Shown here one piece after another: positions 1-64,000 of a stretch of DNA of 64,000 bases. The stretch is from Chlorobiota bacterium (GTDB taxonomy: Bacteria; Bacteroidota; Chlorobiia; Chlorobiales; Chlorobiaceae): assembly GCA_016868665.1 (NCBI GenBank), contig VGGK01000005.1, forward strand, positions 1-64,000, in the 5' to 3' direction. Made by a program: the position numbers and the translations under genes. A model generated the notes under the pieces. That model ran no database searches and had not been told where the DNA came from. It saw nothing but the letters and a program-made list of their open reading frames with translations. The first letter of the stretch is position 1. Every line of letters begins with the position of its first letter.

Positions 1-2
1 CC

Positions 3-579
3 CTGTCAACGCTTCCCCACCACATTGCTGTAGGTCGAGGCATGACTCGGGGCCATGATGGCTGGCTATGCCTTTCATGTCGGACTCTTTCATTCCTTAC
101 TCTTTGCCGGTTTTCATCGGCGCTTTCACAACGTCCTTCGAAGAGCGCAATCGCTTTCACGCAATCCGGCTGAAGAGGGGCTTGTGCTTGTCGGGTACGG
201 ATCGAGCGAATTCGGTAATATCTGGGAGGATTTGTTTGCGAATACCGGACGGGAAGCCGTCCGGAAAGGGAAATTCGGCGGATACGCCACGGCCTGATGC
301 GGCCATGTCGCGCACTACAGCCCGGACAGCACGGCATCGGCAATCAGGCGGATCCTGAAAAACCATGAAAGAGCAATCGTGATTCCTCTGCTGGTCTCAT
401 TCAGCGAACAATTCCAGATAGAGATCATCGGAGGAGGGGTGGCATCGGTTGACGACAACCAGGAAAAGGTGCGTTACAGACCCGACGCGATCCTGCCGGA
501 CGAGGAACTTGAACGGTGGATTGTGAAAACTGCGGAAATGCATGCGACAGCAATACGAAGCGCAAAACCCCGGCAATAA
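3..579 (+). pseudogene. Broken CbiX-like (sirohydrochlorin chelatase family) gene
   Basis: A single protein can be followed only by changing frame. Frame 3 gives a piece ending [11 protein letters not shown] (to about base 62). Frame 2 gives [11 protein letters not shown] to FEERNRF (about 68-155). Frame 1 gives [18 protein letters not shown], an in-frame TGA at 295-297, then [20 protein letters not shown] and on to a TAA at 577-579. The pieces join smoothly into one chelatase-like domain (VLVGYGSSE strand, [23 protein letters not shown]), so I read this as a decayed CbiX-type cobalt/ferrochelatase gene whose 5' end lies before the window. The family name rests on recalled sequence and is moderate; that the frame is broken at least three times is seen directly. 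It converges on a BtuB-like receptor gene, which fits a former corrinoid or tetrapyrrole locus. Confidence 0.55.
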
Positions 580-584
580 CCTCA

Positions 585-622
585 TAAAAAAGCCCTGACG
601 AACCGAAAGGAACGCCAGGGCT
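585..622 (-). terminator. Rho-independent terminator of the BtuB-like gene
   Basis: Stem agccctgacg / cgccagggct (591-600 with 613-622) with one mismatch. It is followed on the minus strand by six T (complement of 585-590). It lies 25 bases past the stop of the receptor gene. Confidence 0.85.
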
Positions 623-646
623 TCGGGGATAAGGGAAAAGAACCTG

Positions 647-2494
647 TCAGATCTTCACCCTCAACCCCGCAAGAAATTCCGTTCCGTCAAGATCGTACTC
701 TGAGGTAATCCTCTCCTCGCCAAAAACATTGTCGATCCTGATGAACGCCTCTGTCTGGTCGCTGAATTTTTTGGTCAACGTTGCATTGCAAACCCAGAAA
801 CCCTCAAGCATTGTCTCATCTGCGTCATAATGCTCGCCTATATACGAAGCTTCGAGACCAAGCGACAGGTCAGCGGGACAGAACGCGAAATCCAGACCGG
901 AAACGAATTTGCTCTCCGGACTGAAGGCCAGATCCTTTCCTGTTAATTTATCTTCGGTATCAAGCCAGGTATAACCGACTCTTGCAGAGACGCATTCGCT
1001 GAAACGGGCATCGAGATTCAGTTCCACGCCCTGTGTCATCGCTTCATCGATGTTGACATAGTACATATGCAATTGAGGACGCGAACCGGGGACCGGAAGA
1101 GATTCAACGTACGAATGTATCATATCCTCAACATCATTCCTGAACCAGGTCACCTTGCCGATGATGTCCCTGGCAAAAGCATATTCCACGCCAGCCTGAT
1201 AGCCGATCGATTTTTCCGGCTTCAGATCAGGATTGGGATGCACCGTAATAGATCCCATCATCCATTCATCATAAAGGCTTAAGAGCGAAGGCGCCTTGAA
1301 TGCCCGACCGATGGAAGCCCGGATTTTCAACTCGTCTGTTGCCTTGAGCATGATGCTTGCTTTCGGATTGATTTCATCTCCCCATTTCTCATGTGAATCG
1401 ATACGCCCTCCAAGTACCAGCACGACGGGAGACCAATCGATTTCGTCCTGAAGATAAATGCTGTGCAAAGTCTGATCCATCTTGAGGTTATTTCCCGGAG
1501 AAGCAAAAAAATCCCTTCTTTCGTTCCAGAACTCATACCCGGCGGTCACGAGATGACTATCGAACACCAAACGCGAATAGAGCAATTCGACTTCATAGTT
1601 GTCGAGCACTGTCTTTTCTGAGCTGCCGTCATCCCATTTGCCGAATTCATAAAAAGATCCCCGCAGCTTCAGCGAAGACAACTCGTCCGGCACCCAGTTC
1701 ATCAAGGCATTGAGACCATAGCGTTCCTGATTCACCATCTGATCTTCCATATCCTGAAACGAATAATATGGTTTGAGACTGAACCCGACATTATCCGAAA
1801 CATTCAGCGAAACCGTACCCTGCAGTATATGCTCGTTATAACTGTCAATATCCTCGTTAATGCCATCTGACTCCCGATAGGTATAGTTGAACCGTGTCTT
1901 CAGATTCTCCGATCCGGCTCCGCCGGAAACGGAGCCCACAACCGTTCCGCGCGATCCCATGGCGAGCGATCCTGAAAACTCCGGCTTATCAGCCCCTTTG
2001 CGAGTGATGATGTTGACCACCCCGCCAACAGCATCGCTGCCGTAGAGCGCCGATCCAGGCCCTTTGAGAATTTCTATCCGTTCGATCATCTCAACGGAAA
2101 TCTGTTGCAGATCGACAGCATTCTGATGACCGCCCAATAACCTCTGTCCATCAACCAGCACAAGGGTATATTTAGCGTCGAACCCAAATATCCTGACATT
2201 TCCTTTATTTCCCCATGATCCGGCTTTTGCTTTTAAACTGAGCCCTGACGTAAGATCAAGCGCATCCTGTGCAGTCTGGACATTCCGCTTCAGCAGCTCC
2301 TCGCGGGTAATAACCTCCGCATCGACCGGCACGTCGCCGAGCGTATGCGGCGTTTTTGTTGCGCTGACCACGATCTTGTCGAGTATCACAGACTGCGTGT
2401 CCGTCTCCGCCCGGGCCTCTCCGGCAAAACCGGCAAGAACGAGCACCATGAGCGCGCGGCAGGTTTTTTTGCATAACTTCTGTTTATGTGACAT
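647..2494 (-). CDS. TonB-dependent receptor, BtuB-like
   Basis: Outer-membrane active transporter of 615 residues, a normal length for the BtuB/CirA class. A signal peptide (about residues 1-29, ending GEARA) precedes a TonB-box-like segment [10 protein letters not shown]. The plug domain (about 45-160) carries the usual [20 protein letters not shown] and the [20 protein letters not shown] signature; the rest is a 22-strand barrel ending AGLRVKI. The small plug and barrel without a carboxypeptidase-like N-domain favour a cobalamin or iron-chelate substrate. Upstream, 123 bases away, is the ABC membrane gene. The leader resembles that of the receptor at 5620-8130 and contains a GCCACTGTA / GAGACCTG pair reminiscent of a cobalamin riboswitch. 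Cobalamin is therefore a reasonable but unproven substrate. Confidence 0.85.
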
Positions 2495-2617
2495 AGCTGT
2501 GTGTGGCTTTCCTCGAAACAGGCACCGGATGTCCGGTAACAGGTCTCGACTGGTATAATTGAGTGCGCTCTGCAGGTACAGTGGCGTATAATCCCGTATC
2601 GGGCATCCCCTGACGCC
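2495..2617 (-). promoter_or_regulatory. Leader shared with the 5620-8130 receptor; cobalamin-riboswitch-like
   Basis: On the minus strand this leader contains ACTGTACCTGCAGAGCGCA (complement of about 2564-2582), which recurs exactly in the leader at 8131-8257. About 30 bases downstream, both leaders carry a short palindromic stem (ACCGGACATCCGGT here), and both end ACAGCT before the ATG. The core order GCCACTGTA followed by AGTCGAGACCTG resembles the 3' half of a cobalamin riboswitch. The 5' half, if present, would overlap the end of the upstream gene. The homology between the two leaders is seen directly; the riboswitch reading is inference. Confidence 0.4.
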
Positions 2618-4606
2618 TCAATTCCGGCGCGTAAACGACAGGAACGAATCCGTTTCCGAAAGAAGAAGCACCAGCACGGCCGTCAGGCCGAAAACGGCGA
2701 CAAGCGCATAATCCGACCCTCTCCTGAGCCCAAACCCCAGCCTCGAGATCAGAGCGAACACGACAAGCGCAAAAACGCTGCCGGAGAGCGCCGCCGGCAC
2801 CGATTCAGCATATCGGACCTGCAGATACCTGAACGAAGAGCCGGAGATGTCCTGCATGATCTGAACCGGAAAGAGAAATGCCGCGAATGTCTTCAGCACA
2901 TTCACCGATTCGAGGTATACGGCGTCGGTCGGCTGCATGTAGCGATGCACGACCCTGAAATCGGGAGTCATGGCAATGCCCGACCTGCCCGCATAGTTCA
3001 TTTCGGTGGACTCCAGGGAAACCGACGTGTAGAGGATGTCGGACCAAAGCGCCAGAGTAAGATCGTCAGCATTGAAACGTCCGACGGGAATTCGCTTCAG
3101 CGCTCCGTCTTTCTGCATGACGGCATAGAGTGCCCTGTCGGTGACGATAAAACCGTAGTACTCCTGTCGATGATGCTCTTTGATATGGATTTGGCGCACC
3201 GAGCCTTCGATATGACCTTCCAGGCGCCTGCATGCAGGCTTGCCGTCCACCATCCGCATCTGAAAGAGCGAGCCTGCGGAATCGGCAAGAAAATAGCCGA
3301 CATCGTACCGCTTTCTCACATCAGGATTGCCGCCGACAGCACGAATCGGATAGATAAATCCGGCATCACCCAGCGCATTGGTAAATGCTCGACTCTTCGG
3401 GCGGTCAGTTATTCCGTTATGAGGCGTCAGAAACTCGATTCCGTAGCCGTCATACGAGACCCTGAAAAAATCATCGGGCTTCTGCAGCCTTGCCCCGGCG
3501 GGATTCGATTCCAGAAGCATGTGCAGCATCGGAGGAGGAGAATTCCAGTCGAACGAAGAGAGTCGGACGAACTGCCATGCCCGTTCGGCTTCAAGCGCAG
3601 AGATGGCAACTCCGCCGATGCTCTCCGGAAACATCTCCCATTTGACGAGGTCCCTGACATAAAGAAACGGGAGCGCCGCCCGATACTGTTCTCTGGAAAG
3701 GGTGGTGCCGTTTTCGAGCAGATAGCTCGGTTCTGCATCCGGAGCAGCTCCCTTGCCCGCAGGAAAATCGCTGATCACGAACTGGCGGTGTACCGGACTG
3801 AAGTGCATCGAGGTGTGCGGATCCGCAGGTATCACGATTTTCCAGTAGAGCGCAAGCAGCACGGAACCAAGTCCGCAGATTGCCAGAATGATGGTGATCA
3901 TACGTGAAAAAACAAACGCGCTGCCCCGTGCGGCATGGCGCATATAGTGCAGAATGGCGTAACAGGCAACGAAGACGAACAGAAACGCTACAAAGCCGTA
4001 TATCCAGATCGAATGTTCGTAGAGGCCATAGGCACCCCTTGCTCCGAGCATGTTCCAGATCGGATAGAGCGCCGCCCCTATCAGCAGCCTGACGCCGGGG
4101 CTTCCGCTGCTGAAAAATGCCACGCTGGAATAATACGCCGCGATACTGAGCAGAATCCAGGGCAGAACGGTCAGAAAGGCCGGATGTATAATCTCCCGGG
4201 GAAAATGAAACCACTGCATGGTCCCCAGAAAAAGGGCCGTCGCAGCGATATTGACCAGCAGCAGCAGGATGGTGCCTGTGGCAAGCATGACGGCGATGCC
4301 CGAAACCGGCTCGATCGGCGTATGGTAGAGCAGACGGAGGCGTTTTCCCTGCGACTCAGGCCATGCCTGCAGAAATCCGATGAGGACAGCGCAGACGACC
4401 ACGAGAAAATACCTGCCGAAAAACTGCGGCTGCCTGAATACGATTGTCTCCCACAGGCCGAAGGAACCATAGGCGCGCTGCAGGGAGTGCAGCGCGAGCA
4501 GGGAGTCGGCAGCGGAATAAAGCAGCAGCATGGGCAGGAGCCATATTCCTCTCCGGAGCTTGATCCGCTCTTTTGAAATCAGGGATCGTAACTGCTGTTT
4601 TGTCAT
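2618..4606 (-). CDS. ABC-associated integral membrane protein (DUF4857-like)
   Basis: A 662-residue membrane protein. Roughly six hydrophobic segments lie in the first 255 residues (e.g. GIWLLPMLLLYSAADSLLAL, FLVVVCAVLIGFLQAW, ILLLLVNIAATALFLG), followed by a soluble, probably extracytoplasmic, domain of about 330 residues. Two further helices sit at the C-terminus (VFALVVFALISRLGFG, ALVAVFGLTAVLVLLL). This architecture and its position 44 bases after an ABC ATPase fit the DUF4857 family, known next to ABC ATPases in Bacteroidetes/Chlorobi. It is probably the permease-like partner of that ATPase; the substrate is unknown. There is no binding protein gene nearby. No strong Shine-Dalgarno is seen at the chosen ATG. 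Confidence 0.65.
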   Translation of the reverse strand: MTKQQLRSLISKERIKLRRGIWLLPMLLLYSAADSLLALHSLQRAYGSFGLWETIVFRQPQFFGRYFLVVVCAVLIGFLQAWPESQGKRLRLLYHTPIEPVSGIAVMLATGTILLLLVNIAATALFLGTMQWFHFPREIIHPAFLTVLPWILLSIAAYYSSVAFFSSGSPGVRLLIGAALYPIWNMLGARGAYGLYEHSIWIYGFVAFLFVFVACYAILHYMRHAARGSAFVFSRMITIILAICGLGSVLLALYWKIVIPADPHTSMHFSPVHRQFVISDFPAGKGAAPDAEPSYLLENGTTLSREQYRAALPFLYVRDLVKWEMFPESIGGVAISALEAERAWQFVRLSSFDWNSPPPMLHMLLESNPAGARLQKPDDFFRVSYDGYGIEFLTPHNGITDRPKSRAFTNALGDAGFIYPIRAVGGNPDVRKRYDVGYFLADSAGSLFQMRMVDGKPACRRLEGHIEGSVRQIHIKEHHRQEYYGFIVTDRALYAVMQKDGALKRIPVGRFNADDLTLALWSDILYTSVSLESTEMNYAGRSGIAMTPDFRVVHRYMQPTDAVYLESVNVLKTFAAFLFPVQIMQDISGSSFRYLQVRYAESVPAALSGSVFALVVFALISRLGFGLRRGSDYALVAVFGLTAVLVLLLSETDSFLSFTRRN

Positions 4607-4650
4607 ATACTGTTTTTCGCTATTGCATATTTCATCGACCTTCGCCCGAC

Positions 4651-5586
4651 TCAGTACTTGCCGGTCAGCCCGACAAAGGCATCTTCGAAACTCATGGGAA
4701 CTGACACGAGATCAGCTGCCGGCACCTGATGCCGTTCCAGATACGCGGCAATTTCCTGTTCACTGAAAAAACCATAGACAAAGGTGGTTTTCGCCATATG
4801 CTCGATGCTGCGAACGGTGTCGTCGCTCTTCATCGCCAATGAAGCCGGCGTACGCCGGAAACTGCAGCAACGAAAAGAGTCCATGAATTCGCGCTTTCCC
4901 ATGCAGGCGCAGACCCGCCCCTCCTTGAGCACCACCATGCGGTCGATGACGCGATCGAGCTCCTGCACCACGTGAGAAGTCAAAAGCACCGTCGTACCGT
5001 GCAGGGTAACGTATTCGCGCAGAAAATCGACAAAAAGCCTGCGATATCCGACATCGAGCCCCATGCTGTAATCGTCGAGAATCATAAGTTCCGGCATCTG
5101 CGCCATGATCAGCCCGAGCACCACCTGCGAACGCTGGCCGTTCGACATTGCCGATAACCGCCTGGTGTCGGGCATCTGCATCCGTCCGATCAGATCGTAG
5201 AAAACCTCGCGATTCCATCCGGGATAAAAGGGCGCGTAGTAGCGCTCAAGTTCGGCAACACGCATGAAATCGTACTGTACGAACCCCTCCTGCAGCAGAC
5301 CGATACGCGAACGGACTTCGGGAGAGAGCGCATGGCTCTCCTCGCCGAGCACCCTGCACGTTCCTCCTGACGGACGAAGAAAGCCCATGAGGATATTGAT
5401 CGCCGTGCTCTTGCCTGCGCCGTTTTTTCCGAGCAGGCCGAATATGCCGCCGGATTCCACGCTGAACGTCAGACCGTGGAGCACCTGCTTTCTGCCGTAG
5501 GCATGCCTGAGACCTTTACACGCTATAAGCGAATCCATACTTGCAATCAACCGCATTGAAATCAACAAATACAGCGCTGCCGGCAA
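4651..5586 (-). CDS. ABC transporter ATP-binding protein
   Basis: Single ABC ATPase domain of 311 residues with a C-terminal extension of about 80. Walker A GKNGAGKST is at about 53-61. The signature region is LSAMSNGQRSQ (about 144-154), and the H-loop is LLTSHVVQE. Walker B reads LMILDDYSMGLD, with Asp where the catalytic Glu normally stands. The start is uncertain. A TTG at 5584-5586 has a good AGGAG seven bases upstream, but an ATG at 5536-5538 (MDSLIACKG) gives the N-terminus usual for the family. It sits 33 bases after the large receptor gene and 44 bases before its membrane partner, so it is almost certainly co-transcribed with both. The role is probably energising export or envelope transport with the DUF4857-like protein. 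Confidence 0.85.
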   Translation of the reverse strand: MPAALYLLISMRLIASMDSLIACKGLRHAYGRKQVLHGLTFSVESGGIFGLLGKNGAGKSTAINILMGFLRPSGGTCRVLGEESHALSPEVRSRIGLLQEGFVQYDFMRVAELERYYAPFYPGWNREVFYDLIGRMQMPDTRRLSAMSNGQRSQVVLGLIMAQMPELMILDDYSMGLDVGYRRLFVDFLREYVTLHGTTVLLTSHVVQELDRVIDRMVVLKEGRVCACMGKREFMDSFRCCSFRRTPASLAMKSDDTVRSIEHMAKTTFVYGFFSEQEIAAYLERHQVPAADLVSVPMSFEDAFVGLTGKY

Positions 5587-5619
5587 ACGACACTCCTGAC
5601 CGGCAGCACGAACAAACCC

Positions 5620-8130
5620 TTATAACTCGCATCGGAAACCGAGATAATACCCCCGGCCGCGAACCGTCCCTCCTTCCGCAACGCTGGTTCCGATGCTCGC
5701 GTTGAACAGGTTGTAGACGTCGCCCGTCAGCGTGGCGGTAAGCCCTTCGGATTTGTAAAGATCCATCTCGACCGAAAGATCCGACATGAAGCCGCCCGCA
5801 ATATCGCCTATAACATACGCGTCGTAATACCTCGACCCCGTCTCGTTCAGCCAGTATGAGCTTGGAGACGTATTGCTTCCGGATGTCGTCCCGTACGGCG
5901 TGGCGCTGCTTATCTGTTTGTCTGCTTTAAGCCCTTTGCTCCAGTCGCGCCACCGGTTGACGGAATAGAGCCGAAGCTGGTCGTTGAAGAAACTTCCCTG
6001 CCAGGTAAAGGTGATCGCCAGGGGCGCATTGTAGTTATCGGCCGGCATGGCCGCACGCAACATCGGCTCTCCGTTATAGAAGACCATGAAATACTCCCGC
6101 TCCACGCCGTTATTTTCCGAAAACGCATTATCGTAATAGTTTCCGTTGAACGTTTTAATCCACGATTTTGCGGCTCCCAGCGTCAGCGAATGCCGGCCCC
6201 ACTCCCCGGCATCGAAAGCGCAGGAAAGGTCGGCGGAAAGTCCTTCATAGGAACCTTTTCCCTCGTTGGTCATCCAGCTCCTGTAATCGTAGGATCCATC
6301 CGGAAAATCGATACGCTCAACCCTGTTCAGGAGCTGCTTGCGATGATCGCGCCTGACAGCCTTGAACCCGTACCCGAGGTTCCCGATATTACCGGCAATA
6401 CCGCCCATCACTTCGTCGGAATAGGGTGTAGCAAGTCCGTCAGTGTCAAAGCTGTAATCGGCGCTGACCTTGTCGGTAATGGTCTGCGTAGTCACTCCTG
6501 TAGACTTGACTGTTTTCCACTGATTGTTCAGATAGGGCCGGTACCGGTCGAAGGCGTAAGCTCTGAGTGCTGTACCGTAATAGCGGTTGTACCCCGAGAC
6601 AAGACGAAACATACTGTTGCCGAACGTATCGAACTCCGCTTTCAGGCGGTGTGCGATATCGGCATTACCGGTAAAGTCGTCGTAATCGATCCGGAAACCC
6701 GGAGTAAAAGAGAGTCTTCCAAGTCCAAGGTCTGCCGAAGCATAGTAACCCAGCGTCGCGAGCGATTTCGACTGATCGTGCTCAAGGTATCTGGTCAGGG
6801 TATGCAGGATTTGGGGAGCACTCTCCACATACACGTCGGCCACCGCCTCCTCGTTCCACATATCGAGCGCTTCAGCAGTGAATTCAAGGCCGGTAGAAAA
6901 ACCCTTCAGCAGGGGCAGCTCCAGAGGAACAGACTGGAAATCGACCCTGAACACCGCCGTTCTGTTTTCATTGGTCGCATCGCCTACCCCGCCATACTGT
7001 TCCCCCTCTTTTGTAACGGAATTTGAATAGGAGTAGCGATAAGCAGTCTCGTTGTCCCTGCTGTAACCGCTCTCCTGCCATGCCGCCTTTGCCTCGATGA
7101 CGCCAAGATCGGTCGTCCAGTCAGCACCAAGGGCAAGCCTGAAGGCTTCGTTATTGATCTCCCAGTCGCTGTCCGCCCAGGCCGCCCGCCAACGCCTCTC
7201 TTCATAAGGGGCATACGTTGCGTCTACCGTCAGCCTCAACCTGTCGGAAGGCTTCGCAACCAGCTTGAGAAAATAATTTTCGCCGGTTCTGTGCTGATCG
7301 TCCTCATCGTAGCTGTATGTCGTCATGCCAATCCGATCCCTCCTGACGAGCGGCATGACGGAATGCTGCCTCGATGCCGCAACCATCAGAGCTACCTTTT
7401 CGGAAAGAGGACCGTCCGCTATCACAGTCAACCTGTATTTCGAAAAATCAGGCTGGTTGTCCGGCTCCTCCGAGTCGCCGTCTACACCCCGCATAAGAAA
7501 CCACTCGTCTCTCGAATGCTTTCCGCTGAGACTGAAATGCCAGCGATCGGTACGCGGATCCCTGATGTCGGCACTGACGACGCCGCCGGTAAATCCCCCG
7601 TATTTTGCCGAAATATTGCTGGAATAAACCGAAACGGATTCGACAAGCGAAGTATCGTAAAACAGGTTCTGTTCGGCGCCATGAACACTGAGATCGTTAA
7701 AACTGGCGCCCGCATTGTTATCTTCCGCGCCAAGACCACTCGGATTGAAGGTATTGGTATTGCCGATACCGTCGACCACAAACGCATTTTCATAGGGCTT
7801 GGCCCCGCTGATGGAAATCCGGGGTGGCCTGATCTCGCCGGCCGTAAGACTGCTCTCCGCGTCGTTCGAGAACTGCACATCCGCCATTCCCTTGAGCGCT
7901 CCGGTTATCGAACCGGAATAATTCGGCATTGTCCGCAGTGAATCGCCCTTGAGTTCGCTCCTGCCGGGATCCTTTTTTTCATCGAGAACCGTTATCTGCC
8001 TGAGCGTGTATTCCGACCTTTCCTGCGGAACATCTTTCTCTTCGGCGGCCGCATTGCCGGCATATCCCGCGACAAGCAGCACCATGAGCGTCCTGCAGGC
8101 TCTCTTTTTCAGTCTTCTCTGGTTGAACAT
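5620..8130 (-). CDS. TonB-dependent receptor (large plug, unknown substrate)
   Basis: An 836-residue outer-membrane receptor. I start at the ATG at 8128-8130 (MFNQRRLKKRACR) because it gives a clean signal peptide (LMVLLVAGYAGNAAA). It also aligns with the start of the BtuB-like receptor at 647-2494, whose signal peptide is closely similar. The plug shows RISISGAKPYENAFVVDGIG and ISAKYGGFTGGVVSADI in place of the usual GPGSALYG; the barrel runs to the C-terminal GYYLGFRCEL. It is divergent from classical siderophore or B12 receptors, so no substrate is assigned. It is the first gene of a tight block with the ABC ATPase and membrane protein. Its leader (8131-8257) is homologous to that of the second receptor. 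Confidence 0.8.
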   Translation of the reverse strand: MFNQRRLKKRACRTLMVLLVAGYAGNAAAEEKDVPQERSEYTLRQITVLDEKKDPGRSELKGDSLRTMPNYSGSITGALKGMADVQFSNDAESSLTAGEIRPPRISISGAKPYENAFVVDGIGNTNTFNPSGLGAEDNNAGASFNDLSVHGAEQNLFYDTSLVESVSVYSSNISAKYGGFTGGVVSADIRDPRTDRWHFSLSGKHSRDEWFLMRGVDGDSEEPDNQPDFSKYRLTVIADGPLSEKVALMVAASRQHSVMPLVRRDRIGMTTYSYDEDDQHRTGENYFLKLVAKPSDRLRLTVDATYAPYEERRWRAAWADSDWEINNEAFRLALGADWTTDLGVIEAKAAWQESGYSRDNETAYRYSYSNSVTKEGEQYGGVGDATNENRTAVFRVDFQSVPLELPLLKGFSTGLEFTAEALDMWNEEAVADVYVESAPQILHTLTRYLEHDQSKSLATLGYYASADLGLGRLSFTPGFRIDYDDFTGNADIAHRLKAEFDTFGNSMFRLVSGYNRYYGTALRAYAFDRYRPYLNNQWKTVKSTGVTTQTITDKVSADYSFDTDGLATPYSDEVMGGIAGNIGNLGYGFKAVRRDHRKQLLNRVERIDFPDGSYDYRSWMTNEGKGSYEGLSADLSCAFDAGEWGRHSLTLGAAKSWIKTFNGNYYDNAFSENNGVEREYFMVFYNGEPMLRAAMPADNYNAPLAITFTWQGSFFNDQLRLYSVNRWRDWSKGLKADKQISSATPYGTTSGSNTSPSSYWLNETGSRYYDAYVIGDIAGGFMSDLSVEMDLYKSEGLTATLTGDVYNLFNASIGTSVAEGGTVRGRGYYLGFRCEL

Positions 8131-8257
8131 AGCTGTTGTTGACCTTGCCGAAGGCAAACTCCGGAATTCCGGTCGCCAGCTTCGATGCTGTAATGATTTG
8201 CGCTCTGCAGGTACAGTCGCATCGTTTTTTCTCTCCAACACGATTTTTCCGGACTCG
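8131..8257 (-). promoter_or_regulatory. Leader homologous to 2495-2617; possible riboswitch
   Basis: The minus strand reads GCGACTGTACCTGCAGAGCG, then a palindromic stem ACCGGAATTCCGGA, then AGTTTGCC and a final ACAGCT before the ATG. It aligns with the 2495-2617 leader over about 95 bases. Upstream, ATCGT...ACGAT can pair around the GGAAAAATCGTG segment, somewhat like the core of a cobalamin riboswitch, but the GAGACCTG box seen in the other leader is degenerate here. It may be a diverged or decayed copy. Confidence 0.35.
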
Positions 8258-8692
8258 TCAATGCTGATGGTCGCCGGGCTTCATTCCGGGATCGTACTGA
8301 TCCCATACCCATTCCGACACCTTCCGCAGCTCGGATTCCGGAAGACTCATAGCCGGCATCAGTCCGAAACGTTTTATCGCTTCCTTACGACAAACAGCTT
8401 TCGATGCATCGGGCTTTTTCATGAAAGCCACCATGTGATCCACTGCTTCGCGCCTGCTTTTGAACGCTTCACGATAGTGCCTGGCAAGACCTTTTATCGG
8501 CGGAGCAGCTTTGGGTGGCGGCACAAGGGAGTGACAGACCATGCAGCTTTGACGATAAACCCTCTCTCCCACTTTCTCTGCCCTGGCCAAAGTCCCCTCG
8601 TGAGAGCCACCATACCCCTCACCCGAAGGCGCAAAAGCCAAGGCAGGGAAGGTCAGGAGAACCGCCAGAAAAAACATCCGTTTCCGACTCAT
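8258..8692 (-). CDS. Secreted monohaem cytochrome c
   Basis: A 144-residue protein from the ATG at 8690-8692 ([13 protein letters not shown]); a longer reading begins 11 residues earlier. The signal peptide (to about AFA at residue 21) is followed by one class I cytochrome c domain. The haem-binding site is CMVCH (about 50-54), and a plausible axial Met lies in [16 protein letters not shown]. The short tail has His residues (GDHQH). It is a periplasmic electron carrier by fold. It lies directly upstream of the receptor/ABC block, separated by the 127-base leader, so co-transcription is possible. Partner unknown. One CxxCH only, so not a multihaem protein. Confidence 0.85.
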
Positions 8693-8747
8693 AACGTTAG
8701 CGTTGTGTTTCGATGTGAGCGCCAATACCAGCGACTGTTTTGGCTAT

Positions 8748-9164
8748 TCATTTGATGAAGTAACCGGACACCCTCCAACCACCATCAGAATCCACCATCG
8801 GAATAATTGTCTCGATTGCAGACTTTTTGTTTTCAAAAGACGTGGAGTACTGGACGACAACATATTCTCCATCAGGAACACCTGGCAACGAAGTTTTGTA
8901 TGTAGCGCTCTTCAGCCCTCTCTTCAAAATCTTTCCAAGCGGCTTTCGTACTGACTTCATTGTATGATCCCACTGCATCATCCTGACTGCATTCCGGAAC
9001 GAGCCTGACGCCCCTTTCCAACTATCCTGATACTTTCCGTCGTCTACCAAAGCAAGCCATGCTTCAGCTTCTGAAACCGCTGTTTTTTCTTTCTCTCCGG
9101 CTATACAACCAATGGTTGTCAAGAAGATTCCTGACACAATCAGAACTGATATTTTTCTTTTCAT
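8748..9164 (-). CDS. DUF4019-family probable lipoprotein
   Basis: A 138-residue protein with an N-terminal export signal (MKRKISVLIVSGIFLTTIGC) ending in a lipobox-like IGC, so probably a lipoprotein. The body shows AEAWLALVDDGKYQDSW, followed by PLGKILKRGLKSATYKTSLP, GEYVVVQYSTSFENK and WRVSGYFIK, which is the DUF4019 pattern as I recall it. The family has no settled biochemical role. It lies 41 bases after the receptor at 9206-11113 and 55 bases before the cytochrome c gene on the same strand. It may therefore be part of one transcript running from the third receptor through the block. Confidence 0.75.
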   Translation of the reverse strand: MKRKISVLIVSGIFLTTIGCIAGEKEKTAVSEAEAWLALVDDGKYQDSWKGASGSFRNAVRMMQWDHTMKSVRKPLGKILKRGLKSATYKTSLPGVPDGEYVVVQYSTSFENKKSAIETIIPMVDSDGGWRVSGYFIK

Positions 9165-9205
9165 TGTTGCTCCATTTTCTGCCCGACACTACTCCTCGAC
9201 CATGA

Positions 9206-11113
9206 TCAGATTTCAATGCTGATTCCGCCATAGTAAAAGGAACCACTGCTGCCCGGCCCATAGACATTGCCATACGCATCCTCGACCTTCCTGTCGAATA
9301 CGTTATCGACTCCGGCAGAGACCTTTACCTGCGAGGTTAGTGTTTTCGATGCCTGCAGATTCACAATGGAATATCCGGCACTTTTCAGTCCGGCACCGAT
9401 AGAACGCGTGCCGACGGTCACAAGCCGGACATTACCATTGAAACCGGCCGGCTTATTTCGCCAGGCAAGCTTAAGAACATTTGACAGATCCGGCACATAG
9501 AGCAAAGCCTGACCTGTCGCCTTGTTCTCGCTCTCAAGCCAGGTCAGCTCATCGGAAAGCTCGAACCCTCCCGGCAGCTTAAGAGATGCCGATACTTCAA
9601 GCCCCTGCGTCATGGCATCGGCGATATTCTCCATTCTGTTGACCGGTATCCTCGGACTTGAACCTTCATACGACCCGGTGAAAACCTCCGCTATCATATC
9701 CCTGATATCGTTCCTGAATGCCGTCAGACCAAGCGAGAATCCATTATGAGCGAGATCCGCACCGATCTCCCGGGTTTTCGAAGTTTCCGGTTCGAGATCG
9801 GAATTCGGCAGCAGTATCCGATTGATGGTATAGGGCGAACCGGAGTAGAGTTCAAAAGCTGTCGGCGCACGAAACCCTTCACCATAGGCCGCACGCAGGC
9901 GCAGTATATCGCTCAAGCGGTATGCAAGATTTATTCTCGGACTGAAAACCGATCCGAAACCGGAGTGATCGTCGTAACGCAACCCGAGAACTGCCTGAAA
10001 CCTGTCGCCAAGTGACACCTCGTCTTGCAAAAAGAGGGCGAAATTCTCAATATCGCTCTCAAGACCATCGTCAATCCGATCATCCGTTCTGTATTCCATA
10101 CCCGCAGTCACGATATGCCCGTCAATAACCTTTCCTCTCCAGCGGCCTTCGTACTGCGCAGAAACCTGCTCCACGTCATGCAGTTCCGGAGCCGTATTGT
10201 CGCGGGGAATCAGCTTCAGACCCCAGTCGTATTCTGACCGCGACAGGCGCAACAGCAACTCCGAACTTTCCCCCAACTCATGCTGCAGCTCGATACTGCC
10301 GGTAAACCGGTCGGAATTGTTGAACCAGTCGTTCTCCTTGTTTCTCTTCGGACGGATACCCTCTCGTTCGACCTCGGCATAGATCACCCCAAGACTTACC
10401 GTTGTCCTATCGCCCGCCTGCCAGACCAGACGACCGGCACCGGATGCGATGCGCATATCGTCGCCATCGGTTTTCCTGTCGGCAGGGTCAAAATCGAAAC
10501 GACCCTTATCGGAGAAAGAACCCGCAAGAACATACCCGAGCGAACCGGTACTGCCGCTTACGCCGGCTTCAAATACCGTCTCTTCCGCTTCGCCATGGCG
10601 GCTTTCGCCGTAACGGGAACTCAACCATGCCTTCGACGGCCCGGAAGGCTTCTTCGTTATGACATTGACAACGCCGGCAATGGCATCGCTGCCATAGAGC
10701 GCCGAACCCGAACCACGCACAATTTCGATGCGCTCGATGATGCCTGCCGGAATCTCCACAAGATCAACCTTATCCTGGAATCCCGACGGCAACCTGACGC
10801 CATCGAGCAAGACCAGCGTAGAACTGCTCCCGAGCCCCCGCATGCGGACGACGCTCTGGCGTCCGCTGGTCGGCTCAAGCGTAACGCTCTGAGCCTCAGC
10901 AAGAATCTGATGCAGCGTCTCAGCGCCCATCTCCGCTATCTCGACCGCAGTGATTATCTCTATGGCCGCCGGAACCTTACTGACTGACGTCTCCGCAAGA
11001 GTCGCAGTCACAACGGTTTCATCGAGCGTGAAGCGAGACTCAGCCTCTTCCGCCTGAAGCGGCGCTGAAGAAATCAACAACAGCGCCAAAAGGGTGTAAT
11101 CTCTTTTTCTCAT
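9206..11113 (-). CDS. TonB-dependent receptor, siderophore/cobalamin type
   Basis: A 635-residue outer-membrane receptor with a signal peptide (MRKRDYTLLALLLISSAPLQA) and a TonB box near LDETVVTATL. The plug carries VVRMRGLGSSSTLVLLDGVR and [20 protein letters not shown]. The barrel includes the LRAAYGEGFRAPTAFELY motif common to this class and ends SFYYGGISIEI. It is similar in plan to the BtuB-like receptor at 647-2494 but does not share its leader or signal peptide. An AT-rich 136-base gap separates it from the DUF2292 gene upstream; a hairpin there may serve as promoter-proximal control. Substrate not assignable from sequence alone. Confidence 0.85.
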   Translation of the reverse strand: MRKRDYTLLALLLISSAPLQAEEAESRFTLDETVVTATLAETSVSKVPAAIEIITAVEIAEMGAETLHQILAEAQSVTLEPTSGRQSVVRMRGLGSSSTLVLLDGVRLPSGFQDKVDLVEIPAGIIERIEIVRGSGSALYGSDAIAGVVNVITKKPSGPSKAWLSSRYGESRHGEAEETVFEAGVSGSTGSLGYVLAGSFSDKGRFDFDPADRKTDGDDMRIASGAGRLVWQAGDRTTVSLGVIYAEVEREGIRPKRNKENDWFNNSDRFTGSIELQHELGESSELLLRLSRSEYDWGLKLIPRDNTAPELHDVEQVSAQYEGRWRGKVIDGHIVTAGMEYRTDDRIDDGLESDIENFALFLQDEVSLGDRFQAVLGLRYDDHSGFGSVFSPRINLAYRLSDILRLRAAYGEGFRAPTAFELYSGSPYTINRILLPNSDLEPETSKTREIGADLAHNGFSLGLTAFRNDIRDMIAEVFTGSYEGSSPRIPVNRMENIADAMTQGLEVSASLKLPGGFELSDELTWLESENKATGQALLYVPDLSNVLKLAWRNKPAGFNGNVRLVTVGTRSIGAGLKSAGYSIVNLQASKTLTSQVKVSAGVDNVFDRKVEDAYGNVYGPGSSGSFYYGGISIEI

Positions 11114-11182
11114 AGTTGCGCCAAATGGATTTATATCTATTTAGAATATTTATAAATAAAAAACATGAAACAGCAATATACC

Positions 11183-11208
11183 CCGATAAAACAAAAGGTT
11201 TTATCCGG
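11183..11208. terminator. Hairpin between DUF2292 and receptor genes
   Basis: Stem GATAAAAC (11185-11192) with GTTTTATC (11198-11205), extended by flanking CC/GG with a bulge. There is no clean U-tract on the minus strand, so it may be a weak terminator, attenuator or operator-like dyad for the receptor at 9206-11113. Confidence 0.4.
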
Positions 11209-11249
11209 CTTTATGAATTAAATGGGATCCGTATCAGTAAAATCCACGA

Positions 11250-11468
11250 TCATTTTTCCGAACTTCCGGGATCAGCCTGACCCTGCTTGAATTTCATACG
11301 GCTGTTAGCGCTTGAAGTCAAATCAAATCGGCGCTTCTCCCTTTTCTCTACCTGAACGATTCGTGCGTCATGAATGGTAACCACTACCTCTCCATAAGAA
11401 ATATCAGCAATACACCGCATAATCTCGGTTACAATGCGCGGCTCGATGTCATGGGTTTTACAACTCAT
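11250..11468 (-). CDS. DUF2292 (YezD-like) small protein
   Basis: A 72-residue protein whose first 46 residues fit the DUF2292 pattern: a helix (IVTEIMRCIADISYG) and a strand (EVVVTIHDARIVQVEKREKRRF). The charged tail is variable. The role of the family is unknown; members are small and often stand near transport genes. It lies upstream of a TonB receptor gene on the same strand, with a hairpin in the gap. A modest ribosome site (AGAGAT) precedes the ATG. The upstream gap to the terminator at 11589 is about 120 bases and shows no other gene. Confidence 0.75.
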   Translation of the reverse strand: MSCKTHDIEPRIVTEIMRCIADISYGEVVVTIHDARIVQVEKREKRRFDLTSSANSRMKFKQGQADPGSSEK

Positions 11469-11588
11469 TGATCTCTTGTTGTTCGATTGTTGTCAGAATA
11501 ACATAGATAAAGACCGGAATAGCGGCACAAATACTTTATTTCGACTAAATATAAATTAAAATCCGGATATTCAAATTTCAATCGCGAA

Positions 11589-11627
11589 TAAAAACGGGAG
11601 ACCGTCCTTGAAAAGACTGTCTCCCGT
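11589..11627 (-). terminator. Strong rho-independent terminator
   Basis: Stem ACGGGAGACCGTC (11594-11606) with GACTGTCTCCCGT (11615-11627), nearly perfect. It is followed on the minus strand by TTTTTATT. It ends the hflX-to-DUF4332 unit. Confidence 0.9.
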
Positions 11628-11698
11628 ATTACACATGATAACCGTTTGCGGCATTAAACAATACCCGGCACGGCAATCGATCGCAGGAAAGCTTGCTG

Positions 11699-11937
11699 TC
11701 AGTAAGTCACAACCCTGGCAAGGGATTCAGCCTGAACGATCCATTCGCTTATCTGTTCGAACGACGGAAGCTGCAGCACAAGCTTCTTTTTGGAATTAAG
11801 CGCATTGATTTTCGCTTGCAGATTCGAAGGATTACGCTGGGCAAGTTCGGGCACGGTATCGACGCCGGCAGCTTCGAGCAACCCCGAATACGACGCGCCG
11901 ATACCCTTTATCCTTGCCGGATCGGCGCGGAAAATGC
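11699..11937 (-). pseudogene. 5'-truncated DUF4332 (helix-hairpin-helix) relic
   Basis: Reading from about 11937 gives DPARIKGIGASYSGLLEAAG and then VDTVPELAQRNPSNLQAKIN to the end VQAESLARVVTY. This matches the C-terminal half of DUF4332 proteins, which carry helix-hairpin-helix repeats (KGIGASYSGLLEAAGVDTV) and are usually about 130 residues. The first half is missing: an in-frame TAA lies just upstream, and the only start inside is a TTG at 11881. It is therefore a remnant, or a short expressed fragment of about 60 residues. It lies just after a DUF4412 lipoprotein gene and before a strong terminator. Confidence 0.55.
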
Positions 11938-11957
11938 ATGGTTATAATATGTACAAA

Positions 11958-12782
11958 TTATTGCCCTTGTTGCGTGCCCATCCGTTCCTGCATTTTTTTC
12001 ATCGCAGCTTCCATCTTTTCACGCTGCCCGGGTGAGATGTTATAGTTCATGGTTGGCAATTCGGTTTTCGTGTAACCCGCCGGAACCGCGAATAATGCCG
12101 CATCAAGCCCCTTTTTTTCGACCTTGACGAGCTCTGTGGTGATATTTGACGGAGACTGTACCATTTTCACGGGAAAACCGTCGTATCCTGCAGCTTTCAT
12201 CTTTTTGGCGAATTCCGGCATATCCTTGTCACGCGTGCTCTGCATCCTTGCAAAAGTGGCATAGTCAAGCACATCTTTGGAAACCCACATATCGGATACC
12301 TGATCTCCCTGACTTATCCTGATATGCGTGCAGGAATAGCCATTGACGGTTTCCTTGCCAAGATTTTCAATTTTCGCATCCTTGAATAAATCCGAATAAC
12401 CCTCTTTTTCGGCGGCATCCTGCATCTCATCGGTATCGATAACGGTATAGGTACTGTTGCTCTCGTTGAGCATATAGACAAGATTCGGCGTTTCGGAAGG
12501 AGACAGAATAACCATCTGCATGCCGGCCGGCATATTTTTAATATCGGATTTCGTTTCCATGCGCACGCCTTCTTTTGCGATGAACATTCTTGTCTCGGTG
12601 CTTCCCGCTTCGGGAATGGTGGTGCGCATGGTCAGGATGCCCTCGAATTCGCGAGAAAAAGAAAGCAGCGAGCCTCCGCTCCCGTCTGCCGGTTTTTCGC
12701 CGTCTTTGGCAGTGTTGCCGCATGATGAGAGCGACAGGAGGGTAAAGAGTGCCAGAAGATAAACTGGAATGAATTTACGCAT
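11958..12782 (-). CDS. DUF4412 lipoprotein
   Basis: A 274-residue protein with a type II signal peptide ending LSLSSCGN, so probably an outer- or inner-membrane lipoprotein. The domain between about 45 and 235 (FEGILTMRTTIPEAGSTETR, GVRMETKS, ENLGKETVNGYSCTHIRI, DMWVSKDV) fits DUF4412, a beta-rich periplasmic domain of unknown role. The C-terminal 30 residues (SPGQREKMEAAMKKMQERMG) are a charged, Met-rich helix. It lies 29 bases after the sensor-like gene on the same strand, so it is likely in the hflX-ybeY transcript. Function not known. Confidence 0.75.
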   Translation of the reverse strand: MRKFIPVYLLALFTLLSLSSCGNTAKDGEKPADGSGGSLLSFSREFEGILTMRTTIPEAGSTETRMFIAKEGVRMETKSDIKNMPAGMQMVILSPSETPNLVYMLNESNSTYTVIDTDEMQDAAEKEGYSDLFKDAKIENLGKETVNGYSCTHIRISQGDQVSDMWVSKDVLDYATFARMQSTRDKDMPEFAKKMKAAGYDGFPVKMVQSPSNITTELVKVEKKGLDAALFAVPAGYTKTELPTMNYNISPGQREKMEAAMKKMQERMGTQQGQ

Positions 12783-12811
12783 GGCAGTAGATGATTATGT
12801 TAAAAAAACCT

Positions 12812-13384
12812 TCACTGCGGACGAAGGAGCCGGCTGAACGAGTAAACAAAAGCTATGGTTCCGATTCGCTCGTTCAGCCCCATCACCGGGACGATAAACA
12901 TGCTGCTTCCTTCGGATATGGAATAGGATACGACCTCCTGAGATAAAGCATCCATGCCGGGATAGAGCGTGGAGAACGCATTTCCCTGCAGTTTCCTGTC
13001 CGTTGCGATCCTGACTGTGCCATCAGGGTCAAGGAGCATGACCGATCGGAACTGCTTGTGTCTGATGAGCTCAATAAAATACTCCTCCACCTGCCCGTAG
13101 TTCTGCTGTATCAGCTCCCGGCGTATTGCCCAGGCAAGCGGCATGGCAAACAGCCGGACATCAGAACGCTGTATATCGAGGGCCTGTTCATCAAGAAAAC
13201 GCTCATATCTCTGTTTCTCACGATCGGCATTCTCGGATGCCTCCCTGAGACGCCATTCTCCCGCATAATACATGAGAACCATGCTTCCTGCCAGCAGCAG
13301 AATAAGAACAGGAACGGCTACCCTGAAAAAACGTGCGCCTGCAGTACGTCGCTCCTGCTTTCCCGATACATCCTGATTTTCCAT
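12812..13384 (-). CDS. Membrane-anchored sensor-like protein (single TM, periplasmic domain)
   Basis: A 190-residue protein with one strong transmembrane helix (VAVPVLILLLAGSMVLMYYA, about 24-43), then a helical stretch and an extracytoplasmic domain. The segment QFRSVMLLDPDGTVRIATD looks like the PAS-like/CACHE fold of bacterial chemosensors (FRSVMLLDPDG, then GNAFSTLYPGMDAL and GLNERIGTIAFVYS). No kinase, HAMP or cyclase output domain is attached, so it is either a stand-alone sensor or a truncated one. It stops one residue after a final strand. It lies 17 bases after ybeY and 29 before the DUF4412 gene. Confidence in the fold is moderate and in function low. Confidence 0.55.
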   Translation of the reverse strand: MENQDVSGKQERRTAGARFFRVAVPVLILLLAGSMVLMYYAGEWRLREASENADREKQRYERFLDEQALDIQRSDVRLFAMPLAWAIRRELIQQNYGQVEEYFIELIRHKQFRSVMLLDPDGTVRIATDRKLQGNAFSTLYPGMDALSQEVVSYSISEGSSMFIVPVMGLNERIGTIAFVYSFSRLLRPQ

Positions 13385-13401
13385 GGGTTCATGGTTTCAT
13401 G

Positions 13402-13821
13402 TTATTCGATAACCGGCAGATGGCTGAGATAGAACTCTTCCTTTTCCTGCATCAGATTGCGTGCTTCAGTCGTCCGGTCGTCGAATCCCATGAGATGCAG
13501 CGCGGAATGAATGGTTACCCGCAGCAGTTCCTGATGTACGTCCGTACCGAATCTTCCGGCATTTTCTTCTATTACATCCAGAGATATATAAAACTCTCCG
13601 TCAACATCCGGACCGTCGTTGTATCGAAATGTGATGGTATCGGTAGCATAATCATGCTGCAGAAATTCCCGATTTATCCTGCGTATCATCTTTCGTCCGC
13701 AATAAACACCGACGATATTGTCGACGGCGCATCCCTCGGACACAAGCACCTCTTCTACAACGCGCCGAAGCAGCGCCTCGGGCAGCGGTTTTCTGGTCGT
13801 ATTAAAAATCTCCAGCGGCAT
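13402..13821 (-). CDS. ybeY: Endoribonuclease YbeY
   Basis: Single-strand-specific metal-dependent endoribonuclease acting in 16S rRNA 3'-end maturation and ribosome quality control. From MPLEIFNTTRKPLP (start ATG 13819-13821) it is 139 residues, near the family's usual 140-160; a longer reading adds 13 residues. Typical features are NREFLQHDYATDTITFRY and the metal site HSALHLMGFDD. The third ligand, usually His (HxxxHxxxxxH), reads Asp here, a variant I associate with Bacteroidetes/Chlorobi. The start overlaps the 3' end of hflX by 20 bases, consistent with translational coupling. Confidence 0.9.
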   Translation of the reverse strand: MPLEIFNTTRKPLPEALLRRVVEEVLVSEGCAVDNIVGVYCGRKMIRRINREFLQHDYATDTITFRYNDGPDVDGEFYISLDVIEENAGRFGTDVHQELLRVTIHSALHLMGFDDRTTEARNLMQEKEEFYLSHLPVIE

Positions 13822-15106
13822 ACTCTGTATGTTCTGTTGCGTTGACAAGCGCATCGACATGCTTGAGAAGTTTTTTATGCACCCTGAAGGTCAGATCGAC
13901 CTCTTCATCAAGATAATGCTTTTCAATCACTTCCGCATGATCGTAGATATAGCCGATCAGCTTGTAGTTCGACACATGTGTACGAATCTTCCTCTCCCGG
14001 AAATCTCTGGCCAGATGGTCGCTGACGGCATCTTTCAGAGCCGACAGATTGATGCCTCTGGCTGCCGAAATGAATACCGCTTCGGGAAAGCGCATCCGCA
14101 GTTCCCGGAGAACCGCGGGGTCTTCAAGAGCATCGATCTTGTTGAAGACCTCGATGATGTTCTCGTGCTCCACCCCGATCTCCTTCAGCGTCTGTCGAAC
14201 GACCTGCATCTGTTCCTCGAAACCGGGATGGCTGACATCGATGACATGCAGCAGAAAATCTGCCTGCAGCACCTCATCGAGCGTCGAACGGAAACTTTCA
14301 ACCAGTTTGTGCGGCAATTTCCGGATAAATCCGACGGTATCGGACAGAAGAACGAGTTTATTGATTTTCAGTTCGAGACGCCTGGTTTTGGTATCGAGCG
14401 TAGCGAAGAGCCGATTTTCGGCAAACGCGTCCGCCTCGGGACAGAGCGCGTTCATCAGCGTTGACTTTCCGGCATTGGTATATCCTACAAGCGCCACCCC
14501 GGGAATGGAGCGCCGGCCTCTGGTCTGTGTATCGTGCTGAAGAGAGACCTCTTTGAGCCTTTTCTTCAGCCAGGATATCCGGTTGCGCACAAGACGCCGA
14601 TCGGTCTCGATCTGCGTCTCTCCGGGGCCTTTGGTTCCTATGCCGCCCTTCTGCTTCGAAAGGTGGGTCCACTGCCCCGACAGCCGCGGAAGCATATATT
14701 CGAGCTGGGCAAGCTCAACCTGCATTTTCGCCCTGGCCGACTGCGCCCGAATGGCAAAAATCTGCAGAATCAGTCCGGTCCGGTCAATCACCTTGCAGTC
14801 GAAAGCCCGTTCCAGATTCCTTGCCTGCACAGGCGAAAGGTCGTCATCGACAATAACGATATCGACGCGCTCGTCATGGATGAACCCGACAAGTTCATCA
14901 ACCTTGCCCTTGCCGATATACGATGCGGGATCCGGCAGCCTGCGTTCCTGGATAATCGAAGCAAGCACATCCGCGCCAGCGGTATCGGCAAGTAAGGCGA
15001 GTTCGGAAAGATACTCCTCCACGTGGGCTCGGGGCATCTCGGGAGGAGAACATAAACCAATCAGCACCGCGCGTTCACGCGAACGGTCTAAAAAGGATGT
15101 ATTCAA
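13802..15106 (-). CDS. hflX: Ribosome-associated GTPase HflX
   Basis: A 434-residue GTPase that binds the 50S subunit and splits stalled or hibernating ribosomes. The N-terminal HflX domain (GKGKVDELVGFIHDERVDIV, DDLSPVQARNLE) is followed by the helical linker GGIGTKGPGETQIETDRRLV. The G domain shows GYTNAGKST (G1), DTVGFIRKLP (G3), NKID (G4) and SAARG (G5). Length is normal. It is first in a minus-strand unit with ybeY, diverging from crtB across 251 bases, so its promoter should lie in 15107-15357. Confidence 0.95.
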   Translation of the reverse strand: MNTSFLDRSRERAVLIGLCSPPEMPRAHVEEYLSELALLADTAGADVLASIIQERRLPDPASYIGKGKVDELVGFIHDERVDIVIVDDDLSPVQARNLERAFDCKVIDRTGLILQIFAIRAQSARAKMQVELAQLEYMLPRLSGQWTHLSKQKGGIGTKGPGETQIETDRRLVRNRISWLKKRLKEVSLQHDTQTRGRRSIPGVALVGYTNAGKSTLMNALCPEADAFAENRLFATLDTKTRRLELKINKLVLLSDTVGFIRKLPHKLVESFRSTLDEVLQADFLLHVIDVSHPGFEEQMQVVRQTLKEIGVEHENIIEVFNKIDALEDPAVLRELRMRFPEAVFISAARGINLSALKDAVSDHLARDFRERKIRTHVSNYKLIGYIYDHAEVIEKHYLDEEVDLTFRVHKKLLKHVDALVNATEHTEYAAGDF

Positions 15107-15357
15107 TAGGTAAAGATACTGTTACGTAAAAAAATCGATATAAAACGGTCTTTTGCGGTTTATTGTGATATTCGGCGCATTATTATATCTTGATGCGACA
15201 AAGAGAAAAAACGTATCGCTACCGTTAAAAGTTACACATTTCTGCTCTCATAAGCATACCGATTTACAGGACATGCGGCAATATGCCTGTATATCCTTGA
15301 ACCGTAACGCCCGTGGCGCCCAGTGGCGGAGTGTGAACAGTAAAGCACGCATGTTAC
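15107..15357. promoter_or_regulatory. Divergent promoter region hflX / crtB-like
   Basis: A 251-base gap between two divergently transcribed genes, AT-rich at 15112-15200 (e.g. TTATTATATC near 15179-15188). It must hold promoters for both directions. I could not fix individual -35/-10 pairs with confidence, and I see no other gene here. Confidence 0.5.
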
Positions 15358-16287
15358 ATGAATTACCGATATAATGGACAGACCACCGTGCAGGGAACGG
15401 ATGATACGCTCACCCTCGACGACGCCTACCGGTACTGCCGCGATATATCGAAACATCACGCGAAAACATTCTATCTGGCAACTCTTTTTCTTCCCAGGCG
15501 ACAGCAGAACCCTATTTTTGCGATTTACGCACTGCTGAGAACGGTTGACGACCTTGTCGACCTGGCCGAGGACAAGCTCACCAACGGACAGATTACCCGA
15601 CAGGAGATCAACGATCTCCTGGAGAACTGGAAAAACCGCCTGAAACGCTGCTATCAGGGAGAGATCGATCGCGACCCTATCATGATGGCATGGCACGATA
15701 CCCTGATAACCTACCCCATAGCCATCGAGCTGCCGCTCGATCTGATGGACGGCGTGGCAATGGACATCGAATTCAGTAAATTCGAGACCTTCGACGAGCT
15801 TTACGTTTACTGCTACAAGGTAGCTTCGGTCGTAGGGCTCATGACTTCGGAAATTTTCGGCTACAGCGACCGGCAGGCGCTTCAGCACGCCATAGAACTC
15901 GGTATCGCCATGCAGCTCACCAACATCCTGCGCGACATCGGCGAGGATATCGACCGCGGCAGGATCTATCTTCCCATGGAGGATCTCAAACGGTTCAATT
16001 ACAGCGAGGAGGAGTTCATGAAGAAAACCATGAACGGTAATTTCGTCGAACTGATGAAGTTCCAGATCGAACGGGCACGAAGCTATTACCGTTCTGCCGA
16101 AAAAGGCATTCCCATGCTTCAGAAAGAGAGCCGTTTCGCCGTCATGATCAGCAGCGAGAACTACTGCAACATCCTCAAGGCTATCGAAGAAAACGGTTAC
16201 GACGTATTCTCCAGAAGGGCTTACCGTTCCTTCTACCAGAAAATCAGCACCATACCTGCCATATGGTATAAAACACGACTAACGTAA
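15358..16287 (+). CDS. crtB: Squalene/phytoene synthase family, probably phytoene synthase
   Basis: Condenses two C20 (or C15) prenyl diphosphates head to head; in green sulfur bacteria this is the first step to chlorobactene-type carotenoids. It has 309 residues. The two Asp-rich motifs are RTVDDLVD (about 61-68) and [14 protein letters not shown] (about 198-211); HHAKTFYLA (about 33-41) and [12 protein letters not shown] are also typical. Two genes can look alike here: CrtB and the HpnC/HpnD squalene enzymes. The lineage makes CrtB likelier. The start is uncertain: no clear ribosome site precedes the ATG at 15358, and the domain begins about residue 18. lysS follows 55 bases on. Confidence 0.8.
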
Positions 16288-16342
16288 ACCCAACCGGGTA
16301 ATCCTGTATCCTAACGTATTTTTATTCATATCAAACGCTATC

Positions 16343-17863
16343 ATGCCCAAAGAGAACCAGAACCGGAAACAATCGCAGTTATCACTTAACGACCAGATGC
16401 AGCGCCGTTACGATGAGCGCCTCCACCTTATGGAATCGGGGGTCAACCCTTACCCGTGTTCCTTCGACGTTAACGCCTGCTCTTCCGATATTATCGAATC
16501 CTTTCAGGACGAAGAACAGACAAGAGTCTCCGTAGCCGGCAGAATCATGACCATCCGCAAGATGGGCAAGGCATCGTTTTTCCATATACAGGACTCGAAA
16601 GGGCGCATGCAGATCTATCTTAAAAAAGACGATGTCGGCGATGCAGCCTACGCCATATTCAAACTGCTCGACATCGGCGATATCGTCGGAGTAAAGGGTT
16701 ATACCTTCAGAACGAAAACCGGCGAGGTCTCGGTACATGCCGAAACGTTTGAACTGCTCAGCAAATCACTGCGGCCCATACCGATAGCCAAGGAAAAGGA
16801 TGTTGACGGCCGGAAAGTGGTCTATGACGCCTTCAGCGATAAAGAACAGCGCTATCGGCAGCGCTATGTGGACCTGATCGTCAACCCGGAAGTCCGCGAT
16901 ACCTTCGTAAAACGCTCGGCTATCGTCGCCTTCATGCGTCAGTTCTTCACCTCGAGAGGCTGGCTGGAGGTCGAAACCCCGATCCTTCAGCCGATCTACG
17001 GCGGCGCTGCAGCCCGCCCGTTTACGACGCATCACAATGCGCTCGACATGCAGCTCTACCTCCGCATAGCCAACGAACTCTACCTCAAGCGGCTGATCGT
17101 CGGCGGATTCGACGGAGTGTTCGAGTTTGCCAAGGATTTCCGCAACGAGGGCATCGACCGCTTTCACAATCCCGAGTTCACCCAGGTCGAGCTTTACGTG
17201 GCATACAAGGATTACAACTGGATGATGGAGCAGGTTGAAGAACTGCTTTACAGAACCGCTCTGGCTGTCAACGGCTCCGACGTGGCAAGCTTCCTCGGCA
17301 GCGACATTTCGCTCAGACCGCCCTTCCGCCGCATCACCATCGCCGATTCCATCAGCGAGTACTGCGGCGTTGATATCAGCGGAAAAACCGAGCAGGAACT
17401 CCGATTGACAGCCAAGGACCTCGGACTCGAACTGGATCCGAAAATCGGTGCCGGCAAAATCATCGATGAAATCTTCGGCGAGTTCGTCGAACCCAGACTG
17501 ATTCAGCCGACCTTCATCACCGACTATCCGACCGAAATGTCACCGCTGGCCAAAGAACACCGCTCGAAACCCGGCCTTGTCGAACGGTTCGAACTGATTG
17601 CCGGAGGCAAGGAGCTCTGCAACTCTTTCTCGGAACTGAACGACCCGGTCGTCCAGCGCGAAAGGCTCGAAGCGCAGGCGAAACTGCGACAGCGCGGCGA
17701 CGACGAGGCGATGATCGTGGACGAAGACTTTCTCAGGGCGCTCGAATACGGCATGCCGCCCTGCGCAGGCCTCGGCATCGGCATCGACCGCATGGTGATG
17801 CTGCTCTGCGGCCAGGAGTCAATCCGCGACGTCATTTTCTTCCCGCACCTGAAACCCGAGTGA
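16343..17863 (+). CDS. lysS: Lysyl-tRNA synthetase, class II
   Basis: Charges tRNA-Lys in the cytoplasm. The 506 residues contain the OB-fold anticodon-binding domain (about 55-150: [20 protein letters not shown]) and the class II catalytic core. Motif 2 lies in [20 protein letters not shown] and motif 3 in [13 protein letters not shown]. The N-terminal [20 protein letters not shown] is characteristic of bacterial LysS. Length normal, with no truncation. It follows crtB by 55 bases on the same strand and is followed by a GC-rich terminator hairpin. Confidence 0.97.
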
Positions 17864-17916
17864 CAGGCAGCCTTCACATCACAAGAAAACCCGACCTCCG
17901 CTTCAGCGGATCCCCC

Positions 17917-17948
17917 GCACACCCCGGCAAATACCGGGGTGTGCGTAT
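17917..17948 (+). terminator. Probable terminator after lysS
   Basis: Perfect 11-bp stem GCACACCCCGG / CCGGGGTGTGC (17917-17927 with 17934-17944), then GTATTT. The T-run is weak but the stem is very stable. Confidence 0.65.
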
Positions 17949-18038
17949 TTCAGGCTCTTCGGCGTCAGGAACTATACAACAGCATTGAGCCTTGATAAAC
18001 AAAGAGTGTGTGTAAAGCCATACAAGAAGGAGAGAATA

Positions 18039-19184
18039 ATGACCTCGACATTATCGGATTATTCCGGGCTGATTGTTGCGCCGCATGAACCGCCCTGCCT
18101 CTCGATTTACCAGAAAACCCACCGTAGTCATCCCGATAACCTGCAGGATCCCATACGGTTCCGGAATCTCTTGAAAAAGCTTGAAGGAATGCTGGAAAAG
18201 AAGTATCCCGTAAAGGTGACAGAGCCTCTTCTTGAACCCTTTTTCAGACTGGCCGGCGATCATCACTTCTGGAATCATGCGCTTGATGGCCTTGCGGTAT
18301 TCGGTTCACCGGAGATGTTCAGGGTCTACACGCTCCAGGAAGAGGTCCAGGACAAGGCGATGGTTGCTGACAGTTTCTATACAAAACCTCTGCTGCGCAT
18401 TTTCCAGTCTTATGCTCGCTATCAGATTCTTGCGCTTTCACGCGACAAGGTGCGACTCTATACCGGCACAAAACACGCCCTTGACCGTGTAGATCTGACA
18501 GGCACCGTACCGCAGACCCTGGTCGAGGCTCTCGGAGAAAAGATAACCCCGCCTCACCAGACCGTCGCTTCCTACGGGGGCACCAAAGGAAATGCCATGC
18601 ATCATGGACACGGATCGAAGAAAGACGAGGAGGAGATCGATACTCTGAGGTTTTTCCGGATGGTGGACAGTACCGTGCTGGAACATCATTCGAAGCGCTC
18701 GCAACTGCCGCTTATTCTTGCCGCCCTCCCGGAAAATCAGGGTCGTTTCCGCCGTATCAGCCAGAACCACCTGCTTCTCGACGATGGCATCGTAACGAAT
18801 CCCGACAGCATTCAGGAAAATGCTTTCCATGAACAGGCATGGGCCATTATCGAACCGCAACTGCAGCACCGGCTCCATGCAATGCTCGAAGAGTATTCGG
18901 AGGCCCTCCCGAAAGGCATTGGCTCCGACGATCTCGAAAAAACAGCTGCAGCGGCGGCAGCCGGCAGGGTCTCCGTGTTGTTCATCAATAACGATGTCCG
19001 GATTTCTGGACTTCTTGACAGGCAAACGAGAATGATTACCGTCGGCACACCTGAGTGTGCCGGTGAAAACGACCTGCTCGATGACCTCGGCGAACTTGTG
19101 CTCAGAAATGGCGGAAAAGTGGTGGTCCTGCCATCTGAAAAAATGCCTGCCGAAGCGGGTTTCGCAGCAACATTCCGCTATTAG
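18039..19184 (+). CDS. baeRF3-like protein (bacterial archaeo-eukaryotic release factor family)
   Basis: A 381-residue protein starting at the ATG at 18039 (MTSTLSDYSGLIVAP), preceded by AAGGAG seven bases upstream; a reading 18 residues longer lacks this site. The N-terminus CLSIYQKTHRSHPDNLQDPI, the RFRNLLKKLE helix and the C-terminal SVLFINNDVRISGLLDRQTR fit the baeRF3 group, bacterial relatives of the peptide-chain-release-factor/pelota fold. These are proposed to act in ribosome rescue or translational stress but are poorly characterised. The central segment is His-rich (MHHGHGSKKDEEEIDTLRFF), as in that group. It is monocistronic, ending at the terminator at 19256-19283. Confidence 0.65.
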   Translation: MTSTLSDYSGLIVAPHEPPCLSIYQKTHRSHPDNLQDPIRFRNLLKKLEGMLEKKYPVKVTEPLLEPFFRLAGDHHFWNHALDGLAVFGSPEMFRVYTLQEEVQDKAMVADSFYTKPLLRIFQSYARYQILALSRDKVRLYTGTKHALDRVDLTGTVPQTLVEALGEKITPPHQTVASYGGTKGNAMHHGHGSKKDEEEIDTLRFFRMVDSTVLEHHSKRSQLPLILAALPENQGRFRRISQNHLLLDDGIVTNPDSIQENAFHEQAWAIIEPQLQHRLHAMLEEYSEALPKGIGSDDLEKTAAAAAAGRVSVLFINNDVRISGLLDRQTRMITVGTPECAGENDLLDDLGELVLRNGGKVVVLPSEKMPAEAGFAATFRY

Positions 19185-19255
19185 GCCGAAACCTTTGGGG
19201 CGCGCCCCCTGGAGAAAAACGTTGCTGAACGGGAAAAAACGCTGCTGCGCAGCAG

Positions 19256-19283
19256 GCCGAATCCCGTAAAATCCGGCTTTTTT
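19256..19283 (+). terminator. Terminator after the baeRF3-like gene
   Basis: GCCGAAT (19256-19262) pairs with ATCCGGC (19271-19277) with one mismatch and is followed by TTTTTT. A 14-base palindrome CTGCTGCGCAGCAG (19242-19255) adjoins it and could form an alternative stem with ACGGG/CCCGT. Confidence 0.6.
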
Positions 19284-19402
19284 GGTTATACTGTCGTTAT
19301 GAATCGTCCAGGCTGGCAAGGACTCAATACTCCGCTCAACGCCAGTAGAGGAAAACATGTCCATGCTGACGATCCTCCTTTCAACATCCAGACCCGGCCC
19401 TT

Positions 19403-20092
19403 ATGACCCCGCTCTGGTACCGTTTCCAGCAGCTCTCGCTCCCTGAACTTGTCGCCGAAGGGGAAAACGAGCAGACCGAGTTCAAAAGACTCGTGCACTC
19501 TGCGTCCAAAATCGCCAAACCCATCACTGCTTTCGCCAACAGCACGGGAGGCGTCATTCTGATCGGAGTGGACGACGACAGACGAATCGTCGGCATCCAC
19601 AGCGAGAAGGAAACCCTTGAAATCGTCCATGAAGCCCTCCGTTTCCACATCGATCCGGAACCGGAAATCGACATCTACGTCGAGGAGTTCAAACGCCGGC
19701 TCGTACTCATGGTGCTCGTACCCGAAAGCCCCGACAAGCCGCACTTCCATATCGAGCACACCACCGACCCCCGAACCCGGATATCTGTAACGGAAAAGCG
19801 GGTCTACACCCGCGAAGGCAGCCGAAACCGGTCTCTGTGCGACGACAGGATCGCACTCATGCAGTCGAAGAAAAATCCCCTGAAACTTTCGTTCGGTGCC
19901 GGAGAGATGCAGCTCTTCGGGTACCTACGGGAGCACCGGCATATAACCGCCGAGGGATACGCAAAAATGGCAGGCATATCGCTCCAGAAAGCAAGGGAAA
20001 CCCTTGTCGCTCTGGTTCGCTCGGGGGCGATCGTGCTCCTCAGCGAAGGAAAACGGAGCTATTACGCGCTGGCGGCTCAGGCGATGCCATAG
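19403..20092 (+). CDS. AlbA_2 (Schlafen-like) putative DNA-binding protein
   Basis: A 229-residue protein. Residues about 18-135 form an AlbA_2 domain: [60 protein letters not shown]. The C-terminus (about 160-225) is a winged-helix-like region: [38 protein letters not shown]. The family is linked to nucleic-acid binding and transcriptional control; the target is unknown. The gene ends 16 bases inside the convergent epimerase gene. A possible -10 TATACT lies near 19288-19293. The start is chosen as the first Met with a good domain fit, since no strong ribosome site is visible. Confidence 0.75.
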
Positions 20093-21087
20093 TAGCCGCG
20101 ATACCACTCGACAAACCGTCTGACACCTTTCTCGACCGGTGTTTCCGGCTTGTAGTGCACGTCCTGCATGAGCTGATCCACATCGGCATAGGTATCGGGC
20201 ACATCGCCCGGCTGCATGGGAAGGAACTCCTTTTCAGCGGTTTTGCCGAGCTCGCGCTCAAGCGCGCCGATGTAATCCATGAGATTGACCGGCTTGCTGT
20301 TACCGATGTTGTAAACCTTCCAGGGTGCACGGCTCGAACCGGGATCGGGATGCAGTCCTGACCACTGGGGGTTACCTTCAGCCGTGTGGTCGAGCGTGCG
20401 GATTACCCCCTCGACGATATCGTCGATGTAGGTGAAATCGCGCCGGTGTTTGCCGTAGTTGAACACCTTGATGGGCCTGCCGGCAAGAATTGCATCAGTA
20501 AAAAGAAAAAGCGCCATATCGGGGCGACCCCAGGGACCGTAAACAGTAAAGAAGCGCAAGCCGGTTGCGGGAATATTGTAGAGATGACTGTAGGTGTGCG
20601 CTATCAGCTCGTTGGCTTTCTTGCTGGCCGCATAGAGGGAGAGCGGATGATCGACGTTGTCATGCACGGAAAACGGCATGGTTTCGTTCGCGCCGTACAC
20701 CGAACTCGATGACGCATAGACCAGATGGGCCACTCCGTTATGGCGACACCCTTCGAGAATGTTCAGAAAGCCCTGTATATTGCTGTCGATATAGGAATGA
20801 GGATTGATGATGGAATAACGGACGCCTGCCTGTGCGGCAAGGTTGACAACCTTGTAGAATTTTCCGTTGCGAAAAAGTTCTTCCATAGCAGGACGTTCGG
20901 CAAGATCGGCCTTGACGAAACGGAAATTCGCATGAGGTTTCAGGCGTTCGAGCCTGGCCTTCTTGAGGCGCACATCGTAATAATCGTTCAGGTTGTCAAG
21001 GCCTGTAACGATCTCTCCCCTTTCAAGAAGCCGTTGACAGACATGAAAACCTATAAAACCTGCCGCGCCGGTAACGAGAATGTTCAT
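20077..21087 (-). CDS. NAD-dependent sugar-nucleotide epimerase (UDP-glucuronate 4-epimerase type)
   Basis: A 336-residue extended SDR. NAD site [10 protein letters not shown] (about 7-16), active-site [10 protein letters not shown] and YAASKKANE (Tyr-xxx-Lys), and the family marker [14 protein letters not shown] match the CapI/LpsL UDP-glucuronate 4-epimerase group. These supply UDP-galacturonate for capsule, LPS or exopolysaccharide. Length is normal. It is 124 bases downstream of an UpxY/NusG-like gene on the same strand, which suggests the two are co-transcribed. No glycosyltransferase or flippase genes follow; the next gene converges on it. Confidence 0.9.
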
Positions 21088-21211
21088 TGATTAACATGAT
21101 AGGATGATTGAAAAAGCCGGAACCACATCCGCTTCAAATTCACTGAAAATAAGAAAAATAAAGGGTGAAATCTGTACACGGACGGTGGTCGGGGAAAAGA
21201 GGATTGTCGCG

Positions 21212-21766
21212 CTATCCTTGAGAAGGATCTCTATCGGAATTACTCTCACAAGCATGCAGAGGTGCGAGCAGCTCAGGAAAAATACTGACCTCGATGCCCT
21301 GCATGATCCGTTCAAAGTAGACCACAAGCCTTGATTCGCGGCCTGCCTTCATCACAACTCCTTCAAGTCCCTTGAAGGGGCCGGCCGTCACCCGAACTTT
21401 CTGTCCGGGAGGAAGCAGGTTTACCGCTCCCCTGACAGCACCGGGCTCCCTGACAAGTTTCCTTATCCAGTCTATATCCCGGTTGCTGATAACCGACGGC
21501 GTTTTTCCTATACCGATGAACTTTACCACGCCATCGGTATCGAGCACCTTCACATGCTCCGACTTCATATCGATCCGTACAAATACATATCCCCTGAAAA
21601 GCGGTTCGCTGACTTTCTTCTTCCGGTCGCTCCACTGACGCCAGGTTTCGAGCAGAGGCAGAAATGACTCGATACGCTTGTCGATTAAATCCCTGTTAAC
21701 CTTTTTCTCATATCTGGATCGCACATAAACCGCATACCAGAATGCACTCCTGTCGTTGTCCGTCAT
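21212..21766 (-). CDS. UpxY-type NusG-family transcription antiterminator
   Basis: A 184-residue NusG paralogue. The N-terminal NGN domain begins FWYAVYVRSRYEKKVNRDLI and runs through PLFRGYVFVRIDM. The KOW motif is at PGQKVRVTAGPFKGLEGVV (about 120-138). The extra LPLLETWRQWSDRKKKV segment is typical of UpxY/RfaH-like specialised factors that help polymerase through long polysaccharide operons in Bacteroidetes and Chlorobi. Here it heads only an epimerase gene in view. The true housekeeping nusG should be elsewhere, beside ribosomal genes. Downstream gap to the epimerase is 124 bases with no gene. Confidence 0.8.
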   Translation of the reverse strand: MTDNDRSAFWYAVYVRSRYEKKVNRDLIDKRIESFLPLLETWRQWSDRKKKVSEPLFRGYVFVRIDMKSEHVKVLDTDGVVKFIGIGKTPSVISNRDIDWIRKLVREPGAVRGAVNLLPPGQKVRVTAGPFKGLEGVVMKAGRESRLVVYFERIMQGIEVSIFPELLAPLHACESNSDRDPSQG

Positions 21767-21983
21767 GAACGCTCTTGAAAATGTTGATCATGATTTTATA
21801 AGGGTGTATAGTACATCGAAGGAATCACTTTTCAAAATGAAGTATTATAAAGTTATATCATGCGCATTATTGGGTTACCTGTGACTCAATACCGGATAAC
21901 ATGCAGGAAATACCACAAAAAAACCCATACCCTACCCGGCGATTTTTTGAATAAAAGCCGGTACTCCCGTATCATTATTCTAA

Positions 21984-22178
21984 AGCGGCAAGGAAAAACA
22001 CCAAAATGACCAATTCAGGGAAGCCATCGAGGACTACGACCGTGCGGCAGTAGACTCACCAGGCACGGCAAAAATCTTCGGCAGCCGGACTGCGGCGAAA
22101 GATAAACCTGGCGATCGTCAGGGCGCGCCTGATGATGCCCGAACGGCAACGTGTCCCGGCGACGAGGATTCGCTATGA
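21984..22178 (+). pseudogene. Relic of a TPR-repeat gene
   Basis: Within the 518-base gap between the UpxY gene and tgt, the plus strand reads QFREAIEDYDRAAVDSPGTA, then KIFGSRTAAKDKPGDRQGA and CPGDEDSL before a TGA at 22176-22178. An upstream TAA at 21981-21983 and no good start bound it. The phrase REAIEDYDRA...AKIFGSR is a recognisable tetratricopeptide unit, so this is probably a fragment of a decayed TPR gene. The rest of the gap (21767-21980) shows no gene; an AT-rich TATAAT-like box on the minus strand near 21844-21849 may serve the UpxY promoter. Confidence 0.4.
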
Positions 22179-22224
22179 ATCCTTCGGATGCTCGGCTACG
22201 ATTGGCAGAAACTCTTTTATAATC

Positions 22225-22253
22225 CCGCCAAAACTCATTAGATTGGCGGTTTT
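22225..22253 (+). terminator. Terminator-like hairpin upstream of tgt
   Basis: Stem CCGCCAA (22225-22231) with TTGGCGG (22243-22249), followed by TTTT. It probably ended the decayed TPR gene. Confidence 0.6.
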
Positions 22254-22284
22254 CACCGCAACTCTTCGGGCGCAATAGTTAATA

Positions 22285-23424
22285 ATGCCGCTGCAATTCA
22301 ACCTTACATCCACCGACCCGCATTCGGCCGCTCGATGCGGAATGCTGCATACCGCTCACGGTGCAATACCCACGCCCATTTTCATGCCTGTCGGCACGAG
22401 GGCCAGCGTAAAATCGGTACCGACGGATCACCTCAAAGGACTCGGCGTGCATATCATTCTCGCCAACACCTACCATCTCTATCTGAAACCCGGCAACGAC
22501 ATCATCGAAAAAGCCGGAGGGGTGCACAGGTTCATGAACTGGAACGGTCCGCTGCTCACAGACAGCGGAGGTTATCAGGTCTACTCGCTATCCGACTTGC
22601 GGAAAATCACTGAAGAAGGGGTAACATTCAAGTCGCACCTGGACGGCTCGAAACTGCAGTTCACGCCGGAAAACGTGGTGGAGACACAGCGTATTATAGG
22701 CAGCGACATCATGATGCCGCTCGACGAATGCCCCCCATCGACTGCCGAACGCAGATACGTTGAAAAATCCGGCGAACTGACCATCCGTTGGGCAGAACGC
22801 GCAAGAAAGCATTTTGCAGTCACCTCCCCCCTCTACGGACACGAGCAGTACCAGTTCGGCATCACGCAGGGCGGCGTACATACCGATCTTCGCTCCATAT
22901 CGTCGAAAGCCCTCGTCGATCTCGATTTCGATGGCTATGCGGTCGGCGGCATGGCGGTCGGCGAGCCGGCCGAAGCCATGTACAGGGTACTCGAGCTCTC
23001 CCACACGCTTCTGCCTGAACACAAGCCTCGCTATCTCATGGGTGTAGGCACGCCGGAAAACATTCTCAACGCCATCGAACGCGGCATCGATATGTTCGAT
23101 TGCGTGATCCCGTCCCGCGAAGGGCGCAACGGAAGAGTCTATACCAGAAACGGCACCATGAACCTCCGTTCGGCAAAATATTCTGAAGATTTCCGGTCAA
23201 TCGACGAAGGATTCGATAACGAGGTGTGCCGAAGCTACTCCCGCGCCTACATCCGTCACCTGCTCAACGTGGGGGAAATTTTCGGCCTCACCCACTGTAC
23301 CATGCAGAACATCTCTTTCTTCATGTGGCTCACGGCAACTGCCCGGACTGAAATACAGAACGGGACCTTTACCGCATGGAAACAGGATTTTCTCCGGCAA
23401 TTCAACAGCAATACCAACAGTTAG
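22285..23424 (+). CDS. tgt: tRNA-guanine transglycosylase (queuosine synthesis), Zn site degenerate
   Basis: Exchanges G34 for preQ1 in tRNAs with GUN anticodons. The 379 residues have the catalytic segment LLTDSGGYQVYSL (Asp about 92) and the second nucleophile region GIDMFDCVIPSREGRNG (about 264-280), both as expected. The zinc-binding site normally reads CxCxxC with a later His. Here it is FDNEVC (about 310-315) and the His position reads MQN (Gln about 341), so three of the four ligands are absent. The YSRAYIRHLL helix that follows is intact. It forms a pair with rimO (3-base gap). Confidence 0.93.
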   Translation: MPLQFNLTSTDPHSAARCGMLHTAHGAIPTPIFMPVGTRASVKSVPTDHLKGLGVHIILANTYHLYLKPGNDIIEKAGGVHRFMNWNGPLLTDSGGYQVYSLSDLRKITEEGVTFKSHLDGSKLQFTPENVVETQRIIGSDIMMPLDECPPSTAERRYVEKSGELTIRWAERARKHFAVTSPLYGHEQYQFGITQGGVHTDLRSISSKALVDLDFDGYAVGGMAVGEPAEAMYRVLELSHTLLPEHKPRYLMGVGTPENILNAIERGIDMFDCVIPSREGRNGRVYTRNGTMNLRSAKYSEDFRSIDEGFDNEVCRSYSRAYIRHLLNVGEIFGLTHCTMQNISFFMWLTATARTEIQNGTFTAWKQDFLRQFNSNTNS

Positions 23425-23427
23425 TCA

Positions 23428-24744
23428 ATGCGCAAGGTCTTTCTGCACAGCCTCGGCTGCTCGAAAAACACCGTCGATTCAGAACGGCTGATGGCTCAGG
23501 CCGCAGCAAGCGGCACCATCTTCACCGATATGCCGGACGATGCCGAAATCATCCTCATCAACACCTGCGGCTTCATCCAGGACGCCAAAGAGGAATCAAT
23601 ATCGGAAATTCTGGCAGCAATAGATAAAAAACAGGAAGGCGAGGCACAGGAAATTTACGTCATGGGCTGCCTGCCGGAACTCTACCGCAGGGAGCTCGGA
23701 GAGGAGATGCCGGAGGTTGACGGCTTTTTCGGCACGCGCGAACTGCCGGAAGTGCTGGCCGCCATCGGCGCCCGGTACAGCGAAGAGCTTTTCGACCGCC
23801 GCATCCTGCTTACGCCCCCCCATTACGCATACCTGAAAATCGCCGAAGGATGCAATCGGCAATGCTCATTCTGCTCCATACCGACAATCCGCGGCCGATA
23901 CCGCAGTCAGCCTCCCGACCAGCTTCTCCGGGAAGCATCGCTGCTGAAACAATCAGGCGTGCAGGAACTGAACCTCATTTCGCAGGACATCAGCGTCTAC
24001 GGCTTCGACCTCGAAGGCAAGTCGCTCCTGAACGACCTCGTGCTGCGTCTGGCCGACATGGAATTCAGCCGCATCCGGCTGCTTTACGCCTATCCGCTGA
24101 ATTTTCCCATGGAGGTGATCGATACCATGCGCAAGCGCGAAAACATCTGCAACTACCTCGACATACCGCTGCAGCACATAAACGATCGCATCCTTCGATC
24201 CATGAACCGCGGCGTGGACAGAGCCGGGACCGTTCGTCTGCTTGAAGAGATACGCTGGCGTAACCCCGACATCCGGCTCCGTACAACCATGATTGCGGGT
24301 TATCCCGGCGAGTCCCGCGAGGAGTTCGAGGAACTGCTGCGGTTCGTCGAAGAAATGCGTTTCGACCGTCTCGGCTGCTTCCCATACAGCCACGAGGAGC
24401 GCTCTCCTGCATGGCAACTCGAAGACGACGTTAGCGTTGAAGAAAAACAGGATCGCGTGGCCGAACTGATGGAACTGCAGGAGGCCGTTTCGCAGGAAAA
24501 AAATCGGGAGTTCGAAGGAAAAGAGGTAGAGGTGCTCGTCGATCAGGTTGAGCAGAACATGGCATTCGGCCGCACCGAATACGATGCTCCGGAAGTGGAC
24601 AATGAATGCATCCTCGAAACCGGAGGGTTCGAAGTCCGGCCGGGCATGTTCTGCCGCGCCCGCATCACGGACTCAAACCCTTACGACCTCGAGGGAAAGG
24701 TTATCGTTATCCATGAGCAGGGGATCAGCAGATCGGCCGATTAA
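23428..24744 (+). CDS. rimO: Ribosomal protein S12 methylthiotransferase RimO
   Basis: Radical-SAM enzyme adding a methylthio group to the conserved Asp of ribosomal protein S12. It has 438 residues. The UPF0004 domain carries three Cys (SLGCSKN, NTCGF, MGCLPELY) for the auxiliary [4Fe-4S] cluster. The radical-SAM motif is EGCNRQCSFCSIP (about 143-155). The C-terminal TRAM-like domain (EVLVDQVEQNMAFGRTEYDA, PGMFCRARITDSNPYDLEG) binds substrate. Length normal. It follows tgt by 3 bases, an evident operon of RNA/ribosome modification genes. It overlaps the convergent DUF2461 gene by 20 bases. Confidence 0.95.
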   Translation: MRKVFLHSLGCSKNTVDSERLMAQAAASGTIFTDMPDDAEIILINTCGFIQDAKEESISEILAAIDKKQEGEAQEIYVMGCLPELYRRELGEEMPEVDGFFGTRELPEVLAAIGARYSEELFDRRILLTPPHYAYLKIAEGCNRQCSFCSIPTIRGRYRSQPPDQLLREASLLKQSGVQELNLISQDISVYGFDLEGKSLLNDLVLRLADMEFSRIRLLYAYPLNFPMEVIDTMRKRENICNYLDIPLQHINDRILRSMNRGVDRAGTVRLLEEIRWRNPDIRLRTTMIAGYPGESREEFEELLRFVEEMRFDRLGCFPYSHEERSPAWQLEDDVSVEEKQDRVAELMELQEAVSQEKNREFEGKEVEVLVDQVEQNMAFGRTEYDAPEVDNECILETGGFEVRPGMFCRARITDSNPYDLEGKVIVIHEQGISRSAD

Positions 24745-25396
24745 GAAAATCAACCATCGGCTTCACCGTGCGGAACAGCACGGAAAGCCTCGCGACAAAG
24801 TCCTCAGCGGCGACTTCATCATCGCTGAAAAACTGCCGGGTATAGTACCCTTTGTACTTCAGGTATTCGATGGCCGGATCGGCGGCATCATACCCTTTGG
24901 GAGGTCGCCTGAGGAGACCGGATGGCAGCACGCCTTCGGGAAACTCCCTGCGAAACGCCTCTGACGACACTATCGAACTCCACTCGCTGAAATGCCCGTC
25001 GATCTCTTTTCTCAGGCGTTCAAGAACCGCGGATTCAGGCATGTAAACGCCTCCTCCGGCAAACGACTCCCCATCGGGTCCGATATGCACATAGTAGCCT
25101 CCGAACGGACTCTTTCGACCGCCGCGACTGATAAAAACGAAGAAATTGGTTTTGTATGGCGACTTGTCTTTTGAAAAACGTACGTCGCGATGGATCCTCA
25201 TGATGCAGGATTTCGGGTCGAGTCCGGCAGCCTGGATGGCATTATCGAAGCCCGAAATTTCCCTGAGCAGATCCGAACTGAAACCAAGCAAATCGCCGTA
25301 GACCTCCTGGTACTCCTGCCTGTGCAGATCGAACCACTCGCGGGTGTTGTTTGCCCTCAGGTTTCCGAGAAACGACAGTATTGAAGAGGTGAGCAT
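24725..25396 (-). CDS. DUF2461 family protein
   Basis: A 223-residue protein matching DUF2461 (TIGR02453 group): NNTREWFDLHRQEYQEVY, MRIHRDVRFSKDKSPYKTNF, GYYVHIGPDGESFAGGGVYM and RPPKGYDAADPAIEYLKYKG. The family is widespread and biochemically uncharacterised. The conserved RFSKDKSPYKTN block suggests a phosphate- or nucleotide-binding pocket, but that is speculation. No signal peptide or membrane segment. Its 3' end overlaps rimO convergently. The 153-base gap to the patatin gene upstream shows no gene. Confidence 0.85.
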   Translation of the reverse strand: MLTSSILSFLGNLRANNTREWFDLHRQEYQEVYGDLLGFSSDLLREISGFDNAIQAAGLDPKSCIMRIHRDVRFSKDKSPYKTNFFVFISRGGRKSPFGGYYVHIGPDGESFAGGGVYMPESAVLERLRKEIDGHFSEWSSIVSSEAFRREFPEGVLPSGLLRRPPKGYDAADPAIEYLKYKGYYTRQFFSDDEVAAEDFVARLSVLFRTVKPMVDFLNRPIC

Positions 25397-25549
25397 CTCC
25401 TGCTGTTATGATAAATAAATTAAAAACGTACCCGTTTCTGCTGATTCTATAACGGTTTCTGTCTGAGCACGACGTTGTCGTGCGAAATGGACACCATCAT
25501 CGGTTTCCATGAAACCATCAATGATGACGGTCTACGGAAACATGCCTGT

Positions 25550-28500
25550 TTATTTCACCCATCCAGAGAAATCGCGGAACCTTTCGTGAATATCCGAAAA
25601 AACCGACCACCACTGTTCCTGCATTCCTGTAACCGCAGCCAGGGCGGCAATGCCGGAAAGCAGCAGCGCGAGAAGAACTGCCGTCGCAATGCTTTTCATG
25701 ATTCGGGAAATCCGTTTTTTCGACAGCAGGAGATCCTGCAGCCAGAGCAGCGTAACATGCAGTGCCCCGGTTATTGCGGCAATCATTAATGCAAGCCGCT
25801 GAACTGATTCGTTCACGAACAGATATCCCGCAACAATCAGCAGCACCTCGAACAGGTAGAGCAGCTTGATCCAGTGTCTGAACAACAGACTTGTCATGGT
25901 ACGAGGTACTGCCGCTTCGACAAGCCACCAGAAAAAGGTACCGGCCCTCGTAAGAACAGAGAGATAACTCTTTCCTGCAAGATTGTACTGTTCGGCGATG
26001 CCGGAAAGAATTTTTCCGGTCACGGTGGTAGCCCTCGCCGCATTTTTCAGCGCACTTTCAGGATTGAGACCCTTGTTCACTGAAAATATTCTTTGATAGT
26101 GATCACGAAGTTCGCGTTCATCGAGATCTGCTGAAATTCCGGAAGATTTCTGCTGCCGAGGTACTGAATCAGCCGCATGCTTCTGCAGGGTACGAACGAA
26201 CCTCGTCAGCGCATCGGATTCCGGTTTTCCGCTCTCCGGCCGCATAAACGCCTCTACAAGCAGGTCTTTTGCCTCTTTGCGGCCCATCGTGCTGATGGTA
26301 TCGAGCACAATGGCGCTCTGAGCTTCGCCGATATACCTGCCCGCTTCCGCCCTGTCGGGCACAAGTGCCGAAATGATACGCTCAGCCCCGTCGAGCTGAC
26401 CCCACATAATGTCATTCCGTCTCCACCGCTCCTCCAGGAATGCACCGAAACTGCCGAGCGCGGTTCCCGCAAGCTTCCGCAACCTGCACTCCCGTTCATC
26501 GACAAGAAAAGTCGCATCTTCCGGACTGATGCGCGAAACGTCCACACGACCGGCTTCACCTGCTCCCGTTCCATAGAGGATGGGAAACAGCACCATATCG
26601 TAATCGCTGTAATTTCTGTAGTACGCCTGTAAAATCAGACGGGCCGATATCCGGCCGCTGGTTCCCGCTCTGCCGGCAGCGTCCATACAGAGAATATCCC
26701 GGCAGGCTTCGTCGCTTTTTTCGATGGCAACTCTCAACGAAGTTTCAACCGCTTTGCCGATCTCGTCCAGCAGTCTGAGAACAGCCTGGTTTCTTTTGAG
26801 AAAATTGCGTGCCAGCTCATCGCTATCCTGATCCCGGGCAATTCCTCCGGAATCGAAACTCCCGGGAGTCCATGTACCTGATGTTCGGAATCGATTCTTA
26901 TCGAGAAAATAATCAATAACATGCCGAAAAGAGTTTTCGCGCTCTTCCGATGGCCCGACGGCGCAGGTCGCGCTTTCGCATCCGCTTCCGGCAGCAAGAA
27001 TTTCTGAACTGGAGGAGAGCGCATGAACAAGTCGTTCGACCAGCTCATGAATCGGCTGACCTCGCGGAGTTTCCGGGGCGAAATCGGCATCAGCCCTGAA
27101 CCGCGAACGAAGTCTGCGTCCGACATCCATAAGCATGGCCTGCATACGCATAACGGTCTTCCTGATCAAAAGCAGTTCCTCTCTGAAGGACTCCATCCAT
27201 ACTCCATCGCGAGGTGCCGGCTGCTCGGGCCAGTCTGCTGCTTCGTGCTGAAAAGCATCGTCATCGAGCAGGTAAAGGCGGTCTATCTGACGTTTGAGAA
27301 AATTGAGCCTGCGGAGCGGAAACGTCAGATCGAAAGCGTGCAGAAAGGAGTTCATGGTTTCCGGTGGCTGGTCAGAAGAGGTCTCGCTGCCGCGGTATTC
27401 CACAAACTTCATTTCCCGCCAGGCATTGAGAAGGTTTCTGAAAACAAACACAGTATCGGAATGTTCGTCAAAGCCGCCTACCCTTGCAAGAAGCCTGCCG
27501 AAATCGTCAGTAACCGCTTCGATTTCAAGCCTGTGGTAGGCCACATAGCCGGGACCTTTGCGGAGGGTCATGTCGGCAAGATCGAGCATAGCCCACTCCC
27601 GGTCGTTCAACAGGGGTTTTGCCCATATCGGCTCGGGTTCGGCAAAAACGCCTCCGGCACTCTTCTCTTTTCTTGCCATCCATTCGCCGTATAAAGCCTT
27701 GTATGGAGGTATCCATCTTGACTCGTTCTTGTCGCGGTCCAGATTTCTGATAATGCGTTCTATTCTCTCGAACAACCGGTTTCGTTCGAGGATTTTTTCA
27801 AGATCTTCCCGAATGGTTTCATATCGGGGAAGCTTGAGCAGGGCATCTATTGAGTTTTCAAAAGCGTTGGGCCGCTCCTCTTTTTCGCTTGCCGATTCCG
27901 GATGTTCCGGAACCGGTTCGATATAGAGCAGTTTTCGTTCCACCGGATAATCGGAATGCCTTGCCGATATTGATTCAATCGCATATGAAAAAGGTTTGTT
28001 ATCAAGATAACCTCCATCACCGAATGACCGGAACCGGTACCCGACGGTTCCGGTCGGTGGTTTTTCAGGATAGTTTTTGAAGAATCTTATCCATCGCTTT
28101 CCTGTTGAAAAAAACTCCTCCTTGTAGCGCTTGTTCCTGAGGACTTCATCGATATCGCTGAGCATAACAGGCTCGAAGGCAAACGGAAACGAAGAGGTCG
28201 AACGGGCGGCAAACGCAAGCATGGGATTGTTTTCCGATACAAAATCGTTCCATGATTCACTGCCGGATCGGGAATGGGAAAAGCGGAAGACCGTCTGGTG
28301 TTTTCTCTCGTAAACCGTCGAATCGGATAATTGTAAAGGAAGAGTGAGACCGAGAATATCGGTCGTCGTCACAAACAGGTCAAGTTCGTCAACGTATGGC
28401 TTGCCGTTTGAATCATCATTATCCGTCCGCTCCATTTTTTCAAAAGCCTCGAGAAGTTTCTGATACATCCTCTGGCTGTTGAAAAGCGATCGGGGTTCTT

Positions 28501-28951
28501 TCCGGAGTTTCAATCCGGTTTTTTTCGTCGAATTTTTATCGTTTATCAGCAGACTCGCATCGCCTTCGCTGATCCAGAGATTCTTGAGCTCATCGATCTT
28601 CAGACCGCCAGCCAGCGCTTTGGCAAGAAAAATACCGTTTATGCCCCCTGCAGAAGTACCGGAGATGATATCTATGATGAATTTTTTTTCAAGCGGCGCA
28701 TCGTTCTCCAGCTGCTCCTGCTCGTTGCGGCAACCCGCGAGGCGATAGGCGATTTTCCGATAAACTGCTTCCACGCGGTCAAGCTTTCGAAACGGCACGA
28801 GGGGACTGTTCTCTGTTCCTCTGGTTGCGGTCGCCCTGACCATACGCAGCAGTTCCTGCGCGATCCCGTTCATGTAGATGGCAAGCGAAACACCGCCGTA
28901 CATCACTACGGCAAAACGGATTTCCGATTTCGATGTATTTGAAACAGCCAT
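25550..28951 (-). CDS. Large patatin-related protein (lipase-like) with C-terminal membrane helices
   Basis: A 1133-residue protein. The N-terminal patatin-like domain begins RFAVVMYGGVSLAIYMNGIA and has the nucleophile motif SGTSAGGINGIFLAKAL (Ser about 97). The catalytic Asp motif is FGDGGYLDNKPF, giving the Ser-Asp dyad of patatin phospholipases. The middle and C-terminal part fits the long patatin-related group with DUF3376. Three hydrophobic helices lie near the end (YLFEVLLIVAGYLFV, LALMIAAITGALHVTLLWL, ATAVLLALLLSGIAALAAV), so it is probably a membrane-bound acyl hydrolase. Substrate unknown. It stands alone on the minus strand, and the 233-base upstream gap shows no gene. Start codon assigned at the first Met of the family's N-terminus. 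Confidence 0.85.
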   Translation of the reverse strand: MAVSNTSKSEIRFAVVMYGGVSLAIYMNGIAQELLRMVRATATRGTENSPLVPFRKLDRVEAVYRKIAYRLAGCRNEQEQLENDAPLEKKFIIDIISGTSAGGINGIFLAKALAGGLKIDELKNLWISEGDASLLINDKNSTKKTGLKLRKEPRSLFNSQRMYQKLLEAFEKMERTDNDDSNGKPYVDELDLFVTTTDILGLTLPLQLSDSTVYERKHQTVFRFSHSRSGSESWNDFVSENNPMLAFAARSTSSFPFAFEPVMLSDIDEVLRNKRYKEEFFSTGKRWIRFFKNYPEKPPTGTVGYRFRSFGDGGYLDNKPFSYAIESISARHSDYPVERKLLYIEPVPEHPESASEKEERPNAFENSIDALLKLPRYETIREDLEKILERNRLFERIERIIRNLDRDKNESRWIPPYKALYGEWMARKEKSAGGVFAEPEPIWAKPLLNDREWAMLDLADMTLRKGPGYVAYHRLEIEAVTDDFGRLLARVGGFDEHSDTVFVFRNLLNAWREMKFVEYRGSETSSDQPPETMNSFLHAFDLTFPLRRLNFLKRQIDRLYLLDDDAFQHEAADWPEQPAPRDGVWMESFREELLLIRKTVMRMQAMLMDVGRRLRSRFRADADFAPETPRGQPIHELVERLVHALSSSSEILAAGSGCESATCAVGPSEERENSFRHVIDYFLDKNRFRTSGTWTPGSFDSGGIARDQDSDELARNFLKRNQAVLRLLDEIGKAVETSLRVAIEKSDEACRDILCMDAAGRAGTSGRISARLILQAYYRNYSDYDMVLFPILYGTGAGEAGRVDVSRISPEDATFLVDERECRLRKLAGTALGSFGAFLEERWRRNDIMWGQLDGAERIISALVPDRAEAGRYIGEAQSAIVLDTISTMGRKEAKDLLVEAFMRPESGKPESDALTRFVRTLQKHAADSVPRQQKSSGISADLDERELRDHYQRIFSVNKGLNPESALKNAARATTVTGKILSGIAEQYNLAGKSYLSVLTRAGTFFWWLVEAAVPRTMTSLLFRHWIKLLYLFEVLLIVAGYLFVNESVQRLALMIAAITGALHVTLLWLQDLLLSKKRISRIMKSIATAVLLALLLSGIAALAAVTGMQEQWWSVFSDIHERFRDFSGWVK

Positions 28952-29184
28952 TTCAGACAGGGGTTTTCAGGTGATAAAGTCATGCAGAAAAACAGTGACG
29001 AAACAGCCGGTGACAGACCTTCCCGAAATGGAGAAGCATTGCAGGGTATCGCGCCATATACTGTCAAGTTACAAAGCTGCAGGTAAGTTCACAAAAAAGC
29101 CGGGATGCAACGTATCATTTGCACTTTTTCGGAGTTCAAGCCTTACAATGCAGGAAATAACAATCAGCGTGCAGAAGAACTCTG

Positions 29185-31848
29185 CTATCGGTGAATCACG
29201 CCTTTCCGGATCAGCAGCTTCACCGCCTCGACAGCGGGAATGACGGTGAACGAAGAAAAAAGAACGATCAGCCAGTCTTCATAAGTCAGAGAAAACGCGC
29301 TGAACGCCTCTCGCATGAACGGTGCAGTAATGACGAAAGCAAGCAGAGCCATCTCCCATGCGACAGCGGCATTCAGCCACCGGTTGGCCAGCGGTCTGTC
29401 AAAAAGCATCTTCGATTCGGAACGAAAACAGTATGCCTTGAAAAACTGTATCAGCACCAGAGAGACGAAGGTCATGGTCATCGATTCCTGAAGCGAGCGG
29501 CCTGAATGAATCGCCCACTGGAAAAGCGACAGATTTACCAGGGTGGACCAGATACCGCCGGTGAGCATGAGCGCAAGCATCGGTCGAGTGAAAATGCTAT
29601 GCCGGGGATCGTTCGGACGACGCTGCATTATCCCTTTCCCGGGAGGATCGACGGCAAGAGCAAGCGCAGGAAGCCCGTCGGTGGCAAGATTTACGTAAAG
29701 GATCTGTACGGCAGTGAGCGGAAGAGGAAGACCGAAAACAGAGGCTCCTGCCATGAGACCGAGTTCGCCGATATTTGAAGAAAGCAGATAGGTGAGATAT
29801 TTCCTGATGTTGTCGTAAATACCCCGTCCCTCCTCTACGGCAGCGATGATAGAAGCGAAATTGTCGTCGGTGAGCATCATGGCTGAAGCCTCTTTCGAAA
29901 CGTCTGTACCTGTAATGCCCATCGATATGCCGATATCGGCTTTTTTCAGCGCAGGAGCGTCGTTCACGCCATCTCCCGTCATCGCTACGATTTCGCCGTT
30001 CTTCTGAAGGGCATCGACGATACGAAGCTTCTGCTCGGGGGCGACTCTGGCGAAAACAGTGATATCGCCAACAGAACGGAGCAGGGCGTCATCGTCCATA
30101 TCCCGCAGCTCGGCTCCTGTCGCCACCCTCCCGTCGCGAAAGATGCCGATTTCGCGAGCAATGGCCTCGGCGGTAACAGGATGATCGCCGGTGATCATGA
30201 CCGGACGGATACCCGCCTCCACACATCTTCGCACAGCTTCCGAGGCTTCCGGCCTCGGAGGATCGATGATTCCCGCAATGCCGAGAAATGTCATACCTTC
30301 AGATGCACTGTCGAGCGTCGCTGCCGGTTTTTCGGCAATGGCGAGCACCCGCAACGCCTTGCGGCCCATGGCTTCGGCTTCTCCAAGCAGCCGGTTTTTC
30401 ATGGCTTCGTCGAGGGGATCGATGCCATTATCGGACAATATACCTGTACAGCCCGAAAGCACCGATTCCGGAGCGCCCTTGATAAAGGCCACAGCGACTC
30501 CTCCATCATCATGCAAGGTAATCATGCGCCTTGCTTCCGATGAGAATGGCAATTCGCCTATGCGGGGAAAACGGCCTTCAAGCTTCCGAACATCGATTCC
30601 TGCTTTTAAAGCCGTCACCAGCAGCGCTCCTTCCGTTGGATCGCCTTTGATCTCCCATTCGCCATCTTCATTCCGGAACAGTTTAGCGTCGCAGCAGAGC
30701 GCACCTGCTTCAAGAAGACGCTGAAGGGTATCCGGCAGAGGAAGGCCGCCTTCTACGGTGAATTCGCCCTGCGGGATATAGCCCGATCCGCTCACATCTA
30801 TATGGACTCCGGCAGCATAGATCTCCCTTACGGTCATTTCGTCGCGCGTGAGCGTACCGGTTTTGTCGGAACAGATCACCGTGGTGCTGCCGAGAGTCTC
30901 TACAACCGGCAGCCTGCGCATAAGGGCATTGCGCCTGACCATTCGCTGAACACCAAGCGCAAGCGAGATGGTCACTACCGCCGGAAGCGCTTCAGGTACC
31001 ACGGCCACCGCAAGCGCTATGCCGAAAATCAGCATATCGATAAACGGCTGTCCACGCACAAGGCCCAGCGCAACGATCGCGAGCACAATGATCAGGGCGG
31101 CACGAGCAAGCGTTGCTCCAATCTTGTCGAGGTTCTTCTGAAGAGGGGTCTTCTCGGTCTCCACCTGCTGGAGCATCGCCGCGATTTTTCCGAACTCGGT
31201 CTGCATGCCGGTAGCCACCACAACCGCCGATCCCCTGCCGTAACTGACCGAAGTACAGGCAAAAACCATGTTTTTCCGGTCGCCGGGGCCTGCCGCTGCG
31301 GGAAGAACGGGAAAAACGCTTTTTTCGGAAGGCAGCGACTCCCCGGTCAGGGATGCCTCCTCTGCCAGAAGATTAGCCGCTGCAACAAGACGGGCATCAG
31401 CGGCAATGCGGTCTCCGGCGGCAAGCAGCAGGAGATCGCCGGGCACGACATCCGATACCGCGACAAGCCGTTCGATGCCGTCGCGCAACACCCGGGCCTG
31501 GGGAGCTGTCAGACCTCGAAGCGCATCGATGGCTTTCTCGGCCCGAAATTCCTGGATAAAACCAAGCAGCACGGCAAAAAGCACGATCACCGTTATTGCA
31601 AGCGATTCAATCCCGTGGCCGAGAAATGCCGAAAACGCCGCGGCAAACAGCAGCGTAAGAACCAGCACGTTTTTGAACTGTGAGGCAAGCAGCTTCGGCG
31701 GACTCACAGCTTTTTTCGACGATAGCGTGTTCGGGCCGCAGTCGGCAAGCCGGCGAGTTGCCTGGGCACTGCTCAGGCCTGAAGCTGTAACGGCAAGTTT
31801 TTCAAGCACAGCCTCCGGTGAAAGCGTATGCCACTCGGAAATCGCCAT
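29185..31848 (-). CDS. P-type cation ATPase, P2A (Ca2+-like)
   Basis: An 887-residue ATP-driven cation pump. It contains the N-terminal cation-ATPase domain (EWHTLSPEAVLEKL), the A-domain TGES (EEASLTGESLPSEK) and the phosphorylation motif CSDKTGTLTRDEMT. KGAPE and MTGDGVNDAPALKKADIG complete the catalytic set. Helix M4 reads PEALPAV, M5 YLLSSNIGELG and M6 NLATDGLPALAL; these keep the Glu, Asn/Glu and Asn/Asp ligands of Ca2+ site II. Ca2+ (or Mn2+) efflux is the best guess. A strong ribosome site (AGGAGG, 6 bases) precedes the ATG. It is 60 bases downstream of the FAD/Fe-S gene and may be co-transcribed. Confidence 0.9.
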   Translation of the reverse strand: MAISEWHTLSPEAVLEKLAVTASGLSSAQATRRLADCGPNTLSSKKAVSPPKLLASQFKNVLVLTLLFAAAFSAFLGHGIESLAITVIVLFAVLLGFIQEFRAEKAIDALRGLTAPQARVLRDGIERLVAVSDVVPGDLLLLAAGDRIAADARLVAAANLLAEEASLTGESLPSEKSVFPVLPAAAGPGDRKNMVFACTSVSYGRGSAVVVATGMQTEFGKIAAMLQQVETEKTPLQKNLDKIGATLARAALIIVLAIVALGLVRGQPFIDMLIFGIALAVAVVPEALPAVVTISLALGVQRMVRRNALMRRLPVVETLGSTTVICSDKTGTLTRDEMTVREIYAAGVHIDVSGSGYIPQGEFTVEGGLPLPDTLQRLLEAGALCCDAKLFRNEDGEWEIKGDPTEGALLVTALKAGIDVRKLEGRFPRIGELPFSSEARRMITLHDDGGVAVAFIKGAPESVLSGCTGILSDNGIDPLDEAMKNRLLGEAEAMGRKALRVLAIAEKPAATLDSASEGMTFLGIAGIIDPPRPEASEAVRRCVEAGIRPVMITGDHPVTAEAIAREIGIFRDGRVATGAELRDMDDDALLRSVGDITVFARVAPEQKLRIVDALQKNGEIVAMTGDGVNDAPALKKADIGISMGITGTDVSKEASAMMLTDDNFASIIAAVEEGRGIYDNIRKYLTYLLSSNIGELGLMAGASVFGLPLPLTAVQILYVNLATDGLPALALAVDPPGKGIMQRRPNDPRHSIFTRPMLALMLTGGIWSTLVNLSLFQWAIHSGRSLQESMTMTFVSLVLIQFFKAYCFRSESKMLFDRPLANRWLNAAVAWEMALLAFVITAPFMREAFSAFSLTYEDWLIVLFSSFTVIPAVEAVKLLIRKGVIHR

Positions 31849-31908
31849 GGCAAACCTCCTGTCATTTCACAAAAGATCGGGACAGCAGATACACAGCCGG
31901 AACAACGA

Positions 31909-34900
31909 TCAGAAACTCACCGCCGATGCCCGGTTCGCCTGTGCGAGAAGTATTTCCGTCCAGCCGGCCCCGGAATGCTTCTCGGCAAGCGCCACAACAA
32001 GATGTTTCGGCTCGATGCCGAGATCCATATTCCTGCCGAGCCCCTGAACGCATGAAGGACAGTTCGTCAGTATAACCTGATGCGGTGTTCCGTTCATCGC
32101 ATCTCGAATGGCATCGCGCTTGCGATGGAGCATAGAGTCGGTAATGTCCGGACGAGACAGCGCAAGGGTGCCCGCTTCCGAACAGCAGTGCGGTACGGCT
32201 TCAACGGATCCGAACCCGCCGAACTTTCGTAGCGTTTCGACAGCCTTGCCGCCCAGTGAATCGTGGCATGGCGCATGATAGAGGTATTTGCCGTCTCCGC
32301 CCAGCCTGAGGCCTTTTTCAAGGGCGTATGCCGCGGCATCCATGATACGTCCGCCGAACAATTTGCCGGTTTCGATGGAATCGAGCCCCTCGAGACAGGT
32401 GCCGCATGTCACCACGCAGGCATCGAAATCGAGATAGGAGAACATCTCCCGGATCTGGCTGAAAAGCACGGTATTGCGAAGTACGATGCTTGAATACTGC
32501 TCGCTCTTGGCGTTCACGTGCGCAGGAAAGCCGCAGCAGAGGAACGGCGGAGGCAGAACCACTCTGGTGCCTGTTTCAAGCAGAACGTGCAATGCCGCCA
32601 TGGAAATTGCGGAGTTCAGACGTTCGGAGCCGCAGCCGGGAAAATAAAAGACCGTACTTCCGATCTCTCCCGAAGGATCGAACACCAGCACCTGATCCTG
32701 GCCGCACTCCGGCAGCACATCGCTCAGGATTTGACCAGGTACCGGAGGAACTGCCGAACGCAGAAGCCTGAACGGATAAAACGAGGGAGGATCGTCTTCG
32801 GGCAGCATCGGTGCCGCAATGCGGCTGCCAGCCCGCTGCGCTGCCCCCCCGAAACGTAGCACGGCGTTACGGAACACCTTGTTGAAGAAGGGCGAACGGC
32901 TGTCGAGATAATGCAGGGTCATTTCCGTAATCGGCGTGGAGTGCTTGAACCCTCTTCCGGCAAGCAGCTCACGTTCAAGTACGGAAACCTCGCCGGTATC
33001 GATATCCACCGGACAGGGTTTCAGGCACTTGTGGCATATAGTGCAATGATCGGCAACCTCGTCAAGCCACTGAAGGAGCTCGAAATCGGTCGAGCGCTCG
33101 CGCTGGGCATCGAACAGCAGCGCCTCGATGAGCGAACCGATGGCAAGGTTCTTGTTTCGGGGATGATAAAACATCCCCCGTGCCGGATAGTAGACGCAGC
33201 AATCGGTTTTGCACTTGCCGCAGCGGATGCAGGTATCGACCTTTTTCGAGAGCTCTTCGATCTTGGCCCGCTTCAGAATGTGCGCTTCAAGTTCGAGCAG
33301 ATTGAACGAAGGAGTGAAAATATGACCAAGCACCTCAATATCCTCAAGCTTGCCGGGATTCATGAGGCCCTGGGGATCGACTCTCTTCCGGTAACGGGCA
33401 AGTTCTTCCACAATCGATGCATCGAGATACTTCAGTTTGGTAACGCCGATGCCGTGTTCCCCGGAAACCACACCGCCAAGCGAAACGACCTTCTCCATCA
33501 CCTGATCGACGACCTTGTCGGCGCGTTCGAGCATGGTACGGTCGTTCGAAAGCACGGGAATGTTCACATGAACGTTGCCGTCGCCAGCATGCATGTGGGT
33601 AGCGATAGCTATGCGGCTGTTGCGGACATACTGGTTGGCCTGCTCGACGGACCCGATGATTTTCGGGTAACCCTGCAGCAGTTCGGCAAGTTCCCCGGCA
33701 AGCTCGTGCAGCAGCTCCAGTGAACGAAGCCGTTCATCCGGGGCCTCGAGCACCTTCTGACGAAACCCCCTGCAGAGATCGAGACCCGCAGGTACCTTTG
33801 AAGCGAATTGCCCACCGTCTTCGTTGACTTTCGCGGTGGCAAGTATCTCTTCTGCCCGCTCGATGAACCGGAGCTGTGAGTATCGCTCCTCAGTGGTATT
33901 GAGATGATCGATAAAACGTGCAAACTCGGCAAGCGCCTCAAGCGGAATAACGATATCTTCGTTAAGTTTGAAAGCATTTGTCCTGCGCGCAATTGCGCTC
34001 AGCTTCTTGCGGTCCGCCCAGAATCTTACCGATTCGGCGTTGTCGCGGGCTACGAACATCAGGGTATTCGGGTACCGTTCGAGCAGTTTTTCAACACGCT
34101 CGACACCCCGCATCACATCTCCGGAAGACCGCGCGGCAATATCGATAAGCAGCACGGCTTTTGGCGTCTGCGGACGCGGTGCTTTCACTTTGTAATCGAT
34201 TGCCCTGACATACTCGTCGTCGAAATGTTCGAGCGCAAGCAGAGCCTCCTCGTCGTTGAACGGAAGAGGAAATATCTTCGAAAGCTCCACGATCACCCGA
34301 CTGGCCTCGTCCATGTCCTGGCCGAAAAATTCCAGACAGATGGTTTTCTTTTCGGGATACTGCGGATAAAGCACGAAAACCGCAGAAGTGATCACGCCGT
34401 CCGTACCCTCTTTCTGCAGTCCCGGCACTCCGCCGAGCGCCTTGTTGGTAATATCCTTCCAAAGCCCCTTCTTGCGGATATCTGTTCCGCGGAGTTCGAT
34501 ACGGTCGATGCGTCTGCCCGATTCGTCGGTCACCTCATAGGCTACGGTATCCTCATGAAGAATCTTGCGCAGCTGGTGATCGGTGCGCCTGACGGTCCAC
34601 CGTTCGCCCGAAGGCATGGCCATGCGCCATTCCACGAGATTATCTATGCAGGTTCCCCACCGGACAGCCATTTTACCTCCGGCGTTTTCGGCTATATTTC
34701 CGCCTATGGTGCACGACCATTCGCTCGTCGGATCGGTTGCGAAAACAAGACCCTGCTCTTCGGCTTCATGCATGGCTTTCTCCGTCACTACGCCGGCCTC
34801 CACCTCGATAACCGGCGACTGGCGATGCGTGCCGTCGGCAAGGGAAAAATCGCGCATGGAAATCCCCCTGATGCGATTGAGCTTCTCCATGTTGATGATC

Positions 34901-35565
34901 ACACAGCGCGAACGAAGCGGCACCGCTCCCCCGGTCAGACCGGTCCCGGCTCCGCGGGGAATGATCTTGAGACCAAGGCTTGCAATTGCCGTCACAAGCG
35001 GAGCAACCTGGTGCTCCTCGGAAGGGGTGACGACAGCGACCGGCAGGTGAAGCCTCCAGTCGGTCGCATCGGTGGCATGTGCAGCCAGAGAAAATGGATC
35101 GAACAGAACGTTTTTCAGGCCGACCACTCCGCCAAGCTCGCGCTTTAGTTTGCGGCGTAATTCCGGCATATTCTCTACCGCAGAGCGGAACCGGTCGAGC
35201 TGTTCGCGCACAGCGGCGACAATGGTGATCACCCTTGTTTCGCCATTGGCCGAATCGGCTATGATATCGAGTTCTTTGGCTGCGCGCTCGAACAGGCGCT
35301 GCCGCCTCTGAAAGGAATCCACCAGTTCCTGAAAGAGATAGGGGTTTCGGCGATGAATGAGAATCTCGCCGAGAATGCTCATAAGCAGCCTTGCCGAACG
35401 TCCTGTCACGCGATGTTCGCGAAGTTCGTCGAGCATTTTTACAATAGCAGGCCCCAGAAGCGACGCAATTGCCTGCCGGTCGTCGGCTGAAGTATAATTG
35501 AACGGTATTTCCCTGGGAACGGTATGCGAAACCTTCGCCGTTTCAGGTGCTGTGGTAAACATCAT
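31909..35565 (-). CDS. DUF3683 / FAD-linked oxidase / Fe-S (CCG) fusion oxidoreductase
   Basis: A 1218-residue fusion. The N-terminal about 180 residues resemble DUF3683 (REIPFNYTSADDRQAIASLL). A GlcD/D-lactate-dehydrogenase-type FAD domain follows: PRGAGTGLTGGAVPLRSRCV, EWSCTIGGNIAENAGG, ATHMHAGDGNVHVNIPVL, SGEHGIGVTKLKYL. Next comes a ferredoxin-like region with CIRCGKCKTDCC and CTICHKCLKPCPV (two 4Fe-4S motifs), then CCG-type repeats of the GlcF/HdrB kind (CCGFPAHVN, TCGTCLEGLD, APCHDSLGG, NCPSCVQG). It probably oxidises a 2-hydroxy acid and passes electrons to the quinone or an Fe-S carrier; substrate not inferable. Cytoplasmic, with no export signal. The 272-base gap downstream of the 35838-37085 gene's start region shows no gene. 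Confidence 0.85.
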   Translation of the reverse strand: MMFTTAPETAKVSHTVPREIPFNYTSADDRQAIASLLGPAIVKMLDELREHRVTGRSARLLMSILGEILIHRRNPYLFQELVDSFQRRQRLFERAAKELDIIADSANGETRVITIVAAVREQLDRFRSAVENMPELRRKLKRELGGVVGLKNVLFDPFSLAAHATDATDWRLHLPVAVVTPSEEHQVAPLVTAIASLGLKIIPRGAGTGLTGGAVPLRSRCVIINMEKLNRIRGISMRDFSLADGTHRQSPVIEVEAGVVTEKAMHEAEEQGLVFATDPTSEWSCTIGGNIAENAGGKMAVRWGTCIDNLVEWRMAMPSGERWTVRRTDHQLRKILHEDTVAYEVTDESGRRIDRIELRGTDIRKKGLWKDITNKALGGVPGLQKEGTDGVITSAVFVLYPQYPEKKTICLEFFGQDMDEASRVIVELSKIFPLPFNDEEALLALEHFDDEYVRAIDYKVKAPRPQTPKAVLLIDIAARSSGDVMRGVERVEKLLERYPNTLMFVARDNAESVRFWADRKKLSAIARRTNAFKLNEDIVIPLEALAEFARFIDHLNTTEERYSQLRFIERAEEILATAKVNEDGGQFASKVPAGLDLCRGFRQKVLEAPDERLRSLELLHELAGELAELLQGYPKIIGSVEQANQYVRNSRIAIATHMHAGDGNVHVNIPVLSNDRTMLERADKVVDQVMEKVVSLGGVVSGEHGIGVTKLKYLDASIVEELARYRKRVDPQGLMNPGKLEDIEVLGHIFTPSFNLLELEAHILKRAKIEELSKKVDTCIRCGKCKTDCCVYYPARGMFYHPRNKNLAIGSLIEALLFDAQRERSTDFELLQWLDEVADHCTICHKCLKPCPVDIDTGEVSVLERELLAGRGFKHSTPITEMTLHYLDSRSPFFNKVFRNAVLRFGGAAQRAGSRIAAPMLPEDDPPSFYPFRLLRSAVPPVPGQILSDVLPECGQDQVLVFDPSGEIGSTVFYFPGCGSERLNSAISMAALHVLLETGTRVVLPPPFLCCGFPAHVNAKSEQYSSIVLRNTVLFSQIREMFSYLDFDACVVTCGTCLEGLDSIETGKLFGGRIMDAAAYALEKGLRLGGDGKYLYHAPCHDSLGGKAVETLRKFGGFGSVEAVPHCCSEAGTLALSRPDITDSMLHRKRDAIRDAMNGTPHQVILTNCPSCVQGLGRNMDLGIEPKHLVVALAEKHSGAGWTEILLAQANRASAVSF

Positions 35566-35837
35566 TGCAATAAACCCTTTTCAAACTTGATCACACTCCT
35601 GAATTGCCACCCCGAAAAGCGGCACTGATGAGTGGAAAGTACAAATATTTTCAATTCCATTTTTATAAAGCCGTTACATACGCACACAGGAAAACGCCAT
35701 CCCCTCGTGTTAAAGGGATAAACCATTTGCGCAGGTTTACAATTCCTCGCAGAAAAGGGAACACACCCGAACGGAAATACGTCCGGGTGGTTAAAAACGC
35801 AGGCTTTGCAGACAGCAGAACAGGATGCAATGATCAG

Positions 35838-37085
35838 TTACGATATGTTTCCTGCATAATCGACATACTCACCGTCATCGAATGCCGCCAGATCGACAGT
35901 GCCATGCTGCGGAGCTGGCTTGTTCAGCCACTGCATGAACGAACTCTCCTTCCAGTCGCTGAACGAGCCCTTGAACGGTTCCGTGTTGTTGTATATCCGG
36001 ATGAACCGCCTGAACAGTTCAGTTGTAAAGACCATTTCAGCCCCCTGTGGAGGATAAACCTCGATATCGGGACAGAGGCTGCAGCTGAAATGCATATCAG
36101 CTGTTTCGCATATCAGGCTTTTCTCTGTCAGATAACCGCAATGGCTGCCCTTATCGACTCTGGTGACAGCAGCCCAGCTCCCTGAAGAAGAGAGCTGAGT
36201 GAACTGAGTCTCATCTTTCGGATCGGATGACCATGATTTCGGGCTGGAGCTTCTGAGCGTAGCGCAGTCACAATTTCCGATAACCATAAGTGACGGCATC
36301 TGCATAGCGGCAAGGGTCTCGCGATATGGCTTCATGCCCGGTGCAAGACACGGGACGTTCATATCGACCGGCGAGAGCTGGATCAGACCTACCGGTTTTG
36401 CCCGATGCTCCTCACGCCACTGAGACATTGGACACGAAAACAACGGAAGGAACTCGCGATCATACAGAACGGGGTCGAATGGGCGCGAGGTTCTTTTGCC
36501 GATAGCCTGCAGGTTATCGAAACCCACCGCAGCAACCTGTGCATGGGCGCCACCGACGGAGTGTCCGGCAAAAATCACATTATTGCTTTTCATGAACCTG
36601 GTTTTGCCGGCAAGTTCTTTTTCAAAGAAGGAGCGGTTCCTGTTCTGTTCGTCGATTTTATAGAATTCGTCCGTAGCGCCGTATTTGATCAGATAGGAAG
36701 CCGCAGCATAAGCATCCTGACCGACGCGAGGATTGCCGCCGAAATCCACCCAGGGCATTGCGACGGATTGCATGTGAGAAGCCGTCACAAAAGCCATTGC
36801 CCAGTTTTTTTCTACAATCGCAGCGCTGTAGTTATAGTATGCCGATGGATTGATACCGAAAAGAGGATTGTCATCAAGGAAAGCTCCGACAATCTTTTTC
36901 GGGTAGAACAGCAGATCGTTGCCGATGAGGAAACCGTGGCTGAACATTACAAGACCGTTGGCATCGAGGTTCTTCGGGTAAAACACCTCGATAACGACTT
37001 CGATAAACTGCGGAATCCTCCAGTCGTACTGAATCCACGTATGAATACGGTCGAAACAGTAGTTGTTGATGCAGACAGGTTTCAT
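35838..37085 (-). CDS. Alpha/beta hydrolase, unknown substrate, beside Nif11 peptide gene
   Basis: A 415-residue protein with an alpha/beta-hydrolase core. An oxyanion-type strand VMFSHGFLIGNDLLFYPK is followed by the nucleophile elbow NVIFAGHSVGGAHAQVAAVG (GHSVGG). The C-terminal His may be in DKGSHCGYLT. It is Cys-rich in the second half (PSLMVIGNCDCATL, FSCSLCPDIEV). No signal peptide is evident, and I do not recognise the substrate. It is the last gene of the same-strand run, 57 bases after the Nif11-type peptide gene. It may act on the peptide product (e.g. as peptidase or ester hydrolase), but that is inference from position only. No strong Shine-Dalgarno at the ATG. Confidence 0.6.
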   Translation of the reverse strand: MKPVCINNYCFDRIHTWIQYDWRIPQFIEVVIEVFYPKNLDANGLVMFSHGFLIGNDLLFYPKKIVGAFLDDNPLFGINPSAYYNYSAAIVEKNWAMAFVTASHMQSVAMPWVDFGGNPRVGQDAYAAASYLIKYGATDEFYKIDEQNRNRSFFEKELAGKTRFMKSNNVIFAGHSVGGAHAQVAAVGFDNLQAIGKRTSRPFDPVLYDREFLPLFSCPMSQWREEHRAKPVGLIQLSPVDMNVPCLAPGMKPYRETLAAMQMPSLMVIGNCDCATLRSSSPKSWSSDPKDETQFTQLSSSGSWAAVTRVDKGSHCGYLTEKSLICETADMHFSCSLCPDIEVYPPQGAEMVFTTELFRRFIRIYNNTEPFKGSFSDWKESSFMQWLNKPAPQHGTVDLAAFDDGEYVDYAGNIS

Positions 37086-37142
37086 GGCATGGGAATTGAA
37101 GCTTGAGAAAAAACGGAAATGAGATCGTCCTGAAAAACACGA

Positions 37143-37406
37143 TCAATGCCAGAGCCCGCCTCCGCATCGGCGCCCGCGGAACACTGTTTTATCGTCTTCG
37201 ACATCGCAGAACCATCCCGCAACATGGCCGAGAGCTCCGGGAGCAAGCGAGGATTTGGCCTCTTCGAGTTCCTGCTCGGTAAACGAATAACCTGCCGAAG
37301 CGATAAGTTCGCGACGCTTTTCGGAAAGCTGGCGGACAAGTGAGCTGCGAAACGCTTCCTCTTCGGCAAGTCTTGTAAGAAACTGCTTTGCGGATTCGAT
37401 GGACAT
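37143..37406 (-). CDS. Nif11-type RiPP precursor peptide
   Basis: An 87-residue peptide starting at ATG 37404-37406 (MSIESAKQFLTRLAEEEAFR), with AAGGAG eight bases upstream; a longer reading lacks this site. Residues 1-50 match the Nif11 leader domain (SAKQFLTRLAEEEAFR, LIASAGYSFTEQELEEA). Such leaders precede ribosomally made, modified peptides. A cleavage-like LGHVAG (59-64) is followed by a 23-residue putative core with two Cys (WFCDVEDD, GRRCGGGLWH). It lies between an SDR gene (110 bases upstream) and an alpha/beta hydrolase (57 bases downstream). No modification enzyme of a known RiPP class and no C39 exporter is adjacent. The leader assignment is fairly strong; the claim that it matures to a natural product is inference. 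Confidence 0.75.
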   Translation of the reverse strand: MSIESAKQFLTRLAEEEAFRSSLVRQLSEKRRELIASAGYSFTEQELEEAKSSLAPGALGHVAGWFCDVEDDKTVFRGRRCGGGLWH

Positions 37407-37516
37407 GGCATGTGCTCCTTCGGATATAAAAAGGTTGGTGATGAACAATGGTAATCAAAAACCGGTCGTTAACTGCAATATCAGCAAAACAAAGGGTTAA
37501 TCACAAGGTTGTCTGT

Positions 37517-38299
37517 TCAGAGCCTTGCTCCGCCAGAAATTTCAAGAATCTGTCCGGTAATGAAGGCGGCCTCGTCCGAAGCGAGAAAGAGGGCCGCTTT
37601 GGCAACGTCCAAAGGCTGGGCAACTCGATTGAGAGGATACCGGGTTGCGCTCTCCCGAAGAAGAGCCTCCCACCGCTCCCGTCCGAGCACTTTTCGGAAT
37701 ACCGGAACATCGACAAGCGCCGGAGCAAGCGCATTGACGGTTATATTGCTGCTGCCAAGCGTCATGGTAAGGGATCGTGTGAATGCCGCAATTCCTCCTT
37801 TGGCCGCAGCATAGGAAAACTGTCCCTGCGCACCCCTGTAAACCAGAGAACTCATCGTGACGATCCTGCCATACCGCTGATGTTTCATGATTCTTGCCGC
37901 TTCCCGGCAGCAGAGCATGCAAGAACGGAGATTGAGCCCAAGGTTGCTGTCGATAGCACTGCCGGTGATCTCATCAGGGGGAGTGAACGGGTCGAGATCG
38001 CCTCCGGCGATTGCGACCAGAATATCGAGCCTCTCGTGCCGTTCACGTATCGATGCAAACAGTGCGGCGATCTGCTCTTCGCTTTTCACATCGACAAAAA
38101 ACCATGAGGCATCTCCGCCCTGCTCCCTGATTTCTGCGCATACCGAATCGCAACCAGCGGTATCGATATCGCCAATGATAACGCGAGCCCCTTCTTCGGC
38201 AAAACATCGGGCTGTCGCGCTTCCTATACCTCCTGCGCCCCCTGTGATGAGAGCCGTTTTTCCTGTGAGTCTCATTGCCTGTGGCATGTAAATTATCAC
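37517..38299 (-). CDS. Short-chain dehydrogenase/reductase
   Basis: A 260-residue classical SDR. The NAD(P) site [20 protein letters not shown] (about 15-34), GDIDTAG, the VAIAGGDLD loop, and the catalytic Ser-Tyr-Lys (SSLVYRG, then FSYAAAKGG) are all present. It ends with the LEISGGARL tail common in FabG-like enzymes. It probably oxidises or reduces a hydroxyl or keto group of an unidentified substrate. It starts four bases inside the glycosyltransferase gene (overlapping ATGA), so translation is likely coupled. It is followed 110 bases on by the Nif11-type peptide gene. Confidence 0.85.
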
Positions 38300-39138
38300 T
38301 CGTAACTGGCGAACAGCTTGAAACCCATGAGGCTGGTCATGGATTGCACTGCGCAGTTGATCCTGCCGATGAACATATCAAGATCGGTAACCTCATGGCT
38401 TTTGTCAGCTGCCGCCTGTTCCATGAACTCGATAAACTGATGATAGCGCATGTCACCGATTCTCGACGACCAGGACACATTGGAAATCCGGAAAGCACAG
38501 AGCGGTTCGTCGAGCATATAGAGATCACCATGCTTGAGCAGCTGTATCCAGAAATCGAGATCGATGGTATAGGGTACGACAGCTCGGTAGCCGCTGATTC
38601 CGGAAATAAGTTCTGCGGGATAAAGCCCGCAAACCGGCTCGCCGATGATGTTGGTGCCCATCCGGATCATTTTTCGTATCACATCGACCGGTTCTATACG
38701 TCCGCCTGAGACAAAATTAACCTTCTTGATGAGCGGCTTGCCCTCGGGATCGATTATGGTTCTCGGACAACTGACCAGGCTGACCCCTGCATGCATGGGA
38801 TAATCGTAAACCGCAACCTGCTTTTCAAGGCATTCGGGAAAAAGTATATCGTCACCGCAAACCAGTTTGACGTACTTCCCCCGCACATTACTGATCGCTC
38901 GATTCCAGTTCTTTTCAGGACCAAGATTGACCGGATTCTTAAAAAGTTGAATCCGGGAATCGGAAAAAGATGCCGCGATATCGAACGACTCGTCGTTTGA
39001 AGCATCGTCATAAATAAGCAGTTCGAAATCAGTGAACGTCTGCGAGAGAATCGACTGTATGGTATCACCGATAAAACGCGCATTATTGTACATCGGAATA
39101 GCAACCGACACGAAAGGCCGGTTTCGTGAAAACTTCAT
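38296..39138 (-). CDS. Family 2 glycosyltransferase
   Basis: A 280-residue GT-A fold enzyme: [20 protein letters not shown] at the start, [12 protein letters not shown] (nucleotide site), and the DxD-like [20 protein letters not shown]. It has no membrane segments, so it is probably cytosolic or membrane-associated. It transfers a sugar from a nucleotide-sugar to an unknown acceptor. It overlaps the SDR by four bases and follows the pentapeptide-repeat gene by 39. It is one of two plausible tailoring enzymes in the Nif11 neighbourhood. The acceptor could equally be a surface glycan. Confidence 0.85.
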
Positions 39139-39177
39139 AGTGACCTCCTTGGAAACAGATCTCCGGACTTCCGGATG

Positions 39178-40440
39178 CTATTGAACAAACACCGCATCAT
39201 GACGCTCTGCCCATTCGGGCGTAGCTTTTTTGCCGGAATCGAGCACGGTTGCGGAGCAAACCTTCACGCCGTTCAGGCGGGCATGGCTGAGGTTTGCTCT
39301 CCAGAGATTCGCGCCGGAAAGATCGGCGCCTCCGAGATCGGCCTTTTCAAGACCGGCCTCGCGCAAATCGCATTCTGAAAGATCGGCATGACGCAGGTCG
39401 GCATCGAACAGATCGGCTTTTTTGAAACTGGCGCCACGCAGTCTAGCATGGGAGAGGTCGGCATGGCTCAGGTTTTTTGCGTCAAATTTCGCCCCCTGAA
39501 AATCGACGACCAGATCTCTCTGGCGTTTGCGCATGTCGTTCCATCCGGACGAACCCGACTTGAGCTTTCTGAACAGCTTCTGATCGTAAGCCGCGTTTTC
39601 ATTGCCCGACTTGCGCCAGATATTTCCTGTATTGTCACTCTTTTCCCGGTGCGGATTTGCTGTATGCGCAACCGCCGACAGCTTTATCGAAGATCCTTCA
39701 CCGGAAAATGTTGTTGCTCGTGTACCATCCTCTACCGCAGCGTCAACTGTTGGAGGTTTCGGCGTATCGTCCGAAAACAACGCCTGATGATCCGAAGCCC
39801 ATTCCGACGAAGCATATTTGCCGGACGACAGCACAGTCGCAGCTGAAACTCTGGCGCCCTGCATATCGGTGCGGCTCATATCCGCCCTCCACAGATAAGC
39901 CGCGCGAAAATCGGCGCCGGTAAGCACGGCGCCGGCAAGCACAGCTTCCCTGAAGTTGGTTTCCTGAAGATCGGCACCGCTGAAATCGACGTCCGTGCAA
40001 TCGGCTTTTTTCAGAACAGCCCCCCTCAGAGAGGCACCTTTCATCGACGCTCCTTCCAGCATGGCGCTCTCGATATCGGCTCGATCAAGCCTCGCATTAT
40101 CGAGCGAAGCCCTTACCAGAACTGCTCCGTTAAGCACTGAACCTTCGAGCTTTGCGCCTCTGAGCTTTGCGCCGGTAAGATCGGTATTGGCGAACTCGGC
40201 GCCTGACAGGTCGGCATTGCTGAAATCAGCGCCTCTGAGTTTCATGCCTTTGAGCTGTGCGCCTGAAAGATCGATGAGCGTCCCCTTCGACTCGATACGG
40301 AAACCATTCCAGGCTTTGACGCCGGTTCTGAGAATCTGCAGCTGCGAAGCATCGAACGCAGATGCCGGGGTAATCGCTGAATGCATGAGAACAGCCGCAA
40401 AAAGCAGCGAACGGATTGTCACGTTTCTTTTATTTGGCAT
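39178..40440 (-). CDS. Secreted pentapeptide-repeat protein
   Basis: A 420-residue protein with signal peptide from ATG 40438-40440 (MPNKRNVTIRSLLFAAVLMH, ending TPASA); a 15-residue-longer reading overlaps the upstream gene more. Two long blocks of A(D/N)LSX-type pentapeptide repeats (e.g. ADFSNADLSGAEFANTDLTG, ADLSHARLRGASFKKADLFD) surround a spacer of about 100 residues. Each block is followed by a similar WRADM/WRANLS end. These fold as right-handed quadrilateral beta-helices; function unknown, and such proteins vary widely. Its ATG lies 11 bases inside the COX-like gene upstream, so translation is probably coupled. Confidence 0.85.
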   Translation of the reverse strand: MPNKRNVTIRSLLFAAVLMHSAITPASAFDASQLQILRTGVKAWNGFRIESKGTLIDLSGAQLKGMKLRGADFSNADLSGAEFANTDLTGAKLRGAKLEGSVLNGAVLVRASLDNARLDRADIESAMLEGASMKGASLRGAVLKKADCTDVDFSGADLQETNFREAVLAGAVLTGADFRAAYLWRADMSRTDMQGARVSAATVLSSGKYASSEWASDHQALFSDDTPKPPTVDAAVEDGTRATTFSGEGSSIKLSAVAHTANPHREKSDNTGNIWRKSGNENAAYDQKLFRKLKSGSSGWNDMRKRQRDLVVDFQGAKFDAKNLSHADLSHARLRGASFKKADLFDADLRHADLSECDLREAGLEKADLGGADLSGANLWRANLSHARLNGVKVCSATVLDSGKKATPEWAERHDAVFVQ

Positions 40441-41737
40441 GACGTTCAAGATTTTCAAGGTTTTCGCGGTAGAGTTCAGGTGCAAGGTTTTTCAGGAGAT
40501 AACCAACGGAAAACCCGAAAACAATGCCTGAACAACCAAGAAGTATATCATTATCGAAAAAGAAGGCCAGCAGCACAGCCGTTGCCGAAAGGAGCATCAT
40601 CGTCAGTTGGCGGAACGCATGGCTCATGGCTTCGGAAGAGAGCAGTGCGGCAAGAGCGCTCTCGCTTCTGAGTTTTTCAAGAGAACCCGATCTCACTATT
40701 GAGGGCATGACGATATAGATCATGCCGATAAAGGAAAAGGTAATCCATCCGAGCAGTGCGGCATGGGTATGCGAATGGTAAATCCACATCTTGTCAATCC
40801 GAATGGGAGGATGGGAACCGAATGGTATGCCCTTGATATAATAAATGTTCATGATGCCGAAAGCGCTCGTTGCGAACAGGAGGGCGAGCCCGGTCAGCAG
40901 AAAAGCCAGCGCCGGATGACGGAAGCTCGTTTTGAAAAAATTGTGGAGATAAAGGGCAAATCCGCCAAGCATGGCCATGACCCCGAAAAGCAGGATATGA
41001 CTGATGATCATCATGCCTGAATAGTGGCCGATGAGGATAACGATGAGAAAAAGCAGCACGCCGCCGACAAATATATAGAACCAGAGACTGAAGAGGATTT
41101 TCATCAGCTCGCGTTTCGACGACCACCGCCATGCGTAGGTGTATAGAAAACCCATGACGCTGATGCTGAGCGGAAACGATGAACCAAGAAAATAAGCTGA
41201 CTGGGTCACGAAAAAAGGAATAAGGCCGCTATCGGGAAACGCCTCTTTCAGGCCAAGCGTAAACAGGCCGAGATTGGCGTTCAGAAGAAAAAGCACATCG
41301 AAAATATAATAGCGCACCGACACCTCTTTCCAGATGTTTTTTATGGAAAGCGTCGTAAAAATTTCGATAAGCGGACCGGCCACAAGAGCCATGAGAAAAA
41401 GACCCGTGGCGGCTTTCAGAAGAGGCCACTCTATCAGCACGGCAATGGTAATGGCGCCAACCGAACCAAGTACCGAAACAATATAGCGCATCTGTTTTCG
41501 AGGATTTACGACAAGCTCCGGATAGATCGCTGCCGTCAGGTAGCGGTTGAGCAGCAGGATAGCCAGATTACCGAACCCGACAAAAAAGATATAAGGATGA
41601 AGACGGTGCAGAAGATGGCTTCCGGTAAAGGCTCCCGTTGCCCCCAGAATGGCCGCAGCCGAAATGACGGTTACGGACACGGCGAAAAAACGCCGGACAA
41701 CCGTATCGAGGCTCATGTCAGATTGCGTATGGCACAT
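40430..41737 (-). CDS. Haem-copper oxidase subunit I-like membrane protein (solitary)
   Basis: About 435 residues with roughly 12 hydrophobic helices (e.g. FFAVSVTVISAAAILGATGA, ILLFGVMAMLGGFALYLH, LTMMLLSATAVLLAFFF). The segment WIYHSHTHAALLGWITFSFI resembles the haem/copper-site helix of cbb3-type or NorB-like subunit I. No subunit II, CcoO/CcoP or assembly genes are adjacent. It could be a haem-binding relative (NnrS-like) or an orphan oxidase subunit. The start is uncertain: ATG 41735-41737 or ATG 41714-41716, neither with a good ribosome site. It lies 7 bases after the DoxX-like gene. Confidence 0.5.
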   Translation of the reverse strand: MCHTQSDMSLDTVVRRFFAVSVTVISAAAILGATGAFTGSHLLHRLHPYIFFVGFGNLAILLLNRYLTAAIYPELVVNPRKQMRYIVSVLGSVGAITIAVLIEWPLLKAATGLFLMALVAGPLIEIFTTLSIKNIWKEVSVRYYIFDVLFLLNANLGLFTLGLKEAFPDSGLIPFFVTQSAYFLGSSFPLSISVMGFLYTYAWRWSSKRELMKILFSLWFYIFVGGVLLFLIVILIGHYSGMMIISHILLFGVMAMLGGFALYLHNFFKTSFRHPALAFLLTGLALLFATSAFGIMNIYYIKGIPFGSHPPIRIDKMWIYHSHTHAALLGWITFSFIGMIYIVMPSIVRSGSLEKLRSESALAALLSSEAMSHAFRQLTMMLLSATAVLLAFFFDNDILLGCSGIVFGFSVGYLLKNLAPELYRENLENLERHAK

Positions 41738-41744
41738 AAAAAAA

Positions 41745-42143
41745 TCAGCTGGTTTCCTTGAGTTTTTTCAACTCGAGAATTGCAATAAGCGAAAGACCGA
41801 TCAGCGAAACGTTCAGCGTCAGCGGATTGAAAGGCTCGGTAAAAAGATCCGGCTCGAAAATCAGCACATAAACCAGCAGCGCTGTGAGCGCCACGATATT
41901 GAACCGGTAAACCCATATCCGGCGTGTAAACAGAAGAATCAGACCGAAGATGATTTCTCCGGCGCCCATCCAGCCGACCGCCATGCAGGCCCACTCGTAG
42001 ACCGGTATGACATGTCCGAGCAGGTCGATCTCTCCTGAACTCCGGCAGGCAAGCTTCGGCACGGCCCCCTGATAGATCCAGGAAAACGAAAGAGCCATCC
42101 TGCTGATCAGAAGTGCCGGAGGAGAGACGAATGATGCTTGCAT
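41745..42143 (-). CDS. DoxX-like integral membrane protein
   Basis: A 132-residue protein with four hydrophobic helices: ISRMALSFSWIYQGAVPKL, VYEWACMAVGWMGAGEIIFG, FNIVALTALLVYVLIF and LNVSLIGLSLIAILEL. The length and the YQGAVPKLAC segment fit the DoxX-like group, whose members are linked to quinone or thiol redox systems but are largely uncharacterised. It is placed 107 bases after the RND pump gene and 7 bases before the COX-like gene, both on the same strand. Next to a haem-copper-like protein, a role in quinol handling is plausible but not shown. Confidence 0.7.
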   Translation of the reverse strand: MQASFVSPPALLISRMALSFSWIYQGAVPKLACRSSGEIDLLGHVIPVYEWACMAVGWMGAGEIIFGLILLFTRRIWVYRFNIVALTALLVYVLIFEPDLFTEPFNPLTLNVSLIGLSLIAILELKKLKETS

Positions 42144-42250
42144 ACTGAAACATATCAGGTGAATGGATACGGATCGCTTTCAGCAAGATAACAGTTCGGT
42201 ATAAAAGGAGACGCATGATAAAGACCATAAAAGCGGCTTCCATGAACCGT

Positions 42251-45200
42251 TCAGGAATGATCCCGGAATTTTGCGGCCGGACGAAGCCTGTTTACCAGCC
42301 GTTCAAATCGAAGCCTGAACCTTTCGAAACCGACATAGACCACCGGAATCACAAGCAGGGTAAGAAACATGGAACTGGCAAGTCCGCCTATCAGCGCTAC
42401 GGCAAGCCCCGATTTCCATTCCGAACCCGAACTTCCGGATAGGGCGATCGGCATAAGCCCGAAAACAAGGGTGAAGGTGGTCATCAGAATGGGACGCAGC
42501 CGATCCTTACCCGCTTCGATGATGGCTGCATGGAGGTCCATCCCTTCCACACGGAATTTCGTAATGAAATCGACCAGCAAAATGGCGTTTTTGCCAACAA
42601 GACCGACGAGCATGATGATGCCGAGGATGGTAAAGATACTGAGCGACTTGCCGAAAAGGGCTAATGCGAAAAGAGCGCCGATGATGGCAAGTGGAATGGA
42701 AAACATCACCACCATAGGCCAGATATAGGAATCGTAGAGAGCCACCATAATGAGATAGACAAAAACGATGGCAACCAGAAAAGCCATGAGCAACGTCGAA
42801 AAGGACTCTCCCTGGTGTTTCAGATCCGACTCGTAGGCATGACTCACCCTGGCGGGCATGGTGCCATCGCGTTTCATGTTGCCGATGATTCGCTCAATAT
42901 CCTGGCCGACGCTGCCGACCGGACGATCGATAACCTGCGCCTTAACCCAGACCGCACTGTTGCGGTCCTTGCGCTGGAGTTGCGAATAGCCCCGATCCTG
43001 CCCGAAGCTGACGAACTGCCCGAGACGCGCCAGATCACCCTGTGGCGTCCGGAACGCAAGCTGCCCTATGGTTCTCGTGTCCCGGCGGAAATGTTCGTCG
43101 AGCATGACACGGATATCGTATTCGTCATCGCCTTCCCGATACTTGCCCGCATCGTCCCCGGCATAAGCGGTACGAAGCGTCGCGCCGACATCCGATACGT
43201 TCAGGCCGAAAGAAGCCATCTTTTCCCGGTCGATTCTCGCCCTCAGTTCAGGACTGCCGATCGAAGAGGTCAGTTTGACGTCCGCAGTTCCCGGCACCGT
43301 TCCCAGACTGTCGCGAAGCGCTTCGGCGACTCGAAGCACCTCGCTGCGGAACGGTCCGCTGAAAATCACCATGACGGGCGTCTCGTTGGCCGTGCCGAAA
43401 ATACCGATAGGATTGATGCTTGCTTTCAATCCCGGAACATCCCGCAGCATGCCGCGCACCTCCTGCATGAAGCGGTCGGTCGAAACCGTGCGCTCTTCCT
43501 TTGGAACGAGCCGGATATTCAGCTCCGAAACGTTATCGGCGCTCTCGGTAAAAAATCCTTCGGTCGAAGCCCCGACGTTAGCGAGCACCTTTTGCACTTC
43601 GGGCTTCGAGGATAACCTTCGCTCGATCTGACGCGTCATGCTGTCAGTCTCTTCAAGTCGGGTTCCCGGTTCGTATTCCATCATCACGGAAAATTCGCCC
43701 CGGTCGGAAACTTCGATGAACTCCCCTCCGATAAAACCGAAAGCGAGCAGGCTGAATGAAAGCAGAAGGAGCACCGTGGCGCCCGTAACAACCTTCCAGC
43801 CATTGCGCAGGCTCCAGCCGAGCGTAATGGCATATATCTCCCGAAGACGCTGGAAGTTGCGCTCGAAACCGACAGCAAAACGCGAGAACGCATTAACCGG
43901 CTGCAGCTGTCCGACGCGTGAAAAACGAGAAGCGAGAAGCGGAGTCACTGTAAATGAGACGAAAAGACTTACCAAGGTGGACAGCACCATGACAACAGCG
44001 AATTCGCGAAGAATATTGCCGACGATGCCGCTGACGAGCGAGAGGGGAAGAAACACCACCACATCGACCAGCGTTATGGACAGCGCGGTAAAACCGATTT
44101 CATTTCTGCCTCGAAGCGCTGCCTCGCGAGGCTCCACCCCCTGTTCAAGGTAACGATAGATGTTTTCAAGCACCACGATCGAGTCATCGACAAGAATGCC
44201 CACGACAAGCGACAGGGAAAGCAGTGTCATGAGATTCAGCGAAAAATCGAACAGGTACATACCGATGAAGGTAGTGACCAGGGACGTCGGAATAGAGACC
44301 ATGACAATAAGAGAGTTGCGCAGACTGTGCAGGAAAAGCAGCATGACAAGCGCAACGAGCAGAATGGCGATTATCAGATCGTGCTGCACTGCTGTAACGG
44401 CTTCGATCGTAAAAATCGAAGCGTCCTGGGCGATATCGAAACGAAGATTTTCATCGCTGTAAAGGGTCTCGAGCGTTTTTATCTTATCGCGAACAAGGCG
44501 GCTGACATCGACCGTATTTGCATCGCTCTGCTTCATGACCATGAGCCCGACGGCGCTGCGCCCGTTGATGCGTGTCAGCGTGGTTATATCCCGGAACCCG
44601 TCGCGGACCTCGGCCACATCAGAAAGCCTTATGCTGCCGCCATCTCCATCTGTTCGCAGAACAAGCTGCTTCACCTCATCAAGCGATGCAAATTTTCCCG
44701 CCAGCCGCAGAACGAACTGGCGGTCAGCGGCATCGACGGTGCCGGTAGGAAAATCAAGGTTTGCCCGGCCTATTGAGCCGAGCGTTTCCGCAACAGTCAG
44801 ACCATAGGATTCAAGCCGTCCCGGATCGAGGTTCACTCTTATCTCCCGCTCCAGTCCGCCGGTCAGGTAGACCTGGCCAACACCTGCGATACTTGAGAAC
44901 TGGGGCCTGATATTATCCTTGAGCAGCTTATAGAATATTGCGTGAGGCAGCGAAGATGTTGCGCCGAAGCGAAGCACCGGAACTTCGTCGAGCGCGAATT
45001 TGCTGATTACCGGCTCTTTGGCATCATCGGGGAGCGTGCTGCGGATCTCGCTGATCTTGCGCTGGGCATCCTGCAGCGACTTGTCGACATCGGCATCGTT
45101 GGAAAACTCGATAGTGACAACAGACATCCCTTCGGACGATGTCGAGGAAACCGTCGAAATTTTCTCAAGAGCCGATACAGCCTCCTCGACCGGCCTGGTG

Positions 45201-45388
45201 ACGGACGTTTCGACCTCGGAGGGCGATGCTCCGGGATACTGCACGGCAACAGATACGACCGGCGGCGTCATCTTCGGCAGCAGCTCGTACTGGAGCTGCA
45301 GGTAACTGAACAGCCCGAGAATACCGAGGACGGAAAAAAGCACGACGATCAGGGTCGGTCGCTTTATGGACAGTTCGGTCAGGGTCAT
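42251..45388 (-). CDS. RND-family efflux pump (HAE1/AcrB type)
   Basis: A 1045-residue inner-membrane transporter. The first helix (PTLIVVLFSVLGILGLFSYL) and the TM4 motif LVVGILVDDSIVVLENIYRY carry the proton-relay Asp pair. Two large periplasmic loops and a second 6-helix set follow (MAFLVAIVFVYLIMVALYDS, ILGIIMLVGLVGKNAILLVD). The pattern is HAE1 (hydrophobe/amphiphile) rather than the heavy-metal group. Its start overlaps the membrane-fusion gene's stop by four bases. No TolC-like outer-membrane gene is beside it, so the third component must be encoded elsewhere. Substrate unknown. Confidence 0.93.
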   Translation of the reverse strand: MTLTELSIKRPTLIVVLFSVLGILGLFSYLQLQYELLPKMTPPVVSVAVQYPGASPSEVETSVTRPVEEAVSALEKISTVSSTSSEGMSVVTIEFSNDADVDKSLQDAQRKISEIRSTLPDDAKEPVISKFALDEVPVLRFGATSSLPHAIFYKLLKDNIRPQFSSIAGVGQVYLTGGLEREIRVNLDPGRLESYGLTVAETLGSIGRANLDFPTGTVDAADRQFVLRLAGKFASLDEVKQLVLRTDGDGGSIRLSDVAEVRDGFRDITTLTRINGRSAVGLMVMKQSDANTVDVSRLVRDKIKTLETLYSDENLRFDIAQDASIFTIEAVTAVQHDLIIAILLVALVMLLFLHSLRNSLIVMVSIPTSLVTTFIGMYLFDFSLNLMTLLSLSLVVGILVDDSIVVLENIYRYLEQGVEPREAALRGRNEIGFTALSITLVDVVVFLPLSLVSGIVGNILREFAVVMVLSTLVSLFVSFTVTPLLASRFSRVGQLQPVNAFSRFAVGFERNFQRLREIYAITLGWSLRNGWKVVTGATVLLLLSFSLLAFGFIGGEFIEVSDRGEFSVMMEYEPGTRLEETDSMTRQIERRLSSKPEVQKVLANVGASTEGFFTESADNVSELNIRLVPKEERTVSTDRFMQEVRGMLRDVPGLKASINPIGIFGTANETPVMVIFSGPFRSEVLRVAEALRDSLGTVPGTADVKLTSSIGSPELRARIDREKMASFGLNVSDVGATLRTAYAGDDAGKYREGDDEYDIRVMLDEHFRRDTRTIGQLAFRTPQGDLARLGQFVSFGQDRGYSQLQRKDRNSAVWVKAQVIDRPVGSVGQDIERIIGNMKRDGTMPARVSHAYESDLKHQGESFSTLLMAFLVAIVFVYLIMVALYDSYIWPMVVMFSIPLAIIGALFALALFGKSLSIFTILGIIMLVGLVGKNAILLVDFITKFRVEGMDLHAAIIEAGKDRLRPILMTTFTLVFGLMPIALSGSSGSEWKSGLAVALIGGLASSMFLTLLVIPVVYVGFERFRLRFERLVNRLRPAAKFRDHS

Positions 45389-46452
45389 TGGGGGCTTTTC
45401 TTTCCGTTTCGGGCAATAATCCGTACCTGCGCGCCATCCCGGAGCTCGTTCTGACCGTTGGTAACCACCAGTTCGCCTTCCGAAAGACCGGAAGAAACAG
45501 CAAGATAATCACCATACTCGCGACCTACAGTTATTTTACGTAAACGCGCCGTCTGGTTTTTCACGACATAGACTTCGGGGCTCAAGATGCTGCCGGAAAG
45601 CGCGGTTCGGGGAATGACCGGAACATTCCGCAATTCGCTCCCTTTCAGGATGACGCGCACGAACATGCCTGCACGCAAAGGCTCCGGTCCATGGTTCTCA
45701 AGTACGGCTTCGGCTTCGTAAGTACGGCCGGTTCCGGCCTTGCCGCTCAGCGTTCCAAGCAGGCCCTCCAGAGCAACCCCGTTACCTGCAAGCACGGTTA
45801 ACGGATACCCCGGAGCAATACCCCGAACCTCTTTTTCGGTAAGAAAAAACTTCACGCGCAAACGGGAAATATCCACAATATCGGCAACCTTCATTCCCGG
45901 CTGAACCATTTCGCCCTCATCGACCAGTTTACGGGATACGGTTCCTGCAACCGGAGCCGTGATTCTCGTGTAGCCGAACAGCTTGCGGGCTTCGATCATA
46001 TCGGTCTCAGCTTCCTGCCGCTTCAGGCGCATCGACTCGAAAACAGATACGGATACGGCGCCTTCAGCCTGAAGAGCCTTGTACCGGTCGAAATCAAGAA
46101 CGGCCTTCTCGTAGGCAATCTGCGCTTTTTTCAGCGAGGAGCGCTGCAATTCGTCATCCACCACAAACAGCAGATCTCCGGCCTTTTTTATGGAGCCGAC
46201 CTCCGCTGCTGTTTTTCTGACAAGTCCGGAAGTTTCCGAGCGAACCTCAACATCCGTGAACGCTTCAGCAGTTCCGGTCACCGAAAGAGAATCACGTAAC
46301 AACTCACGGCGAACCGGAAACGTCGCGACAGGAACAGCCTCCTGGTAAACCGGCGCCGTCTGAACCGGCTCACTCCGGTGCTGATACCACCAGAACATCC
46401 CGGAAAACAGGGCAATAAGAATGATCGATATCGCAATGTTCCTGATTTTCAT
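45385..46452 (-). CDS. RND membrane fusion protein (HlyD/AcrA type)
   Basis: A 355-residue periplasmic adaptor from ATG 46450-46452 (MKIRNIAISIILIALFSGMF), a start that leaves a clean N-terminal anchor. Biotinyl/lipoyl hairpin segments are VRSETSGLVRKTAAEVGSI and FGYTRITAPVAGTVSRKLVD; beta-barrel residues follow (VRVILKGSELRNVPVIPRTA). The coiled-coil hairpin is short (LKKAQIAYEKAVLDFDRYKA). It links the RND pump to an outer-membrane channel. It is the first gene of a long run ending at the hydrolase; the phosphate operon upstream ends in a weak hairpin at 46499-46518. Confidence 0.9.
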   Translation of the reverse strand: MKIRNIAISIILIALFSGMFWWYQHRSEPVQTAPVYQEAVPVATFPVRRELLRDSLSVTGTAEAFTDVEVRSETSGLVRKTAAEVGSIKKAGDLLFVVDDELQRSSLKKAQIAYEKAVLDFDRYKALQAEGAVSVSVFESMRLKRQEAETDMIEARKLFGYTRITAPVAGTVSRKLVDEGEMVQPGMKVADIVDISRLRVKFFLTEKEVRGIAPGYPLTVLAGNGVALEGLLGTLSGKAGTGRTYEAEAVLENHGPEPLRAGMFVRVILKGSELRNVPVIPRTALSGSILSPEVYVVKNQTARLRKITVGREYGDYLAVSSGLSEGELVVTNGQNELRDGAQVRIIARNGKKSPQ

Positions 46453-46498
46453 CGTATCGGACTTTATAACCATGATCACCAAACCTTATAACGCGAAA

Positions 46499-46518
46499 GG
46501 CGGAACATAAGCTCCGCC
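46499..46518 (-). terminator. Weak terminator between phoU-like and efflux genes
   Basis: GGCGGA (46499-46504) pairs with TCCGCC (46513-46518). On the minus strand it is followed by TTTCGCG, a poor T-run, so read-through into the efflux genes is possible. Confidence 0.4.
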
Positions 46519-46558
46519 CTCACTGAAAAAAACAAACGGCAACAACCGCTCTGCGCCT

Positions 46559-47290
46559 TCAGCAGAAATTGCTCGAAATGGAGCACGAAATATCGGCAGA
46601 AGCCTTCACATGATTGAGAATCGAAAGAATGCCTGTCAGGTTCGTGATATTCTGGTCGTTCACAGAAGACCTGATCTTATCCACCGCCCTGTCGTAGAGT
46701 TCCTGGATCTCCTTCATCATATCAAGCGTCTCCCTTGCGTGCTTCGAATTACCGCTCACGAAAGCCTCGACGGCTTTCTTGATCATTTCCGCGGTAATAT
46801 CGCCCATCGGCTTCAGGCCGTACTCATCCTTGTGCAGATCCTGAACATTAGCGAACTGTACGTAAGCTGTCTTGTCGGCAATGTTGAGCGCGAACTGCGC
46901 AATGCGCTCGAGTTCCTGCAGGATCATGCGGGCATCACGCACGACGGCAAGCTGCTCCTCGTTCAGACCCTGGAACGCAGAATAGGAAAGAGTGAGATAC
47001 TCCACTTCGAACTTTCCTTTCTGGATGTACTCCTCATCAAACTTGAAAGCTGAAGCGGCAAGCTCCACGTTTTTCTTCGTTGAAGCACGTATGGCGAGCA
47101 TCAGGTTGTTTTCGACATTCGAAGAGAGCTTCGTCAGCTTCTGCTTGAGCGATTCAAGCTGAATATGAACCGCCTCCCTTGGTTTGGTGGAAAGATTGAA
47201 CTTCGCCGGATCGATCTGGATGGTAAATGCTTTCGGTGTTTCAGCGGCTTTCGGGGCATCTCCGAAAATCTTGCCAAGAAGATTTGCCAT
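46559..47290 (-). CDS. PhoU-like protein (second copy)
   Basis: A 243-residue helical protein of PhoU type: EAVHIQLESLKQKLTKLSSN, AVVRDARMILQELERIAQFA, ITAEMIKKAVEAFVSGNSKH, TLDMMKEIQELYDRAVDKI. The E/DxxxD metal-binding patterns of PhoU are only partly visible. The tail ends CSISSNFC with two Cys, which is unusual. It is 128 bases after phoU, on the same strand; that gap shows AT-rich sequence (TATAAA-like box) that could hold its own promoter. A distinct role from the main PhoU is likely but unknown. Confidence 0.75.
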   Translation of the reverse strand: MANLLGKIFGDAPKAAETPKAFTIQIDPAKFNLSTKPREAVHIQLESLKQKLTKLSSNVENNLMLAIRASTKKNVELAASAFKFDEEYIQKGKFEVEYLTLSYSAFQGLNEEQLAVVRDARMILQELERIAQFALNIADKTAYVQFANVQDLHKDEYGLKPMGDITAEMIKKAVEAFVSGNSKHARETLDMMKEIQELYDRAVDKIRSSVNDQNITNLTGILSILNHVKASADISCSISSNFC

Positions 47291-47418
47291 ATTGTTTGGA
47301 ACTCCATGCTTGTTTAAGAAAACCGGATTTTGAAATGTTTTATAATTTACCTAACGAAAAAGGTTTATTCAAAAAAAAACATCTTCGGTTCGGTTCCCTG
47401 CTCCCTGTCGATAAGGGT

Positions 47419-48105
47419 TCAGTCTTTAAGTGACTGAATCAGTTTTTCATAACCGCTGTCGGTGTGGCGCGCAATTTCACCGGTCACCAGGTAAATGACC
47501 TCGCTGGCGATTCTCGTTGCATGATCGGCCATTCTCTCGATATACCTCGAAATGCTGAGCGCGGCGATCAGCTGATCGACATCGGCATCCGAATCTTTCA
47601 TCTGACGGGCGACCTTTTTGAATACAGCGCTGTGCATGGCGTCGATCTCTTCGTCCATAGCCTCTACCCGGTCGGCAAGAATACGATCCTTGTTGACGAA
47701 CGCCTCTATGGATTTTGCGGTCATCTCTCCGGCATGCCGGCCCATGTTCCCGAAATCGAACCTGTCGAGCATCTCCGGACCGATTTCCGGCATCCGCTCG
47801 ATGATATGCACCGCAAGATCGCCTATCCGCTCGAGATCGTCGTTGATCTTCATGATGGTCACTATGGTGCGCAGATCGCGGGCGACCGGCTGCTGCAGGG
47901 CAAGAAACGCGAGACAGCGTTCTTCGAGCCTTACCTCTGTCATATCGATTTCGTCATCCATCAGCCTGATCGCTCTGGCACGCTCTTCATCCTGACGCCT
48001 TACGGCATCGAGGGCATCGTAAAAATTCTGCAGAACCTTGTTGGACAGCTCGACAAGCGCCTCCGACAGCTCTCTGATATGTTCGTGTACCGGCCTGTCT
48101 GACAT
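47419..48105 (-). CDS. phoU: Phosphate signalling protein PhoU
   Basis: A 228-residue two-bundle helical regulator that restrains Pst uptake and PhoR-type signalling. It has the paired PhoU motifs: MDDEIDMTEVRLEERCLAFL, TIVTIMKINDDLERIGDLAV in the first half, and EAMDEEIDAMHSAVFKKVAR, AALSISRYIERMADHATRIA in the second. Length normal. It follows pstB by 18 bases in the pst operon, the usual position. Confidence 0.93.
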   Translation of the reverse strand: MSDRPVHEHIRELSEALVELSNKVLQNFYDALDAVRRQDEERARAIRLMDDEIDMTEVRLEERCLAFLALQQPVARDLRTIVTIMKINDDLERIGDLAVHIIERMPEIGPEMLDRFDFGNMGRHAGEMTAKSIEAFVNKDRILADRVEAMDEEIDAMHSAVFKKVARQMKDSDADVDQLIAALSISRYIERMADHATRIASEVIYLVTGEIARHTDSGYEKLIQSLKD

Positions 48106-48123
48106 GGCGGTAAAATGGTTTCG

Positions 48124-48984
48124 TTAGCTGAATCTTCCGGTAATGTAATCTTCGGTCATCCGGTCTTTCGGGTTTGTGAACAGTTGTGCGGTCGGCGCAT
48201 ACTCGACCAGCACCCCTTCGTAAAAAAACATGGTATAGTCGGACACTCTCGATGCCTGCTGCATATTGTGCGTGACGATCATGATCGTGTAGCTTCCGCG
48301 CAGTTCCTGAATAAGATCCTCGATCTTGGCGGTAGCTTTGGGATCGAGCGCGGAAGTCGGTTCGTCAAGCAGAAGGATTTCCGGCTCTACGGCAAGCGCG
48401 CGGGCCACGCAGAGCCGCTGCTGCTGTCCGCCGCTGAGGCCAAGCGCGTTCCTGTCGAGCCGATCGCTCACCTCGTCCCATAATGCAGCTTTGCGCAGGC
48501 TGCGTTCGACAACTTCGGCGAGCTGCTTCCTGTCGTTCATCCCGTGCAGTCTCGGACCGTAGGCGATATTGTCGAAAATGGATTTTGGAAACGGATTCGG
48601 CTTCTGGAACACCATGCCGATTTTCTTGCGAAGCAGAACTTCGTCGGTGAATTTACCATAAATATCTTCGCCGTCAAACAGCAACGCCCCGGTCGTATGG
48701 CAACCCGGTATCAGATCGTTCATCCGGTTGATCGCCCTGAGATAGGTGCTTTTTCCGCAGCCGCTTGGCCCGATGATGGATGTCACGTATTTTGAAAGCA
48801 CATCGGCATTGACTTTTTTTACAGCTTCGAATTCGCCGTAATAGATTGAAAAAACCTTTGCCGTAACATGGGGGTTGCCGCCGCCCGATATCTGTTTCCT
48901 TTCGGAAGGCAGATAAATATCTCGCATAGCGGTTTTCACCTGCTCTATCTGTGATGTATCTCTGCCATCTGCTGTCATCTGCAT
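48124..48984 (-). CDS. pstB: Phosphate import ATPase PstB
   Basis: Nucleotide-binding subunit of the PstSCAB phosphate importer. In 286 residues: Walker [12 protein letters not shown] (about 73-83), the Q-loop [19 protein letters not shown], signature [20 protein letters not shown], Walker [13 protein letters not shown]-loop MIVTHNMQQ. An N-terminal extension of about 40 residues before the ABC core ([20 protein letters not shown]) is somewhat longer than usual. It lies 5 bases after pstA and 18 before phoU. Confidence 0.96.
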
Positions 48985-48989
48985 GATCC

Positions 48990-50336
48990 TCAGCCTTTTA
49001 ATTTTTTGGAAATACGCGCTCTCAGAAGAATTGCCGAAAGATTCAGCAGCAGCACGATCGAAACAAGCGCAAGCACCATCCCGTACTGCACATGGCGTAT
49101 TTCTGCCGCTGCCTCATGTTCGCTTGCAAGGTTGTAGATATTCCACGAAAGCGCAGGGGTTGGTGACGATAAAACGTCGGCAATACCTATCGCCGAACCC
49201 ACGCTGACAGCTGCGGTGAATATGATCGGCGCGGTTTCGCCTGCTGCCCTGCCGAGACTGATAACCCCGCCGGTAAGAATACCGGGAAGGGCGGCGGGAA
49301 GAATAACCGTCATAATGGTGTTCCACTTCGTCGAACCAAGGCTCAGCGATGCCTCCTTGTAGGTCTTCGGTACAGAAAGAATCGCCTCTTCGGCCGCGCG
49401 GATAATGGTAGGCAAAATCATGATAGCGAGCGTCAGAGAACCGGCGAGCACGCTTTTCGACTCAGAAACCTTGAGCGTGTTGATGAAAAACGCCAGGCCG
49501 AACAGTCCGAAAACGATACTCGGCACGCCGGCCAGCGTACTGTTGGCGCTGCGAAGCATGCTTGTGAAGAAACCGTCACGGGCATACTCGGTAAAATAAA
49601 TGGCCGCAATGACGCCCAGAGGAAACGCAAAAAGCATGGCACCGACGGCAAGAAAGAACGTTCCCTGAATTTCCGGCCAGACCCCTCCGAAAATATGAGA
49701 ATCCACAGAACTGTCCGTCAGAAAACCCCAGTAGACGGTAAACCGGGGCTGAAGCATCTTGTCGAGATTGTTTTCAACATACGGAAACAGCCTGACGAGT
49801 GACGTGCCCTCGAACTCGGCGGCACGGCTGACGAAATACTCCTTTGCCATCGAATTCGGATCGGAATAATCCCATTTCGCCTCATATAACAGCTCATGCA
49901 GCTTCTCCTCGGCCTTCTCCCACCGAGTCTGGCCATACCTGTACCTTGTCAGAATAGCCTCCTCATCTCCGGGCAGCGGGCCGATAAGATGGCGAAGCGC
50001 CGTTTGCACAGGGCCATATTTCGAACGGAATTCCTGCTGACGTACAGGCTCCATCGTCTCCATCTCGGCTTCAAATCGCGAGAGCATGCTGTACGCCTCC
50101 TTGCGGTAGATTCCGGCAGCTGCGTTTTCCTTGTCGAGTTCAGCCTTGTCGCCCTTTCCGAATTCATTATAAAGCATGTTGCGATGCTCGATCGTTTCGG
50201 TGAAAAACACCGCCCCCAGTCCATTGTATACGATCGGAACGATAACAATCAGCAGCGCGATCCCCATGACGGCAATAGAACCGATACCGACGGCGCTGAA
50301 CGAACGATCAAGGATTTTTCTTGTTCCAAGGTTCAT
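48990..50336 (-). CDS. pstA: Phosphate permease PstA with large periplasmic insertion
   Basis: A 448-residue protein, about 150 longer than the usual 280-300. After the first helix ([20 protein letters not shown]) comes a hydrophilic, helix-rich stretch of about 170 residues (e.g. [40 protein letters not shown]) before the classic PstA membrane domain. That domain includes the EAA-type motif [20 protein letters not shown] and [15 protein letters not shown]. The insert is likely periplasmic; it may correspond to a DUF3333-like N-domain, but I am not sure. It lies 52 bases after pstC and 5 before pstB. Confidence 0.92.
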
Positions 50337-50388
50337 GATTGCAGATTCTGATTATAAAAACATCCCTTGCATTCCGGAAACGAGAGGC

Positions 50389-51552
50389 TCATTGACCCGA
50401 AAGGATCTTTCTCTGGCGAACCACAATCCGTTCGCTGACGAGATTGCTGAAAAAACTGATAACAAGCAGGAAAAGACCCATGGCGAAAAGCACATGGTAG
50501 CGTTCCGAACCGGTGACCTGATCGGCCTCTCCCATATCGCCGGCGATGGTGGCCGTCAATGTCCTTACAGCCTCAAGGTAGTTGAACCATGGTTCAGGAA
50601 TATGCGACGAGTTGCCCGATGCCATCCAGACAACCATGGTCTCGCCAAGCGCGCGCATGATACCGAGAATCACGGCAGCAAGAATACCACTGCTCGCAGC
50701 CGGAAGAACGGTTCTCACAATGGTTTCAGCCCGGGTGGAACCAAGCGCATAACTCCCCTCGCGCAACTCTCTGCCTACCGCCTGCAAGGCGTCTTCGGAG
50801 ACGCTGACGATGGTCGGGAGCGCCATGAAACTCAGAATAATGGAAACGTTCAGAGCATTGGTACCTGACATAATTTCTATCTGACGCAGCACCGAACCGA
50901 CCCAGTAGAGAAATCCGAGTGCAGCTGCACCAAAGACCACAAGCAGCGTTGTCGACATCATCTGCCGCTTGTTCTGGTCCTCCATGTTCGCGGTCAGGAG
51001 ATCGGATATGACGATAATCGCCAGCAGCAGAAACGGAGCGGCAAGCACCCACCAGGCCCACATGAGAATTGGCCCTCCCTGGGTCTGAAGGAGCGGAGCA
51101 AATATGACAAGGGCAAAAAAGCCGAAGGCGACGGAAGGAATAGCGGCAAGCATTTCGATAACCGGCTTGGCATATTGCCTTACGGAAAAAGGGAGGATGT
51201 CGCTGAGGCAGATCGCTGCGGAAACTCCCATGGGAACGGCCAGCAGCGTCGAACCGAGCGTAACCATGAGGCTGCCGTATATGATGGCAAGTGCGCCGAA
51301 CTTGCCGGGATCGTCTGCCGGATACCAGTCAGTGCTGGTAAAAAACTCGGCGAATCCCCTCAACTGGAAATAGGGAATGGCGTCTACCGCCACGAAATAA
51401 AAAATGAAAAACACGACGATCGCCACAAACGAGGCAATCAGAAGCAGTGTCGATTCGCCGACTGTCCTGGCAAATTTCTGGATCTTCCTTTTCCCGGCAC
51501 TTACAACGAATGCGCCGGATCGGCCGCTCTCTTTCCTGACATCTTCACTCAT
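50389..51552 (-). CDS. pstC: Phosphate permease PstC
   Basis: Membrane subunit of the PstSCAB importer. I start at ATG 51550-51552 (MSEDVRKESGRSGAFVV); readings from 51606 or 51684 are longer by 18 or 44 residues, the latter only seven bases after a terminator stem. From 51552 it has 387 residues. There are about six to seven helices (LLLIASFVAIVVFFIFYFVA, ATIYGSLMV-like segments) and the EAA-type loop LREGSYALGSTRAETIVRTV and IMRALGETMVVWMA. It precedes pstA by 52 bases. No other odd features. Confidence 0.9.
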   Translation of the reverse strand: MSEDVRKESGRSGAFVVSAGKRKIQKFARTVGESTLLLIASFVAIVVFFIFYFVAVDAIPYFQLRGFAEFFTSTDWYPADDPGKFGALAIIYGSLMVTLGSTLLAVPMGVSAAICLSDILPFSVRQYAKPVIEMLAAIPSVAFGFFALVIFAPLLQTQGGPILMWAWWVLAAPFLLLAIIVISDLLTANMEDQNKRQMMSTTLLVVFGAAALGFLYWVGSVLRQIEIMSGTNALNVSIILSFMALPTIVSVSEDALQAVGRELREGSYALGSTRAETIVRTVLPAASSGILAAVILGIMRALGETMVVWMASGNSSHIPEPWFNYLEAVRTLTATIAGDMGEADQVTGSERYHVLFAMGLFLLVISFFSNLVSERIVVRQRKILSGQ

Positions 51553-51690
51553 AACGATGGAATTGATTTCCGTATCATTGCCGGAACAAGCCTGTTCCGT
51601 CTTCATTTTCGAACGCCACAATCTACAGTCCTTTTCTGCAAGAAAAAACCGGATAATGTTACAAGTATGCAACAACTCCGGCACGGCAAC

Positions 51691-51728
51691 AAAAAAGCCG
51701 ACACCACATACGATTATGGATCGGCTTT
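51691..51728 (-). terminator. Terminator between second pstS and pstC
   Basis: AAAGCCGA (51694-51701) pairs with TCGGCTTT (51721-51728), followed on the minus strand by TTTTTT (complement of 51691-51696). It lies just after the pstS-like gene and just before pstC, so the permease genes must rely on read-through or an internal promoter. Confidence 0.8.
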
Positions 51729-51756
51729 ACTCATGTACATCCCTCTCTCCTTCCGG

Positions 51757-52587
51757 TTACCTGACGATAAAACCGAGCTCCGAGATCATCCTTTTGCCGT
51801 CGGGAGTCCCGGCAAGATCTATAAATGTTTTCAGCTTCCCGGAAGGCATACCGGCAGTATAGAAATACAGGGGCCTCGATACCGTGTATGTTCCGCTTTT
51901 CACCGTTGCTTTTGAAGGAAGAATACCATTGACCGCTACCGGTTTGACGGAACGGTCCACAAAACCGAGACCAAGAAATCCGATTGCCGAACGGGTTGAA
52001 GCAATCCGGTTCTTGATGGCGCCGTTGCTGGCCTGTGTTTCGGCGGTTCTGGAAATCGGGGCGGTTTTTCCCATGACCAGTTCCTTGAACGCTTCCTGGG
52101 TACCACTGTTCGACTCGCGCTGGATCACCACGATTTTCGCATTCGGCCCGCCAACCTGGTTCCAGTTGGTGACGCGTCCGGAATAAATATCTCTCAGCTG
52201 TGTCTTGGTCAGGTTTCTGACGGGATTGCCAGGATGGACAACCATGGCGATACCGTCAAGAGCAACGATATGCTGCACCAGAGTGACGCCTTTTTTCCTC
52301 GCGGCTTCAAGCTCCTGAGGCTTCATGGCCCTCGACATACTTGCGATATCGCAGGTATTATTGATAAGGCTTTTCGCGCCGTTCCCGCTCCCCGACTCGC
52401 TCACCGTCACCTTTACGCCGTATTTTTTCGTAAAGTATGCAGCAAACGACTTCGCAAGCGGCCCGACGGTCGTCGATCCGTCGAGCACAATAGTATTGCC
52501 CGCTGCAGCATGCACGGGAACCGAAAACACAAGAGAGAGCAGCGCAAGCAACAGTATGTTTTTCATCGTTTTCATCATGTCAGACAT
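51757..52587 (-). CDS. pstS: Phosphate-binding protein PstS (copy 2)
   Basis: Periplasmic phosphate-binding protein of 276 residues with signal peptide (ILLLALLSLVFSVPVHA). Typical segments are IVLDGSTTVGPLAKSFAAYF, SESGSGNGAKSLINNTCDIA, IYSGRVTNWNQVGGPNAKIV and IQRESNSGTQEAFKELVMGK. These residues line the phosphate site. It is closely similar to the copy at 52712-53527, showing a tandem duplication. The ATG at 52585-52587 is used, though a Met 5 or 8 residues in would leave a better signal peptide. A terminator hairpin lies on each side. Confidence 0.92.
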   Translation of the reverse strand: MSDMMKTMKNILLLALLSLVFSVPVHAAAGNTIVLDGSTTVGPLAKSFAAYFTKKYGVKVTVSESGSGNGAKSLINNTCDIASMSRAMKPQELEAARKKGVTLVQHIVALDGIAMVVHPGNPVRNLTKTQLRDIYSGRVTNWNQVGGPNAKIVVIQRESNSGTQEAFKELVMGKTAPISRTAETQASNGAIKNRIASTRSAIGFLGLGFVDRSVKPVAVNGILPSKATVKSGTYTVSRPLYFYTAGMPSGKLKTFIDLAGTPDGKRMISELGFIVR

Positions 52588-52646
52588 TGATTTTTTTGCA
52601 GTTGATCTGTCTTTGAAGGTATGAAAAGAGCCGGGAATATAAAACC

Positions 52647-52676
52647 GAAAAGCCGTCAGGGGGCTGACGGCTTTTC
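52647..52676. terminator. Bidirectional terminator between the two pstS genes
   Basis: Perfect stem GAAAAGCCGTCAG / CTGACGGCTTTTC (52647-52659 with 52664-52676) with a GGGG loop. T-runs are inside the stem on both strands. It should lower read-through from the first pstS into the second. Confidence 0.85.
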
Positions 52677-52711
52677 AGAGAAAGAACGGGGAAAGAAACC
52701 AAGAGTTACTG

Positions 52712-53527
52712 TCAGCGGTTCACAAAACCAAGCTCAGAAATCATGCGTTTGCCTTCGGCAGTATTCTTAAGATCGATGAACTGTTTGACCACGCCGGTTG
52801 GCTGTCCGTTGGTGTACATGAAAAGCGGACGGGAAATCGGATAGGTACCGTTCCTCACCGTGCGTTCGTCAGGCTCGACGCCGTCAACCTTGAGCGGCTT
52901 CACCGAATCATCCACGAAACCGAGACCAATAAAGCCTATAGCGCCTGGAGTCGAAGCAACGCGATTCTTTACGGCACCGTTGCTGGCCTGTGTTTCGGCA
53001 CGCTTTGAAACCGGATTATCTTTACCCATAACAAGCGAAACGAAAGAATCCTGGGTACCACTGTTCGATTCGCGCTGAATCTTCACGATCGGCGCGCTCG
53101 GGCCACCAACCTGATTCCAGTTGGTAACTTTTCCGGTATAGATATCGCGGATCTGTGCTTTCGACAACTTCTGCACCCGATTGCTCGGATGCACCACAAC
53201 AGCAAGACCGTCGAGAGCAACGATGTGCTCCACAGGATTGACGCCTTTGCTTTTGGCTGCGGCAATCTCCTTATCCTTCATCTCGCGCGACAAATTCGCA
53301 ATATCGCAGGTTTTGTTGATAAGGCTCTTGGCGCCGTTGCCGGAACCGGACTCGCTCACCGTAACCTGAACGCCTGTGGTCTTGGTGAAATACGAAGCGA
53401 ATGATTTGGCGATAGGACCCACCGTGGTGGAACCGTCCATCACGATCTTGCTGGCCGCATCGGCAGTACCCGCGGCCATAAAACCGAGAACCGCCGCACT
53501 GAAAGCTATTTTCCTGAATAAATTCAT
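52712..53527 (-). CDS. pstS: Phosphate-binding protein PstS (copy 1)
   Basis: A 271-residue periplasmic binding protein. The start is ATG 53525-53527 (MNLFRKIAFSAAVLGFMAAG, signal peptide ending ADA); a 38-residue-longer reading has a Cys-rich non-signal N-terminus and is rejected. It has IVMDGSTTVGPIAKSFASYF, SGSGNGAKSLINKTCDIANL, VTNWNQVGGPSAPIVKIQRE and the SNSGTQDSFVSLVMGK loop. Very similar to the downstream copy. It follows the porin gene (149-base gap with a stable hairpin), so the unit probably begins at the porin. Confidence 0.93.
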   Translation of the reverse strand: MNLFRKIAFSAAVLGFMAAGTADAASKIVMDGSTTVGPIAKSFASYFTKTTGVQVTVSESGSGNGAKSLINKTCDIANLSREMKDKEIAAAKSKGVNPVEHIVALDGLAVVVHPSNRVQKLSKAQIRDIYTGKVTNWNQVGGPSAPIVKIQRESNSGTQDSFVSLVMGKDNPVSKRAETQASNGAVKNRVASTPGAIGFIGLGFVDDSVKPLKVDGVEPDERTVRNGTYPISRPLFMYTNGQPTGVVKQFIDLKNTAEGKRMISELGFVNR

Positions 53528-53598
53528 TGTTTTCTGACTGTTTGATTTGTTAAAGCAATAATAGAGATCCGCACAAACCGATTTACCCGGCATACAGC

Positions 53599-53621
53599 CG
53601 GCTGCCCCACACGGGCAGCCG
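53599..53621. other. Stable GC hairpin between porin and pstS
   Basis: GGCTGCCC (53600-53607) pairs with GGGCAGCC (53613-53620). No T-run follows on either strand, so it is more likely an mRNA-stabilising or processing stem than a terminator. It could set the porin/pstS expression ratio. Confidence 0.5.
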
Positions 53622-53675
53622 AGCTGCGAAAGAACAGCCACACACCTGAAGAGAAAAAACAGAGACGTACAAAGA

Positions 53676-54824
53676 TCAGAACTTCACAACCACGTCAGCC
53701 TGCAGCAGATGGTTGGTGACGCTGTCATCATCGATCTTGCTGAAATTCATATAGGTCGCGCCAAGCGTCATGTTCTGCACCAGATGGTATGTCGCATTCA
53801 GCTTGAAGCCTTCGAGATCGGTCGAAGAACCTCCGTTGCGATCAGAGTCGGTAAGGAAGGTCACTGCATCCTTTTCGATGGTGACATACTCGCCGCTGAC
53901 CGCCCACTCTCCGGGATTCTTGGCGCCGCCGATCTGCAGGCCGATAAGATAGGCGTCGCGCTTGTCGTCTTCGATATACTTCCTGTCGGAACGGGTCGCA
54001 TCATTTGACGCGGTATTGAACGCATACTGACCATACACCTTCCAGGGAACGGTTTCGGTAATAGAGCCGCCTACGCTTGCGAACAGCTCGACGATATTGA
54101 AATCCTTGCCCCTGTAATCAAAATCAGGCTTGGAGCCCAGATCCGGATCATCAGAGCGTTTGACATCAAGATTTACAAGGTCGTAATAACCTGCGCCAAT
54201 TTTGTAGCTCAGATCACTGACTTCGCCTGTATAGGCAAGCTGAGCAGAAACGATATATCCGTCAACTTCCCTATAGTCTGGAGCAGCTTTATCATCACCG
54301 TTGTTCTCGTTTACTGCATAGTATCCCAAGACCGCATTGACGCCATCCTTCTCCTTTCCGTCTGCGTCTTTCCCGTACTGCAGGGTTGCTCCCTCAAGGG
54401 TGATATCGCTGTCCCATACAAGATCCTTCATGACGATGAGTGTTTTCGCAACATCCCGTTTACCGAGAATAACATTGACGTCGCCGTTCAGGAACATCGG
54501 GTGGTAATCGACGAATGCCTCATTCAGATAGATACCATCGGCTAAAAACGAATCATCGAAGGTCTCGTTCCTTGAGGTTGTCTCGCTGCCGCCTGTCGAA
54601 AGCTGCAGACCGGCAGAAAGCTCTTCGGTGATCCATGGATAAACGCCGAAACGCACGCGCATGCGGTGACGGTCGCGGCTGTGATCGTCGTCTTTGGATT
54701 CGTTATCCTTGAATGTCGATTCGTAACGGTAGCGAATATCTCCTTTCCAGTTCCAGTCAACGGCCTCTGCGTTGTTGTAGCCGATGGCAGCTGCCAGACC
54801 GACCAGTAAAGCGACTCTTTTCAT
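53676..54824 (-). CDS. Outer-membrane porin, beside phosphate genes
   Basis: A 382-residue beta-barrel protein from ATG 54822-54824 (MKRVALLVGLAAAIGYNNAE), with signal peptide. The sequence alternates polar/hydrophobic strands (VDWNWKGDIRYRYESTFKDN, YIVSAQLAYTGEVSDLSYKI, YLIGLQIGG) and ends in Phe (LLQADVVVKF), the usual porin terminus. It fits the Porin_5-like 'putative porin' group. Position at the head of the pst genes suggests phosphate-starvation induction, like PhoE or OprP, but substrate selectivity is not visible. A faint TTGTAGC...CCGTAAC tandem motif lies about 100 bases upstream. Confidence 0.85.
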   Translation of the reverse strand: MKRVALLVGLAAAIGYNNAEAVDWNWKGDIRYRYESTFKDNESKDDDHSRDRHRMRVRFGVYPWITEELSAGLQLSTGGSETTSRNETFDDSFLADGIYLNEAFVDYHPMFLNGDVNVILGKRDVAKTLIVMKDLVWDSDITLEGATLQYGKDADGKEKDGVNAVLGYYAVNENNGDDKAAPDYREVDGYIVSAQLAYTGEVSDLSYKIGAGYYDLVNLDVKRSDDPDLGSKPDFDYRGKDFNIVELFASVGGSITETVPWKVYGQYAFNTASNDATRSDRKYIEDDKRDAYLIGLQIGGAKNPGEWAVSGEYVTIEKDAVTFLTDSDRNGGSSTDLEGFKLNATYHLVQNMTLGATYMNFSKIDDDSVTNHLLQADVVVKF

Positions 54825-54983
54825 AACTCGATTGTGTTGGTTAGTATGTTGCATTCGTGAATACGGCCATGCTCACAAGCATGTTCCTGATTCGTGAGAC
54901 AATCTACCACTCCTTCTGTTGAGGAATTGTTACGGAACCGCTACAAGATTGCAAACAAACAGGCAGTGGCCGGGAAACGCCTG

Positions 54984-55244
54984 CTACAGTGAGATATCGG
55001 TAACAATCACCGCCCCTTTGAAACGGCCGTCGGGAAACACCACGCGCCCTTTCGAGTTGATGACGAGGTGCGGAAAACCGTTCTTTGAAAGCAGATCGAG
55101 CAGCTTCAGCAGATCCTTCCGCCCCGACGGTTTGATGATAAGATCCGCAAGCGCATTGACCTTACGGACCTCATGCGCCTTCAGCTCCTCATGCACGTAA
55201 AATTCCGCATCGATATCCGCCCTCAGTTCATCGAGCCGCAGCAT
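54984..55244 (-). CDS. Small conserved-looking hypothetical protein
   Basis: An 86-residue protein with no signal or membrane segment: DELRADIDAEFYVHEELKAH, then NALADLIIKPSGRKDLLKLL, LLSKNGFPHLVINSKGRVVF, FPDGRFKGAVIVTDISL. The alternating strand/helix order looks like a small alpha/beta fold. I do not recognise the family. It is separated from the porin gene (160 bases downstream), and its upstream region is the repeat-containing gap 55245-55666. It is on the minus strand like its neighbours. The reading is supported only by length and a protein-like composition. Confidence 0.4.
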   Translation of the reverse strand: MLRLDELRADIDAEFYVHEELKAHEVRKVNALADLIIKPSGRKDLLKLLDLLSKNGFPHLVINSKGRVVFPDGRFKGAVIVTDISL

Positions 55245-55425
55245 ATGTGTCCTCTCCCTTGTTTTGATTCAATACCTCCCCACTCTCCCGCAATTTGCAG
55301 GCAAAAAAACGGAATATCGGGTGCTTTGCATCCGGGAGTATCTCTCGCTGACGCATAGAGGGAGTATCATTCGCTTCGCGCGGCATAAGAATTTTTCTCG
55401 TTCCAACTCTTTACTCCCGTCTTCC

Positions 55426-55460
55426 ATCCGTGTAAATCCGCTTTCAATCAGCGGGAACCG
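55426..55460. repeat. ATCCGTG-type intergenic repeat, copy 1
   Basis: The plus strand reads ATCCGTGTAAATCCGC followed by ATCAGCGGGAACCGCG. This resembles a widely scattered short repeat family, built on ATCCGTG/ATCAGCGG units, found in many bacterial genomes. It lies in the 421-base gap 55245-55666, which I see to hold no gene. Confidence 0.5.
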
Positions 55461-55542
55461 CGTTCTTCCTCTTATAGCCGGATAGCGAGACAGCTGGATG
55501 GCTCAATAGCAAGAAAACATCACCCATAGCGCTTAACCCATT

Positions 55543-55573
55543 AATCCGTGCCAATCCGTGAAAATCCGTGGGC
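55543..55573. repeat. ATCCGTG-type repeat, copy 2: three tandem units
   Basis: AATCCGTG occurs three times at a 10-base period (starting 55543, 55553 and 55563), ending GGGC. It is the same repeat family as 55426-55460. Confidence 0.6.
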
Positions 55574-55666
55574 AAAAATCTTCCTCCTTTCTTCTGCTCC
55601 TTACTCCCGGGCGGCAAGCCTCCCGATACTCCTGCGCGTACACGCGCCGGACTTCCCGCTAACGGC

Positions 55667-56338
55667 TCACGATCTTCTCCCCCCTTCCGCCACCAGCTTT
55701 CTGCGCTTGCGCTCGACGAGAGCGTGCATCCCTTCGGTAAGCTCGGAGTAGATGCGATTCCTGCTGTCCTTGACCCGGCTGTAGAGTTTCAGGATATCGA
55801 GCGTGAGGATGATTCTCGTGGAACTGCAATTCAGATCTCCGAACAGATGCCTCCCGATCACTTCGAAGCCAAGTACCCGCGTATGGAAGTTCAGCGGGGA
55901 GTGCTTCTCGTTTTCGAAAACGTCGGTTATGAAATGGGTATAATCCCTCTCGACAACCTCCTCGGTAGCCGCACGCATCAAGCGCAGGGCGATACGATGG
56001 TTTCTGCGATACTCCCCGGGAATCATGAACCTCCCGATTTCCACATACCTGCCCAGCCCCTTCAGGTAGTCGGTATCTATGCCCGGCATAAAGGTAACCT
56101 GATACTCCTCGGGAAGATTGAGCGGGGGATCGTACAACAGCCGGAGCACTCCGGCAGGTCGCCCGTTCACCCGCGCAAGAAACCAGGAAAACTGCTGGTC
56201 TTCTGCAAGATCTTCGGGAATCTGCGAATGGGCGCTGCTGATCCAGTTTTTCTCGTTCTGAAAAACCTGCTCGATAATACCGATAACAGCCTGGCGGTCG
56301 TCGCCGCCAAGCACGCGCTGAACCGTTATACCGGACAT
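55667..56338 (-). CDS. GNAT-type N-acyltransferase (FeeM/OlsB-like)
   Basis: A 223-residue GNAT-fold protein: LARVNGRPAGVLRLLYDPPL, GRYVEIGRFMIPGEYRRNHR, ALRLMRAATEEVVERDYTHF, FHTRVLGFEVIGRHLF. The size and layout suit GNATs that acylate amino acids or make ornithine lipids (FeeM, OlsB) or autoinducer-synthase-like enzymes. It overlaps the PlsC-like gene by 13 bases, as olsB and olsA can be paired. The acyl donor and acceptor are unknown. No membrane segment. Confidence 0.55.
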   Translation of the reverse strand: MSGITVQRVLGGDDRQAVIGIIEQVFQNEKNWISSAHSQIPEDLAEDQQFSWFLARVNGRPAGVLRLLYDPPLNLPEEYQVTFMPGIDTDYLKGLGRYVEIGRFMIPGEYRRNHRIALRLMRAATEEVVERDYTHFITDVFENEKHSPLNFHTRVLGFEVIGRHLFGDLNCSSTRIILTLDILKLYSRVKDSRNRIYSELTEGMHALVERKRRKLVAEGGRRS

Positions 56339-57189
56339 GGCAGCTCCTTTTGATAGATGGTGGTTGAATTATTGGGTGACCCGGAAACAGACAACGGCTC
56401 TTCGCATGATTTGCCGCACAGCAGGGCGAGCTGCCGCATAACCGTCGAGGTTGCCTCTGCCGCAAGCGTACGACGAATTCTGTTTTTATCGGCGGAAACC
56501 TCAAGAGCGCGGTAACGCGCAGACAATGCAGGAAATTCAAGAGGAGCACCGGCCCTGAGAATCATTCGTCCGACTGCGGGGATTCTCCCTTTTCGAAGAC
56601 GTAACGGAAAATCGATACCTACCGGTATGACCGGCGCTCCGGACTGAAGAACGATGTGGCCGATTCCCGGCTTTGCCCTGGCAAGCTTGCCGGGATCGCT
56701 GTTTCTCCGGCCTTCAGGAAAAATCCCGATGCATCCCCCTTCTCTGAGCCTTTCGCAGCAGCGCAGCACGGTATCCGGAACCGGCGTTGCCGGACGGCGA
56801 CGCTCGATCAACCGAATCGTGGAACGCTTATGATAGACATAGAGGGGATCGATCATATCCATCAGCCATCCAAGCACCGGAATTTTGCCGAACATCCAGT
56901 CGATAACAAAACTGACCCTTCTGCCGCCAAGACGATACATCAGGTAGACCGGAACAAGCAGGGATTCAGCGGAATTGTTATGGTTGAACACATAGATCGC
57001 AGGGCCGGAGTACTGAAGGTTTTCCATACCCGTCGCCCGAATCAGGAACAGGTTGGGCACCATCAGCAGCCTGAGAATCAGGGCCTCTTTAAAAGTCAGG
57101 TGAGGAAGGGGACTGAAAAGGGTTTGCATGTTTTTTTCATTACCTTTTTCCTGGTCTGATAAAACCGGCAAGCTGCCGTTCCTGGCCAT
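56326..57189 (-). CDS. PlsC-like lysophospholipid acyltransferase (HX4E variant)
   Basis: A 287-residue acyltransferase. The first motif reads YVFNHNNSAES, i.e. HX4E where HX4D is usual (His about 70, Glu about 75). The second is CIGIFPEGRRN, normal. The hydrophobic N-terminal part (ALILRLLMVPNLFLIRATG) would anchor it to the inner membrane. A shorter start at Met 21 is possible. It overlaps a GNAT acyltransferase gene, so the two probably make one lipid, possibly an ornithine- or acyl-amino-acid lipid, though that is inference. It diverges from the permease gene at 57294. Confidence 0.7.
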   Translation of the reverse strand: MARNGSLPVLSDQEKGNEKNMQTLFSPLPHLTFKEALILRLLMVPNLFLIRATGMENLQYSGPAIYVFNHNNSAESLLVPVYLMYRLGGRRVSFVIDWMFGKIPVLGWLMDMIDPLYVYHKRSTIRLIERRRPATPVPDTVLRCCERLREGGCIGIFPEGRRNSDPGKLARAKPGIGHIVLQSGAPVIPVGIDFPLRLRKGRIPAVGRMILRAGAPLEFPALSARYRALEVSADKNRIRRTLAAEATSTVMRQLALLCGKSCEEPLSVSGSPNNSTTIYQKELPCPV

Positions 57190-57293
57190 TCAAGGCAATA
57201 AAAAAAAAGAGTGTTGGCTAATGGTTAAGGTTGTGTAACGATTCTGAAAATTCCGGGATAAACAAAAAAAAAGGTGCGATATTCTATTGTCCC

Positions 57294-58751
57294 ATGACCA
57301 TGCTCCAGAACGTCATCATCCTGACGACAGGTTTTCTGCTCTCTCAGGTACTCATTGCACGAAATACCCATTTCCGGCTGATCTCCTTTCTGCTTCGGCA
57401 CGGGGGAACCGGGCTGCGCTCGCTCCTGACATCGATCCTCCTGATCTCCTACGCCCTTTCGATATTTCTCTCCAATACCGTCGTGGTGCTCGCTATGCTG
57501 CCGGTGGTAAACAGGCTTATGGGATTCGTTACGGACGGAGTATCAAAAAAGAAGGTTGCGACGCTCTTCTATCTTGCACTGACCTTCGGTGCCACAACAG
57601 GAGGACTCGCATCACTCACAGGCAACCCCCTCAACGCCTTTTCCGCAGGACTTCTGGAGTTCTACAGAATTGACAACCGCGAACATGTTAACTTTTTTTC
57701 CTGGCTGATGATCGGCATTCCTGCAACACTGGTGATAATAGCCGCAGCACGCATGATTATTCTCCGTAAGGCCCGGAACTGCAGCGAAATGGCACTTATC
57801 TACCCGGATAGCCCGGAAAAAGCCCGACTTCCGCATCGTTCGCTGCTGTTTTTCGCCCTCAATATGGCGTTCATCACCACCCTCTCCGGAATCCAGTTCT
57901 TCCTCAAACCGGCTCCGCTGCTATCCGGCCTCTCGTGGATCGATCTCAGCTTCCTATGCTACGGAACGCTCTTCGCGCTCTTCTCATTCCTCTATCCCGC
58001 AAAAACCGCGCAACCCGGCAACGTCCTGAAAAACGCCGTTTTTTTACTTTTCTTCGTTACCACCTTTCCGATCCTGCTGATCAGCAGAATATCGATGGAA
58101 ATAGAACGGCATATGCGCATTCCGCTATCGCCATTGTACCTTTTTCTGGAACAGAAGCTGCAGCAACTGTTCGATCAGTTATGGCAACGCCTGTTTGGTG
58201 AACCGTCCGGAAGCATCGAATCTGCAAACAGCAACGCACTGCTCTCCATCAACACCATTATTTTCGACATTCCCTATTTCGGGCTGCTGCTCGTTACCCT
58301 CTTCGGCTCGTTTCTCTACCTCATCCTCAATGCCGGGGACAACCCGTCAACACCGCAAAGCGACGGATATCTGGTAACCGCAGTGACAGGCCTGATTCTC
58401 GACATGCTCGAACCGCTCGAAACACCGCTGCTGTTCATACCGGTACTCAACGCGGCGGCTGCTTTCTCGTCGGAACTTCTCAGCAACACCGCAATCGTCG
58501 TTATACTCTCACCGCTCATGATCGCTACCGCGCCGCATACCGGGCTCAGCCCGGTCGTGCTGCTGCTTTCGCTCACGACCGCCGCCAGCGCAGCATACAT
58601 GACCCCGCTCGCTTCGCCGGCTAACACTCTCGCATTCGGCGGGTTCAAGCAGGTTTCCCTCAAAACAATCATTGCGGCCGGCATGCTGATGAACATCATG
58701 GCCTCGGGAGTGATAGCAATCGTATTTCTTGGAATATCGCTTCTGCTCTGA
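57294..58751 (+). CDS. SLC13/DASS-type (ArsB-like) permease
   Basis: A 485-residue integral membrane protein from ATG 57294 (MTMLQNVIILTTGFLLSQVL); an earlier ATG would add a hydrophilic N-terminus. About 11-12 helices are visible. The FLSNTVVVLAMLPVVNRLMG and FGATTGGLASLTGNPLNAFS segments are typical SNT-type motifs of the DASS/ArsB superfamily. The second half repeats the pattern: SELLSNTAIVVILSPLMIAT, AYMTPLASPANTLAFGG. It probably moves a di/tricarboxylate, sulfate or similar anion. It is divergent from the PlsC-like gene and converges on the LptG-like gene with a 6-base gap. Confidence 0.8.
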   Translation: MTMLQNVIILTTGFLLSQVLIARNTHFRLISFLLRHGGTGLRSLLTSILLISYALSIFLSNTVVVLAMLPVVNRLMGFVTDGVSKKKVATLFYLALTFGATTGGLASLTGNPLNAFSAGLLEFYRIDNREHVNFFSWLMIGIPATLVIIAAARMIILRKARNCSEMALIYPDSPEKARLPHRSLLFFALNMAFITTLSGIQFFLKPAPLLSGLSWIDLSFLCYGTLFALFSFLYPAKTAQPGNVLKNAVFLLFFVTTFPILLISRISMEIERHMRIPLSPLYLFLEQKLQQLFDQLWQRLFGEPSGSIESANSNALLSINTIIFDIPYFGLLLVTLFGSFLYLILNAGDNPSTPQSDGYLVTAVTGLILDMLEPLETPLLFIPVLNAAAAFSSELLSNTAIVVILSPLMIATAPHTGLSPVVLLLSLTTAASAAYMTPLASPANTLAFGGFKQVSLKTIIAAGMLMNIMASGVIAIVFLGISLLL

Positions 58752-58757
58752 GCAGCC

Positions 58758-59984
58758 TTATCTGCCCGTACCACCGACCATGCCGTTCAACCGCCGAAGC
58801 AGCATAAGCCCTGCAAGCACGACCAGCATGTCGGCAGACCAGATCGAAAGGGCAGGATCGATCAGGTTGCGCTCGGCAAACGTTTCGCCGGTTATGATAA
58901 TAGCCCAGTACAGCACGAAAAACAGGAGAGAAAGCGCCGCTCCGGCACCAAAACCCCCGCGACGAGAGAGAATGCCAAGCGGCACTCCGACAAGCGCAAA
59001 AGCGAAGCACGCTAAAGGAAGAGCGAATTTTTTATGATACTCCGTCATATACCGGTTGTATTGCTTCTGATGCTTTTCAAGACGGTGCCGTTCACCATAA
59101 AGCCGCTCTGACTCACCGGTGCTCCCGGTCAGCGCACTCATGCGCTTTTGCGTCAAAACCATATCGTGTTTTGCAGCTGCTCCGGCCTCAAGCAGTTCCG
59201 CAGCGGAAAGCTCCCGGATATCGTTCCTCACACGCCCATCACCGGCAGTCCGACTGAATCCAAAACCCGAAGACTCGAAAACGATACGATGCCTGTCGAA
59301 ACGCATCGCCCGATACTTCCCGTCTCCCGGCAGCTGCATAGAATGAATTTCTCCGTTAAAAAGCGTCATGACAAGGTAACGGTCATCACGAGAAAAGCCT
59401 ATAACCCCCTTCTCGGCGCTCACCAGGGTTCGGCTCCCCGGACGGGTGAGATCGTAGAGGCGGACCCCCCGTAACTCCCGCGAAGATGCATCGGTATCCT
59501 TCACGAAAATCGAATACCCCTCTATGAAACTTGAAAATGCTCCTTCCGTTAGGCCGAACGCCGGTTTGGCCCGCACTATATCGGCCATCAGCGTTTTGGA
59601 ACGGTAATTTGCCTGCGGAATGACTGCGTTATTGACTCGTTCTGCAAAAAAGGAAAGAACCGCGGCAATAACGAGAACCGGAGCAGCAAGACGGAAAGAC
59701 GTAAGCCCTGAGGCTCGAAGAATGGTTGTTTCCGACGCGTTGGTCATCCCGCCGTAAACCATGATGACCGAAACCAGCACCGCCATCGGCACGGCAAAAA
59801 CCACCATCCATGCAGACTGAAGCATAATCAGTTCCGCAACATCGCCCAATCCTATTCCCTTGCCCAGAAACCGGTCGGCAAAGCCTGCAAGAAACTGCAG
59901 AGCCAGCACGAACACGATCGTAATGAAAGAGAGCATAAACGGCCCGACAAAGGACTTGAGAATGTAACGGTCGATTATCTTCAT
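58758..59984 (-). CDS. LptF/LptG family permease (lipopolysaccharide export)
   Basis: A 408-residue inner-membrane permease of the YjgP/YjgQ family. Three N-terminal helices (LSFITIVFVLALQFLAGF, AWMVVFAVPMAVLVSVIMVY) are followed by a periplasmic beta-jellyroll-like domain and three C-terminal helices (FALPLACFAFALVGVPLG, ALSLLFFVLYWAIIITGETF). The MTNASETTILRASGLTSFRL cytoplasmic loop is characteristic. With LptB and its partner permease it would extract LPS; the partner gene is not adjacent. The gene converges on the DASS permease. Confidence 0.85.
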   Translation of the reverse strand: MKIIDRYILKSFVGPFMLSFITIVFVLALQFLAGFADRFLGKGIGLGDVAELIMLQSAWMVVFAVPMAVLVSVIMVYGGMTNASETTILRASGLTSFRLAAPVLVIAAVLSFFAERVNNAVIPQANYRSKTLMADIVRAKPAFGLTEGAFSSFIEGYSIFVKDTDASSRELRGVRLYDLTRPGSRTLVSAEKGVIGFSRDDRYLVMTLFNGEIHSMQLPGDGKYRAMRFDRHRIVFESSGFGFSRTAGDGRVRNDIRELSAAELLEAGAAAKHDMVLTQKRMSALTGSTGESERLYGERHRLEKHQKQYNRYMTEYHKKFALPLACFAFALVGVPLGILSRRGGFGAGAALSLLFFVLYWAIIITGETFAERNLIDPALSIWSADMLVVLAGLMLLRRLNGMVGGTGR

Positions 59985-60218
59985 ACAGGATTCATAGAGA
60001 GTGCGGCCACCACTCAGTGCGGATTTCCTTTCGTTATGGGAAAATACAGATGGAAATCCGGAAGCTTAAACATCCATTCAAAAAAATTGACCCTGACAAT
60101 CTGTGCATAATAATGCGAAACCTTCGCGATATCTACTGGCAATAAACCGATAGGACCCTTAACCTTCGGAGTGAGGGGATAAAAAACATTGCCGATAAAA
60201 GGCAACAGAAACAACAAA

Positions 60219-60250
60219 TAAAAAAGGACCGCTTCAACAGCGATCCTTTT
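60219..60250 (-). terminator. Terminator of the H-NS-like gene
   Basis: AAAAAGGACCGC pairs with GCGATCCTTTTT around a short loop (60219-60230 with 60239-60250), with one mismatch. On the minus strand it ends in T-rich sequence. It lies 15 bases after the stop. Confidence 0.75.
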
Positions 60251-60264
60251 TCTTTAGGTACGAT

Positions 60265-60627
60265 TTAAAACAAAGAGCCTGACTGAGAATCATCTTCCTT
60301 TTTCATCACTTCAGCTTTCGCAACAAGGTAGTCATTTATATTCCCGCCTTTATCAAGCAACTCTTTTACCCATTTAGGTTTCGGGCCTTTCCCTCCGCTC
60401 CAGGTATTATCGCCCATCCTGTATTTAACGGCAGCTGTTTTTTTCTCTTTTGGAGCTTTGAGCAGGCTGGTCTTTCCTCTTGATTGAAGATCATCAGGTG
60501 TAATACCGAACTCATCCATCTTTGCTTTAATCTCTTCGATAGCCTGCTTTTTACCGGCGGCTTTCTGAGCAGCGACAAGTTGCTGCAATTCAGCAATCTG
60601 TGCTTCCAATTCAAGAATAGTTGGCAT
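60265..60627 (-). CDS. H-NS-like nucleoid protein
   Basis: A 120-residue protein. The N-terminal 30 residues form a coiled coil (ILELEAQIAELQQLVAAQKA), as in H-NS oligomerisation, followed by a Lys-rich linker (TSLLKAPKEKKTAAVKYRM). The DNA-binding module reads DNTWSGGKGPKPKWVKELL, an H-NS-type TWxG motif with an added Gly-Lys-Gly turn. It probably binds AT-rich minor grooves and silences genes. It is an own transcription unit with a terminator; an AT-rich upstream region suits its promoter. Confidence 0.85.
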   Translation of the reverse strand: MPTILELEAQIAELQQLVAAQKAAGKKQAIEEIKAKMDEFGITPDDLQSRGKTSLLKAPKEKKTAAVKYRMGDNTWSGGKGPKPKWVKELLDKGGNINDYLVAKAEVMKKEDDSQSGSLF

Positions 60628-60971
60628 TGCAATAGGATTTTAATTCACAGAATAAACATCAGACATAATTAATGTAACTATTTTTCAGAAAAGCACGCAG
60701 CACGTTCATCTCCAATGATTCAGCAAAAACAGAAATCACCGGCTTGATTGCCGGGACAGGTACTCTCATATAACTTTCCGGATATTGTGTTTTATCAAAT
60801 ACCTCCACGAAAAAAAATAAACAGAAAAACATCTCGAAAGAGTCTGAAGATATTATAAACGTTCAGCGAGTGATACTTTATTACCGTTTTCGCTATTAAA
60901 CCGATTATTCCTCAGAAAGCAGGAGCGGGAAAAAAAGTCCTTTCCGGTGACAGATGATGCGCCATAAAAGC
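60628..60971. other. Gene-free, AT-rich region upstream of the H-NS-like gene
   Basis: About 344 bases with no protein-like reading on either strand. It should contain the promoter of the H-NS-like gene (near 60640-60690, e.g. TTTATTCTGTG on the minus strand), but I cannot fix it exactly. Confidence 0.5.
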
Positions 60972-61005
60972 AGAAAACCCGCAGCCCCTTGGGGAACTGC
61001 GGGTT
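60972..61005 (-). terminator. Terminator after tRNA-Lys
   Basis: AACCCGCAG (60976-60984) pairs with CTGCGGGTT (60997-61005), closed by an inner CCCCTTGGGG. The minus strand continues TTCT, so it ends the secG-tRNA unit. Confidence 0.75.
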
Positions 61006-61015
61006 ATGTTGCCGG

Positions 61016-61088
61016 TGCACTCGCAAGGACTCGAACCTTGGACCCACTGATTAAGAGTCAGTTGCTCTACCAACTGAGCTACGAGTGC
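61016..61088 (-). tRNA. tRNA-Lys (anticodon CTT)
   Basis: The minus strand gives a full cloverleaf: acceptor GCACTCG / CGAGTGC, D-arm AGCTCAGTTGGTAGAGC, anticodon stem ACTGA/TCAGT with loop CTCTTAA (CTT) and T-arm AGGTTCGAGTCCTT. CCA is not encoded completely after the discriminator A. It reads AAG. It lies 13 bases after the secG stop codon and is followed by a terminator. Confidence 0.95.
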
Positions 61089-61101
61089 ATCTGAAAGCCT
61101 C

Positions 61102-61470
61102 TTATTTTACTGGAACTGCTGGCAAATCCGGGGTTGCCGGCGTTTTTGGCAATACAGGCAGACTTTTCGCTGGCGCCTGGACAGGTGCGGGCGCACTCTC
61201 CTGCAGAACGCTTTTTGAATCTTTCTGCCTTGCTTCTCTTGCCGGCAGGGTAAACTGTGCGATGAACGCTGCAACCATGAGAACTGCTGCAAGAACCGCA
61301 GTGATCTTGCTGAGAAAATCGCCTGTTCTCCTGACGCCAAGGGTCTGAACCGTACCGAGACTGGCTATACCTCCGGTAAGACCGCTGCCGCTTTTCGGGC
61401 TCTGAAGAAGAATCACTCCTATGAGCAGGATCGATGCGAGCAGAGCGATTATTACAAGGAAAACATGCAT
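61102..61470 (-). CDS. secG: Preprotein translocase subunit SecG
   Basis: A 122-residue inner-membrane subunit of the SecYEG channel. From ATG 61468-61470 ([20 protein letters not shown]) it has two helices and the SecG signature [19 protein letters not shown]. The Pro/Ala-rich tail ([18 protein letters not shown]) is longer than usual. A longer start 17 residues earlier has no signal. It is followed by tRNA-Lys with 13 bases between, so the two may be one transcript processed later. Divergent from the DUF2905 gene. Confidence 0.9.
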
Positions 61471-61548
61471 TTCCGGCCGATTGATTAACGTTCCAATGTT
61501 CTGAATATCGTATCTTATCACTGATAAAGGCTCTTAATTTAGCAACTT

Positions 61549-61809
61549 TTGCATTATTTCCAAGCCGTGTTTTCCGAAGCCGCCAAAATCCTTATCATCG
61601 TTGGAGTGATTGCCGTAATCTGCGGTTTGCTGCTTATGGCTGCCGAAAAGACAGGTTCGAGCGCCTGGCTGAACTGGTTCGGCAACCTGCCGCTCGATTT
61701 TCATATTGAACGGGAGAATTTCCGGTTTTTCTTTCCGCTTGGAACCTCCATAGCGCTTTCCTTGCTGCTCAGCCTCGCGATATTCCTTTTCAACAAATTC
61801 ATCCGCTGA
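61549..61809 (+). CDS. DUF2905 small membrane protein
   Basis: An 86-residue protein with two hydrophobic segments (KILIIVGVIAVICGLLLMAA; LGTSIALSLLLSLAIFLFN) around a conserved NLPLDFHIERENFRFFFPLG, the DUF2905 pattern. Function unknown. No ATG is available at the N-terminus; a TTG at 61549 or GTG at 61567 must be used, and neither has a clear ribosome site. It ends 6 bases before hisB, so it is probably in one operon with it. The 78-base gap from secG holds the divergent promoters. Confidence 0.75.
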   Translation: MHYFQAVFSEAAKILIIVGVIAVICGLLLMAAEKTGSSAWLNWFGNLPLDFHIERENFRFFFPLGTSIALSLLLSLAIFLFNKFIR

Positions 61810-61815
61810 CCCTTT

Positions 61816-62418
61816 ATGCCGGAACCAATCAGAACAACAGGCCGCAAGGCAACAGTTACAAGAACCACCAAAGAAACCGATATCACGGCAACCATAGACC
61901 TCGACGGTTCGGGTTCAGCCGATATACGCTCTGGCGTGGTTTTTCTCGACCACATGCTCACCAACTTCAGTCGGCACTCCGGCATCGACATTGCGCTGAC
62001 CTGCAAGGGGGATATCGATGTAGACGATCACCACTCTGTGGAAGATATAGCGCTGGTGCTCGGTACGGCCGTGCAACAGGCTCTCGGTGACAAAAGAGGT
62101 ATACAGCGTTATGGCTGGTCGATGATTCCGATGGACGAATCGCTTGCCCGATGCGCCCTCGATCTCGGCGGAAGAAGCTATTGCGTCTTCTCCGCGGATT
62201 TCCGTAGACCGGTGATTCAGGAATTTTCCACGGAAATGGTGGAACATTTCTTTGTGTCGCTGTCGAGAACCATGCACTCAAACATCCACATCGCGATCCT
62301 GGAAGGCAGAAACACCCACCACATGATCGAAGCGATGTTCAAGGCGTTCGCCTATGCCATGAAAATGGCCGTTGCAGTAACCGGAAATGATCTGCCGTCA
62401 ACGAAAGGAACGCTGTAG
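61816..62418 (+). CDS. hisB: Imidazoleglycerol-phosphate dehydratase
   Basis: Sixth reaction step of histidine synthesis (Mn2+-dependent dehydration of IGP). It has 200 residues, the size of a monofunctional HisB. The repeated metal-ligand motifs are present: [31 protein letters not shown], EFFxS-like [18 protein letters not shown] and [16 protein letters not shown] partial overlap of the His/Glu ligands fits the 24-mer enzyme. It follows DUF2905 by 6 bases and is followed by a bidirectional terminator. Other his genes are not in the window. Confidence 0.95.
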
Positions 62419-62445
62419 GCCGCATGTAAAAAGGAACTGTAAAGT

Positions 62446-62483
62446 AAAAAAGGTTGCCGGGGAATTATTCCGGCAGCCTTTTT
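62446..62483. terminator. Bidirectional terminator between hisB and rny
   Basis: AAAAAGGTTGCCGG pairs with CCGGCAGCCTTTTT around GGAATTATT (about 62447-62483), with one mismatch. T-runs follow on both strands, so it serves both hisB and the convergent rny. Confidence 0.85.
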
Positions 62484-62510
62484 GCTGTTCTCTGGCACGC
62501 GACAGCTGCT

Positions 62511-64000
62511 TTATTTCGCGTAAGCTATCGAGCGCCTCTCCCTGACTATCGTCACCCTGATCTGGCCGGGATACTGGGCTTCGGATTCGATTTTGTGGGC
62601 TATGTCGTGCGCCAGGACGTCAGCCTGTGAATCGCTCACGTTATCGCCTTCGACGATCACCCGGATTTCACGTCCGGCCTGCAGCGCATAGGTTTTAAGC
62701 ACGCCGGGAAATCCCTTTGCGATCTCTTCGAGACTTTCGAGACGCTTGACATTGCCATCGGCAGTCACGGCGCCCCGCGCACCAGGCCGGGAGAGCGATA
62801 TGACGTTGGCTGCATCGACAAGATCGGCCAGCGGCGACTCTTTTTCGACATCGCCATGGTGGGCCGCAACGGCATTGAGTACAAGCGGAGATTCATTGAA
62901 TTTCTTCAGGAAAGCGCTTCCGGTAATGGCATGCGGCTCATTGCTTTCCGGCAGCACGAGACCGATATCGTGCAGAAGGCCCGCGCGCTTGGCAAGACGG
63001 GCATCGAGCTTGAGTTCGGCAGCCATGAGACCAGCGAGCATTGCGACCTCGCGGCTGTGGTGCAGCAGATTCTGGCCGTAGACGGTATGGAACTTCATGT
63101 TTCCGATCAGTCGAACCAGCTCGGATGGCATATCGGGAATCTGCAGCGAGGAGAGAGCCTCTTCTCCTGCGCTCATAATAACGTCGTCGATCTCTTTTCT
63201 TGCATCCTGATATGCTTTTTCGATCGCCACGGGATGGATGATTCCGTCGATGAGCAGTTTCTGCAAGGTAAGCTTGGCAAGTTCCCGACGAAGCGGATCG
63301 AAACAGGAAAGAATAACGACTTCCGGAGTGTCATCCACGATGATATCGACGCCGGTCGCGTTCTCGAATGCTTTGATATTCCGCCCTTCGCGGCCGATAA
63401 TGCGGCCCTTGAGTTCGTCGCTCTGGATATGCACCACGGAAAGCGCGTTTTCGGTGGCCTGTTCGAAGGAGATTCTCTGGATTGCGGTGAGCAGGGTCTT
63501 TTCTGCAAGCCGTTCCGCCTGCTGTTCGGCATCCTCATGAATGCGATGAATGGTTTCTGTAGCCTCCTCACGCGCTTTCGATACCATGTTGTCGATAAGC
63601 ATCTGGCGAGCCTCTTCAGCCTGCAGGTTGCTGATGCTTTCAAGCCGCTGATTCTGCTCGGCTATGATCCGTTCGAGTTCCGACGCGCGGTTTCTGACGG
63701 ACTCCATGGTCTGTTCGATCTCCTTGCGCTGCTCCTGCAGCTTCCGTTCCGCATCACGCAGATCCTGACTCTGCTTTTTCAGCTGCCCTTCCTTCTGCTG
63801 AACCTGTTTCTGTAGCTGGGTGAACTTGTTGTTCTTGATGACGACTTCCTGGTCGAACTCGCGCCGTTTTTTCTTCCACTCCTGATTGACTTCCGTAACT
63901 TTCAGATCCTTGTACTCGTTTGCCTCCTTCTGGGCTTCCTGAACGATCTGAACCGCACGTTCTTCAGCTTCCAGCACCTTGGTAGTACCGAGACGTTCAA
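62511..64000 (-). CDS. rny: Ribonuclease Y (5' end cut by window)
   Basis: Endoribonuclease starting mRNA decay, usually membrane-anchored by a short N-terminal helix that would lie past the window end. About 496 residues are in view; the usual total is about 520. A long coiled coil (about 170 residues, e.g. QVQQKEGQLKKQSQDLRDAE) precedes a KH domain (RIIGREGRNIKAFENATGVD) and the HD domain (HSREVAMLAGLMAAELKLDA, RAGLLHDIG). The C-terminal TIVRERRSIAYAK is typical. The reading frame is open to base 64000. Convergent with hisB across a terminator. Confidence 0.95.
   Translation of the reverse strand, partial: ERLGTTKVLEAEERAVQIVQEAQKEANEYKDLKVTEVNQEWKKKRREFDQEVVIKNNKFTQLQKQVQQKEGQLKKQSQDLRDAERKLQEQRKEIEQTMESVRNRASELERIIAEQNQRLESISNLQAEEARQMLIDNMVSKAREEATETIHRIHEDAEQQAERLAEKTLLTAIQRISFEQATENALSVVHIQSDELKGRIIGREGRNIKAFENATGVDIIVDDTPEVVILSCFDPLRRELAKLTLQKLLIDGIIHPVAIEKAYQDARKEIDDVIMSAGEEALSSLQIPDMPSELVRLIGNMKFHTVYGQNLLHHSREVAMLAGLMAAELKLDARLAKRAGLLHDIGLVLPESNEPHAITGSAFLKKFNESPLVLNAVAAHHGDVEKESPLADLVDAANVISLSRPGARGAVTADGNVKRLESLEEIAKGFPGVLKTYALQAGREIRVIVEGDNVSDSQADVLAHDIAHKIESEAQYPGQIRVTIVRERRSIAYAK

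Follow-up and report, generated by a model that had tools for sequence, protein, structure and literature searches.

A leader and export signal common to two unlike TonB-dependent receptor genes in a predicted iron-acquisition island of Chlorobiaceae

The window analysed here, i.e. the whole stretch of 64,000 nucleotides from a member of the Chlorobiaceae, contains two TonB-dependent receptor genes whose barrels are dissimilar and which nevertheless carry the same leader and export signal, as the anatomy of the locus shows. On the minus strand, leader A (2495-2617) precedes one of these genes and leader B (8131-8257) the other. We favour, with moderate confidence, the interpretation that both leaders are copies of a single, conserved cis-regulatory 5' module, resident of an iron-acquisition island, with a gene cassette between them, and that this module controls both receptors jointly. 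The leader element is undescribed, narrowly distributed and absent from Rfam.

Anatomy of the locus and borders of the shared segment

All features of the locus lie on the minus strand, in the order receptor C, a DUF4019 gene, a cytochrome c gene, leader B, receptor B, an ABC ATPase, a DUF4857 permease, leader A and receptor A. Receptor A (647-2494; Pfam PF00593/PF07715) is of the CirA/BtuB type, has the colicin I receptor (2hdf, E=2e-46) as its closest PDB structure, and is the probable ancestral partner of the leader. The cassette is formed by receptor B (5620-8130), the ATPase (4651-5586, PF00005) and the permease (2618-4606, PF16149, 4e-64). Receptor B is of the FusA/YddB type: phmmer showed homology to FusA over plug and barrel, with E=5e-54 to the ferredoxin receptor FusA (4zgv) and E=6e-36 to 6ofr (residues 56-711), and the FusA/YddB family consists of protein-import receptors (PMC6793856). 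As in the Fus/Ydd protein-import loci described there, a receptor homologous to FusA and YddB is found in an iron-type locus, next to a pair of ABC genes; the present locus differs in that no M16 protease, a common though not universal partner, was found among the identified neighbours of receptor B, in the DUF4857 type of its ABC permease, and in the pairing of receptor B with a second receptor having a common leader and signal peptide. The small c-type cytochrome gene (8258-8695; Cytochrome_CBB3, slightly below the Pfam cut-off) is upstream of the leader in both arrangements of the locus that are described below. Receptor C (9206-11113), a BtuB/heme-type TonB-dependent receptor according to Pfam, occupies the same place in all arrangements and has no copy of the module. 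The DUF4019 gene between these two (8748-9164) is present in this genome (G000), and a large alignment gap is found there in the related genomes G004 and G056.

The first-pass annotation of this DNA had pointed to an identical stretch and a downstream palindromic stem in the two leaders, and to similar signal peptides preceding two otherwise unlike receptors, and these observations held in every case. The 19-mer ACTGTACCTGCAGAGCGCA is exact at 2564-2582 and 8199-8217, and has no site in the genome beyond the two leaders at up to three mismatches, while the palindrome ACCGGANNTCCGG follows at 2525-2537 and 8161-8173. The signal peptides, delimited by translation at 2405-2494 for receptor A and 8041-8130 for receptor B (MFNQRRLKKRACRTLMVLLVAGYAGNAAAE), are 52% identical in amino acids and 66% in nucleotides. 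When leader A and the signal-peptide DNA were compared by BLAST with the genome, leader B was recovered with 69% identity over 165 nt (E=7e-7), and Smith-Waterman alignment of A with B gave a score of 77 in G000, where the best of 100 shuffles reached 28; local alignment scores ranged from 74 to 108 in three genomes, with shuffles not exceeding 28. The common segment has the same bounds in the three genomes, from -3 to about +160 relative to ACTG, and the sequences flanking it are unrelated, with random-level identity (~50%). The module is about 165 bp long, beginning three bases upstream of ACTGTACC and stopping within the signal-peptide codons. Copy A (2421-2585) and copy B (8057-8220), as bounded by BLAST and Smith-Waterman, each comprise the common leader and most signal-peptide codons of their receptor. 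The likeness covers ACTGTACCTGCAGAGCGCA, a CCGG-NNNN-CCGG hairpin, the surroundings of the start codon and the signal-peptide codons.

Further genomic copies proposed by a pattern search allowing three mismatches were discarded, their surrounding sequence being unlike the module except in true relatives, and plasmid and phage collections gave no match to it. Neither does ACCGGANNTCCGG mark a genome-wide regulon, its four other sites in G000 being in or near unrelated genes and mostly within coding regions. A cmscan of the whole window returned one tRNA and one group II intron end and nothing else. The intron end is at the start of the window (1-88, minus strand, 70 bits) and is followed by the C-terminal part of a CbiX-type lipoprotein gene (127-561, plus strand); the intron appears to interrupt this gene, which is intact in relatives.

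As judged by its gene content, the island is one for iron or heme acquisition. Downstream of receptor A in relatives, and convergent with it, are genes for CbiX-type lipoproteins, a PepSY_TM protein, TonB, ExbD and ExbB, and the islands of G182 and G004 also encode a DUF3793 protein and a DtxR-type repressor with a FeoA domain. The PepSY_TM gene is flanked by two CbiX-type lipoprotein genes (L117:2609-5234, L175:13064-15696, L176:12170-14753), and this combination suggests an exported tetrapyrrole chelatase-like function.

Distribution in relatives and origin of the two copies

A first covariance model, applied to the 65 genomes of the genus that were analysed, detected the leader in G000, G004 and G056, with two copies each, and in G182, with one copy, and a second model additionally found it in G218 and G328, from another genus of the same family. 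These are the only six species of the family in which the leader was found with covariance models, three with A and B and three with A alone, two of the latter belonging to the second genus. All nine leader copies are directly upstream of a receptor gene of this locus. Weaker matches in other genomes were set aside, the five best being within gyrB-, uvrD- and lysA-like housekeeping genes. Receptor B, a FusA/YddB-like receptor of the protein-import type in a green sulfur bacterium, was present in 3 of the 61 genomes sampled from the genus and in 3 of 395 from the phylum.

In G000, G004 and G056 the three cassette genes are in between, with a copy of leader and signal peptide on each side. The contig of G182 begins inside the permease gene, which is directly upstream of leader A. 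The order in G218 and G328 is receptor C, cytochrome c, leader and receptor A: the leader precedes an ortholog of receptor A (70% identical), homologs of the cytochrome c (65-67%) are directly upstream of it, receptor C homologs (73%) are also present, and no homologs of receptor B, the ATPase or the permease were found in the 17-19 kb read around it. The leaders of these two genomes are A-like, with 80% and 76% identity to leader A of G056 and 65-71% to B. A flavodoxin-like gene directly follows receptor A in the second genus (L175:12404-12907, L176:11514-12017) and was not identified there in the window or in G182.

That the 5' module was duplicated, as the first-pass annotation had proposed, is supported because the common borders are sharp and because the second genus has a single leader, placed between cytochrome c and receptor A; that it is also regulated is plausible, since the leader is conserved in six species of two genera. 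The original place of the module would be between the cytochrome c gene and receptor A, in the iron-acquisition island of Chlorobiaceae, and the cassette (the barrel of receptor B, the ATPase and the DUF4857 permease) would have come inside, with leader and signal peptide copied to each side. This direction of the event is the simplest reading, and the module was probably duplicated together with the cassette; a possible alternative is that the second genus lost the cassette through recombination between the two copies.

The locus is strongly mosaic, with abrupt changes in which two of the three genomes agree. From 6100 to 2267, 1075 sites unite G000 and G004 to the exclusion of G056, vs 13; from 2249 downward, 389 sites unite G004 and G056 to the exclusion of G000, vs 6. 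The sharpest switch in the region 600-11100 of the window is early in receptor A, between 2273 and 2255. G004 and G056 agree also further upstream, over receptor C and the cytochrome c (231 vs 29), and identity between G000 and G004 reaches 96% over 8067-8216 vs 77-78% on either side. The idea that the recombination breakpoints lie exactly on the module was abandoned, because the A-side switch (2255-2273) is ~220-240 bp inside receptor A and the two are only loosely linked.

Candidate modes of action of the leader

The leader is ~92 nt long, ends at the start codon and contains two short stem-loops in the RNAalifold consensus. Hairpin 1 (2567-2585 in leader A, where it reads GC-CA-CUGU-ACCU-GCAG-A-GC, and 8202-8220 in leader B) is paired in all eight distinct leaders. 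Hairpin 2 has an outer stem CGAGAC/GUUUCG and an inner CCGG-ACAU-CCGG in leader A (2514-2548), and an outer CGAAG/CUUCG with a bulge and an inner CCGG-AAUU-CCGG in leader B (8149-8184). The centres of the hairpins, counted on the alignment, are 44-45 nt apart in all eight, with a variable linker between them. Pair 9-14 of hairpin 1 varies with pairing kept (U-G, C-G, U-A), one outer-stem pair of hairpin 2 differs on both sides (G-C to A-U), and the consensus fold has 92% of cells paired and one two-sided pair, with eight distinct sequences only. In these eight leaders covariation was no better than in shuffles, the score being reached in 150 of 500, and the folding energies of the leaders are ordinary (z from +0.3 to -1.6). 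A cis-regulatory element is supported because 17 of the 20 paired positions are invariant, the corresponding counts being 2 of 18 for the linker and 1 of 17 for the stretch preceding the start codon, and from the sequences the module is probably a cis-regulatory leader. Its most likely role would be joint control of the expression of both receptors, independent of the ABC genes in the same run. We consider two forms of this about equally probable, namely a two-hairpin element that is transcribed and adjoins the start codon, or a pair of operators serving an internal promoter. As to the factor involved, our guess is a regulator responding to iron, for example the DtxR-FeoA protein whose gene is in the island of relatives.

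A tentative but serious possibility is that the element works in DNA, the inverted repeats CTGYA-NN-TGCAG and ACCGGA-NN-TCCGG being operators that flank an internal promoter at a distance of 44-45 bp from each other; the -10 of this promoter would be in the AT-rich linker, and a dimeric iron regulator would bind both operators. The constant spacing of the repeats despite the variable linker, the YATACC-like sequences common to A-type linkers, the DtxR-FeoA gene in the island of G182 and G004 and an RNA folding no better than shuffled are all in its favour. It also agrees with DtxR-family operators and iron islands in having inverted repeats upstream of iron-uptake genes and a DtxR-FeoA gene in the island of two relatives. 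However, no sigma-70-like promoter was matched in either leader, and several leaders depart from symmetry (AA or GA in the loop; A for T58 in G218 and G328) with their RNA stems still paired. Moreover, taken singly, the repeats are no marker of other island genes, the second palindrome is elsewhere in G000 mostly within coding regions, and, unlike DtxR-family operators, the repeats have no intact copies upstream of the other genes of the island in G182.

We regard as rather unlikely, in its complete form, the proposal of a two-hairpin RNA leader, undescribed so far and restricted to Chlorobiaceae, that would sense iron, heme or a related signal and control receptor translation or transcript fate, and whose copying together with the signal peptide would have brought a newly captured protein-import receptor under the same control. 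A switch in which the ACCU loop of hairpin 1 sequesters the Shine-Dalgarno sequence is attractive in B leaders and was rejected: the predicted pairing does not exceed chance when compared with shuffles (overall p about 0.055), A leaders show none of it, and the complementarity of loop and Shine-Dalgarno is lost in leader A of G056 and in G218 and G328.

It is also improbable, and more so, that the leaders are a relic, their likeness only recording how the cassette came in, by duplication or recombination, and being kept through the start-codon region and signal peptide. The direct-repeat geometry around the cassette and the strong recombination in the locus fit such an origin, but the identities between A and B leaders (65-76%) overlap in range with those among A leaders (65-80%), and the likeness of A and B is concentrated in two blocks that are kept also in the single-copy genus, while a relic would decay evenly. 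As for a translated leader, in which a frame left open ahead of the start codon would encode a conserved longer N-terminus or leader peptide, the frame is indeed open through most leaders, but the reading frame of the conserved block differs from copy to copy and leader B of G056 has an in-frame TAA three codons upstream of the ATG; with frames not conserved, the leader peptide was rejected and the whole reading is very improbable.

The cobalamin riboswitch reading and the meaning of the module

The suggestion in the first-pass annotation of a cobalamin riboswitch, canonical in leader A and degenerate in leader B, is almost certainly wrong. Like true members of RF00174, the leader is upstream of a BtuB/CirA-type TonB-dependent receptor gene and has an ACTGTA-like string, and in leader A of G000 and G004, which are identical in sequence, there is a local resemblance (GCCACTGTA...GAGACCTG). 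However, the order GCCACTG...GAGACCTG is confined to these; the B12-box-like string is not kept in the other seven distinct leaders, which carry GAAGCTGG, GAGGCTGG and similar in place of GAGACCTG, and with ~92 nt vs 189 model positions the leader is half as long and too short. No RF00174 match was obtained by cmscan in leaders A and B at the gathering threshold (31.5 bits), nor at E<=10 on 501-nt pieces, nor at E<=1 in the leaders of three relatives, while the same model detects a genuine cobalamin riboswitch elsewhere in G000 with 80.4 bits. The latter, at 23152-23390 of contig C28, precedes a different TonB-receptor-like gene and has cobQ-like and nitroreductase-like genes in its neighbourhood (names from reading the translations). 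Weak Rfam matches to the glycine riboswitch (17.6 bits, E 0.78, within receptor B codons) and to sX9 (E 0.31) were below gathering and taken as chance.

The module interpreted as a duplicated cis-regulatory leader offers a concrete route by which a captured receptor may come under the control of an existing uptake system, i.e. by duplication of the leader and export signal already present there. In addition, it locates a FusA-like protein-import receptor in green sulfur bacteria, and defines a small conserved leader in this group, where we found little literature on iron regulation of receptors.
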